Origin: a virus
Reading direction: 5' to 3' (one strand)
Length of the DNA stretch: 34,888 nucleotides
IMG/VR virus record: IMGVR_UViG_3300033233_000106
Location: 1-34,888 of that record
Shown: positions 1 to 34,888 of the stretch, in pieces
Layout of the letters: every line of letters begins with the position of its first letter
Position numbering within the stretch: position 1 is the first letter of the stretch
Position numbers and translations under genes: made by a program
Notes under the pieces: generated by a model
Database searches by the model: none
What the model was told of the DNA's origin: nothing
Seen by the model: only the letters and a program-made list of their open reading frames with translations

Positions 1-126
1 CGTCGGGTACGAAAACGCCTGTGTAACCTCCATCGTCTTGCCGACAAGACAATTTGCAGTCCAGACTCGCCGGGTGCCAACTGAACATTCTGCCGTGCCC
101 GCGCCGGTATAGTATTCCCCCGCCGC
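1..126. repeat. Direct terminal repeat, left copy
   Basis: Identical to 34742-34867; the match ends at 127, where T here faces G at 34868. An overlap of this size at both ends of a contig is what a k-mer assembler leaves when it closes a circular or circularly permuted molecule. The non-redundant unit is therefore 1-34741. A genuine short terminal repeat is the alternative but is less likely, because the repeat lies inside a tail gene whose frame runs through the junction. Confidence 0.9.
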
Positions 127-711
127 TATTGTAAGATCGAAGTGGCCGGTTCCGACCTCTGATGCTGTGTTGCTCTCGATAAGGAAGTAGTCGTCGTAGA
201 TCTCGAAGTGCTCGCCGACAAGCTCGTTGGCCGTGACCGTGGCGTTGTATATCTCCATGTGGAACGTCCTGCCGTCGATGACGCTGAACACTTGCCCGCG
301 CCCATCGACCGGAACCAGCGACCACAGAGACAATTCGTCGAGGTACGACCCACTGGAGGCGTATGGATTTTTTGCCTCGAAGATCTCAACGATAACTCCG
401 CCTTCTGGATCAATTCGCGCCCCGGAATTCAGCAGTTTCAGCGAGAAGTCAGCCGACAGCGCCATCGAGTCCCGCCGCGAGACGTTCTCCTCGACAAGAT
501 CGTGCTCGGCGATCAGCGGCTCATAGTCCACGCCGTCCACCGTGATCACGCGATCCGACAAGCGCAGGACCGTATTATCCATGAGCGTCATAGTGACAAG
601 TGGCACTGCGGCGGAGCGGTCGAGCGCCCGGGCCGCCGATACCGGCCAAATGATCGGGCAGGCCTTCGTGTTGAAGGCGGGGGTGCCAAAGACAAGCGGG
701 TTGAAAAGCAT
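1..711 (-). CDS. Tail tip / hub protein, N-terminal 237 codons (continues at 34741)
   Basis: This is the 5' part of a gene cut by the contig ends. The ATG at 709-711 lies 6 bp after the TAG stop (718-720) of the upstream fibre gene. Translation begins MLFNPLVFGTPTFNAKACPI and stays open to base 1. Across the 126-bp overlap it is in frame with the reading frame that ends at 32297, giving a protein of 1051 residues. Size and place, after the tape measure and the distal tail genes and before lysis, suit a central tail-tip or hub protein that contacts the host. I recognise no named domain in this part; it is rich in beta-type sequence. The function is inferred from synteny. Confidence 0.8.
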   Translation of the reverse strand, partial: MLFNPLVFGTPAFNTKACPIIWPVSAARALDRSAAVPLVTMTLMDNTVLRLSDRVITVDGVDYEPLIAEHDLVEENVSRRDSMALSADFSLKLLNSGARIDPEGGVIVEIFEAKNPYASSGSYLDELSLWSLVPVDGRGQVFSVIDGRTFHMEIYNATVTANELVGEHFEIYDDYFLIESNTASEVGTGHFDLTIAAGEYYTGAGTAECSVGTRRVWTANCLVGKTMEVTQAFSYPT

Positions 712-717
712 CGCGGG

Positions 718-2046
718 CTATGCCGCCATCGCCGCCGTGCGGCCAGTCTCGTAGAGGTTCGTACCGTCAGACGTGAAGTGCACGGCGAACACCTGAGCGC
801 TCACGGTACCTGTGGAGAGCGTTCCGGTCGATTTGAATCCCGTGCTGAATGTGATCACGTAGGCCGATGTCCCGCTCGTGAGGACCAACAGTGTCGCGTC
901 GCATCCGGCTGGCGGGACCGTAGTCGTGATCGAGCGGGCGGCCGTGACCGTGAGCTTCGTGACGCTGTTCACCGCGTAGTTCTGCGCGAGCGTGTCGTTC
1001 GCCAAGGCTGCGTAGACCTGCGAGGTGCGCCGGTCGTACTGGCCGACGATGCACCAGCCGGCGGAGGTGTAGACCAGAGTGACGCCGCGCCCCAGGGGAT
1101 TCGGTCCGAACTGGTAGGAGGTGCGCCCGTCCGTAAAGGCTGCCGCGGGGGTGATCTTGAACGAGTCGGCGGCGTTTCCCTGCGCCTTCACGTAGACCGT
1201 GAGGATCTGCCCGGCGGTCCCGTTGGCCAGCGTGCCGTTGTCCTCGTCGCTGTCGCCGTCCGTTGTGACCTCGACGGTGGCGTTCGTGATCGGGATCGCG
1301 GTACCGGTGTGCGTGCAGGTGACCGTGGCGGGCGTGGCGATCAACTTCAAAACCGTGGCCTGGGTAGTGAACGACGGAGAGTCGAGTGGCGCCCGACTCG
1401 TGTCGGAGGCGTGAACGTGGTCCCGGTGCGCAGCGAGGAGCGATGTACCAGGGGCTGCTGATCCGTCCATAATCGGGTTCGTGGCGTCGAAGAGCGCCTT
1501 GTCCGTGCGTACCGTCTCGCCGTTGGCGATCGCCAGGACATTCAGCACGTTCGCCGCCGGCGCCGTGGCGAGCGGAGCCAGGCCGACCGTAGTGGTGGAC
1601 GCCGATGCGATGATGTCGGCGCCGCCGGTGACGTGCGCCGCGGCGTGGGTTTTCTCCGCATAGAGCGTGTCGAAGTAGGTCTTCAAGAACGCCTTGACGT
1701 TCGTCCAGGTCGAGCGGATCATGCCGAATGAGGCCGCGCTGTCTTGTCCTGAAACTTCGTCGGCGTCCACGAGGGCGGATTTCGCTGAGGCAGCGTGATG
1801 TATCGCAGCGAGTATTCCCGGTGTCAGCGCGTCTGCGTTGCCGTTTGCGTGTGACGCAACGTGTAGCGCTTGGTGCGTCGGATAGGCCAGCGCCAGCTTG
1901 CTTTCAGCAATCGCGGCCGCGTTCGCGACGTGCGTATTGAGAATGGTCTGCGTCTCTATGGTGTGCGCGGCATTCCACTCGCCTTTGTTGATTTCGGCGG
2001 TCGGGTCGTCGGCTGCGGTTGCGACTGCGCTGTGAGTGATGGCCAT
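718..2046 (-). CDS. Tail fibre-like protein
   Basis: The product has 442 residues. Its N-terminus (MAITHSAVATAADDPTAEIN) is of the kind seen at the start of many phage tail fibres, and it is followed by Ala/Thr-rich, low-complexity beta sequence. A THAAAHVTGGAD stretch near residue 135 is also typical of fibre shafts. The C-terminal 200 residues look like a beta-sandwich tip. No catalytic motif is visible. It lies between a galactose-binding-like distal tail protein and the large tip protein, so a role in host adsorption is likely. The start at 2046 follows a G-rich ribosome-binding site. I cannot tell whether it is an integral fibre or a decoration protein. Confidence 0.7.
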   Translation of the reverse strand: MAITHSAVATAADDPTAEINKGEWNAAHTIETQTILNTHVANAAAIAESKLALAYPTHQALHVASHANGNADALTPGILAAIHHAASAKSALVDADEVSGQDSAASFGMIRSTWTNVKAFLKTYFDTLYAEKTHAAAHVTGGADIIASASTTTVGLAPLATAPAANVLNVLAIANGETVRTDKALFDATNPIMDGSAAPGTSLLAAHRDHVHASDTSRAPLDSPSFTTQATVLKLIATPATVTCTHTGTAIPITNATVEVTTDGDSDEDNGTLANGTAGQILTVYVKAQGNAADSFKITPAAAFTDGRTSYQFGPNPLGRGVTLVYTSAGWCIVGQYDRRTSQVYAALANDTLAQNYAVNSVTKLTVTAARSITTTVPPAGCDATLLVLTSGTSAYVITFSTGFKSTGTLSTGTVSAQVFAVHFTSDGTNLYETGRTAAMAA

Positions 2047-2063
2047 TTTCTATCCCCCCCGCT

Positions 2064-2810
2064 CTAAAGCACTTCAATGAAGTTCATAGACATCGTGAAG
2101 CGCCCCGCTGCCACTTCCATCGGCGCGACAGGCTCCTCGATATTTCCCCAGATCCAAACCCCAGCGTGGTCGCAGAGGAAGAAAGGCTTCGTGCCACCCA
2201 AGGCATCGAGCCGCGTCTTCATCTCTGTCGCCATCGTCGCGGAGATCGTCGCCGGGCCCTGCCATTCGTAGGAGCGGCGGCGCCGGGCCGGGCCGTGCTC
2301 GATGTACTTCGCGGACCCTGCGCCGGTCTCCTCGGTGCTGACGTTTAGTCTTGTCTCCAGGGCGCCGCCGGGCCGGGCCGGGTTGCGCTCGACGGTATAG
2401 ATTTCTGTCAGGAGCAACTCGGTCATCGCGACGTCCTGGTTTGTCGGCAGGGTCAGGCGCCAGTACGCCCCCGTGGTGGCTGCGAACTCAACGACGATGA
2501 TCCCAGCCCCCTCCGGGAGGGTGCCGGTGCTCACCGTGGTCCACGATGACCCGTTCGCGCTCTTCTCCAGCGTGTAGGCCAGCCCGCCGACGTTGTGGCC
2601 GGCCGCGATGATCAGCGCGTTGATGCTGATTGCGCTGACCCCGCCGGTGGCGATGGTCTCGCGGGCGACGTCCTCAGTGATCCGGTACTCCCGCGCGACG
2701 TTGCGGTCGTACAGGCGCGTGATCGGGTAGCCCGTGGTCGGGGTGCCGGTGTCGGTGACGGAGGAGGCGGCCTCCAGCAGGTTCGCGGTGGCGAGGCGTA
2801 TCAGGCTCAT
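2064..2810 (-). CDS. Distal tail / baseplate protein
   Basis: The product has 248 residues and starts at ATG 2810, which overlaps the tape-measure stop in an ATGA. Residues 60-125 contain a pattern typical of galactose-binding-like beta-sandwich folds, with TGAYWRLTLP near residue 112. The C-terminal half (GGTKPFFLCDHAGVWIWGNI) resembles distal tail components that close the tail tube. The position directly after the tape measure is where siphophages place the distal tail protein. This is inference from fold-like patterns and order; I cannot name a family with certainty. Confidence 0.6.
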   Translation of the reverse strand: MSLIRLATANLLEAASSVTDTGTPTTGYPITRLYDRNVAREYRITEDVARETIATGGVSAISINALIIAAGHNVGGLAYTLEKSANGSSWTTVSTGTLPEGAGIIVVEFAATTGAYWRLTLPTNQDVAMTELLLTEIYTVERNPARPGGALETRLNVSTEETGAGSAKYIEHGPARRRRSYEWQGPATISATMATEMKTRLDALGGTKPFFLCDHAGVWIWGNIEEPVAPMEVAAGRFTMSMNFIEVL

Positions 2811-4285
2811 GCTGCCACCACCGCCTGCCGCAGCTTGCTGCTCTTGCGGCTCCAGAGTTGCGCGAGTTCGGCGTCGATATCCTTCGCGGTCTTGCCGGTC
2901 GTGGTGACGTTGATCGTGACGTTTTGGGCACGTGGGGCGCGGGCGTCACCGTACTCGACCTTCATGTTCCGCGTGGCCTGCTCCTGTGCGTTGTCCTGCA
3001 TCGAGGAGAGCGCGCCGCCCGGGGTGTTGGACACGCCGAAGATGCTGCCGGTTTCACGGAGCTTGAATTCGATCTCTTTCATGGCGCGCAGGACTTCGTT
3101 GAGGTTGTTGAGGGCGGTTGAGGTTTCGATTGAGAGGGTGCGTTTTTGCTCAAAGCTGTCGAACGCCTTGGTGGCCAGCGTGTCGAATCCTTTGACCTTT
3201 GCGACAGCGTCGTCGATATCGAGAGAGACCTTAATGGTCTTGTTTTCAATGAGGCTGGCGATGCTGCCCTTTTTCCCGCCAGGAGCGCTCGCGCTGTCGG
3301 GGGCGGTGATCTTCTCTTGCGAGACAGCGAGGGCCTTTGTTTGCTTGTCTGCCGTCTGGACCGCGCCCGCGAGCTTCATGTACGCATCGGCCTGCGCAGA
3401 CAGCTCGCCAGCGCTGCCCCACAAATCCTTCATGGTCTGCTTTGCTTCTTCGGCGGCCTTGAAATCGAGGCTCAGTATCTTGAACGAGGCAACCGCACCC
3501 ATGACGCCAGCGGCCAGCCGCGTCGCCGCCGCCGCCGCCCCGTAGAAGATCCCCATCACGCCATAGAGCGCCGTCACTGCAATGCCGGATATTTTCAGGG
3601 TCAGGTCGGACCACGACGCCTTGAGCCGGTCGATATTGTCCCCGAGGGACTGAGACGCCCCGGCCGTGATCTTCATCTGCGTCGCGGTCTTGGCCATGAT
3701 CGCCTCATAGATAGCCCCGGACTTCCCGGCATCGTCGGCGCCCTTGGCGAGTTGCTTCATCGCATCGCCGAGCCCTTCCTTGCCGACGATCGAGACCGCT
3801 GCTTTCGCGCTGCCTTTTTGTACCGCGTCCGCGAGCCGGTCAAACGCTTCGGGGACCGACACTCCGGCGATGTCGTTGAACTTCTCGGCGGCCATTGATA
3901 ACCCGATAATCTGCTCGGGAGCCAGCGAGTTCTTGAGCGCCGTTGCCGCCGATTTCGTCGCCTGCTCAATCGAAAACTGCCCCTCGGTCACTTGCTTCAT
4001 GTTCCGGACGATGGCGTCGCCGGTCGTCCCGAACTGCCCGGCCATCAAGTTGAGCTGTTCCTTGACCTCGGCATATCCTGCATAGCGCTCGATTGCCTCG
4101 AACGCCTTGCCCATGAGTTGCATCGCGTCGGTGATGACGAAGTGAATGCTGGCGAAGTTTGCGGCCATGCTCGATACGGAAGACTTGATTTTGTCGCCGA
4201 GGCCGCCGATCTTGGTCTCGATATTGTCGATGACCACCGCAGCGTTTCCGCTCCCGCTGATTTCAATCTCCATCTTCGCCGACAT
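2807..4285 (-). CDS. Tape measure protein
   Basis: The product has 492 residues and is Ala/Lys-rich with long predicted helices. A hydrophobic central segment at about residues 230-270 (GIAVTALYGVMGIFYGAAAA) is typical of tape measures. It is the longest mainly helical protein in the tail block and lies right after the frameshifted chaperone pair, the conserved place for this gene. By the usual ratio of about 0.15 nm per residue it would set a tail of roughly 75 nm, which is short for a siphophage. The start ATG at 4285 directly follows the TAG of the chaperone extension. The C-terminus is basic and ends with the ATGA overlap to the next gene. Confidence 0.85.
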   Translation of the reverse strand: MSAKMEIEISGSGNAAVVIDNIETKIGGLGDKIKSSVSSMAANFASIHFVITDAMQLMGKAFEAIERYAGYAEVKEQLNLMAGQFGTTGDAIVRNMKQVTEGQFSIEQATKSAATALKNSLAPEQIIGLSMAAEKFNDIAGVSVPEAFDRLADAVQKGSAKAAVSIVGKEGLGDAMKQLAKGADDAGKSGAIYEAIMAKTATQMKITAGASQSLGDNIDRLKASWSDLTLKISGIAVTALYGVMGIFYGAAAAATRLAAGVMGAVASFKILSLDFKAAEEAKQTMKDLWGSAGELSAQADAYMKLAGAVQTADKQTKALAVSQEKITAPDSASAPGGKKGSIASLIENKTIKVSLDIDDAVAKVKGFDTLATKAFDSFEQKRTLSIETSTALNNLNEVLRAMKEIEFKLRETGSIFGVSNTPGGALSSMQDNAQEQATRNMKVEYGDARAPRAQNVTINVTTTGKTAKDIDAELAQLWSRKSSKLRQAVVAA

Positions 4286-4986
4286 CTACCCGCCCTCCGC
4301 CGGCGCCGGAGCCGGAGCCGCCTTGGCCGCATCCTTCACCGCGCGCTCGATCGTGGCCAGCAGCCCGACCTCAAACGCCGACAGCCCCGCCTGTGCCATG
4401 ATCACGCCACCCCCGCCGAACTCACGCAGCTCGTTGAGCAGATGCCAGGTGTCGAGCACCCGCACGGTCTCCGTCGGCGCCGGCGGAACCAGGCACTCAC
4501 CGGCAGCACAATCAGGTGCAACACCGTCCACCTCCTCAATCTCGCGGCACGTCTCGCACCGGACGCCGGGGTGCAGCATCCTGGCGCGCACGTGCCGAAT
4601 CAGTTTCCCCGGATCTTCTCCCGCTCGGCCTGGGTGAGCGCCTGGATGTCGTCGGCCATCTGCATCACGAACGCCTTGAACTTGCGGTGGCCGGACATGA
4701 GCGCGTCCCGGTGCTCCGGCGTGAAGGGGTACTCCTGGCCGTCCATCTCGAACCCGCGCCAGCTGACGACGGCCCACTCGCCCCAGAGCCGGGCGAACTT
4801 GTCCTCGTCGGTCTTGCTGGCCGGCTGGTGGGTGCTCGGGTTGTAGTCGAGCTTCGTCGCCTTGCGGTACAGCTCGCGCGCCTTTTCGATCGGCACGTAG
4901 CGCAGCGTGACGAAGGCGGCATCTTCCGGAGCGCCATAGACCACTTCGACCTCGAAGTCGTCGGAGGTGAATTTCCCGAGTTCCAT
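4286..4986 (-). CDS. Tail assembly chaperone, long form made by -1 frameshift
   Basis: Ribosomes that slip by -1 on GGGAAAC (4603-4609) avoid the TGA at 4600-4602 and continue in the frame that ends with TAG at 4286-4288. That adds about 105 residues to the 128-residue short form, about 233 in total. The extension starts LIRHVRARMLHPG, contains a cysteine-rich piece (RCETC, DCAAGEC) and ends in an Ala/Pro tail. The pair corresponds to the gpG/gpGT arrangement of lambda, in which the long form bridges the tape measure to tube subunits during assembly. No ribosome-binding site or sensible start exists for the extension alone, which supports the frameshift reading. Confidence 0.8.
4600..4986 (-). 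CDS. Tail assembly chaperone, short form
   Basis: The product has 128 residues (MELGKFTSDDFEVEVVYG...) and is acidic and mainly helical, with Trp-rich motifs near residues 67-80. It lies between the tail tube gene and the tape measure, the conserved site of the gpG-like chaperone. The zero-frame stop follows immediately after a slippery heptamer. Expected role: transient coating of the tape measure; not part of the mature virion. The start at 4986 is 4 bp after the TAA of the tube gene. Confidence 0.8.
   Translation of the reverse strand: MELGKFTSDDFEVEVVYGAPEDAAFVTLRYVPIEKARELYRKATKLDYNPSTHQPASKTDEDKFARLWGEWAVVSWRGFEMDGQEYPFTPEHRDALMSGHRKFKAFVMQMADDIQALTQAEREKIRGN
4603..4609 (-). promoter_or_regulatory. 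Slippery heptamer GGGAAAC for programmed -1 frameshift
   Basis: In the zero frame the codons read CGG GGA AAC TGA, so the heptamer is phased exactly as X XXY YYZ. It sits one codon before the stop and re-enters an open frame of 105 codons. GGGAAAG serves lambda G/GT in the same gene position. Confidence 0.85.
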
Positions 4987-4989
4987 GGT

Positions 4990-6258
4990 TTAGATCGCCT
5001 CCTGGAGCACGTCGCCGCCGAAGGAGTTGGCCAGGGTGAGCCGGAACGGGGCGGTGAGGTTCGTCATGCCGGAAGGTGCCGCGCCAGCCGAGAGGCAGAG
5101 CATGTCGGCAGGAACGCTTAGGATGCCGTCCTTCATCGGCGCCTCGATGTCACGGAACTTCGCGTTCGGGATCTCGAGGAGCATCCGGCGGTAGGTGCTG
5201 CCCGAGAGCAGCGCGCCGGTGAACGTCAGGTCGATCTTCTGTGACGTACTCGCGTTGGCCGCGTTGATCAGTGCCAGGCTGGCCGCGTCGTAGCGGGGCA
5301 GCTCGTACTTGAGGCCCACCTCGGGCGCACCGTCGTTGGTCGGCTCGTCGATGTTGTCAAAACTGCCACCGACGCCATAGACACCCGCCATCTTGCGCTG
5401 AAACGAGAACTCGAACGACGTCGGGTAGATCCGGTCCGAGTCCTGGAGCGCCGCTCCGCTGGCCGTGTTCTGCCGGAACTTGAGCATGTTGAAGAGCAGC
5501 CGGTTCGCGGTCTCGGGGAACGTGACGTTGAGGATCGTGACCGTGGTGTTCGTCGCGCTATCGGATTTTCGGTCGTGCGCGACGATCTTGAACTCCACGT
5601 CGATCGGCTTGCCGGTGCCGCCCTTGAGGGTGAAGCCGGACACCTTGGCCGTCGTGAGTTCATCGACGCTGATACTGCCCATCTTCGCAGCCATCGTGAT
5701 GAACTGGCCATCGGTGTTGTCGGCGAGGGTGTAGGTGTGCGTCGTGGCCGCGCCGGAGACAGTGAAGACCGAGACGTTGGTATTCGCCGCGGGCATCGCC
5801 GCGAAGGTCAGTGTGGTGTCGGTGTGGCTGATGATCTTGCGCGTCACGCCAATATTGAGGGCCACGCCAGCGGTCACGGTGACGTACTTGCCGACATACT
5901 GCGTGGTACCCATACCCGCGGCGCCGACGAGCGTGGTCGTGCTGCCGCTGGTGGCTGTCTGCGACGCCACGCCCGGGACGGTCATCACCAGCGAATGCGT
6001 GCCCATCGCCATCGCGATCATGAGATCGAGCGAGTCGAAGCGCATGTAGCCGACGATATTGCCGTCGACCTTGATTTCCCCAAGATCAATGTCGGCCGGC
6101 CATCCGAGCCCGAGCGAGTCATCGACGCTCGTGGAGCGCGCCCGCTTGAAGGTGCTGGGGCGGATCAGGAACCCGTTGTTCGCGCCGACTGCGACCGGGG
6201 TTGCCCAGGCTGCCGCCTTCTTCGCTGCAAACTTGATTTCACTGCCGGTCGCTGCCAT
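4990..6258 (-). CDS. Major tail tube protein
   Basis: The product has 422 residues and starts at ATG 6258 after a strong leader (AGAAGGAG). It is a beta-rich virion protein with an N-terminal core (MAATGSEIKFAAKKAAAWAT) and a long Thr/Val-rich middle, probably an inserted Ig-like or beta domain at about residues 95-175 (TTTLVGAAG, DTTLTFAAMP). The core resumes at about residue 190. Its place just upstream of the chaperone frameshift pair is the standard position of the tube gene. No sheath gene accompanies it, so the tail is non-contractile. The only other gene sharing its leader element is the coat protein, consistent with high expression. Confidence 0.8.
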   Translation of the reverse strand: MAATGSEIKFAAKKAAAWATPVAVGANNGFLIRPSTFKRARSTSVDDSLGLGWPADIDLGEIKVDGNIVGYMRFDSLDLMIAMAMGTHSLVMTVPGVASQTATSGSTTTLVGAAGMGTTQYVGKYVTVTAGVALNIGVTRKIISHTDTTLTFAAMPAANTNVSVFTVSGAATTHTYTLADNTDGQFITMAAKMGSISVDELTTAKVSGFTLKGGTGKPIDVEFKIVAHDRKSDSATNTTVTILNVTFPETANRLLFNMLKFRQNTASGAALQDSDRIYPTSFEFSFQRKMAGVYGVGGSFDNIDEPTNDGAPEVGLKYELPRYDAASLALINAANASTSQKIDLTFTGALLSGSTYRRMLLEIPNAKFRDIEAPMKDGILSVPADMLCLSAGAAPSGMTNLTAPFRLTLANSFGGDVLQEAI

Positions 6259-6279
6259 GGCTTTGCGCTCCTTCTGCCG

Positions 6280-6316
6280 CTCTCCTCTACCGGCTCTCCC
6301 GAGTCGGCACAGGACA
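6280..6316 (-). promoter_or_regulatory. Leader element shared with the coat gene (tail tube copy)
   Basis: In the plus strand this reads CTCTC-CT-CTACCGGCTC-TCCC-GAGTCGGCAC-AGG-ACA. The two 10-nt blocks are identical to those at 12638-12673 in front of the coat gene, while the loop between them differs. It lies 22 bp upstream of the tail tube start, in one of the few intergenic gaps of the late region. CCGGCTC and GAGTCGG can pair with one G:T (A:C in the transcript), so it may act as a DNA site or as an imperfect RNA hairpin. Confidence 0.6.
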
Positions 6317-6330
6317 ACGGCGGTTTATGG

Positions 6331-7728
6331 TTACTCTTCGAGTCCGTCGATTATGTTCATCACGCCGCTTTCGGCGGTTTGTGGGTTGTCCTCAGTGCCC
6401 GTGTCATGAAGCCGCAGCTCGTACTTGTACTGGCCCGCAATTGCCGTGTGGGTCGTGGTGGTCGTGAATGACCAGGTGCGGTTGCCGACGCTGGTGATTG
6501 TAACATTCTCGTGAATGATCGGTGTTGCGCCTTTCTTCTTGGCGACGTGCAGCCACACGTCTTTCCCGGCGAGCGAGAAGGCGGCGTTGAGCGTGCCGGT
6601 GAGCAGGAAGACGTCGCCGCGCGGGATGTTGATCACGCCGTCGCGACGCACGAGCGGATAGGTCAGGCCCATCGTCACGCCGTACTGCCCCCCGCCTGTC
6701 CCCGTACCAATCGCCGCAATTACGTCCGGTTCGACGGCCATGCCGTGATCGTAGCGTGTCCCGAAACGATCCAGCACGAAGCACCTGCTATTAGTCGGGA
6801 CGGTAAACGGGAACGTCACGCCCAGCGTGACGTTAGTGACCGTCAGTACACCAGCGATGCCGGTGTGATTACAGAATCCAAATTTATCCTCCCTATGCAG
6901 TATCGGGTTGTCGATATCCCACGGTGCTTCAGCGCCGACTCCATAGTAGGATTCAAAATCTCGATTATGGACAACCGTGAAACCGCCAGCCCCGTCACTG
7001 ACCAACGAACAAAGATCAAAAGGCCAGTCGAATCCAATATCGAGGTCTGGCAAAAGAATAACCTTGCGGTTGGTTTTCTTTATTCTGATCTCTGATCCTG
7101 CCGGAACAACCGCCCCGGTCCACGTTGCCGTGATCGTGTCGTTCACCGACCAGGCACGCAGGCATAAGAGGTCTTTATCAACATACATCAAAGCATCTCT
7201 GACGTTGGCAATCGAAGCAATCCCGCCCGCGACCATCCCGGCAACGAGCGTCGGAATATCAATCGTTGCGGTCGCTGCGTTGGCCAGGGCGGCGACGGTG
7301 AGGCGGTACAGCCCGTCGTTGAGTTCGAGGGCGCTGTCAAGATGCGCGAGCGAACTCAGCCCGAGGTTTGCGGCGCTGGAGGGATCGTATGCCACAAGCT
7401 GAACATAGCACCCAAGGACCACCATGCCGGTCACGGTGCCGTGAACAAGCACCCCTGCCGCCCCCGCCGCGCACGCCGCGTCAGGCAGGTCGAGGCGGTA
7501 ATACCCGTTGCCGACGTGCAGGAGGCCGCCGTCCGAATGAGCCGCGTCGAGCGTTGCGAGCGTGGCCTCGGTGATCGCCGCTGAGGTCGCCCCTTCGCGG
7601 CGATACTGCAAGTCAATCCCGCTCGTGTTGTAGACGACCCCGGTTTCCGGCGTCCCGTCCGTCGCGTCGATGATGCGGATGATAACGGAAACGTCTGTCG
7701 AGTCTGTCTTCCTCGTGTAGCTGAGCAT
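6331..7728 (-). CDS. Virion-associated tail protein, unknown
   Basis: The product has 465 residues and starts at ATG 7726-7728 (MLSYTRKTDSTDVSVIIRII), 5 bp after the stop of the adhesin gene, with a G-rich ribosome-binding site. Residues 12-110 form a module seen near adhesins in several phages (IIDATDGTPETGVVYNTSGI). The middle is Ala-rich and helical, and the C-terminal 100 residues are Thr-rich beta sequence (TSVGNRTWSFTTTTTHTAIA) of Ig-like appearance. No enzyme motif is seen. It lies between the LamG adhesin and the tube gene, so it is probably structural and perhaps displayed. A longer in-frame start at 7863 is unlikely, because it would overlap the upstream gene by 130 bp. Confidence 0.6.
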   Translation of the reverse strand: MLSYTRKTDSTDVSVIIRIIDATDGTPETGVVYNTSGIDLQYRREGATSAAITEATLATLDAAHSDGGLLHVGNGYYRLDLPDAACAAGAAGVLVHGTVTGMVVLGCYVQLVAYDPSSAANLGLSSLAHLDSALELNDGLYRLTVAALANAATATIDIPTLVAGMVAGGIASIANVRDALMYVDKDLLCLRAWSVNDTITATWTGAVVPAGSEIRIKKTNRKVILLPDLDIGFDWPFDLCSLVSDGAGGFTVVHNRDFESYYGVGAEAPWDIDNPILHREDKFGFCNHTGIAGVLTVTNVTLGVTFPFTVPTNSRCFVLDRFGTRYDHGMAVEPDVIAAIGTGTGGGQYGVTMGLTYPLVRRDGVINIPRGDVFLLTGTLNAAFSLAGKDVWLHVAKKKGATPIIHENVTITSVGNRTWSFTTTTTHTAIAGQYKYELRLHDTGTEDNPQTAESGVMNIIDGLEE

Positions 7729-7733
7729 TCCCG

Positions 7734-8819
7734 TTATCCCCCGTGCGCCATCATCTGGCGAAGTATTCCAGCAGATCCGCCACCCTCTTGAGCAGACCAC
7801 GACAGCCACCCGTCGCCCTGCCATGCGGTCTTGAACATCGAGTAGTATTCGGCGCGCAACCAATCAACAGGGCGCGCGATGGTATGCAATCTGATTTCGT
7901 CGAGAATGCTGTTGTTGTACGCGGCGGCGTAGTTGATCTTGCCGAACGTGAGCGTGGTGTCCGTGTTCCGTGATGTGGCAAGCGTCAGGCTTGTGGAATT
8001 AGAATCGGTCAGGCCCGCCCTCCAATAAAGGGTATTGCCGCTGTTGCGCAACGCGAGGTAAGTGAACGCGGTATTCGAGACTGTGTTGGCTCCAGAATAC
8101 CCACCGCCGTATTGTGAGAAGAATGGTGTGAAATTGGCGTTGATCCCCATGGCCCACAGGTGCGTTCCGGATCCGTCGCCATAGGCCATGAACCATGTGT
8201 TCGACCCCGGGTCGGTGATTTGTTTGAGCCACAGCGACACCGTTCTGTTGTCACTACCCAAGGGAAGGCCAGAAGATGAAACCTCGCAGTAATCGTTTAT
8301 CGCGTCGAACGACCTGCCCTGCCCGACCTGGCCAGCCGCGTCGGTCGATCCGTAGTTTGTCGTGTGCCGAGCATTGGAGGTCGAGTCTTTCCCCTCGGGA
8401 GAACTACCCCATTGGTTATCGCCCATGTGGTACACGCCCCAAAAATAGGCGTCCCACACGTTGGCGGCGTCGTCCTGGTCCGCGCTGTTCGGGTCGTTTC
8501 CGTAGGCCACATAGAAGTCGATTGTCGTGCTGGCACCGAGCGTCGGGGCCTTCACCCAGTAATGCGCGATCTGGTTGCCGGAATCGTACTTGCTCACCTC
8601 GTACTTGAGGTTCGTCGTTTGGTCCGCGGCGAAGAACTGCACCCGCTTCCCGTTCGTGTTGGATGCGTCGAAAAATGCGGTGCGGTTCCCGGCGGTGGTC
8701 CAGGACGATGAATCCACGACAACGAGCAACGGGAAGTCCGTCAGATCCGACCCGATCCCGGCGGCGGTCGTGCTGATGGTCAGCTTGCGCCGGTAGGTGA
8801 ATGCTCCGATTGCCGCCAT
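7734..8819 (-). CDS. DUF2341 plus LamG-type lectin adhesin
   Basis: The product has 361 residues. Residues 8-110 (YRRKLTISTTAAGIGSDLTD, then DFPLLVVVD) match the DUF2341 pattern, a beta module common in surface proteins. Residues 125-330 look like a LamG/concanavalin-A jelly roll (WDAYFWGVYHMGD, NRTVSLWLKQI, NSILDEIRLHTIARPVDWLR). LamG folds bind glycans or matrix, so a receptor-binding or decoration role on the virion is likely. It sits between the tail-joining genes and the tube gene, an unusual place for an adhesin, which normally lies at the tail tip end. This suggests a head or tail decoration or an added module. The family call rests on pattern recognition only. Confidence 0.65.
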   Translation of the reverse strand: MAAIGAFTYRRKLTISTTAAGIGSDLTDFPLLVVVDSSSWTTAGNRTAFFDASNTNGKRVQFFAADQTTNLKYEVSKYDSGNQIAHYWVKAPTLGASTTIDFYVAYGNDPNSADQDDAANVWDAYFWGVYHMGDNQWGSSPEGKDSTSNARHTTNYGSTDAAGQVGQGRSFDAINDYCEVSSSGLPLGSDNRTVSLWLKQITDPGSNTWFMAYGDGSGTHLWAMGINANFTPFFSQYGGGYSGANTVSNTAFTYLALRNSGNTLYWRAGLTDSNSTSLTLATSRNTDTTLTFGKINYAAAYNNSILDEIRLHTIARPVDWLRAEYYSMFKTAWQGDGWLSWSAQEGGGSAGILRQMMAHGG

Positions 8820-8820
8820 A

Positions 8821-9180
8821 TCACTTGCTCCAGAGGACGGTCTCGACGCATGGCTGCGGGCTCGCGCTGTCGTGAGTGCAGATGTGGTGCTTAATCTGGC
8901 TGCCGGCGCCGATGTACTGATTGTTGTTCGCGACGAACTCTCGTACCTTGGCCTCGATCGCGTCCTTTGAGGCGAGGCTCACAACCCAGACGCGCACGCT
9001 GACTCCGATCACGGGAAAGGACGCATTCGTCGCGTCGATCAAATCGGACACCAATGGCGCGGCGCTCGCTGTCCACTTGTCGCCGATCGTCGCGAGGTAG
9101 TTGCCGATCTGCGTCTTGCCGGTCGCTCGCGCGGTGGCGTTCGGCACGATCAGGTTGCAGATCAGCATGTGTTTGCTCAT
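8821..9180 (-). CDS. Conserved-looking tail-region protein, unknown
   Basis: The product has 119 residues and starts at ATG 9178-9180 (MSKHMLICNLIVPN), 7 bp after the upstream stop. The sequence is an even alpha/beta mix with no motif I recognise. It lies downstream of a DUF1834-like gene and upstream of the adhesin. A longer in-frame start would run through the upstream gene and gives an implausible Arg/Ser-rich leader, so it was rejected. Probably a small tail or joining protein. Confidence 0.6.
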   Translation of the reverse strand: MSKHMLICNLIVPNATARATGKTQIGNYLATIGDKWTASAAPLVSDLIDATNASFPVIGVSVRVWVVSLASKDAIEAKVREFVANNNQYIGAGSQIKHHICTHDSASPQPCVETVLWSK

Positions 9181-9187
9181 CTCGGTG

Positions 9188-9634
9188 TCACTCTGGCCAC
9201 GAAAATTCTTGATCCATGGAAACCGAAAACGCGACCTGGTACGCCGTGACTGTCGGCGAACTGTAGAGCAGATCGACGCGGCCGGGGATGACGCACTCCA
9301 GGTTCGGCGCGAGTCGCGCGTTGACGAGACTGGTCCTGACGGCACGCACGGTCTCGCCGGCGCCGATCCGGGTGTCGTCCGTGTCCCGCAGCGTGTGAGC
9401 GACGACAAGCACCGTGAAATCCATCGGGACGTGATAGTTCGGCCCGTCGAGCTGCTCGGGATCGTCGCCCGCGAAAAGCACAGCGAGTAGCGGGAATCCC
9501 TTGACCAAGCGGCCCTCGATTATATCGTCGAGTTGTCCGGCGTAGGCCCGGACCGATTTCGCGGCGGTGACGTCGGCGGCAAGCTTGTCGATCACGAGCT
9601 GCTGCACGTCGAGGAAGTCGCGCGGGGTGCTCAT
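9188..9634 (-). CDS. DUF1834/Mu gp37-like tail joining protein
   Basis: The product has 148 residues (MSTPRDFLDVQQLVIDKLAA...). The pattern of an N-terminal helix, a central strand block (GFPLLAVLFAG, DFTVLVVAHTLRD) and a C-terminal strand (SSPTVTAYQVAFSVSMDQE) resembles the phage DUF1834/Gp37 family and tail-terminator folds. The start overlaps the upstream gene by ATGA. In this position it would cap the tail and join it to the head. The assignment is from pattern memory. Confidence 0.6.
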   Translation of the reverse strand: MSTPRDFLDVQQLVIDKLAADVTAAKSVRAYAGQLDDIIEGRLVKGFPLLAVLFAGDDPEQLDGPNYHVPMDFTVLVVAHTLRDTDDTRIGAGETVRAVRTSLVNARLAPNLECVIPGRVDLLYSSPTVTAYQVAFSVSMDQEFSWPE

Positions 9635-10098
9635 CGTGTGGCCTCTGCGGCCGCCAGGGCCTCGGCGAGCAGGCGATTGGCGTAGGTCGTGAGCTCACGG
9701 GCGTCCTTGGGGGAGACACCGAAGAATGGGCGCTTGGGCGACTTCACGCCGCCCTTCTTGGTCTTCGTCCCGTCCTGCGCCCACCACGCCTTCTTGTTTT
9801 CGAGCGCGCTGCCGAACCCGATCACCGCGCGGTCGCTACTGAGTGACAGCACCTTCAACGCCCCAAGCATGTGTCCCTGGTCGTTCAACGTCTGCCCGCC
9901 GTGGAGCTTCACGCGCCGGCTAGGGATCAACGCCCGGTCATTCTCGTCGTCGCCCGCGAGCGTGCGCGTCTTGATCAGCGACCATGCCTCCTCAGCGATG
10001 GCGCCCAGAACCTTGCGTCGCTCCAGGCCATCCTTGAGCTTTTCGAGCTGGCGCAGCACCAGCCCTTTGCCCTTGAATTCGATGTTGAAATCAAGCAT
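9631..10098 (-). CDS. Virion morphogenesis protein (Mu gpG / P2 gpS-like)
   Basis: The product has 155 residues. It starts at ATG 10098, overlapping the stop of the previous gene. It is a basic helical protein with the order typical of tail-completion proteins: an N-terminal helix (RQLEKLKDGLERRKVLGAIA), a RTLAGDDE-type loop, a LNDQGHMLGAL segment near residue 70, and a C-terminal PKRPFFGVSPKDARE motif at about residues 122-136. These match the phage virion morphogenesis family that acts in head-tail joining. Confidence 0.65.
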   Translation of the reverse strand: MLDFNIEFKGKGLVLRQLEKLKDGLERRKVLGAIAEEAWSLIKTRTLAGDDENDRALIPSRRVKLHGGQTLNDQGHMLGALKVLSLSSDRAVIGFGSALENKKAWWAQDGTKTKKGGVKSPKRPFFGVSPKDARELTTYANRLLAEALAAAEATR

Positions 10099-10490
10099 CA
10101 GCCGAGCACCACGTAGCCGCTGTGTGATTCGGGCTCATCGCCGTCCGCTTCGTCGATCGTCTCGACGCGCGCCGCCGCGAAAGCCGTCTGGTACTTGGAC
10201 TCCCAGTATTTCGCCTTGTCGAGCGACTCGGTGCCGCGCTCGCTGTTGGACTTCTCGCGGTAGAGCAGGTGCATCACGTAGCAGCACGACGGCTTGACCA
10301 GCGCGATCAGGCTCGCCGGGGTCAGGATCGCAAGATTATCGGTATCCCGGCCGGCGTCGATCAGATCGCGATTGATCTGCGCAAACGCCTCGAGGTGCAG
10401 CGGCTCGAGCGAGTCGCGCAGGATGGCTGCGTCGGAGACGTAGATGGGGACCAGGTCGGCGTCGGTGCTGTAGACGGTCGGGGCTGCCAT
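10098..10490 (-). CDS. Head-tail connector-like protein
   Basis: The product has 130 residues and starts at ATG 10488-10490 (MAAPTVYSTDADLVPIYVSD), overlapping the previous stop as TGATG. It has a largely helical composition with an acidic C-terminus (EADGDEPESHSGYVVLG). The position between the head block and the tail-completion protein suggests a connector (adaptor) protein. I see no diagnostic motif; the role is inferred from gene order. Confidence 0.6.
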   Translation of the reverse strand: MAAPTVYSTDADLVPIYVSDAAILRDSLEPLHLEAFAQINRDLIDAGRDTDNLAILTPASLIALVKPSCCYVMHLLYREKSNSERGTESLDKAKYWESKYQTAFAAARVETIDEADGDEPESHSGYVVLG

Positions 10491-10696
10491 CACTCCACCT
10501 CCACAAATCCGTTGCGCCGCCACGACAAAAGGTGCTCGCGGTGGCACTCGGCCTCGGTGGGGCCACCGTTAGCCAGGTGCGCAGGGCGACGGAGTTTGAC
10601 CATGTCGGGCAGCGCCGGAGACGGAGGAGGCAGCGCGTCAGCACGGTCAACGACCGGCCCGGGCGCCAGGTCTTTACGATTCCATCCGCGCGCCAT
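10490..10696 (-). CDS. Small protein between glycosyltransferase and connector
   Basis: The product has 68 residues (MARGWNRKDLAPGPVVDRAD...). The start at 10696 lies inside the 3' end of the glycosyltransferase gene (23-bp overlap), and the stop forms TGATG with the connector start, which supports real translation. A Pro-rich stretch is followed by a His/Cys-containing helix (EAECHREHLLSWRRNGFVEV). Function unknown. Confidence 0.6.
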   Translation of the reverse strand: MARGWNRKDLAPGPVVDRADALPPPSPALPDMVKLRRPAHLANGGPTEAECHREHLLSWRRNGFVEVE

Positions 10697-11378
10697 CTTC
10701 CCTTTCCTTTCGCAGTTTCTTGATCTCGGTGACTTCCAGCCGCGGCGGGAGCGAGCGCTGGAGAGACTGCGCGTTTAGTTCGATCTCGAATTGATGTCCT
10801 GAGACCATGCCGATGTCGGTATGCACCTGAATCCCGGCTGCCGCGCACTTGTGGAAGAAATAAAAGTCATTGCTCACCATCACCTGGCAGCCGGTAGGGT
10901 CGGTCTCGGTCCAGAACCACGGCGGCTGGATCTTTCTGAACACGTCGGCCCGCGCCCAGAAGCACCCGGCGCCTGTTGCGGCGACCCGTTGCAGCGGCTT
11001 GCGCGGAGTGTCTTTGACGAACTCCCCGTCCATCGAGCGCTGGTAGATAATCCAATCGTGCCCGGGCTGCCGCGTGGCGTACAGCGCCCCCACAATATCG
11101 ACACCGTGCGCCCGCGAGCGCTCCAGAATGTCAAGCGGGACGGCCTGGTCGCAGGACACGGAGAGGATCTCCGTCGCGCCCTGTTCGAGCGCGTACTTCA
11201 CGGAGGCGTTGAAGCATAGGTCGGAGTGTGGGCCCTTGCTCTGGACGATGAAGACTTCTTCCTCGTTATGAATCGCCTGGAGCAGCGACATCATGTAGAT
11301 TCCCGGCACGTTCTGATACGGCCAATCCATGATTACCGCCACCCTTGGCACCACTTTTTTCTCCTGCTCCTGTGCCAT
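10674..11378 (-). CDS. Putative glycosyltransferase (GT-A type)
   Basis: The product has 234 residues if started at ATG 11376-11378 (MAQEQEKKVVPRVAVIMDWP), which has GGGAGAG just upstream. An in-frame ATG at 11444 would add 22 basic residues (MGRGGRRKHRTAAARPNVKG...). The sequence resembles phage-borne family-2-like glycosyltransferases: a Rossmann-type start, SVSCDQAVPLDI at about residues 70-82 in place of a DxD motif, GAGCFWARADVFRKI, and a conserved-looking WTETDPTG segment before VSNDFYFFHKC. Such enzymes transfer sugars to virion or host surface components. It stands between the coat gene and the connectors, so it may modify the capsid or be an inserted accessory gene. Its donor and acceptor cannot be read from the sequence. 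Confidence 0.65.
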   Translation of the reverse strand: MAQEQEKKVVPRVAVIMDWPYQNVPGIYMMSLLQAIHNEEEVFIVQSKGPHSDLCFNASVKYALEQGATEILSVSCDQAVPLDILERSRAHGVDIVGALYATRQPGHDWIIYQRSMDGEFVKDTPRKPLQRVAATGAGCFWARADVFRKIQPPWFWTETDPTGCQVMVSNDFYFFHKCAAAGIQVHTDIGMVSGHQFEIELNAQSLQRSLPPRLEVTEIKKLRKEREDGARMES

Positions 11379-11456
11379 CAACTCTCCCTTGACGTTGGGA
11401 CGCGCGGCAGCCGTCCGATGCTTCCGACGACCGCCGCGCCCCATTGGTTTGTGTCC

Positions 11457-12620
11457 TTATCCGATCAGCACCGCAATGCTGTCGGACTTGATGACCTTCA
11501 CGCCCCAGCTCGCGATGACCAAGTAGGTGATCATCCCGACTCCGGCATAAGCGCGGATGTCGAAGCTGATCCCGGACATCGGGTCCGTCATCACAAAGCT
11601 GTCGATGGCGATGTCTCCCTGGTCGGGCATCGCCGGGAGCCGCGTCGCGAGGACAACGGCGTCACGGCTGAAGGCACAGTTCGCCGTGTAGCTCGCGGTC
11701 GTGGTGACGATGCTCGATGCCGTGGTGATCGCCTGCCGAATGCCCGAGCCGTTGAGCACGTAGACGCCGCCGTTGCTGATGTCGGTGTCGGCGCTGGACA
11801 CCACATATTTTCGCGTGTCGCGGGCGTGCGTGATGATGTCGCCCGTGACGATGGTGCCGGTGCCCGCCGGCAGGCCGATTGTCAGCGTGGTGGCGCCGAC
11901 GGCGTACCCGGCACTGTTGATTGCCGCCGTGGCGTTGGCCGTGCCTGCGGTGTGATTGATGACCTGCGCCGACTCGCGGATCTTCATGCCGTGCATGTCG
12001 AGCAGCACGCCCTGACGCAGCGGATCGGTGCTCCCGACCATGTGCGCCTGCGACTGATAGCCGCGCAGTTTCGCGCCCGCCGTGGTGTCGATCACCAGGG
12101 ACGCGTCGTTCATGTTCGCGCCGTTGTCGACAAGGATCTTGCGCACGTTCGCGGCGTCGGAGAAGTCCCCGGCAGTCCCGAAGGGCGTGGTGGCCGCGCT
12201 GCCAATAGCCCGGCTCGCGCCCTGGTACGTCGCTGTCGCAAGGTCGGTTTCGATCTCGTTCACGCACGCGCGGAACGCCTGAGCGATCTGCTGTTGCTTG
12301 AGCGTGAGGAAGCCCGGCCCGAGGTCAACAGACTTCTGCTCCTCGCCCGTCCACGAAAACGGATAGGCTTTTGTCTTCGTGATCGTGACGGCGACGGTGG
12401 AGATCGTCTGCGTTGCCGCCGTCATCGCGCCCATCTGCGGCACAAAGTTAAAGCCCGCGGTGTTCGCCGGGACTGAGGGGACGCGAACAGATTGGTTTTC
12501 CGCCACGCGGTCGGTGGTCGGGTGTCGCAGCACCGAGGGGATGAATCCGACCAGTTCGCGGGACACCGCGATCAAGGCGGCGTAGGCGTCGGGAATCAGG
12601 TTGGTCAGTACATTTGCCAC
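11457..12620 (-). CDS. Major capsid protein, P22 coat (gp5) family
   Basis: The product has 387 residues with a GTG start at 12618-12620 (reads VANVLTNLIPD; AAAGGAG upstream). The N-terminus NVLTNLIPDAYAALIAVSRE followed by LVGFIPSVLRH is the hallmark of P22-type coat proteins. Residues 80-125 carry the E-loop/long-helix region (KAYPFSWTGEEQKSVDLG), and residues 230-290 look like an inserted beta domain (GATTLTIGLPAGTGTIVTGD), comparable to the I-domain of this family. It builds the icosahedral shell with the scaffold encoded just upstream. It is shorter than P22 gp5 (430). It shares a leader element only with the tail tube gene. Confidence 0.85.
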   Translation of the reverse strand: MANVLTNLIPDAYAALIAVSRELVGFIPSVLRHPTTDRVAENQSVRVPSVPANTAGFNFVPQMGAMTAATQTISTVAVTITKTKAYPFSWTGEEQKSVDLGPGFLTLKQQQIAQAFRACVNEIETDLATATYQGASRAIGSAATTPFGTAGDFSDAANVRKILVDNGANMNDASLVIDTTAGAKLRGYQSQAHMVGSTDPLRQGVLLDMHGMKIRESAQVINHTAGTANATAAINSAGYAVGATTLTIGLPAGTGTIVTGDIITHARDTRKYVVSSADTDISNGGVYVLNGSGIRQAITTASSIVTTTASYTANCAFSRDAVVLATRLPAMPDQGDIAIDSFVMTDPMSGISFDIRAYAGVGMITYLVIASWGVKVIKSDSIAVLIG

Positions 12621-12637
12621 TGTCGTTCTCCTTTCCC

Positions 12638-12673
12638 CTCTCGGCTACCGGCTCAGTGAGTCGGCACCCGACA
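12638..12673 (-). promoter_or_regulatory. Leader element shared with the tail tube gene (coat copy)
   Basis: In the plus strand this reads CTCTC-GG-CTACCGGCTC-AGT-GAGTCGGCAC-CCG-ACA. The two 10-nt blocks are the same as at 6280-6316, with a different 3-nt loop. It lies 18 bp upstream of the GTG start of the coat gene in an 82-bp gap. A promoter, an RNA processing site or a translation enhancer are all possible. Confidence 0.6.
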
Positions 12674-12702
12674 GGGGATGATTGTTGTTTTGGCCTACGC
12701 GG

Positions 12703-13320
12703 TCAGTCGATGCACTTCCCGCCGGCCTGCACGAACTCCATTTTTTGCGGCGCCGAAAGCGACATGAAATCATCGCGCTTCATTGTGTTCTTGCCGCCCC
12801 GCCCCGCCTGGTCGTTCCCCGGCGAACCGGTCCTCTGGTCCCCGACGAACTCGGGGTAGCTCTTCACGATCCCGCCGGCCGCCTCGTCGAGTCCGGAGAA
12901 CGTCCCGGCCTTCTCGTCGTAGGTCAGCGATCCGGAATCCACGAGCTTCACGGCAGCATCCATGCGATCGGCGCGCACCCCGGCCTTCGCCAGAGCGCCA
13001 CGCAGGCGCGAGTCACGGCGCTCTGACAGCAGCGCAGCGTCACGCTTGGCGATCTCGCCTTGCATCTCCGCGAGCTTGGTCCCGGCGTCCTTCTCGTCGT
13101 CGGTCGCCTTCTTGCCCCGGGCGATGAAGGGCTCGGCATCCTTAAGCGCCGCCTTGAGCGTCGTGCGTTCGGCAATGCCGGCCTGCACCTCGCCGTTGAG
13201 GAATGCGCTCTCCGCCTCGAGGCCAGCGATCTTGCCAGCGACTTCGGCCTCCGCCTCGGTCTTGCCTGCCTTGATCGCGTCCGCTTTCGCCTTCACTGCC
13301 GCTTCGTCTTTGATCTTCAC
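12703..13320 (-). CDS. Scaffolding protein
   Basis: The product has 205 residues with a GTG start at 13318-13320 in a GTGA overlap. It is highly charged, with a long coiled coil over residues 1-110 (KADAIKAGKTEAEAEVAGKI), a flexible Gly-rich linker near residue 170 and a short basic/hydrophobic C-terminal helix (MKRDDFMSLSAPQKMEFVQA), the layout of scaffolds that bind coat through the C-terminus. Its place directly before the coat gene fits. It would fill the procapsid and leave or be degraded before packaging. Confidence 0.75.
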   Translation of the reverse strand: MKIKDEAAVKAKADAIKAGKTEAEAEVAGKIAGLEAESAFLNGEVQAGIAERTTLKAALKDAEPFIARGKKATDDEKDAGTKLAEMQGEIAKRDAALLSERRDSRLRGALAKAGVRADRMDAAVKLVDSGSLTYDEKAGTFSGLDEAAGGIVKSYPEFVGDQRTGSPGNDQAGRGGKNTMKRDDFMSLSAPQKMEFVQAGGKCID

Positions 13321-13457
13321 TTGCCTTGCTCCTTCCCGGACTCCACCGGGGTTTCGTGACCGGACTCCACCGGCCGTCGTGTTGCCGTGCGCCGGGCCTC
13401 CGCCGTGGCGCTATTGCGTAAGCGTGGGCCTCCGCCCGTGCGCGTGGTGCTCATCAT
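13317..13457 (-). CDS. Small repeat-bearing open frame, possible gene
   Basis: It encodes 46 residues (MMSTTRTGGGPRLRNSATAE...). The ATG overlaps a TGA at 13454-13456 as TGATG and the stop overlaps the scaffold GTG as GTGA, the coupling style used throughout this genome. Against coding: it contains two direct repeat pairs, CCGGACTCCACCGG at 13336-13349 and 13360-13373, and GGGCCTCCGCC at 13394-13404 and 13426-13436, and the product is low-complexity. It may be a linker sequence rather than a functional protein. Confidence 0.4.
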   Translation of the reverse strand: MMSTTRTGGGPRLRNSATAEARRTATRRPVESGHETPVESGKEQGK

Positions 13458-13549
13458 GCTGCCGCCTTCACTTGCTTCTCCGCGAGCTTGTGGTAGCGCT
13501 CGACCGATGGCGCTCGTTCGTCCCGCACGGGGTCGAAGGAATGGCGTCA
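13454..13549 (-). other. In-frame continuation of head morphogenesis gene after TGA
   Basis: The TGA at 13547-13549 is followed in the same frame by 30 sense codons (RHSFDPVRDERAPSVERYHK, then LAEKQVKAAA) and then tandem TGA TGA. The continuation reads as a normal charged helical C-terminus, and its stop forms TGATG with the next start. The context is TGA-C, a leaky one. Either the stop is read through, or TGG (Trp) mutated or was misread. UGA reassignment is excluded because TGA is the normal stop of most genes here. Confidence 0.6.
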
Positions 13550-14227
13550 GGAATGGTGCAGGCCATAGTCAAACGTGTGGCTGCTGATTGCCAACCACTC
13601 CGCCTCCGTGTGCACCTCGCCCACATGGTCAAGGCAAATCTGCGACGTCCTGCTGTCCACCGGCCCGCGCATCTGGTACAGCGCGATCCCTTCGGCGTCA
13701 CCCGCCGCCTTGCTCGATTGGCGGTAGACGGAAAAAACCTCGTTGCGCGCGATCGTGTCAGCGCGCACCCGGTTGATTACGCCCTCGACGGACACGCGCT
13801 GCTGCACCTCGTGGCTGATTTCGAGGAGCGAATCGCCGCGGACGATCCCGCTGGCCACGATGTCGTGCACCTCGGCCACGCCGGCGTCGAGAATGCCCTT
13901 GATCTTGATCTTCGAGTTGGTGAGCGCCACGTCGACCTGTTCTTTCGACAGTGAGAACGAGGCGCCCTCGACGGAGCCGGCGCCCTTGCGCGCCGCGGCG
14001 ATGATCTCGCGGCCCCAAACGCTCTGGGTCAGGTCAAGGGCATATTCCTCGGCCAGGTCGAGCAATGCCCGGTAAAGCTCGGCCAGGATCTTCTGCGGGA
14101 ACTCCCCACCTCGCGCCAGGTAGCGCTGCACGGTCGTCTCGATCTCGGCGGAGGCGTCGAGAATCATGCGTTCGACGGCCCGGGTGATCGCGGGCTCATT
14201 GACGCCAAGGTGATTGGTCTCAGCCAT
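13547..14227 (-). CDS. Head morphogenesis protein (SPP1 gp7 / Mu gpF-like)
   Basis: The product has 226 residues to the first TGA (257 with readthrough, counting the stop position). The N-terminal helical part is followed by the minor head protein core: RVRADTIARNEVFSVYRQSS, then KAAGDAEGIALYQMRGPVDS and RTSQICLDHVGEVHTEAEW. The arginine, aspartate and Cys/His pattern is that of the phage Mu F-like/SPP1 gp7 family. These proteins sit on the portal and take part in head assembly or DNA ejection. It starts at ATG 14227, overlapping the portal stop by 8 bp. Family members normally run on past the point where this frame stops, in line with the continuation at 13454-13546. Confidence 0.75.
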   Translation of the reverse strand: MAETNHLGVNEPAITRAVERMILDASAEIETTVQRYLARGGEFPQKILAELYRALLDLAEEYALDLTQSVWGREIIAAARKGAGSVEGASFSLSKEQVDVALTNSKIKIKGILDAGVAEVHDIVASGIVRGDSLLEISHEVQQRVSVEGVINRVRADTIARNEVFSVYRQSSKAAGDAEGIALYQMRGPVDSRTSQICLDHVGEVHTEAEWLAISSHTFDYGLHHS

Positions 14228-15641
14228 TGGCGGCGGCCTCCTCGGCGGCGATCTGCTCCGGGGTTTTCTTCTGCCCGGGCTTAAACGCCGGCATCGGACG
14301 CAGCCCCTGCAGCCGCATCGTCTCGGCGATGTTATCCTCGACCTTTTTCAGCGCTGCCGGCCGGTCCATCGAGGGGTTGCGCGCGATCATTTCGTCAACC
14401 GCAGTCGCGAGCCCGATCCGAATCGCTCGATCCCAGTCGGTGCGCTGCTCCAGGCTCATGGGCTCTTGCGGGAGCTGGTAAGCAATGCTCGGCGCCGGCA
14501 CGTCTTCCCATCGCACGCGCTTGCCGGAATGGATCGCGTTGACGAACAGTTCCATGCGGATCAGCTCGCGTTCCCAGGGGCCGAAGAGGCTCGCGCGGTC
14601 TTTTCGATAGTCGTTCAGCGCGGCCTGCTCGGCAACGATTTTGATTCCGCTGTCGCCTGACTGCGTGGCCGCAACCGCACTTTCAGGGATTCGCCGCGAG
14701 AGCAGGAACATGCGCAGGTAGAGGTTGATCGACTCGACCTGGGCAGCGACCTGGGCATCGGCTTCGATGAATCCCGCCTCGCCGTCCTTTGAGAGCTTGA
14801 TGTGCGCGTCGGGGCCGACTTTGATTTGGTCTTCAAGCAGGTCGCCCTTGGTGTAGAGAATTGACCCGGAAAGAATCATCCGATAGTGGTGGTCCGACAT
14901 CTGCCGATTCACGGCGCGGTTGATTGCGACCAGGTCGGTGATTGGCTCGCCCATGAGCGTCCAGCGCGGCTTGCCGTTGTGAAAAAGCACGAACGGGATG
15001 CGCCCGTATTTGTGGACGCCGCCCGGGTAGGCGAGCTGCTCGGCTGCGGAGTATTTCGGCTCGGCGTTGACCAAGCGCTCGTAGGTGGTGTCTGACCAGA
15101 GCTGCTCGACCAGGCCCATGTCCTCCTCGAGGCTCGTGCGGAAAGACAGGATCAGGCGCCCTAGTTTCACGGGCTTGCTCGGCTTCGGGTCGTAGTCGAG
15201 TTGGTCGCCGGTGTAGAGCGCGATCTCGAGCGGCTGTCCCTGCTCGACCATCGGCCGGCACGCCGTCACGCCGGAGACCAGTGTGAAGCGATCGACATCG
15301 GACATGGTTGACCAGTGCTCGTCTTTCCACGCCGCAAACTCGTCAGCCCACGACTTATCTTTTTCCTTGAACGTGTAGGCCGGGCACTCACGATAGAGCC
15401 CGCAGAGCGCGTCAACAATCGGCTCAACGATCTTGAAGCAGACCTTCGGGCGCTTGGTCCACTTTTCCGGGTTGGCGTGCATGTGCTTGTATGACTGCTC
15501 CAGATCGCGGACCATCTCGTCGTAGTCTTCGAGGTAGAGCAGGGCAAGCTCGGCATTGCGCTGGCGCTCGCGGGTCTCTGAATTGACGGCACGGCGGGCG
15601 GATGACTTGACGATTTGCTCGGCGCGGGAGGACGGGGTCAT
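14220..15641 (-). CDS. Portal protein (SPP1 gp6-like)
   Basis: The product has 473 residues and starts at ATG 15639-15641 (MTPSSRAEQIVKSSARRAVN), overlapping the terminase stop as TGATG; an in-frame ATG at 15695 would intrude on terminase. It follows terminase and precedes the gp7-like gene, as in SPP1-type head modules. Typical portal features are the N-terminal helical region with ALCGLYRECPAYTF, the GRIPFVLFHNGKPRW strand block, and the long helix with GPWERELIRMELFVNAI near residue 360. The dodecameric ring would form the DNA entry vertex. The C-terminus is Ala-rich. Confidence 0.8.
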   Translation of the reverse strand: MTPSSRAEQIVKSSARRAVNSETRERQRNAELALLYLEDYDEMVRDLEQSYKHMHANPEKWTKRPKVCFKIVEPIVDALCGLYRECPAYTFKEKDKSWADEFAAWKDEHWSTMSDVDRFTLVSGVTACRPMVEQGQPLEIALYTGDQLDYDPKPSKPVKLGRLILSFRTSLEEDMGLVEQLWSDTTYERLVNAEPKYSAAEQLAYPGGVHKYGRIPFVLFHNGKPRWTLMGEPITDLVAINRAVNRQMSDHHYRMILSGSILYTKGDLLEDQIKVGPDAHIKLSKDGEAGFIEADAQVAAQVESINLYLRMFLLSRRIPESAVAATQSGDSGIKIVAEQAALNDYRKDRASLFGPWERELIRMELFVNAIHSGKRVRWEDVPAPSIAYQLPQEPMSLEQRTDWDRAIRIGLATAVDEMIARNPSMDRPAALKKVEDNIAETMRLQGLRPMPAFKPGQKKTPEQIAAEEAAANG

Positions 15642-16954
15642 CAGCCCTGTACTCCCGTGCTCACGGCGGCCGGAGCCGGCGTAGCAAACAAGCACATCAG
15701 CATGTCCGCCCGATCCGGCGACTTGAGCCCGCGAGCCTTCATTTTCTTCTTACTCTCGATCTTGATTTGCCCGCGATCCGTCATCTCGTAGAGCCTCGCT
15801 GTGAGCTGAGCACGCAGTTTCTTGTCGGCCGGGATCTGGATGCTTTGCCGGTTCGGATCACGAAAACGCGAGCCCAGCGCGCCGGAAAGCTGCTCGCTTG
15901 CCCAGTCGGCGTAATGCTCTTTGTCGCGCGGCTCTCCGCCGAAATGAACGCCGTTCACCTTGACAGGAAGATCCTTGAGCGTGCGGCGAACCATGTCTAC
16001 CACGCCCCCGCCAACGCCATCGTCATCGATGTTGATCTGCCTCGTGCGCGGGTAGTTCCGGTAGCACGCAACCACACGCCCGGCCGTCTCGGTTGTGTCT
16101 TCCTTGCAGTGCGCCTCGAGGTGATCGCAGACAGGGCCGGTGCGATGCCCGATGCATGTCTCGTCATCGCCAAAGCGCGCCACGTCACAGCCGATAGCCT
16201 CGTCACCTTTAGCCTCAAGCTCAGCCAGTTCGGCAGCCACAACATCCTTGTAGGCGATGACGTTCTTGACACCTGAGAAAGCATCCCAATCGCCTTCGAG
16301 GTACGCGCGTGTCCAGGCTGGCGTGCCCCCGAAAAGCTCACGCAGGCCGCTCTCGTAATCCGACGGAAGGTGCGGATTGTCTCGCGGAAGGGCTGGCGTG
16401 AAGCTGTGATCGGGGAGGACGGCGTCGATGAACCGCGAACGCAACCATCCGGGCTCGGGATTGCTTGCCAGGAGCCCCTGAAAGCGACATGGCACGCCAT
16501 CAGTAGACGGAGGAATCTTGAGCCGCAGGCGTGTGGCGAGCATGAGGAAGGAATCCTCTTCGGCTTCGCTGGCCTCGTCGATTCCGAATCCGGTGAGCTC
16601 CATCGATTTGATTTTCTCGCGGTCCTCGGCAGATCCAACGCCGCCGTACCAGATCGACGATCCGTTGTTGAGCCTGTATAGGCCGTCGGTGAGGTTGTGT
16701 GATGCGAAAATAGGCGCAAGTTCTCCGGCGTACTTGTCGAGCGTGAGGTACGTCGTGCGCCGGAAGGTCTTCGCTTCGCGTCGCCCAAGGTACCAGCGCG
16801 ATCCGGGCCAGCGCAGGCACGCGCGCAAGGCGCTGTTGCAGAGCCAGACGGATTTGCCGCCACCCATCGCGCCACCGTAGAGCTTGTAGCGGGCGGCGCT
16901 GCGGTGCGCGATAAGCTGCCGGGGTGTTGGCTCGTACGAGCTTTCAAGGTCCAC
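15641..16954 (-). CDS. terL: Terminase large subunit
   Basis: The product has 437 residues with a GTG start at 16954, overlapping the small-subunit gene. The ATPase domain has Walker A GGAMGGGKS (27-35), Walker B with catalytic acid FGIDEASE (123-130) and coupling motif ASNPEPGW (163-170). The nuclease domain has GCDVARFGDDET (255-266), the acidic cluster NIDDDGVGGG (308-317) and SPDRADM near residue 415. All key residues of an RNase H-fold headful or cohesive-end terminase are in place. It pumps DNA through the portal and cuts the concatemer. Circular closure of the contig would suit headful packaging, but the packaging mode is not shown directly. Confidence 0.93.
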   Translation of the reverse strand: MDLESSYEPTPRQLIAHRSAARYKLYGGAMGGGKSVWLCNSALRACLRWPGSRWYLGRREAKTFRRTTYLTLDKYAGELAPIFASHNLTDGLYRLNNGSSIWYGGVGSAEDREKIKSMELTGFGIDEASEAEEDSFLMLATRLRLKIPPSTDGVPCRFQGLLASNPEPGWLRSRFIDAVLPDHSFTPALPRDNPHLPSDYESGLRELFGGTPAWTRAYLEGDWDAFSGVKNVIAYKDVVAAELAELEAKGDEAIGCDVARFGDDETCIGHRTGPVCDHLEAHCKEDTTETAGRVVACYRNYPRTRQINIDDDGVGGGVVDMVRRTLKDLPVKVNGVHFGGEPRDKEHYADWASEQLSGALGSRFRDPNRQSIQIPADKKLRAQLTARLYEMTDRGQIKIESKKKMKARGLKSPDRADMLMCLFATPAPAAVSTGVQG

Positions 16955-17477
16955 CGGGCGCCGGGTCTTCGTCAGGGATTTTCAGGATGACGTTGGTGGT
17001 GATCGAGCCCGAGTGCTGCACCTTGTCCGCCACCTTCCCCGCTCGCCTGTTGGTGATCATGTCCACGGCCTTGAGCCGGTCCCCGGCCTCCTCAGCCGGC
17101 GAGAGCGCGATCTCCACCGGCACCTGAAGGATCTGCGCGAACGCCGGCGTGTAGGCGGCCTCGATTGCGCTCTGCACTTCGGCGTCGCTCATCACGACCG
17201 GCTGCCCGGCCATCGTCGCTAGGACGCGGGCGCGGTCGAGCTCATCGCGACGGGTGAGGGCTTTGCGCAGGCGGGTGGTCTCGCGCTTTTCGTCGGCGAG
17301 CTTGCGGCACTTGAGGCAGTCGGTGATGGGCGGGGCGGGTTTGAGTTTGGGGGCTACGGGTGCATGGGATTTCTCCTTGCGTGCTGGCTTTTTGGATTTC
17401 ACAGCCCCTCGCCGCGTCGAAGATGCCCCGTGCTGGGGGGATTGCGCTTTGGCCTTCGGGGTCCGGGGCTGTCGCAT
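16944..17477 (-). CDS. Putative terminase small subunit
   Basis: The product has 177 residues (MRQPRTPKAKAQSPQHGASS...). A basic, Pro-rich tail of about 50 residues is followed by a CLKC pair (residues 54-57), a coiled coil (RETTRLRKALTRRDELDRAR) and a C-terminal part with AVDMITNRRAGKVADKVQHS, the kind of ending seen in small terminases and terminase-adjacent DNA-binding proteins. It overlaps the large subunit start by 11 bp. The CxxC pair is unusual for the family. Role: recognition of the packaging site, inferred mainly from position. An ATTAGGC box lies 7 bp before its ATG (17485-17491), a possible remnant of the cassette core GTTAGGC. Confidence 0.6.
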   Translation of the reverse strand: MRQPRTPKAKAQSPQHGASSTRRGAVKSKKPARKEKSHAPVAPKLKPAPPITDCLKCRKLADEKRETTRLRKALTRRDELDRARVLATMAGQPVVMSDAEVQSAIEAAYTPAFAQILQVPVEIALSPAEEAGDRLKAVDMITNRRAGKVADKVQHSGSITTNVILKIPDEDPAPGGP

Positions 17478-17559
17478 GGGACAAGCCTAATTCCCCTTTT
17501 CAGGATTGTCCAGTCCGCTCAGCAACACACCTCAACAAACAGCAACGTTCCGCAACACA

Positions 17560-17772
17560 TTATTTTAGAATGCCCGCCGTTTTCCCCATCACTTCAAGCC
17601 AGTCAAGCCGCGCCGTGTCACGCAATGCCCACATCAGTTCCTGCTCAAGAGAATGCAACTTCAGGCTGTTTTGCTCTATTGCCTTCATGAACTGCTCTCG
17701 TTCTACGTCTCGCTCCCAGCGCATTTTGTTCCGAGCAAGCGTCATCCGCTCAAGCTTCCCTATTGCGGCCAT
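17560..17772 (-). CDS. Small charged protein of a likely inserted gene pair
   Basis: The product has 70 residues (MAAIGKLERMTLARNKMRWE...), Glu/Arg/Lys-rich and almost wholly helical, probably a coiled coil. It starts at ATG 17770-17772, overlapping the stop of the upstream gene (TAATG). Base composition is visibly poorer in GC than in the flanking terminase and resolvase genes, which suggests separate acquisition. The 82 bp after it (17478-17559) are AT-rich with a short GTTGCTG repeat and no gene. Function unknown. Confidence 0.6.
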   Translation of the reverse strand: MAAIGKLERMTLARNKMRWERDVEREQFMKAIEQNSLKLHSLEQELMWALRDTARLDWLEVMGKTAGILK

Positions 17773-18011
17773 TAGCGCCAGTCCTCCTTCATTTTCGTTT
17801 CCATCACAGATAGATCAGATATTGCCCGTTTTGTCGCATAAGCATACCCGTCAAGCCACTCGGCGCTTTCTTCGTCACGCTCTCCCTTGCAGTTATCGTA
17901 TTTCCGCTGAAGATACTGCTTTATTTCGCGTATCATCTCCAGTTTCCCGTAGCGTTGGGCGTTGTTCATTGCGCCGCGTATCTCTTCCGGCGAACTCGGA
18001 TCGTAAACCAT
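17772..18011 (-). CDS. Small acidic/charged protein behind attC-like half-site
   Basis: The product has 79 residues (MVYDPSSPEEIRGAMNNAQR...), highly charged and helical, with no family I recognise. The ATG at 18009-18011 lies only 10 bp after the core box GTTAGGC, with AGGAGG in between. That is the same arrangement of box, ribosome-binding site and ATG as in the plus-strand cassettes. It forms an AT-richer pair with the next gene. Likely a transferred accessory gene. Confidence 0.65.
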   Translation of the reverse strand: MVYDPSSPEEIRGAMNNAQRYGKLEMIREIKQYLQRKYDNCKGERDEESAEWLDGYAYATKRAISDLSVMETKMKEDWR

Positions 18012-18021
18012 AAAACCTCCT

Positions 18022-18040
18022 GCCTAACCCATGCGTGGAG
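18022..18040 (-). repeat. attC-like half-site (L'-R' side)
   Basis: On the minus strand 18040-18023 reads CTCCACGCATGGGTTAGG, an 18-bp exact match to 29131-29148 in the plus-strand cassette region; the core GTTAGGC is completed at 18022. The partner arm (GCCTAAC plus a complementary L'' arm) is not seen upstream. ACCTAAA at the stop of the helix-turn-helix gene (18087-18093) is the nearest candidate for a decayed partner box. Confidence 0.6.
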
Positions 18041-18087
18041 ATTGTTGGCCTGATCTCGTTCCCCATGGATTTGTTCCGGTTCTCCTT

Positions 18088-18258
18088 TTAGGTTTCCTTC
18101 GGCCTTTCAATCTTCACCAGCCAATCCCGCCCGCCCGGATCTTTCGTCGCCGTCACCTTGCCGACCCGGCACCACCAGCGCACCGTGAACGCAGACTTGC
18201 CGACGAAAACCGCGTACTGCTCGACCGTGAGCCAGACGGCACCGTCAGGGGTGGTCAT
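18088..18258 (-). CDS. Small winged-helix DNA-binding protein
   Basis: The product has 56 residues and starts at ATG 18256-18258 (MTTPDGAVWLTVEQYAVFVG), overlapping the resolvase stop by 14 bp. WLTVEQYAVFVGKSAFTVRW followed by WCRVGKVTATKDPGGRDWLV is the pattern of excisionase/AlpA-type helix-turn-helix proteins: the first helix recognises an acidic motif, then the wing carries basic residues. It ends with TAA at 18088. A role in DNA binding for replication or regulation is likely; excision is less so because no integrase is present. Confidence 0.7.
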   Translation of the reverse strand: MTTPDGAVWLTVEQYAVFVGKSAFTVRWWCRVGKVTATKDPGGRDWLVKIERPKET

Positions 18259-18880
18259 CGCGTCGATCTCCCGCAGCAGGTAGCGCCAAGCTCTCCTCCT
18301 GCCCCACCCGCACCTCCCGCAGCACGATCTCCGTCCTCGGCGTCTCGGAGTACCGCTTGCGCACCAACACGTCCGTCAGCGCCGCGTCGTGCGCGTAGAG
18401 CACCCCTTCGAGCGCATCGGTCACGAGCTTCCCGAGGTTGTCCCAGTCGGGCTTCGTTACCGGTCGTTCGATCCCGGCGAGCATCGCCTCGCGCTTTTTC
18501 TTCGAGCAGCTCTTCGGCAGATCGCGGAAGAACGTGAGTTCCGCCTCGAGGGCGCCGGCGAGGATCGACGCGCGGCCCTCACGCACCACCTGCTGCGCGA
18601 CCGCGACGATGCTGCCCTCGGCGTCGGTGACGTGGCTGGGCGTGTAGGACTTCACCACGGGCATCGGCTTGCCGTTGGGCCCGCGGTAGGTCACCAGGCT
18701 GCCATCCTTTCGACGCAGGACGAACGTGCGGGCCCGGGCCTTGCTCACAGGTTTTCCGTAGACCACGAGTCGGATCTCGCGTGCCCCGAAAACATCTCGC
18801 ACTTCAACGTCGAATCGGCTGTTCGAGGATCGATCGTCTCGCTGGGTGTCAGGAACGTCTCGCAGTCCAAGATTGATCAC
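18245..18880 (-). CDS. rusA: RusA-like Holliday junction resolvase
   Basis: The product has 211 residues with a GTG start at 18880 (GTGA overlap). After a unique N-terminal 35 residues it has GKPVSKARAR (42-51), a long insert, then KPDWDNLGKLVTDALEGVLY (143-162) with the aspartate pair D145/D147 and D155, and HDAALTD (164-170). These are the metal-binding aspartates and the core of the RusA family. The enzyme would resolve replication and recombination branches before packaging. At 211 residues it is much longer than E. coli RusA (120), owing to both ends. Confidence 0.85.
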   Translation of the reverse strand: MINLGLRDVPDTQRDDRSSNSRFDVEVRDVFGAREIRLVVYGKPVSKARARTFVLRRKDGSLVTYRGPNGKPMPVVKSYTPSHVTDAEGSIVAVAQQVVREGRASILAGALEAELTFFRDLPKSCSKKKREAMLAGIERPVTKPDWDNLGKLVTDALEGVLYAHDAALTDVLVRKRYSETPRTEIVLREVRVGQEESLALPAAGDRRDDHP

Positions 18881-19155
18881 AAACCACCCCCTTCGCTCTC
18901 ACGGAAGTTAAACCTCGGCCCGACCATGGCGCCCTGATCCTCCCGGGGCCCCTCGAACCTCTCCTTCGGACATTCGTGCTTCGGGATCTTCTTCCAGCCG
19001 GTGGGCCCAGAGACCGGCGCCGACTCCCACCCGCAGGCGAGGCAGGCGTGCACGAGTCCGGCGATCTCTCGGCCCTTGGATTTTTTCTTCATCGGGGCTG
19101 GTCCTAACTGGCGGATGACGACGGAGCGCAGGATCAGATTCAGGGCGGCGCTCAT
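18877..19155 (-). CDS. Small zinc-binding protein, unknown
   Basis: The product has 92 residues, starting at ATG 19155 in an ATGA overlap with the replication initiator stop. It contains ACLACGWESAPVSG and PKHECPKER, a possible CxxC-x(n)-HxC zinc site at residues 38-62. It may accompany the replication initiator. An internal ATG at residue 22 (MKKKSKGREI) is an alternative start. Confidence 0.55.
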   Translation of the reverse strand: MSAALNLILRSVVIRQLGPAPMKKKSKGREIAGLVHACLACGWESAPVSGPTGWKKIPKHECPKERFEGPREDQGAMVGPRFNFRESEGGGL

Positions 19156-19790
19156 GACGCAGATCCTGCCCCGGCGAGGAGGACGGCCTGTTGCCGCCGG
19201 AGTTTCTCGCGGCGCTCGTCAGGATCTTCGGCCGCAGGTCGCTCTGGTGGTTGCCCGATCTTGGCGATTACGGCGAATAACTCTCGGGCCTCGGGCGGCA
19301 GTGGTTCGTTCGGCTGTTCGCTGTTCGGCTGTTCGTGACCGGTCGCCTGCGACCCCCCGCCGGCGGCGCCGCTGCTCTGGGTAGGGTGCTCAGTGCTCAG
19401 TGCACAGAGCACAGAGCGGGAGTGATGGTCAGTGTCCGGTCGCTGTCCGGTCACTGACCGGTCACTGACCGGTCGTTGACGGCGTTTATCTTCGCGGATT
19501 TTGCGCTTCTTGACGTAATCTGGAGCGTGGTCCAAGAGGTCATGAACCTCGTAACCACGGGGGGTTACGTCGATGAGCCCACATTTAACGAGCAAGTCTG
19601 TCAACTCTCCCTTTTTGCCCTTCCAGTGAGCGGCGTGCTCGACGGCCTCCGAGGTGCCGATTAGTGGGTCTCCCGAGTCGTAAGGCCCGCGCCACAGGCA
19701 CTCGAGCGTCCCGATGGCCAAAGCCTCGGACTTGAGAGCCATGGACAGCTCACGAAACTTACGGTGATTCCAGAGTGTCGGCCGCGCCAC
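19152..19790 (-). CDS. Replication initiator-like protein with internal origin repeats
   Basis: The product has 212 residues with a GTG start at 19790 behind GAGGGG. Residues 1-95 form a winged-helix domain of phage replication proteins (MARPTLWNHRKFRELSMALK, WKGKKGELTDLLVKCGLIDV), ending in the frequent YEVHDLLDHAPDYVKKR motif. A disordered Arg/Ser/Gln-rich linker follows (100-165) and then a helical C-terminus. As with lambda O, the DNA coding for the linker holds tandem repeats that look like the replication origin. The protein would bind these and recruit the host helicase. No phage helicase or polymerase gene is present. Confidence 0.65.
   Translation of the reverse strand: MARPTLWNHRKFRELSMALKSEALAIGTLECLWRGPYDSGDPLIGTSEAVEHAAHWKGKKGELTDLLVKCGLIDVTPRGYEVHDLLDHAPDYVKKRKIREDKRRQRPVSDRSVTGQRPDTDHHSRSVLCALSTEHPTQSSGAAGGGSQATGHEQPNSEQPNEPLPPEARELFAVIAKIGQPPERPAAEDPDERREKLRRQQAVLLAGAGSAS
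19308..19337 (+). repeat. 15-bp direct repeat pair in the replication gene
   Basis: GTTCGGCTGTTCGCT (19308-19322) is followed directly by GTTCGGCTGTTCGTG (19323-19337). The repeat is a multiple of three and also shows in the protein (EQPNSEQPNE), so it may be a protein repeat, an origin element or both. Confidence 0.6.
19434..19477 (+). repeat. Four 11-bp iterons, candidate replication origin
   Basis: Tandem GTCCGGTCGCT, GTCCGGTCACT, GACCGGTCACT and GACCGGTCGTT occupy 19434-19444, 19445-19455, 19456-19466 and 19467-19477. The 11-bp period is about one helical turn and is not a multiple of three, so it is not forced by the protein. The location within the initiator gene parallels the lambda-type origin. 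A mirrored CTCAGTGCTCAGTGC/ACAGAGCACAGAG stretch lies at 19390-19417. Confidence 0.65.
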
Positions 19791-19793
19791 AAC

Positions 19794-20463
19794 CTACCCC
19801 TCAACAACCGCCGTCGACGGCACCTGACGCAGCAAATCCATCAACTCCAGCGCCGTGGTGCCGGCCGGAATCGGGAGCGAAAACACCAGGCGCGCGGCGG
19901 TCGCGGTGGGGGTTGCGGCGAGGTCGGAGCGGGTCAGGGCAGGGGGTGGCGGGGGGGGGCACGGGAGGGGTGGGCCTGGCCTTGGGCTTGCTCGGGGCCT
20001 TGGGCTTCGCCGGAGCGGGCGCAGGGGTCTTCGCAGACTCCCCGCGGGGCACTCTGTCCTTCCCGGCCTCGTCGAGCGACCGGCCTTGAAGCGACAGCTT
20101 ATACGCACGCACGTAGCACGAGACACACAGGCGCTTGCCGGGCGCGTGCTTTGACGTCCCAATTTTACGCCCGTCTTTCTTACAGCGATCGCACATCCCG
20201 ATATTGGACGAGCCCTTGACTCCCTGTGCCACTGGCATCACCTCCTCGCGCGTCTCGGGCGCGGCTGGTTTCGTTGCGGTTCTTAACGCCTCACGCGCCG
20301 GGTATTTCCCGCCGCGATTTTCGTCTTTGGACAGATCCACCGGCCCGCGGCACTCGTCGTTGCAGCCGCCGACCGACAGGGTGAAGGGGCCGGAGCACGG
20401 GAGGGACGGTTCAAACCTACAGGGGCCGGTGGTCATGGTAGTAACACTAAGTTGGTATTTCAT
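19794..20463 (-). CDS. Zinc-finger protein broken by a C9 homopolymer
   Basis: It starts at ATG 20461-20463 (MKYQLSVTTMTTGPCRFEPS). It has Cys-rich residues 14-40, then a CxxC pair module (MCDRCKKDGRKIGTSKHAPG, then RLCVSCYVRAYKL), and then a Pro/Lys/Ala linker. At 19951-19959 nine C (minus strand) separate two frames. The starting frame runs to 19801 with an Arg/Pro-rich, unlikely tail. The +1 frame runs to 19794 and ends in a normal-looking helix (LVFSLPIPAGTTALELMDLL). One C fewer would give a single frame. Sequencing error, a real frameshift or length variation of the tract are all possible. The role is probably nucleic-acid binding near the replication genes. Confidence 0.55.
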
Positions 20464-20504
20464 CGCAGCTCCAGCGGCAGGTACACGCTCGCGGCGGTGC
20501 CCAT
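20460..20504 (-). CDS. 14-codon mini frame linking two genes
   Basis: It encodes MGTAASVYLPLELR. The start forms TGATG with the stop of the ATPase gene and the stop forms ATGA with the next start, so ribosomes could pass from one gene to the next through it. Its sequence also contains the ribosome-binding site (GGAG) of the downstream gene. It may serve only as a coupling leader. Confidence 0.35.
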   Translation of the reverse strand: MGTAASVYLPLELR

Positions 20505-22444
20505 CACGCGCACACCTCCTCCAGCTCCGGGGTCCCCACGCGCACGAACTGCACGTTCGGAATCTCCGGAGCCTCGAACTCGTCGTCCGTGGTCGCGCAG
20601 ATGATCAGCTGCTCCACCAAGCCAGAAGCAGCCACCCCCGCAAGCCCGGCGCGGCCCTCTCCGTCGAGGATCTCCGCGCCGTCGAATGCAACCAGGCCGA
20701 TCCCGGTGGCGCGCGCCAGAGCGATCTGCAGGGCCAGCGCCAGGCGCATCTGCTCGGACGTCGACAGCAGCTCCGCGTCACGCCCGGGGATCCCGATGCG
20801 CCAGGAATCGACGGTGATCTCGACCCCGGGGAGCCCGAGCAGCGTCACGACCTCGCCGGCGGCCGCGAGCAGGGGACCGAGGGCCGCCGACATCAATCCG
20901 GCGCGCTCGCCGTTCGGTCCGTACTTGAGACAGGCCGCCTCCGCCTGGTCGAGCTGCTTTTGCATGGTTGACCGGTGCTCCTCACGGTCCCGGGCCAGCC
21001 GGACGACGGTGTCGCGATCGCTGACCTGTGTCCGCAGCTGCGTCCCATGGCTGATGCGGGCCTTGAGAGTGACGATCGCCGAGTCGATCTCGCCGGACTT
21101 GCCGATCCCGACGAACTCCCCGACCTTGGCCTTGAGCTCGGCGAGGCGCACCCTGCCCTCTTCAACAGCCTCCCCCGCAGCAACGACCTTCTCCGCAGCC
21201 TTCAACTCCCGCTCGCGCTCCGGCAAGCTCGACATCCCCGCGCCAGCACGCACCTCGGCCAGCTCCTGCTGAATTCCGGCGGTCTGGTCGGTGATGGCCT
21301 TCACGCGGGCCGTGCGGGTAAGCACGACGGCCTCGGTCCAAGCGGCGATCTTCTTGTTGCGTTCGGCGATCGCGGCCTCGAAGTGCCGCACGAGGGCCTC
21401 TCTCCCCGCCTGGTCGATCTTGCACGGGATCTCCCCCGAGACCAGGCAGGCCCCGGACATCTTATTGACGGCCTCGGCGGCGGCAACATAGGCGTCCCGC
21501 TGCTCGGCGTAGCTCGCGGCCTCGCCCTCGAGGAGGATCGTCCCGCGCTTGAGCGAGATTTCCAGCTTCGTGCGCTCCTCGCACAGCGCCTTGTTCTGAG
21601 CGAGCAGGTCGGCCTCGCGCTTTTCGATCCCGGCGGCGGCCTGACACAGACTCTCGATCGCGTCCCTGAGCTTCTCGGCCTCCTTGCGGGCCTTGGCGGT
21701 TGCTGCCTTCGACGGCGCGGCCTGCAGGCGCCCCTCCAGCTCCTGAACCTCGGCGGCGATCTGTTCGGCGGCCCCGACGGTACGGCCGCGCTCGTCGACC
21801 AAGGCCTCCAGCTGGGCCCTCAGATCCGTGAGCTGCTCGTCGACCTGCGCGACGGTGTAGCCCGGGTCGGCCGGGATTGGCGGGGACACGAGCAAGGAGA
21901 CCGACCTCTTGAGCCCGGCCCGGGTGCTCTTCGCCTCCTCGTACTTCGCGTCGAAGTCGGCCAGGTCCACGCCGAGCGCCTTGAGAAGCAGGTCCTTCTG
22001 GCGCGCGTGGTGCAGGCCGAGAAAGCCGTGGACGTCCAGGCAGGCGTGCAGCGCGTCGCGATCGAAGCCAAGGGAGGCGGCGACGGATGCCCGCGCGGCG
22101 ACGGCCGGCAGGACCTGGCCGCCCATAGGCCACCGGGCCCCGCTGCCGTTGATGGCGACGTTCACGGGGACGTGCGTCCCGATTTCGTACCCGGCGCCAT
22201 CGCCGCCGGTGGTCTCGAGCGAGATCTCGGCGGCCTTGCCGTGCTCACCGATCAGCTCCTTGACCCCCGCACCGCGCTCGTCGGTGCCGCGGCAGTAGCC
22301 GAGCAGGCCGAAGTGGATGGCGTCAATGATCGATGATTTCCCTGCGGCGTTGCGCCCGTGGATGATCGTGACGGGCAATTCGAACGAGATGTCGGCGAAC
22401 TCGTGCGAGCGGAAATTCTTGAGGACGACCCGGTCGACGCGCAT
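20504..22444 (-). CDS. SbcC/Rad50-like ATPase
   Basis: The product has 646 residues and starts at ATG 22442-22444 (MRVDRVVLKNFRSHEFADIS), overlapping the upstream stop as TGATG. Walker A GRNAAGKSS lies at 30-38, with the flanking FRSHEFADISFELPVTIIHG of the RecF/SMC/Rad50 class. Two coiled-coil arms (about 165-325 and 350-500) are separated by a hook-like C333/C341 pair (CLVSGEIPC, spaced x7 rather than CxxC). The signature LSTSEQMRLALALQIALA is near 556-575 and Walker B GLVAFDGAEILD near 582-593. Such ATPases work with a nuclease in end processing and recombination-dependent replication. No SbcD-type phosphoesterase is present; the Cas4-like nuclease two genes upstream is a possible partner. 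Confidence 0.85.
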   Translation of the reverse strand: MRVDRVVLKNFRSHEFADISFELPVTIIHGRNAAGKSSIIDAIHFGLLGYCRGTDERGAGVKELIGEHGKAAEISLETTGGDGAGYEIGTHVPVNVAINGSGARWPMGGQVLPAVAARASVAASLGFDRDALHACLDVHGFLGLHHARQKDLLLKALGVDLADFDAKYEEAKSTRAGLKRSVSLLVSPPIPADPGYTVAQVDEQLTDLRAQLEALVDERGRTVGAAEQIAAEVQELEGRLQAAPSKAATAKARKEAEKLRDAIESLCQAAAGIEKREADLLAQNKALCEERTKLEISLKRGTILLEGEAASYAEQRDAYVAAAEAVNKMSGACLVSGEIPCKIDQAGREALVRHFEAAIAERNKKIAAWTEAVVLTRTARVKAITDQTAGIQQELAEVRAGAGMSSLPERERELKAAEKVVAAGEAVEEGRVRLAELKAKVGEFVGIGKSGEIDSAIVTLKARISHGTQLRTQVSDRDTVVRLARDREEHRSTMQKQLDQAEAACLKYGPNGERAGLMSAALGPLLAAAGEVVTLLGLPGVEITVDSWRIGIPGRDAELLSTSEQMRLALALQIALARATGIGLVAFDGAEILDGEGRAGLAGVAASGLVEQLIICATTDDEFEAPEIPNVQFVRVGTPELEEVCA

Positions 22445-22827
22445 CAGAACCTCCCACCTGTGCCGTCGTCTCCGCCAGCCGCCGCGCCAGCATCCTGCTT
22501 CGGCGGGGAGTGGCGGACGGTGAGCTTGGCGACGGCGCCGCTCGGGGCGTCCTCGACCAGGTAGTTGACGTTCACCCACCAGTTGCCGCCCTTGAACAGC
22601 GCGCCGTTGAGGTAGTCGTCTCCGGCCTGCGACGTCTTTTTCCACAGCGCGATGTCGTTCAGGTCGGCGCCGTGACCGACGAGACGGACCTCGTGCGTAG
22701 GCGCCGCAGCGTTCCCGCTGCCGGACCGCGGGTGACGGCGCACCGAGACCTCGAACCCGAGCGCGCCGCCGACAAGCACAGCCCCGCTCTCCTCCCCTCC
22801 CGCGAACAGCTCGATATCAATCCTCAC
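22444..22827 (-). CDS. Unknown protein between nuclease and ATPase
   Basis: The product has 127 residues with a GTG start at 22827, overlapping the nuclease gene by 11 bp. Residues 1-95 look like a compact beta-rich domain (MRIDIELFAGGEESGAVLVG, NWWVNVNYLVEDAPSGAVAK), and the tail is Gly-rich and disordered. No family is recognised. Being locked between two recombination genes by overlaps suggests a role in the same process, perhaps as a nucleic-acid-binding accessory. Confidence 0.6.
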   Translation of the reverse strand: MRIDIELFAGGEESGAVLVGGALGFEVSVRRHPRSGSGNAAAPTHEVRLVGHGADLNDIALWKKTSQAGDDYLNGALFKGGNWWVNVNYLVEDAPSGAVAKLTVRHSPPKQDAGAAAGGDDGTGGRF

Positions 22828-23941
22828 TGACCGCTCCCTCCTTGCGCGCGCCCCAGCGGGACCCGCTCTTGATTTCGACGAGCGCCTGCAGGTCCGGGCG
22901 CCCCTTCATGAACTTGCGAGCCGAGACCAGGTTGACGTTCAGCGCCGACAGATCCCCGCCGGCCTGCACCCATTTTTCCCGGTCGATCTTCTTCGTCTCG
23001 GTCGGCCAGTAGCCGTAGGACAGATCCCCGACGCTCACCGGGCCGGCGGCCGCGGCGTGGGCCTTGAGCTGCTCCTCCAGCTGCTTGGCCTCGCGCTCGA
23101 GCAGCAGCAGGCGCCCGGCGATCGCGGACGGGTCCCGGGCCTCGTTGGTGAGCGCCGGGCAGTTCGGAATCCGGCACCAGGCGCACAGGCTCGACGGCTG
23201 GGCCGGGAACGTCGCGGAGTCGCGCAGGGCCTCGACCTGGTCGCTGACCTGCATGAGCCGCTTCTGCGTGATCTCGACCACGCCCGGGGCGTAGACCTCC
23301 GGTCCGCGGCGGTAGTTCTGGCGGACGAACTCGGTGTAGACGCGGTACTCGGTCGGCTCGAACCCGCCCTTCATCGCGAGCGCGACGGCCATGCAGTAGA
23401 TTTCGAGTTGGAGCTTCTTCTGGTCGCCGATCTTCCACGAGGTGGAGTAGTCCGTAATTTCGATCACGCCGGCGCCGTCCTCGACCAGGGCGTCGACCCG
23501 ATCGATCTTCGCGCGGAAGAAAACGTCCGGGTCCATCCATGAGCACTTCGTCCAGTCCGCGCGGAACGCCAGCTCCAGCTCAGCCTCCTGGAACGTGTCC
23601 AGGCGCGCCAGGTGGTTCTCGGCGAACCCGAGCATAAGGCGCTCGGCCTCGTCGCTGGACTCGATGAACTCCGCGGGGATGCGCCCGGCGACCTCGGAGG
23701 CGAAGCGCATGGCGGTGGCGAGGTCGGTCTCGACGCCCTTCTCGGCCAGGTTTTTCTGGTATTTCTCGGCAAAGTCGTGCACGGCGCCGCCGACGATCAG
23801 CGGCGAGGACTTCGGCTCTTTGAATTTCTTGATGTGCACCTGCTCGAAGCGGTAGGGGCAGGCAAGATCCCCGATTCGGGAGTTCGAGAGCGGAAGGCGC
23901 GGGCGGGCGGAGGCGAAGGACTTGGCGCGGGCGGCCATCAC
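22817..23941 (-). CDS. PD-(D/E)XK nuclease, Cas4/RecB-like with Fe-S cysteines
   Basis: The product has 374 residues and starts at ATG 23941 (ATGA overlap). The pattern is that of PDDEXK_1 nucleases: C28 and GGAVHDFAEKY with H55 at the N-terminus; FFRAKIDRVDAL with D147/D150; VIEITDYSTSWK with E161 and D164; the RecB-type QxxxY motif Q178-Y182; and C253, C256, C261 at the C-terminal side. One N-terminal and three later cysteines suggest a 4Fe-4S cluster. In most relatives the catalytic strand reads D-Y-K-T; here Ser replaces the Lys, so activity may use K170 or be altered. It likely resects or degrades DNA in recombination. Confidence 0.75.
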   Translation of the reverse strand: MMAARAKSFASARPRLPLSNSRIGDLACPYRFEQVHIKKFKEPKSSPLIVGGAVHDFAEKYQKNLAEKGVETDLATAMRFASEVAGRIPAEFIESSDEAERLMLGFAENHLARLDTFQEAELELAFRADWTKCSWMDPDVFFRAKIDRVDALVEDGAGVIEITDYSTSWKIGDQKKLQLEIYCMAVALAMKGGFEPTEYRVYTEFVRQNYRRGPEVYAPGVVEITQKRLMQVSDQVEALRDSATFPAQPSSLCAWCRIPNCPALTNEARDPSAIAGRLLLLEREAKQLEEQLKAHAAAAGPVSVGDLSYGYWPTETKKIDREKWVQAGGDLSALNVNLVSARKFMKGRPDLQALVEIKSGSRWGARKEGAVSED

Positions 23942-24306
23942 GCGGTCCCCAGCGACTGCTGGCGCTCCCAGGGCTGCATCGGCCTGGATTCGACGGTTTC
24001 GAACGTGTCGAGACGGACAACGGTGACGAGCGAGTTTTCGAAGTCCCTGGTTTCCTCGCAGTCGAATTCCCGGTACTCGTGGCGCGCCTTGATCTTCGAG
24101 GCGACGGAAGCCAGCTTCGCGCGGGCCAGCTCGACCTCTGCCTTGATCTGCGCTTGGACGGACTTCAGCTTTCCCTCGGCCTGGGCCTGCTCCTCGTGCG
24201 CCTCGGCCATTGTCTCGGACAGGGCAAGCAGTTCGTCGCGCGTGAACTCGTACTTCAGGCTCCGGGAGATCTTCGTGGTTTCGGTGCTTTGCTGCTTATT
24301 GGCCAT
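23938..24306 (-). CDS. Coiled-coil protein, unknown
   Basis: The product has 122 residues (MANKQQSTETTKISRSLKYE...). A helical coiled coil over about residues 25-80 (ALSETMAEAHEEQAQAEGKL) is followed by a short beta-type end (FENSLVTVVRLDTFETVESR). It starts 9 bp after the stop of the recombination-directionality-factor-like gene, with a weak ribosome-binding site. Similar small proteins often accompany phage recombination genes, but I cannot name a function. Confidence 0.6.
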   Translation of the reverse strand: MANKQQSTETTKISRSLKYEFTRDELLALSETMAEAHEEQAQAEGKLKSVQAQIKAEVELARAKLASVASKIKARHEYREFDCEETRDFENSLVTVVRLDTFETVESRPMQPWERQQSLGTA

Positions 24307-24315
24307 ATCGATCTC

Positions 24316-25272
24316 CTAGAACAGCTTCGGGCGCGCAGCCCGGTTGCCGTTGCCGTTGCCGCCGGCGGGTTTCGTGGTGGCCGCGGCGGGCGGCGCGGAT
24401 GCGGGAGCGCCAACGCCGGCGCCGGCGCCGACCAGCTCGGGCTCGACGGGCTCCTCATGGGTGACAGGCGGGAGCGGCGGGTAGGGGGCCGTGCGCGTCC
24501 CGGCCGGCGCCTGCTCGCTCTCCGCAACCAGGTCCTCCTCCTCAACCACCCCGTTGCCCAGTTCGGCCACCGCCTCGGGCAGCGCCAGGCGCCCGGCCGG
24601 CATCCCCTGCGCCATCGAACGGACCTCCTCGAGCTTCCCGCGCAGCGTCTTCATGACGTCGAAGGCCGCGATCGCCAGAGACATCGTGTGGATGACTTTC
24701 TTCTTGCCGTCGGCCGTGACCTCGCGTGGGGAGAGCCGCAGCGTGAAGGGCACGAACGCCACGCGGCCGCCGAGGATGTCCTTCGCGTAGGCGATGCCGG
24801 ACTGAACGTCGATGATGCTGTTGATGGAGCTGGTGTCGATCTGGTAGACCCCGCCGATGGACACGCGCGGAAGAATGATCATGAAGTTCGCCATCTGCTT
24901 GCAGCGCGCCGGCGTGGTGTTCAGGTGCTCACACGGACAGGCGCACTCCCCGATGGCGCCGCCCTCGCCGACGCCGACGCGGTAGCCGGTCTCGCCGTTG
25001 CCGGTGCACCACAGGCCGACGCCGGACTTGTAGTACTTGTAGGCCGTCGGGAAGACCTCGGCCAGGTTGTCGCTCGGCAGCAGCACCTCCAGCTCGTGCG
25101 GCTGCTCCCCGTAGATCGCGACGACCTCGGGTGGGCAGACGAAGTAATCGACAGCGGAGGGGTACTCGTTGCCCTTGGCGCTGAACTTCTTCACACCCAG
25201 GTGGATCTTGCCGATCCGCGGGAGCCGGCGCTCCTGGGACAGGCCGATGATACTGGTCACTCTGCGGCTCAT
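24316..25272 (-). CDS. Recombination directionality factor-like (Gp3-like) protein
   Basis: The product has 318 residues. Residues 15-215 resemble the Gp3-like/recombination-directionality-factor-like family: GKIHLGVKKFSAKGNEYPSA, PHELEVLLPSDN, a cysteine block ECACPCEHLN...RCKQMANFMIIL (about 108-130) that may hold zinc, and the GGVYQIDTSSINSIIDVQSG strip near 140-160. The C-terminal 90 residues are Pro/Ala/Gly-rich and disordered, ending KPLF-like (RPKLF). Without an integrase in the genome a role in directionality is doubtful. In phages lacking integrases such proteins may bind single-stranded DNA in replication. The family call comes from pattern memory. Confidence 0.55.
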   Translation of the reverse strand: MSRRVTSIIGLSQERRLPRIGKIHLGVKKFSAKGNEYPSAVDYFVCPPEVVAIYGEQPHELEVLLPSDNLAEVFPTAYKYYKSGVGLWCTGNGETGYRVGVGEGGAIGECACPCEHLNTTPARCKQMANFMIILPRVSIGGVYQIDTSSINSIIDVQSGIAYAKDILGGRVAFVPFTLRLSPREVTADGKKKVIHTMSLAIAAFDVMKTLRGKLEEVRSMAQGMPAGRLALPEAVAELGNGVVEEEDLVAESEQAPAGTRTAPYPPLPPVTHEEPVEPELVGAGAGVGAPASAPPAAATTKPAGGNGNGNRAARPKLF

Positions 25273-25275
25273 GAT

Positions 25276-25476
25276 CTACTTCCTCCCTTTAGCTGTTTCG
25301 ATTGCGTCGGCCATGCACTTCGCGCACGGCTCGACTACGATTAAATTTCCTTTGAGATAGCGCGGCCTCTTGTTGCGCTCGAAAAACTCAGCGCTCAGTC
25401 CGAGTCCGCACGTTGCGCACTGCATTTCTACTTCTTCATCGATGTCGTTGAACTGTGTCCCTGTGACGGTGATCAT
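25276..25476 (-). CDS. Small zinc-ribbon protein
   Basis: The product has 66 residues and starts at ATG 25474-25476 (MITVTGTQFNDIDEEVEMQC), overlapping the previous stop as ATGA. C20-x2-C23 and C51-x2-C54 make a four-cysteine zinc ribbon around a RPRYLKGNLIVVEP strand pair. Function unknown; probably nucleic-acid or protein binding. Confidence 0.65.
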   Translation of the reverse strand: MITVTGTQFNDIDEEVEMQCATCGLGLSAEFFERNKRPRYLKGNLIVVEPCAKCMADAIETAKGRK

Positions 25477-25799
25477 CGACTCGCCACCCGCGCCGGCGTC
25501 TTCTCCCGCGCGTACAGCTCGAACGCCCCGAGCGTCCCGAAGAAGTAAAATCCCGCCGGCGTCGTCGGCCGCTTCTCGCCCTGGCACGTTCCGAGCGCCA
25601 GAGCCATCGCCTTGTTTTCGGACACCATCCGTTGGTACTCGTGATTTCTCCCGCGCCAGCCCTGCACGGCGGACACGAGGACCACGAGAGCAACAACGGC
25701 CCCGAGGACGCGACAACAGGTGCGCAGCGAAAGCGGGAATGACGTCGGGTCCGGGGGCGAGGACTTGCGCGGGTAGAAGGCCTCGGGGGTTGCGCTCAC
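25473..25799 (-). CDS. Single-pass membrane protein, unknown
   Basis: The product has 108 residues with a GTG start at 25799 (GTGA overlap). A transmembrane helix at about residues 32-50 (VLGAVVALVVLVSAVQGW) has a basic residue before it (R26) and after it. The soluble part behind it is helical with YFFGTLGAFELYAREK near the end. Among early genes it could be an inner-membrane exclusion or takeover protein; this is inference. Confidence 0.6.
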   Translation of the reverse strand: MSATPEAFYPRKSSPPDPTSFPLSLRTCCRVLGAVVALVVLVSAVQGWRGRNHEYQRMVSENKAMALALGTCQGEKRPTTPAGFYFFGTLGAFELYAREKTPARVASR

Positions 25800-26008
25800 C
25801 GCCCCGCCCTCGCCACCCGGTACTCCGTCAGCCCCGACCCGTCCTCGCGCCGGCGCGCCTTGATCGCGATCCCCTGCGCTCGCAGCTCGCTGAGAACCTT
25901 CGTCGGGGTGATCGTGCCGACGCGATGCGCCAGCTCCCAACTTGTGGCCCAACTGTGCCGCAGAACCATGAACGCCCGCTCGGCTCTGGACAGCTTCTTG
26001 ACTTTCAT
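25796..26008 (-). CDS. Winged helix-turn-helix protein
   Basis: The product has 70 residues (MKVKKLSRAERAFMVLRHSW...). The order of helix, helix-turn-helix (SWELAHRVGTITPTKVLSEL) and a basic wing (IAIKARRREDGSGLTEYRVA) is a compact winged-helix domain and fills the whole protein. ATGA and GTGA overlaps join it to both neighbours. Likely a phage regulator or DNA-binding accessory. Confidence 0.65.
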   Translation of the reverse strand: MKVKKLSRAERAFMVLRHSWATSWELAHRVGTITPTKVLSELRAQGIAIKARRREDGSGLTEYRVARAGR

Positions 26009-26205
26009 CCGTTACTCCTCCTGTTCTTTGCTTGGGTTTGTTTATTCCTTGGGCTCGCAGCGGTGACACGCTTCGAGCTCGCCTTTTTTTCAAGTCTCAA
26101 ATCGATGTACGCCTCGTCGGGTTTCGGCGGCGCGTAGCAATCCAGCATCGCAGCGAGGATCGGGTGCGCGCGGCGCTGGGCTGGGGTGAGGGCGGGAAGG
26201 GTCAC
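26005..26205 (-). CDS. Small unknown early protein
   Basis: The product has 66 residues with a GTG start at 26205 (GTGA overlap). MTLPALTPAQRRAHPILAAM is followed by a DCYAPPKPDEAYIDLRL segment and a basic, disordered C-terminus. No family recognised; supported by coupling on both sides. Confidence 0.5.
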   Translation of the reverse strand: MTLPALTPAQRRAHPILAAMLDCYAPPKPDEAYIDLRLEKKASSKRVTAASPRNKQTQAKNRRSNG

Positions 26206-26372
26206 CGCACTACCCCATCGTCGTGGTTATCGGTCATCTTCGTTAGGTGCCACCCGCGACATTCAGGGCACCGATAGACGCGAAGAGCCCGGGCGCCCTT
26301 GCGTACTCGGGACAGGGCACAAAGCAAGGCTTTGATGCGCGAGGCATAGCGGGCCTTCTCCGTGCACTTCAC
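26202..26372 (-). CDS. Zinc-ribbon protein with CPECRGWHLT motif
   Basis: The product has 56 residues with a GTG start at 26372, the only start after an in-frame stop. It reads VKCTEKARYASRIKALLCAL, then SRVRKGARALRVYRCPECRG and WHLTK. Small phage proteins with a Cys near the start and C-P-x-C-x-G-W-H-L-T near the end are common and probably bind one zinc. The GTGA overlap with the next gene supports it. Function unknown. Confidence 0.65.
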   Translation of the reverse strand: MKCTEKARYASRIKALLCALSRVRKGARALRVYRCPECRGWHLTKMTDNHDDGVVR

Positions 26373-26376
26373 GGGG

Positions 26377-26493
26377 CTACCGCTCGCCTTTCAGCGCCCG
26401 GGCTACCGAATCCAGGCCAACCCCCCGGTCACCCTGGAATCCGTTGGCTCCCGCGCGATCACCTCCGAGGCCGGCGGCACGGCCCTGAATCAC
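26377..26493 (-). CDS. Very small frame, possible gene
   Basis: The product has 38 residues with a GTG start at 26493, overlapping the previous stop as GTGA (VIQGRAAGLGGDRAGANGFQ...). Gly/Arg-rich with no motif. Supported only by coupling to the gene before it and by filling an otherwise empty gap. Confidence 0.35.
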   Translation of the reverse strand: MIQGRAAGLGGDRAGANGFQGDRGVGLDSVARALKGER

Positions 26494-26636
26494 TGCTCGC
26501 CCCTCTCGGCCTCGATCTCGGCCATGTACCGCGACGTCACCGCCGCGAAATCGGCTATCGACACCGTGCCGACCAGCCATCCGTGGTAGGCGGCGGCGAG
26601 GGCGGCGAAGCGTGCGAGGCTGAAGTCGGGTCTCAT
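26490..26636 (-). CDS. Small early protein, unknown
   Basis: The product has 48 residues (MRPDFSLARFAALAAAYHGW...). It starts at ATG 26634-26636, overlapping the stop of the ribbon-helix-helix gene (TAATG). Two short helices, Ala-rich then acidic (MAEIEAERGEQ). No family recognised. Confidence 0.5.
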   Translation of the reverse strand: MRPDFSLARFAALAAAYHGWLVGTVSIADFAAVTSRYMAEIEAERGEQ

Positions 26637-26806
26637 TACGATTGGTCCTGCGCTGCCCTGACTGCCTCGATCTCGCGGCGGATTGCGCGGCGGACAACGC
26701 TCGTGCGGCTGCGGTCCTCGGTCGCCGCGATGGCGTCAAGCTCATCTGCGTCGTCCGCAGGTATCCGCACACTGATCGCAATTTCTTCGGGTTCCTTCGT
26801 TGCCAT
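26636..26806 (-). CDS. Ribbon-helix-helix transcriptional regulator
   Basis: The product has 56 residues and starts at ATG 26804-26806 (MATKEPEEIAISVRIPADDA) behind a seven-G ribosome-binding site. The strand EIAISVRIP, helix ADELDAIAATED and helix SRTSVVRRAIRREIEAVRAA form a CopG/Arc/MetJ-type fold, which binds operators as a dimer through the strand. It is the first gene of the leftward early operon and reads away from an AT-rich palindrome at 26852-26898, a probable operator, so it may control the divergent transcription of early genes and cassettes. Confidence 0.75.
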   Translation of the reverse strand: MATKEPEEIAISVRIPADDADELDAIAATEDRSRTSVVRRAIRREIEAVRAAQDQS

Positions 26807-26851
26807 TTTACCCCCCCTGTTGTGATTTCCCATACCCACAATCTGCACGCT

Positions 26852-26898
26852 ATATTTATTTTGTCAAGAGAATAATTTACTTGACAGAAAATAAATAT
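26852..26898. promoter_or_regulatory. AT-rich 47-bp palindrome, candidate operator
   Basis: ATATTTATTTTGTCAAG (26852-26868) and CTTGACAGAAAATAAATAT (26880-26898) are inverted copies that differ only by a two-base GA insertion in the right arm. TTGACA appears on both strands. It stands between the divergent leftward early operon and the rightward cassette region in a GC-rich genome. No well-spaced -10 follows either TTGACA, so an operator or a promoter of another sigma type are both open. Confidence 0.55.
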
Positions 26899-26907
26899 GG
26901 GTTAGGC
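26898..26907 (+). repeat. Cassette core box TGGGTTAGGC at the left edge
   Basis: ATGG-GTTAGGC here matches the right arm of the attC-like sites at 28331-28341 and 29139-29149 and the half-site at 18022-18040. No left arm is present. In an integron this is how the first cassette joins the insertion site, so it may mark the left end of the cassette block. Confidence 0.5.
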
Positions 26908-26918
26908 GAGTTTTGTTG

Positions 26919-26947
26919 TTGCTATTTGTATAGCGTCGCCCTATATT
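26919..26947 (+). promoter_or_regulatory. Sigma70-like promoter for the rightward genes
   Basis: TTGCTA (26919-26924), a 17-bp spacer and TATATT (26942-26947) match the consensus at 4 and 5 of 6 positions. The short inverted repeat GCTAT-TTGT-ATAGC (26921-26934) overlaps the -35 and the spacer and could be an operator. The first gene starts at 26996. Confidence 0.5.
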
Positions 26948-26995
26948 GTTTTTGACGGGGACGACAGGCGGACCCGAAAACGGGGGGGGGCGGAA

Positions 26996-27244
26996 ATGAA
27001 ACTCGACTGGAGCGCAGTGACCGGCGGGAAAAACAGCAGCAGGATTCAGCGGGCCGCGAGAGTCGTCAACGGACTCACTGGCGAGCAGCAAGCCCTTGTT
27101 CGCCTCGCCGAGTGCGCCGACGAGAAGACCGGCGTGCGCTACGGCAACAGGGCGGTGCGGAAAGGACGGGCTGTGAAAATCGGCGGTGGCGGGCGCAACG
27201 CTGGCGATCGGTGGGCGTATCAAGTCTGGTTGGTGTGGGCGTGA
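26996..27244 (+). CDS. First rightward gene, unknown basic protein
   Basis: The product has 82 residues (MKLDWSAVTGGKNSSRIQRA...). It is preceded by a G9-CGGAA ribosome-binding site. The N-terminal helix RIQRAARVVNGLTGEQQALV is followed by a Gly/Arg-rich, probably disordered region and a short WAYQVWLVWA end. Its TGA overlaps the GTG of the next gene. The family is unknown. Confidence 0.6.
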   Translation: MKLDWSAVTGGKNSSRIQRAARVVNGLTGEQQALVRLAECADEKTGVRYGNRAVRKGRAVKIGGGGRNAGDRWAYQVWLVWA

Positions 27245-27387
27245 AAAAAACGGGAACATCACAGGTCAACGTCCGCCTGCCTGCCGTGACCGTGCGGCAG
27301 GTAGCGGCACTGAGAAAAAAACTCGGGACCGCGAGCAACGCCGCCGTGATAGTGATTGCGGTTGACCGACTGGCGCAGTCCCCGTGA
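27241..27387 (+). CDS. Small ribbon-helix-helix-like protein
   Basis: The product has 48 residues with GTG start 27241 (GTGA overlap before and after). SQVNVRLPAVTVRQVAALRK followed by a second helix NAAVIVIAVDRLAQSP fits a strand-helix-helix DNA-binding domain with nothing else attached. It may regulate the methyltransferase gene that follows. Confidence 0.55.
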   Translation: MKKTGTSQVNVRLPAVTVRQVAALRKKLGTASNAAVIVIAVDRLAQSP

Positions 27388-28067
27388 TTATCCACGGAGA
27401 CGCGCGGCTGGTTCCGCCGGGCGGCGATGCCGACCTGGTTGTGATCGACCCGCCGTGGGACTCGCCGGAGCTGTTTCGGTGCGGCAGTGATTCTCCGAAC
27501 CGGATTGTATTCGCCGACGGATTCCGCGCGGGGGACGCGATCCGCGAGAACGGGCCACCAACATGGGTGTTCGTTTGGGACTGCGTGTCGAGTTGGTACA
27601 CGCAGAACCGTCCACTGAAAAGAATGAAGCTCGCGCTCTGGTACGGACGAATATCGGACTACAACCCAGACGGATACTTGCACGGAGGCCCGTGCGGAAA
27701 AAATCGAGTCGTAACGAACACGCGCGGAGCTTACCTGTTCGAGCCCGCAAGCGGGAAACACCTGTCCGACGTGTACCAACAACCGATAACGTCACTGCGG
27801 GCCGCACAGGTTCACGGGCACAGCAAGCCGATTCATTGGTTGTGCTACCTGCTCGCCAACTGCTCGGCAAGTTGCTCTCGCGTCGTTGACCTGTTCGCGG
27901 GGTCCGGCGCGGTTGGCGTTGCGGCAAAGATCATCGGGAAAAATTATGCGGGATTCGAAATAGACAAGTCGTCTGTGGTTGCCGGAAATGCGGCGATTGC
28001 CATGGCGGTGCGAAAACGAGAAACAACACAGGAGGAACTGCAATGGCCCTCGGCTACCACAAAATAA
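27384..28067 (+). CDS. DNA methyltransferase (amino-MTase, beta class), first
   Basis: The product has 227 residues with GTG start 27384 (GTGA overlap). The catalytic motif IV IDPPWDS (21-27) comes before the AdoMet-binding motif I VVDLFAGSGAVGVA (167-180), the order of beta-class N4-cytosine/N6-adenine methyltransferases. The residues between (WVFVWDCVSSWYTQNRPLKR) form the target-recognition part. It is rather small for the class. No restriction endonuclease is adjacent, so it may protect phage DNA. The 3' end overlaps the next gene by 25 bp. Confidence 0.8.
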   Translation: MIIHGDARLVPPGGDADLVVIDPPWDSPELFRCGSDSPNRIVFADGFRAGDAIRENGPPTWVFVWDCVSSWYTQNRPLKRMKLALWYGRISDYNPDGYLHGGPCGKNRVVTNTRGAYLFEPASGKHLSDVYQQPITSLRAAQVHGHSKPIHWLCYLLANCSASCSRVVDLFAGSGAVGVAAKIIGKNYAGFEIDKSSVVAGNAAIAMAVRKRETTQEELQWPSATTK

Positions 28068-28339
28068 ACACCAGCGCGGCCCGGAACAAAATCAACGAGT
28101 GGCGCGGCGGCCGCCGTTGTTCCGGCGACGATGCGCAGTTCGTGCAGCCGGGGACGGCAATAACATGCCCGAACCGTGGCCTAGGGAAAACGTGCCTTGG
28201 GTTCGTCTCTGACTGCGACGTTGTTTTTGTGCGGTTCGATTCCGGTGATCGCGTCCAGATGACGGGCCGAGAGATTCGTTTGTTGTTTCCGCCTAACATC
28301 CCGTTGAGCGGCCGTAGGTCCGCTCCAACGATGGGTTAG
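28043..28339 (+). CDS. Unknown protein ending inside attC-like site
   Basis: The product has 98 residues (MALGYHKINTSAARNKINEW...), with GGAGGAA before the ATG. A small beta-rich domain is likely (FVQPGTAITCPN, DCDVVFVRFDSGDRVQMTGR). The last 16 residues (PNIPLSGRRSAPTMG) are encoded by the attC-like site, and the TAG stop lies in its right box GTTAGGC. Reading into the recombination site is usual for cassette genes. Function unknown. Confidence 0.6.
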   Translation: MALGYHKINTSAARNKINEWRGGRRCSGDDAQFVQPGTAITCPNRGLGKTCLGFVSDCDVVFVRFDSGDRVQMTGREIRLLFPPNIPLSGRRSAPTMG

Positions 28340-28341
28340 GC
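28291..28341 (+). repeat. attC-like recombination site 1
   Basis: R'' GCCTAAC (28291-28297), 5-nt spacer ATCCC, L'' GTTGAGCGG (28303-28311), 8-nt loop, L' CCGCTCCAAC (28320-28329), 5-nt spacer GATGG, R' GTTAGGC (28335-28341). L'' and L' pair over nine bases with one extra C in L'. R'' and R' pair fully and the spacers do not, the layout of a folded attC. At 51 nt it is at the short end for such sites. Confidence 0.7.
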
Positions 28342-28358
28342 GCTATTTAGATGGAGGG

Positions 28359-28550
28359 ATGATGACTACTCGGTATTCAGACGATCACTTATCACTATTT
28401 CACGCCCTGCTACACCTGCGGGCGAACAAGATCACGAAGCCATCGCCCTACGTCGGCGGCTGGTACTCCGGCAACCGGAAACATTTCATAGCGCGACACC
28501 TGAAAGCGATTGCGCTGCTGGAAAAGATGCTGGCGAAGGAGGATGTTTAA
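28359..28550 (+). CDS. Small cassette gene, unknown
   Basis: The product has 63 residues (MMTTRYSDDHLSLFHALLHL...); ATG at 28359 or 28362 behind GGAGG. It lies 17 bp after the core box of attC-like site 1. Helical, with LFHALLHLRANKITKPSPYV and a basic HFIARHLKAIALLEKMLAKE end. No family recognised. Lone small genes of unknown function are the commonest content of integron cassettes. Confidence 0.6.
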   Translation: MMTTRYSDDHLSLFHALLHLRANKITKPSPYVGGWYSGNRKHFIARHLKAIALLEKMLAKEDV

Positions 28551-28579
28551 TGTAGTTTTACCACCTACTTGTGTTAGGC
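28545..28579 (+). repeat. Degenerate attC-like site
   Basis: The right box GTTAGGC is intact (28573-28579). GTTTAAT at 28545-28551, over the stop codon of the gene before it, may be the left box. The inner stem is only GTAG/CTAC (28552-28555, 28565-28568). It lies between two genes, each with its own ribosome-binding site, as a cassette border should, but the fold is poor. Confidence 0.35.
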
Positions 28580-28609
28580 GCAGTTTTTAATTGTTCGAGA
28601 GGAGAGACG

Positions 28610-29116
28610 ATGACAGGCTTTCCGCCCGTGCTCGATATGTGCTGCGGCCCGCGCATGATGTGGTTCGACAAGGACGACGAACGGGCGGTGTTTCTCGACA
28701 AGCGCAAGGAACGCCACGCGATGAACCGCCCGAAGCGCGGGACGGTGGAGTACACGGAGACGTGCCCGGACGTGCTCTGCGACTTCACGCAACTGCCGTT
28801 CCCTGACGGGGTGTTCTCGCTGGTGGTGTTCGATCCGCCCCACTTCGAGCGGTCGGGTAACATCGGATACCTGGCGAAGAAATACGGGTGGCTGCCTGAT
28901 GACTGGCGCCCGATGATCCGCGCCGGATTCTCCGAGGGCTTCCGCGTGCTGGCGCCTGGCGGGACGCTGATTTTCAAATGGACGGCGACGGAGAACCCTG
29001 TTTCCGAAATCTTGAAGCTGACGCCGATGAAGCCACTGTTCGGGCACAAGTCTGGCAAGCAGTCGATGACACATTGGATTGCTTTTTTGCGGCCTAACAT
29101 CCGTCGTGAGCCGTGA
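28610..29116 (+). CDS. SAM-dependent methyltransferase-like protein with DPPH motif
   Basis: The product has 168 residues and starts at ATG 28610 (MTGFPPVLDMCCGPRMMWFD) behind GAGGAGAG. LDMCCGPRMMWFDKDDERAV (8-27) takes the place of motif I, FDPPHFE (74-80) is the catalytic-type motif IV, and FRVLAPGGTLIFKW (about 112-125) is the usual strand pair after it. A KSGKQSMTHWIAFL end completes a family often seen in phages. The target (DNA or other) is unknown. The TGA stop lies inside attC-like site 2, directly after its left box, as in integron cassettes. Confidence 0.7.
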   Translation: MTGFPPVLDMCCGPRMMWFDKDDERAVFLDKRKERHAMNRPKRGTVEYTETCPDVLCDFTQLPFPDGVFSLVVFDPPHFERSGNIGYLAKKYGWLPDDWRPMIRAGFSEGFRVLAPGGTLIFKWTATENPVSEILKLTPMKPLFGHKSGKQSMTHWIAFLRPNIRREP

Positions 29117-29149
29117 GCGGAGCGAATTGGCTCCACGCATGGGTTAGGT
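29092..29149 (+). repeat. attC-like recombination site 2
   Basis: R'' GCCTAAC (29092-29098), spacer ATCCGT, L'' CGTGAGCC (29105-29112), 16-nt loop, L' GGCTCCACG (29129-29137), spacer CATGG, R' GTTAGGT (29143-29149). L'' and L' pair over eight bases with a single extra C in L', at the same relative place as in site 1, although stem and loop sequences differ. Shape conserved while sequence varies is the hallmark of attC sites. Its right arm recurs at 18023-18040. Confidence 0.7.
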
Positions 29150-29169
29150 ATTTTTTGATCGGAGGAACG

Positions 29170-29331
29170 ATGACGCCACGAGAACACGTTCAGGCCGCGA
29201 TAGAGCACCTGCTGATAGCGCAGGACCAGCTTGAAGCGGAACACGTCGCGGACGGCTACGGCAGCAAATCGCGCCCGCTGCGGTTCGTCGAGAACGCGCT
29301 CCTGGCATTAAGTCAGGCATACCCGAAATGA
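29170..29331 (+). CDS. Small cassette gene before methyltransferase
   Basis: The product has 53 residues (MTPREHVQAAIEHLLIAQDQ...); ATG 29170 behind GGAGG, 20 bp after the box GTTAGGT. Two amphipathic helices joined by a GYGSKSRP loop. The stop overlaps the next start as ATGA, so the two genes are translated together. Function unknown. Confidence 0.6.
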   Translation: MTPREHVQAAIEHLLIAQDQLEAEHVADGYGSKSRPLRFVENALLALSQAYPK

Positions 29332-29993
29332 GCGAGCGCGTGGTGATCGGGGACGCGGTGTTGTGGCACGGCGATTGCCTCGAAATCCTGCCGACGCTGC
29401 CGAAGGTGGATTGCGTTGTGACGGACCCGCCGTATGGGATTGCGTGGAGCAGGGGCGCCGGCACCGGGCCGAAGATGAACTGCAAGGGGCACGACGGAAT
29501 CCAGAACGACCACGATACCAGTTACCGCGATAACGCCCTGGCGCTGGTTGACGCCCCAGCCGTGGTCTTCGGGTCGTTCTACGCGCCTGCTCCGGCACGG
29601 GTGAAGCAGGTTCTCGTGTGGCACAAAAGCGGCGACTCCGGGGTAATCGGCTCGGTGACGGGATTCCGCCGGGACGCAGAACCGGTGTTCCTCTGCGGAA
29701 AATGGCCGGTAAGGAAAGTTGAATGGTCCTCGGTCCTGCGCTCGCAATTTGGCCAATCGTCAATCGTCACCGAAACCGGACACCCGCACACGAAGCCACA
29801 CGACCTGATGAGGAAGCTGCTGGCAGCGTGTCCCCCCGGCACCATCCTTGACCCCTTCATGGGCTCCGGCACCACGGGAGTCGCCGCCGTGCAGATGGGT
29901 CGCAAGTTCATCGGCATCGAAATCGAGCGCAAGTATTTTGACATCGCGTGCCGGAAGATCGACGATGCACAAAAACAGGTGCGGTTGTTTTGA
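29328..29993 (+). CDS. DNA methyltransferase (beta class, DPPY), second
   Basis: The product has 221 residues. VTDPPYGIAW (31-40) is motif IV with the DPPY typical of N6-adenine enzymes, LDPFMGSGTTGVAAVQMGRK (174-193) is motif I, and FIGIEIERKYFDIACRKI follows. The IV-then-I order makes it beta class. HTKPHDLMRKLL (about 154-165) is the conserved lead-in to motif I. It is an orphan: no nuclease gene is nearby. Protection from host restriction or epigenetic control are the likely roles. Two bases after the TGA stop comes ACCTAAC, the left box of the last attC-like site. Confidence 0.85.
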   Translation: MSERVVIGDAVLWHGDCLEILPTLPKVDCVVTDPPYGIAWSRGAGTGPKMNCKGHDGIQNDHDTSYRDNALALVDAPAVVFGSFYAPAPARVKQVLVWHKSGDSGVIGSVTGFRRDAEPVFLCGKWPVRKVEWSSVLRSQFGQSSIVTETGHPHTKPHDLMRKLLAACPPGTILDPFMGSGTTGVAAVQMGRKFIGIEIERKYFDIACRKIDDAQKQVRLF

Positions 29994-29994
29994 T

Positions 29995-30064
29995 ACCTAA
30001 CCAGGGGATAGGTGGCAGCGGCTTTACCGGTTCAGGGCCCGTAGCTACCCCGACTGAGTTAGAC
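29995..30064 (+). repeat. Third candidate attC-like site (degenerate)
   Basis: ACCTAAC (29995-30001) and GTTAGAC (30058-30064) fit the RYYYAAC and GTTRRRY consensus boxes. GGGGATAG (30004-30011) pairs with CTACCCC (30045-30051) with one extra A in the left arm. The spacers are unequal (2 and 6 nt). It lies right behind the stop of the second beta-class methyltransferase and would close the last cassette. Confidence 0.45.
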
Positions 30065-30066
30065 CG

Positions 30067-30119
30067 CAGCGGCCTATCCCAGTCGTAGCCGCCACCACCA
30101 CGACTGGAATAGGCCGCTG
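30067..30119. terminator. Long inverted repeat between convergent operons
   Basis: CAGCGGCCTATCCCAGTCGT (30067-30086) and ACGACTGGAATAGGCCGCTG (30100-30119) pair at 19 of 20 positions around a 13-nt loop. It stands where the rightward cassette genes meet the leftward lysis operon and could stop transcription from both sides. No T tract follows on either strand, so a role as a recombination or packaging structure cannot be excluded. Confidence 0.5.
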
Positions 30120-30171
30120 GGGTTGCCCGGTGGGACGCCCTGGGTTGCGTCTACGTCCCTCGTGGCCGCCG

Positions 30172-30191
30172 GGCCGGCACGACTGCCGGCC
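30172..30191 (-). terminator. Hairpin at the end of the lysis operon
   Basis: GGCCGGCA-CGAC-TGCCGGCC is a perfect 8-bp stem starting at the stop codon of the last leftward gene. No U-run follows, so it is either a weak intrinsic terminator or an mRNA 3' end stabiliser. Confidence 0.45.
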
Positions 30192-30520
30192 TACCCGTTG
30201 CCCAGCAACTCCTGGATCGTCCGCCCCGTCACCGCCTCGAACGCCTCGTGCTCCGGAGCGCCGTTAGCCACGCGGGCCTTGACCTCAGTGTACTGCGCCT
30301 GCACCTTATCCACCACGTTTGCCACGACAGCGGCCTTGACCTCCGAATCAGGTGACGCGATGTTGCAGGCCAACTCCAGCATCCGCCAGAGCAGGTTGTC
30401 CCACTTCGTCGGCGTGCCGTCGAGGTAGTTTTCGACGCCGCGATGAATCAGTGGTACCTCAAGGATATGCTTGCCGATGCCGCCGAGAATGCCGAGGATC
30501 GCCATGAACGGGACTGCCAT
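30191..30520 (-). CDS. Last gene of the lysis block, unknown
   Basis: The product has 109 residues (MAVPFMAILGILGGIGKHIL...). The first 20 residues are hydrophobic and may be a short membrane or amphipathic segment. The rest is helical (ASPDSEVKAAVVANVVDKVQ, APEHEAFEAVTGRTIQELLG). It starts 11 bp after the stop of the membrane protein gene. Perhaps a lysis accessory; no family recognised. Confidence 0.6.
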   Translation of the reverse strand: MAVPFMAILGILGGIGKHILEVPLIHRGVENYLDGTPTKWDNLLWRMLELACNIASPDSEVKAAVVANVVDKVQAQYTEVKARVANGAPEHEAFEAVTGRTIQELLGNG

Positions 30521-30531
30521 GATTCAGCCTC

Positions 30532-30753
30532 CTATTTCGGGTACATGAAATGAAAAACGAGCCAGCCGAGAAACCCGGCTGCTATGACGCGCCCGGTCCA
30601 GATCGAGCGACTATTGAGGGCGAGGAGCTTCCTGACGTTCCAGGTCAGCGTCCCATTGCCGGGACTGCGCTTGGCCAGGGCGCTCCCCTCGATCACGGCG
30701 AATAACAGTGCCCAAAGAATCCAGAGCGCGGTGTAGGTCGGGTCGAGGGTCAT
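30532..30753 (-). CDS. Two-helix membrane protein, holin candidate
   Basis: The product has 73 residues with two hydrophobic stretches, about residues 8-26 (ALWILWALLFAVIEGSALA) and 55-71 (RVIAAGFLGWLVFHFMY), joined by a basic loop with LTWNVRKLLALNSRSIW. Size and topology suit a class II holin or an antiholin, and it lies in the block with the endolysin, though four genes away. ATGA overlap with the gene before it. Confidence 0.6.
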   Translation of the reverse strand: MTLDPTYTALWILWALLFAVIEGSALAKRSPGNGTLTWNVRKLLALNSRSIWTGRVIAAGFLGWLVFHFMYPK

Positions 30754-30860
30754 GGCTTGGACTCCCGGTCATACTTCGACAGATTCACGCACCCCTCGCA
30801 AACCCGAATCCCGGTTCCGTTCCAGCGGCACGTGAAACAGGATATTTCGATACCGCTCAT
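30750..30860 (-). CDS. Tiny zinc-binding protein
   Basis: The product has 36 residues (MSGIEISCFTCRWNGTGIRV...). C8-x2-C11 and C22-x2-C25 make a minimal four-cysteine zinc knuckle. ATGA overlaps at both ends (30857-30860 and 30750-30753) tie it into the operon, strong support for such a short gene. Confidence 0.65.
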   Translation of the reverse strand: MSGIEISCFTCRWNGTGIRVCEGCVNLSKYDRESKP

Positions 30861-31351
30861 GGCCTCGGCTTCCCCGTCCATCGCTTCGCCCCGTCCGGCA
30901 CGGTCCAGGCCACGGTTCTGAACCCCGGTTTGCCAACTCCGACAACCGCCACCTCGCCCGTGAAGTTGTGGCTCCAGCGGAAGCACTGTCGATGCCCGTT
31001 GCCGCGCCCGACATAGCGCCCCGGTTCGCCGTTGGCCGTCATCGACTTGAAGTTGTCGAGATAAGGGCAGAGCGTTGCCGGGTGGCCGTCGTTGCTCGGC
31101 ATTTTCCAAAGGAATCCCCCGTCGAGCCCGCCCTTGTCCTCCTCGCTCGACGCCGGATCTTCCTCCCAATACGGCGTTTCTCCCGCCCCGGTTGACCCGG
31201 CATCCGGTGGGGTGGTCGGATTTTCGTCAGCCGGGGATGGCGGGAGGGCGCTGTCCGGCGGCGTAACCGGGTCTTTCGGGGCGGGAGTTGGGGAAGGCCA
31301 GAGCGCGGCCCAGAGGCGGGAGAGGAGCGTCTTCAGCCAGCCGGATTTCAT
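30857..31351 (-). CDS. Proline-rich protein with C-terminal domain, lysis block
   Basis: The product has 164 residues and starts at ATG 31349-31351 (MKSGWLKTLLSRLWAALWPS), overlapping the tiny gene before it as ATGA. A short amphipathic or membrane N-terminus is followed by a Pro-rich linker (KDPVTPPDSALPPSPADENP) and a compact Trp/Gly-rich domain (FLWKMPSNDGHPATLCPYLD, then GEVAVVGVGKPGFRTVAW). The membrane anchor, Pro linker and outer domain could be a spanin-like or cell-wall-binding part, but I recognise no known spanin pair. Confidence 0.55.
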   Translation of the reverse strand: MKSGWLKTLLSRLWAALWPSPTPAPKDPVTPPDSALPPSPADENPTTPPDAGSTGAGETPYWEEDPASSEEDKGGLDGGFLWKMPSNDGHPATLCPYLDNFKSMTANGEPGRYVGRGNGHRQCFRWSHNFTGEVAVVGVGKPGFRTVAWTVPDGAKRWTGKPRP

Positions 31352-31422
31352 GGGGTCATCCCTGTCGTGTTCGACCACCGCATGGCCTTCCCGAAGAAAC
31401 GGCATTCAGTGCAGGATTTCAT
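31348..31422 (-). CDS. Tiny CxxC protein, start uncertain
   Basis: From ATG 31420-31422 the product is MKSCTECRFFGKAMRWSNTT plus four residues. GAGGAGG lies 4 bp before this ATG, the best ribosome-binding site in the block. An in-frame GTG at 31536 overlaps the endolysin stop as GTGA and would give 62 residues, but it lacks a ribosome-binding site and adds a Gly/Asp-rich leader. The TGA overlaps the next ATG. Confidence 0.5.
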   Translation of the reverse strand: MKSCTECRFFGKAMRWSNTTGMTP

Positions 31423-31532
31423 CACTCCTCCTCGCGGTACCCTGCCGCAGTCCTCAGTCTCACGCCCAGGCCAATCTCTGTCAGTGCCATCGTCAACCCC
31501 TCCCGCGGCCGCTTTAGCAGTACAAACTATCT

Positions 31533-31988
31533 TCACGCCACCACGCCCTCGTCGCGCGCCTTAAGCCAGTTCCAGGCGACATCGAACGCGACGTATTCCC
31601 CGTGCAAGTACCCCCAGCGGCGCCGCTTGGCGCCGCCAACGTCCACATGAATGAAACCGCGCTCTGGATAGATCCCTATTCCGTGCTCTCGGAACTCGCG
31701 CACCGCGGCCGCACAGAAAAAGAAACTCGCCATCTTCACGCCGGCAGGAACGGCGACGTCGGCTGCTTCACCCTGCAGCCCGAGCGTAGTGATGTGCTCG
31801 GACTTCCCAACGCCCCCTGCAGAGCCGTTGTAGGTTGGGCAGCGGCAGCCACCGCCGCGTAGAATCGTCAGGGGAATGTTGCCGGAGTTGATGCGCAGCT
31901 GCTCCAGGGCGTCGGGCAGGACGGGGGACACGTTGTCGATGCCGCAGCAGGGGCAGGCGAATTCGGCGGAGGTGAAGTGTTCGCTCAT
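31533..31988 (-). CDS. Endolysin, M15-type D,D-peptidase
   Basis: The product has 151 residues and starts at ATG 31986-31988 (MSEHFTSAEFACPCCGIDNV), overlapping the holin-like stop as ATGA. The zinc-binding set of the M15 (D-Ala-D-Ala carboxypeptidase-like) family is present: SEHITTLGLQGEAADVAV with H and D in the SxH...GxAxD pattern, and GFIHVDVG with the second H-x-D. An early CPCC pair may hold a structural zinc, as in many phage M15_3 proteins. It cleaves peptide cross-links of peptidoglycan. No signal peptide, so it depends on a holin. Confidence 0.85.
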   Translation of the reverse strand: MSEHFTSAEFACPCCGIDNVSPVLPDALEQLRINSGNIPLTILRGGGCRCPTYNGSAGGVGKSEHITTLGLQGEAADVAVPAGVKMASFFFCAAAVREFREHGIGIYPERGFIHVDVGGAKRRRWGYLHGEYVAFDVAWNWLKARDEGVVA

Positions 31989-32296
31989 TGCCCGCCTCCG
32001 AAATGTTTGAACAGCAGCGTAATGACTTTTTCGCCAGCGACCCCGACGCCGATGGCACTGACAACGATCAGCACAAAGATCGGCTTCGGAAGAACCCAAG
32101 CGTTTTCCAGGAGTTTTTTCAATCCTTTGACCTCTGTGCTCATGACCTCCAGCAGGTTTGTGAATTTGGAAATGCCCGCCTCCCACTGGAGCTTTTCATT
32201 AGCTTCACGTTGCGCCAGGTGGTCGCGGCAAATAGCTCGGCGTTCACCGCAGAAGGTTTTCAGGTCGCCCCATGTCACCGAATCGCTGTCGGCCAT
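31985..32296 (-). CDS. Putative single-span holin
   Basis: The product has 103 residues. The N-terminal helical, charged part (residues 1-65, likely coiled coil near FTNLLEVMSTEVKGLKKLLE) is followed by one transmembrane helix at about 71-93 (IFVLIVVSAIGVGVAGEKVI) and a short tail. It follows the tail tip gene directly (TAA then ATG) and overlaps the endolysin start by ATGA, the classic holin position. One span with a long cytoplasmic front is unusual for canonical holins but occurs in small phage lysis proteins. Confidence 0.6.
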   Translation of the reverse strand: MADSDSVTWGDLKTFCGERRAICRDHLAQREANEKLQWEAGISKFTNLLEVMSTEVKGLKKLLENAWVLPKPIFVLIVVSAIGVGVAGEKVITLLFKHFGGGQ

Positions 32297-34867
32297 TTAT
32301 TCCCACCACTCCACCGCGTTGAACGTCGCCTTATTCACCCCATCGCGAGAAACGGACTCAATCCAGAACTTCACACCCTCCCAAAAGCCCATGCCCGTGG
32401 GCGTGATCGTGTCGCCGATTTGCAGGTCGGTGTTGTCCCAGAAGACGGGGAAGGAGAGGGTGCGCATCACGCGGTTGCGCTGGAGCAGGTAGATGTCGCC
32501 GACGTCCGCCGCCTGGTTCGCATCGTAGACCATCCTTAATTCGAGTGGATCGCCCGAGAGCACCGGGTAATTGCCAACGATGTTTTCAACGAGCACGCTC
32601 TTGCGGTATCGATCTTTGTCGCCGGCAGGGCCGTCGTTCTTGTCCCAGCGCAGCGTGAGCGAGTTCTGCACGTCGTCGCGCCGGGTGTAGCCGCAGGTGA
32701 ACTCGGCGCCGGCGCCGGCCAGATCGGCGATCGAGATCGTCCGCACGGACGCGGGCGCCGCCGAGGGGATGACCTTGAGGTACCACTTGCCGAGAGCGAA
32801 ATAGACGATGCTGCGCGACTCGAACGCCATGCGGTACAGTTCATCGAGCGGGTCAACGTCTTCGGTCACGCGCACGGACAGGGCGTACTCGGGTGACTGC
32901 GCAGCGTAGAACGTCCCGGCCTCATCAAAGGACGTGGTGTCGATATCGGCCTCAGTAAAGCCGAGCTTTCCGACGATCCACTTTTTCATGACGTGATCGG
33001 GCCTGGTGATGGCAGCCGCGGCCGTGCCGTAGAACGTGCTATCGGCGGGCAGGCCGTAGCCGCTGGCGTAGATGCGGCGGAAGTACTTCTCGTCTTTCAC
33101 CGTGCCTGTCTTGACGAGCGCTGTCCCGTTTAAAATGCAGAGGTATGACGCGTCGACCGATACGTCGAACAAGCAAAACGGCTGCACTGTCCATGAAATT
33201 CCAACGTCAAGGCCCCAATTCAGCGCAGGCACGGTGATATAGAGGGGGAAAGCGCCAGGGCCGACGACCTGCCACCACTCGACCCATGCGCCATTCCACC
33301 AGCGATAATGAGTTGACCCGCTCCACATGACTGCCCATGGGTTGCTGCCGATTTTATATTTCAGCGTTCCGCCACGGTCAACCGTGCCGGCCTGACCTGT
33401 CGGGTATTGCGTAAACGATCTTTCGGTTATGCCGAGCTGGAGGCGCAGTCTCGTATGCGTGTACTGAGGAATGCCGCCGCCGTCCAGGTACGGGTTGGCT
33501 ATCCAATTAAATGTCTTGCTCGACGACGCCCCGTTCGTCGTGAAACCGTCATTCAGCGCCACGCGACTATCGTCAGACGGCACGGCGTCGCCGCCTGAAA
33601 TGTCGATTTCGTCCAGTATCGTGTTTGGCACAACGAGCGAAGATTTCGGAATTTCGATCTCATAGCGCCCATCAACAAAGTATGTCGAGTAGACCGAAAT
33701 CGGCGCGAGCAGATCGCCGAACTCGCCATACACGGCGTCAACCGAAGCCAGATCGTTTTCCGAAATAGCAACGGCTGAGTTTGCTGAATCAGCGGTGAAT
33801 TCTGTGACGAGCGCATTTACTCCATGGGCGGCGGCGGCCGTTCCGCCAGTGCCTCTTGTGCATCCCGTGAACTGCGTCTTTGACACAGCGGTATAGGTGA
33901 TGCGCTCGCTTCCAATCCAGATCACGAGACTGCTTGACAACCCGAACCCCGCAGCAGTCTTGACGGTTATCGTTGTCTGCGAGGAATTTATTGCACTGGT
34001 CAGGCGACACGTTTTCGCTGAGTAGTCGGTCGGGTACTCTGCAATGATTGCCCCGGCTGTATGCGCTGCTGCAACCGTGCCGCCTGGAGTTCCTCGGGTG
34101 CATCCGCTAAAGTAATTCGTCCCTGCCGTCGTGTTCTTTGTCGCCCATACGATTCGTTCGCCGTCAATCCAGATAACTTTTTCCTCGTCGCCATATTCTC
34201 CAAACCCACCCGCGCCCTCAGTCGGCGTTGTGACGCAGTTAATCGTGGTGGAGTCCGCACTAATATTGTCGTTTAGGTGGCACCAGTTGTCTGTCTCGAA
34301 CACCGGCCATCTGATCCTGCGGCACTCGACTGTCTTAAATTGCCCGAGTAGGTACGGGAATGCCTTGCCTGATTCGCTCGGCAGGCATAGGGGGAAGTCG
34401 GCGCTGAACATTTTGGAGAGAGAGAACGCCTTCGCTTTATATTCGGGGACGCCGGTACAGCGCAGCGTCAGCGAGGCGCGCGTGATGTTCTGCGGCTCTT
34501 CGGCAATGCCGACGAAGAGCGGGACTTGCGGCGTTGTTTTCGTGCCGTCGCGGAAGACGTAGGCGACTTCTACCTTGGCGCCGACGATGGGGTGCGCGTC
34601 GTTGATTTCGACAAGGGCGGTGTGGTGCGCCGATGACGGGTAGTAGATTTTCAATATTGGCACAACAAGAAAATCCCTGGGGACGGCCGGAGTGAAGTAG
34701 ATTTTACCGCCTGGCGTGTTCCCGGTGATCGTCACGGTCTGCGTCGGGTACGAAAACGCCTGTGTAACCTCCATCGTCTTGCCGACAAGACAATTTGCAG
34801 TCCAGACTCGCCGGGTGCCAACTGAACATTCTGCCGTGCCCGCGCCGGTATAGTATTCCCCCGCCGC
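32297..34867 (-). CDS. Tail tip / hub protein, remainder of the 1051-residue gene
   Basis: This continues the gene that starts at 711. Residue 196 of the full protein is encoded at 34865-34867, and the TAA stop is at 32297-32299. An apparent ATG at 34871-34873 is made by the fold-back tail and is not the start. Two imperfect copies of a 70-80-residue module lie at about 391-473 and 482-552, sharing VIWIDGERIVW / VIWIGSERITY and GCTRGT-rich segments, probably beta domains on the tip. The C-terminal 300 residues (DPLDELYRMAFESRSIVYFA, NRVMRTLSFPVFWDNTDLQI) resemble the hub region of siphophage tip proteins. It likely contacts the host and closes the tail. Confidence 0.8.
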   Translation of the reverse strand, partial: AAGEYYTGAGTAECSVGTRRVWTANCLVGKTMEVTQAFSYPTQTVTITGNTPGGKIYFTPAVPRDFLVVPILKIYYPSSAHHTALVEINDAHPIVGAKVEVAYVFRDGTKTTPQVPLFVGIAEEPQNITRASLTLRCTGVPEYKAKAFSLSKMFSADFPLCLPSESGKAFPYLLGQFKTVECRRIRWPVFETDNWCHLNDNISADSTTINCVTTPTEGAGGFGEYGDEEKVIWIDGERIVWATKNTTAGTNYFSGCTRGTPGGTVAAAHTAGAIIAEYPTDYSAKTCRLTSAINSSQTTITVKTAAGFGLSSSLVIWIGSERITYTAVSKTQFTGCTRGTGGTAAAAHGVNALVTEFTADSANSAVAISENDLASVDAVYGEFGDLLAPISVYSTYFVDGRYEIEIPKSSLVVPNTILDEIDISGGDAVPSDDSRVALNDGFTTNGASSSKTFNWIANPYLDGGGIPQYTHTRLRLQLGITERSFTQYPTGQAGTVDRGGTLKYKIGSNPWAVMWSGSTHYRWWNGAWVEWWQVVGPGAFPLYITVPALNWGLDVGISWTVQPFCLFDVSVDASYLCILNGTALVKTGTVKDEKYFRRIYASGYGLPADSTFYGTAAAAITRPDHVMKKWIVGKLGFTEADIDTTSFDEAGTFYAAQSPEYALSVRVTEDVDPLDELYRMAFESRSIVYFALGKWYLKVIPSAAPASVRTISIADLAGAGAEFTCGYTRRDDVQNSLTLRWDKNDGPAGDKDRYRKSVLVENIVGNYPVLSGDPLELRMVYDANQAADVGDIYLLQRNRVMRTLSFPVFWDNTDLQIGDTITPTGMGFWEGVKFWIESVSRDGVNKATFNAVEWWE
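34742..34867. repeat. Direct terminal repeat, right copy
   Basis: Same 126 bases as 1-126; redundant sequence that closes the circle. Confidence 0.9.
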
Positions 34868-34888
34868 GGGCACGGCAGAATGTTCAGT
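34821..34888. repeat. Fold-back inverted repeat at the contig end (artefact)
   Basis: 34865-34888 is the exact reverse complement of 34821-34844 (24 bp) with a 20-nt loop. At the true continuation (127 onward) this sequence is absent. A 21-base unmatched tail that copies nearby sequence in reverse is typical of a read or assembly fold-back, not of phage biology. Confidence 0.8.

Follow-up and report, generated by a model that had tools for sequence, protein, structure and literature searches.

An 18-nt box, CTCCACGCATGGGTTAGG, stands in two exact and inverted copies 11 kb apart in the genome of an uncultured phage, and the question is whether the copy at 18 kb marks a second place at which a gene cassette entered the genome. 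The window analyzed here is the whole virus record (34,888 bases), in which the copies lie at 18040-18023 (-) and 29131-29148 (+); a third copy, with 3 mismatches, is found at 28323-28340 (+). With up to 3 mismatches allowed, CTCCACGCATGGGTTAGG is matched 0.02 times in shuffled sequence, and inverted 18-mer matches number 0.025 per window in third-order Markov sequences, which places the identical inverted box reported in an earlier note, exact at both positions, beyond chance. This box forms one arm of attC, the site that belongs to integron gene cassettes, as its earlier description as a cassette arm had anticipated. An Rfam search gave no match.

Complete attC sites were detected with a covariance model that includes the R and L stems and was built from six aligned attC sites of class 1 integron cassettes of plasmids. 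The features of the cassette array at 26.9-30.0 kb are as follows.

26897-26907, plus strand: ATGGGTTAGGC at the low-coordinate edge, a possible last attC with R' lost, missed by the covariance model
27384-28067, plus strand: DNA methyltransferase (N6_N4_Mtase)
28291-28341, minus strand: attC1, a complete attC site (covariance model, 41.1 bits, E 1.6e-8)
28571-29116, plus strand: DNA methyltransferase with its 3' end inside attC2 (phrog_954, 1e-61)
28573-28579, plus strand: GTTAGGC before the methyltransferase gene, without the remainder of a recognizable attC
29092-29149, minus strand: attC2, a complete attC site containing the CTCCACGCATGGGTTAGG box (covariance model, 30 bits, E 1.2e-5)
29328-29993, plus strand: DNA methyltransferase (N6_N4_Mtase)
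29995-30001, minus strand: GTTAGGT just behind the last methyltransferase, possibly the first array border in minus-strand polarity

The same model gave lower scores on the plus strand (24.0 bits for attC1 and 17.9 bits for attC2). The hairpins at the plus-strand copies have the ends GCCTAAC and GTTAGG(C/T), and a single base bulges from each inner stem; R'' (RYYYAAC) and R' (GTTRRRY) pair as GCCTAAC/GTTAGGC and ACCTAAC/GTTAGGC in the two sites, and on the minus-strand reading the L''/L' stem of both sites carries its extrahelical base in L''. When 492 kb of phage sequence was scanned with the model, nothing scored above 13.9 bits outside methyltransferase-linked loci. A CALIN is recognized by at least two neighboring attC sites with no integron integrase nearby; attC1 and attC2 are 0.75 kb apart, and the TIGR02249 and PF00589 profiles detected neither an integron integrase nor another tyrosine recombinase in the record. 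Because complete attC sites are present and the record has no integrase, the 28-30 kb region is a phage-borne cassette cluster without integrase (CALIN). Such phage CALINs, with methyltransferases among their cargo, have already been described, for example in Tetrasphaera phage TJE1 (PMC9892861), which the array resembles in having attC without an integrase in a phage genome and small ORFs and DNA methyltransferases as cargo. An uncultured phage is thereby added to the few known carriers of integron cassettes.

Polaribacter phage P12002L, a reported attC carrier, gave no match better than E 0.96, so the model, derived from class 1 plasmid cassettes, misses some AT-rich attC sites and leaves room for further ones. 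It detected no attC in four more distant methyltransferase-bearing phages (L077-L080), and an attC-family pattern search of viral_contigs gave no match; the sole pattern match in genome_contigs (L020) lies inside an apparent sensor-kinase gene and was judged to be chance. Between a ribbon-helix-helix gene and the array, an AT-rich long inverted repeat at 26845-26907 ends in ATGGGTTAGGC and is possibly an operator or the array's last attC. Folding had suggested 29995-30064 as a third attC, a candidate that was rejected at 7.7 bits in the covariance model. The ORFs upstream of attC1 and of attC2 each read into the site in the same frame (Pro-Asn-Ile), and a cassette exchange at attC1/attC2 would preserve the upstream frame and supply a stop.

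Both complete sites score best on the minus strand, and the array genes lie on the plus strand. Plasmid cassettes gave strong model matches on the gene strand, as did three attC sites of TJE1. Two other virus contigs, L022 and L023, encode methyltransferases 79-80% identical to that at 28571-29116 of the window; their attC sites (40.2 and 24.5 bits in L022, 27 bits in L023) are all on the minus strand, opposite to the genes. Polarity was also counted without the model, from the arm of the L stem that holds the extra base when read on the gene strand. The extra base is in the 5' arm in 8/8 scored controls (two further plasmid sites were unscorable) and in the 3' arm in 6/6 sites of the window, L022 and L023. 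The attC polarity is thus opposite to the genes in all six of these sites and in none of the eight scored controls, although the six are not independent because they surround related genes. This opposition in three virus contigs was unexpected and distinguishes them from TJE1, whose attC polarity agrees with its genes; the window differs from TJE1 also in its lone truncated site 11 kb from the array. In several phages, DNA methyltransferase genes adjoin attC sites. The L022 pair comprises two 61-nt sites (3439-3499 and 3972-4032) that are 93% identical, have non-canonical R' boxes and are both minus-strand attC by the model; they flank a methyltransferase that belongs to a phage recombination operon. 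L023 has two attC-like sites of reversed polarity directly behind the methyltransferase (4477-4570 and 4776-4901), the first of which is weak (11 bits) and overlaps the start of the next ORF.

Instead of lying on the attC strand and ending beside R'', as in a canonical cassette, the genes start beside R'' and run against attC. Integrases bind the folded bottom strand of attC and recognize its extrahelical bases (PMC3053210), and polarity should therefore matter for recombination. Read on the minus strand, the array would have ordinary integron geometry, running from the bare GTTAGGT at 30001 (-) through units ending in attC2 and attC1 to what may be an AT-rich final site at 26.9 kb, and every array gene would be antisense to these cassette units. 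If the reversal holds more widely, phages would keep cassettes in the orientation that an integron leaves unexpressed.

The copy of the box at 18 kb has the following surroundings.

15641-16954: large terminase
16944-17477: small terminase
17560-17772, minus strand: g2, 70 aa, a single predicted helix, putative cassette gene
17772-18011, minus strand: g1, 79 aa, a small helical protein, putative cassette gene, with Shine-Dalgarno and ATG directly behind the half-site
18022-18040, plus strand: R''-spacer-L'' half of attC, GCCTAACCCATGCGTGGAG, which is the box on the other strand (exact 18-nt match to attC2)
18088-18258: short helix-turn-helix (HTH) ORF
18245-18880: RusA

The AGGAGG, the ATG and the two AT-richer genes that had been described behind this box were recovered as ORFs, with a GC content of 50.9% versus 62.8% for the genome (rank 6 of 1378 450-nt windows, counted from the AT-rich end). 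Their placement between the HTH gene and terminase also held, with the RusA-HTH pair on one side and the terminase genes on the other. No homologue of g1 turned up in phages, plasmids, viral contigs, PHROGs or NCBIfam, and none of g2 in phages, plasmids, PHROGs or NCBIfam, and neither protein matched a Pfam family above cut-off; neither had one among the cassettes searched. Single-sequence structure models of both proteins are plain helices.

A full attC was not recognized at 18022-18085, where R'' and L'' are present, L' and R' are missing and the covariance model gives 4.8 bits; the hairpin of this flank is barely better than those of shuffles (P about 0.08). The opposite assignment, of the box as an R'-L' half, was ruled out by the bulge side and the model score, which fix the polarity. 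An integrase that acts cleanly cuts within R', and the L' arm would remain entire. Since that arm is missing, the half-site implies a later deletion or decay, or an event not mediated by integrase. The combination of GTTAGG(C/T), Shine-Dalgarno and ATG recurs at 18028, 28335, 28573 and 29143, with 17 nt from the R'' arm to the ATG at 18 kb and 24, 37 and 27 nt behind the other three, respectively. Because the gene start (Shine-Dalgarno and ATG, 17-37 nt) adjoins R'' in both places, the genes are oriented opposite to attC and need phage or cassette promoters rather than the integron Pc.

On the far side of g1-g2, the ATTAGGC before the small terminase gene (17491-17485, minus strand), previously proposed as the other border, is present at the level of chance: its 83-nt stretch should hold 0.24 one-mismatch matches to GTTAGGC (P 0.21), and it has no arm or hairpin. 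A decayed left arm, for which a search of 17478-17560 had been proposed, was not seen there. Four in-phase CAAC motifs with a period of 10 fill 17520-17559, directly after g2 and just upstream of the small terminase gene, and are a candidate packaging or regulatory site. These motifs cross 17547, the only GTT able to serve as the other border, and the candidate insert borders 17547 G|TTCCGC and 18077 G|TTCCGG were dropped for this reason.

The large terminase had relatives in 17 contigs and RusA in 25. Of these contigs, L003 alone keeps the order orf92-RusA-HTH-TerS-TerL, with 130 bp between the end of its HTH gene and the small terminase and without g1-g2; searches via the portal and small terminase added no junction relative, and those via RusA returned L003 again. 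A relative with the HTH-terminase junction and without the two genes, of the kind that the earlier note had proposed to look for, was thus found, but its small terminase is unrelated to that of the window; the whole interval has therefore diverged, the insertion point cannot be fixed and an empty site is not proven. The absence of g1-g2 from L003 supports their late arrival without establishing an empty site, and may come from replacement of the whole interval.

The best reading is that the 18-kb locus is a truncated attC of the array's family with two probable cassette genes, a second integration not being demonstrated. The suggestion of such an integration is upheld as far as an inverted arm before a compositionally odd gene pair that L003 lacks, but at 17.5-18.0 kb there is one half-border and no far border. 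The connection that the note made between the boxes at 18 kb and 29 kb is correct in kind. Taking both loci together, the phage carries an integrase-less array at about 26.9-30.0 kb, which holds methyltransferase cargo and two complete attC sites, and we consider it fairly probable that the truncated attC at 18.0 kb is what wear has left of a second captured cassette, with g1-g2. The site is read as a truncated attC because of the exact 18-nt match to attC2 against an expectation of about 0.02, and g1-g2 are favored as having arrived as cassette cargo because they are AT-rich, repeat the R''-joined gene start and are missing from L003; the lack of a complete attC at 18 kb, of a far border and of homologues of g1-g2 counts against this account. 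A host integrase probably inserted the cassettes into the phage during infection; deletion or decay would then have removed the L'-R' half of the 18-kb copy and fixed g1-g2 between the HTH gene and the terminase genes. The half-site would illustrate, in a modest way, how an array-independent position may become permanent for cassette genes. More speculatively, and with rather low probability, both loci represent a phage-adapted cassette form in which the cargo is antisense to attC and its gene starts are joined to R''. Such cassettes, moved by host integrases, would be silent under the integron promoter but active within a phage operon, and the 18-kb half-site would be one of them, frozen by the loss of L'-R'.

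The strongest competing explanation is that illegitimate or short-homology recombination brought in only an attC fragment, next to g1-g2 as ordinary phage genes of the lineage. Small AT-rich ORFs between conserved genes are common to many phages, and the half-site stands alone at 18 kb, with no far border and with neighbors not known in cassettes. The junction of gene start and R'' arm is nevertheless exactly that of the array, the GC content of g1-g2 is low and L003 lacks them, and we regard the chance adjacency as unlikely. A clean second integrase-mediated insertion bordered by ATTAGGC would account for the arm common to 18 kb and 29 kb and for the ATTAGGC before the small terminase; it is improbable, since that match is at chance level without arm or hairpin and a cut at R' would have left the L' arm that is missing. 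That the box serves two operons as a conserved promoter, operator or leader is still less credible: it precedes a Shine-Dalgarno and ATG at both places, but at 29 kb it is inside a full attC hairpin recognized by a model from unrelated integrons, and a promoter-like site is absent at 18 kb. Chance similarity, at about 0.02 expected matches and with the match falling on functional parts of attC2, can practically be dismissed.

The favored reading, a truncated attC with captured genes, has counterparts in known systems. According to PMC12901181, which cites Partridge 2009, cassettes with attC reduced to parts such as R'' are a described type in mobile integrons; as in the 18-kb copy, only R'' and its surroundings are recognizable and the rest is deleted. 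Unlike these, the 18-kb copy is outside any array, in the phage packaging region, and its R'' adjoins the start of a gene, not the end. Genomic attG sites also receive cassettes (Loot 2024, cited by PMC12901181), which resembles the present case in that cassettes land in non-integron DNA; such an insertion would leave nearly the whole attC, whereas the 18-kb copy is half a site with an undefinable target.

Two other repeats were observed in the record. A 23-nt exact inverted repeat, CCGATTTCGCGGCGGTGACGTCG, is present at 9553-9575 and 26532-26554, 17 kb apart, and is not explained by the attC family. The record ends carry a 126-nt direct terminal repeat (1-126 and 34742-34888) with a 28-nt fold-back at the extreme end, which together may be an artefact of assembling a circular genome.

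Follow-up and report, generated by a model that had tools for sequence, protein, structure and literature searches.

Two hairpin-forming sites in a tailed-phage genome are most probably integron attC sites that lie backward relative to the surrounding genes, such that an attC together with the gene or genes downstream of it constitutes a cassette; we assign this reading a probability of roughly 85%. The window, i.e., the whole stretch of 34,888 bp that was analysed, is an IMG/VR record representing a tailed-phage genome with recognisable terminase, portal, and major head protein genes. Positions 1-126 recur at 34742-34867 as a direct end repeat of 126 bp; the 21-base tip beyond it reads as the reverse complement of a nearby stretch. 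Due to this repeat and the tip the genome is considered close to complete, and both look as if the assembly had ended on a genome that is circular or circularly permuted. Most genes of the window are located on the minus strand, except for a plus-strand block from approximately 26,900 to 30,000, which comprises three DNA methyltransferase genes and small ORFs. The features of this block are as follows.

26897..26907 (box at 26901): half-site ATGGGTTAGGC on the upstream border of the block, an 11-mer that also forms the 3' end of site 1; probably left over from an attC that has been lost
27384..28067, plus strand: DNA methyltransferase gene, upstream of site 1 and after the 26901 half-site
28043..28339, plus strand: 98-aa ORF, the frame of which crosses site 1 and stops in the 3' box of site 1
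28291..28341, attC top strand on the minus strand: attC site 1, 51 bp; the plus-strand hairpin leaves a C and a T unpaired in its 3' arm
28297..29097, minus strand: predicted cassette 1, site 1 and two downstream genes, if the crossover falls between GCCTAA and C
28362..28550, plus strand: 62-aa ORF of cassette 1, without a match in Pfam or PHROG
28573..28579: isolated GTTAGGC box with no second box to match it, shortly before the start of the methyltransferase gene; probably a site that has decayed
28610..29116, plus strand: DNA methyltransferase gene (phrog_954, E 1e-61), last codons within site 2
29092..29149, minus strand, polarity as site 1: attC site 2, 58 bp, perfect boxes and weak inner stem
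29098..30000, minus strand: predicted cassette 2, site 2 and two downstream genes, bounded by the rule derived from relatives
29170..29331, plus strand: 53-aa ORF of cassette 2
29328..29993, plus strand: DNA methyltransferase gene (phrog_67, N6_N4_Mtase)
29995..30001: ACCTAAC box directly after the last array gene; proposed as the candidate point at which the array joins the phage core (an attI-like end), by analogy with L302

The two attC-like sites at 28291-28341 and 29092-29149, which a preliminary description had noticed for their common boxes and different stems and loops, are indeed present. Site 1 is composed of GCCTAAC-ATCC-CGTT-GAGCGG-CCGTAGGT-CCGCTC-C-AACG-ATGG-GTTAGGC and site 2 of GCCTAAC-ATCCGT-CGTG-AGCC..GGCT-C-CACG-CATGG-GTTAGGT. 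They have GCCTAACATCC and ATGGGTTAGGY as well as the spacers ATCC/ATGG in common, and the inverse and core boxes RYYYAAC ... GTTRRRY are exact in both. With a scanner for two boxes and an inner stem, only these sites were matched in the 34,888 bp; 300 dinucleotide-shuffled whole windows yielded four matches, and none of them contained two. The boxes at 26901, 28573, and 29995 lie outside the site ranges of the preliminary description. A third attC at 29995-30064 was ruled out due to box mismatches and unequal spacers. Between convergent genes at 30067-30120, a long imperfect inverted repeat (AGCGGCCTAT..ATAGGCCGCT) was seen by eye, which is probably a bidirectional terminator.

Folded as DNA, site 1 is far better than its shuffled versions (z -4.9; 0 of 200 shuffles as good), but site 2 does not exceed them (z -1.3; 25 of 200 as good). 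The unpaired central spacer is seen in site 1 by fold and aligner, and in site 2 by the aligner, with a weaker fold. The earlier proposal of selection on structure fits these observations, but two sites cannot prove it. On the plus strand, both sites have an extra C in their 3' arm; which C of a CC pair is extrahelical is ambiguous. In the fold of site 1 a second unpaired base, T, occurs on the same arm, so that T and C are spaced as T-N5/6-C, like the unpaired bases in the bottom strands of classical attC sites (PMC2727003, PMC3053210); in site 2, one extrahelical C is clear. C is the extra base in a minority of reversed sites (22 of 194).

The side of the extra base reports the polarity of an attC. 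For calibration, 160 integrase loci (80 bacterial and 80 viral intI loci) were oriented with intI on the plus strand and the array upstream, so that the plus strand corresponds to the attC bottom strand. Among 85 asymmetric sites upstream of intI, with aadA1 as control, the 3' arm of the bottom strand holds the extra base in 82. Bouvier et al. 2009 (PMC2727003) place the extrahelical bases by definition on the R''-L'' arm; once these bases are transferred to the opposite arm, the other strand recombines and the crossover occurs in the other box. Given this calibration, the 3'-arm extra base indicates that sites 1 and 2 are read on the minus strand and the array genes on the plus strand. The previous remark that the base is on the unusual side in gene direction and canonical in reverse is thus borne out, since the minus-strand reading results in normal attC geometry for both sites. 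All array genes including the methyltransferase genes are located on the plus strand, i.e., the attC bottom strand, and the genes on both sides of each attC are therefore reversed. Two explanations had been offered, another integrase type or reversed cassettes; minus-strand geometry and the crossovers in related phage arrays speak for reversal, and nothing indicates a different recombinase chemistry.

Ordinary forward cassettes, in which each attC follows its gene and the L' position of the extra base is noise or folding ambiguity, would agree with the tight gene packing, with GTTAGGY shortly before starts and with RYYTAAC at stops. These features are symmetrical and do not discriminate between the directions. 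The extra-base side tracks polarity in nearly all calibrated sites, and crossovers in related phages fall at the box opposite to the one predicted by forward cassettes, which contradicts them for the class; we regard this explanation as highly improbable. Extra bases in L' are routine in phage sets, a finding that the preliminary description would have taken against its own argument, but they reflect a real reversal of genes versus attC and do not make the base side meaningless.

Backward attC sites are not a peculiarity of this genome. Among viral contigs, the nearest methyltransferase relatives show 79-83% identity; L189 and L190 are among them, and both have two attC sites adjoining the methyltransferase gene, reversed as in the window. 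Of the three sites in contig G003, two lie amid minus-strand genes and one amid plus-strand genes, and every one of them is turned against the genes that surround it. The sites of phage TJE1 show the normal attC-gene relation, thus the rule is not universal. A survey pattern representing half an attC bottom strand, which is blind to gene direction, identified 51 viral loci, 44 of them with real attC. Gene direction was assigned by a simple caller based on codon usage, checked against TJE1 and the window; gene calling by longest ORF, which had suggested mixed directions, was dropped as unreliable in GC-rich contigs. With this pattern, all 36 sites for which both neighbours were called and agreed are reversed.

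In the viral survey as a whole (266 sites in 93 loci; some of the IMG/VR contigs may be bacterial), both neighbours are on the bottom strand at 195 sites and on the top strand at 10, most of the latter in a single contig, L151. The same procedure applied to bacterial integron loci gave 51 normal versus 2 reversed sites. Counted by locus with intI, 31 viral loci are reversed and 2 normal, as opposed to 2 reversed and 37 normal bacterial loci (Fisher 1e-15). After removal of near-identical integrases, the ratio of reversed to normal is 25:2 in viral and 2:30 in bacterial loci (4e-12). Phage cassettes are thus backward as a rule, contrary to those of bacterial integrons. Contig G005 (L277) was left out of these counts, the gene direction of its six sites being unclear; these attC-like sites are spread over 12 kb in both orientations.

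Other searches had a narrower outcome. A pattern combining the two spacers found in sites 1 and 2 had no match in viral or bacterial contigs. The pattern GGTGAAGCG..CGCTTCSACC retrieved 34 loci, nearly all of them chance palindromes, and only two arrays were real. In the relatives found by the protein encoded at 24319-25272 (L001-L022), no comparable attC array occurs and hence there is no empty site to compare with the window.

The position at which cassettes break supports the backward reading independently. One 78-aa gene occurs in L290, L328, and L302 with a conserved upstream attC, and homology begins at the 5' box of this upstream site; downstream of the gene, the attC differs or is replaced by phage core sequence. 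Considering all pairs, 10 of 10 left breaks fall at -4 to +3 from the gene-side 5' box, i.e., the site start. Several right breaks lie within the next site, at +8 to +17, and the remaining ones are ambiguous due to the resemblance between the two attC sites. As homology between phages that share a cassette starts or stops at the box on the 5' side of the gene, the attC travels with the downstream gene. In bacterial arrays the breaks are found at the same place relative to the hairpin, thus the recombination chemistry looks unchanged and it is the genes that are turned round. For the window, which has no closely shared cassette, boundaries were predicted by the crossover rule from related phages, and each of the two predicted units comprises an attC, a small ORF, and a methyltransferase gene. 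The end of window-L189 homology at an attC box was discarded as evidence, since L187 has no such site and its homology stops at the same point.

Among 194 reversed sites, 50 contain within the attC the start of the gene that follows, often after AGGAGG, whereas in bacterial loci this was observed in 2 of 108. Reversed sites of L188 and L248 contain GGAGG and a GTG start. In L188, L248, L297, L301, L303, L314, and others, the attC loop or stem holds the ribosome-binding site and start codon for the following gene. A start codon in the attC stays with its gene only if the attC and the downstream gene move together, in agreement with the breakpoints. Taken on their own, translation signals within the hairpin in many relatives, the location of the hairpins between operon genes and the reading frames entering them would also fit transcription or translation elements between phage genes that are not integron sites at all. 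This interpretation is highly improbable, as boxes, unpaired spacers, and the two-bulge stem match attC, cassettes of relatives break exactly at the box, and such sites adjoin phage integron integrases. The hairpins may nevertheless be attC sites with a regulatory side role.

Most integrases of the reversed viral loci form a group of their own. In a quick maximum-likelihood tree, 36 viral integrases are placed in one clade with support 100 and without a bacterial row; 22 of 25 integrases from the dereplicated reversed loci belong to this clade. Contigs with integrases of this clade carry terminase, portal, tail, and head genes; phrog_2 terminase is present in 23 of 50 records. At the viral intI loci (L112-L182) the cassette genes are situated upstream of intI and on the intI strand. 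A second viral clade is mostly without detectable attC. Furthermore, Virus Rctr41k (L024, KX853513) contains at 4680-5678, near methyltransferase genes, an integron-integrase-like gene, the product of which is 45% identical to IntI1; no attC was found there by the scanner. On balance we favour the view that tailed phages possess an integron lineage of their own, comprising integrases of a clade confined to viruses and a pool of viral cassettes, whose attC lies upstream of the gene and often provides the translation start, the window being an integrase-less user of this pool. With such an upstream attC, cassettes would be suited to being inserted in phage operons, and a bacterial integron would receive them in backward direction.

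The window itself contains two full attC sites and no match to TIGR02249, the profile by which an integron integrase was sought in the 34,888 bp. It therefore fits a CALIN, an attC cluster without integrase, rather than a complete integron with intI within the element. Recombination would then require an integrase from the host or a co-resident phage. The integrase would fold the gene-sense (plus) strand of the site, i.e., the attC bottom strand, and cassette breakpoints in relatives suggest that sites 1 and 2 would recombine through this strand. A cut in the box on the 5' side of the gene would move the attC and the downstream gene as one unit. In the related phages, integrases of the virus-only clade, encoded downstream of the cassettes and in line with them, would do so. 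Transcription of cassettes is probably provided by phage promoters, and many cassettes bring ribosome-binding site and start codon inside their attC. As the simplest reading, the methyltransferase load would protect phage DNA from host restriction. Alongside its hairpin recombination sites, the phage encodes an SbcC-like protein (20504-22444), SbcC being a subunit of an endonuclease specific for palindromes.

It is conceivable, if unlikely, that the sites are genuine reversed attC but dead remnants on which no integrase acts any longer in this phage. The missing integrase in the window, the half-sites at 26901, 28573, and 29995, and the weak fold of site 2 would be in line with such decay; yet site 1 is intact, and attC sites of integrase-less phages recombine with IntI1 (Qi 2023, PMC9892861).

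In the usual description of an integron cassette, the gene comes first and its attC second in the direction that leads away from the integrase, whereas in phages cassettes are consistently reversed and associated with a separate integrase clade. In the open-access literature, to which our search was confined, we found no report of a reversed attC-gene relation, of a virus-only integrase clade with in-line cassettes, or of start codons in attC. Bacterial and phage cassette pools would be partly isolated, since a cassette crossing over would lie antisense. The attC in phages would be dual-use, serving as recombination site and translation start, and phages would have a dedicated device to swap genes such as methyltransferases. 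Software built on the normal polarity may put the borders of phage cassettes in the wrong place.

Phage-borne attC arrays including methyltransferase cassettes are already known, the TJE1 sites recombine in the laboratory, and divergent sites were noted in one phage, a general reversal not being reported (Qi 2023, PMC9892861). Like the window, these phage CALINs consist of attC pairs without integrase and contain DNA methyltransferase genes, but in TJE1 the attC-gene relation is the usual one. In our analysis, one site of MW202573, a phage of the same study, looks reversed. Class 1 and chromosomal bacterial integrons share with the phage sites the boxes, the spacer, probably the unpaired bases in T-N6-G/C spacing, and the crossover position relative to the hairpin. 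They differ in the gene strand, which is the attC top strand in bacterial integrons (51 to 2) and the bottom strand in phages (195 to 10), and in the direction of intI, which is divergent from the cassettes in the former and in line in the latter. In spirochaete integrons, intI is flipped and co-directional with the cassette genes, and the attC-gene relation is the usual one. Phage loci resemble them in the co-directional intI but have the array upstream of intI and the genes flipped relative to attC. Spirochaete integrons with inverted intI have been mentioned previously (PMC9668308). A structural parallel to the window is provided by VCR mutants with extrahelical bases on the R'-L' arm, in which the other strand recombines and the crossover occurs at the other box (Bouvier et al. 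2009, PMC2727003). These mutants were made in the laboratory, whereas in phages the equivalent layout with respect to the genes is natural and widespread.
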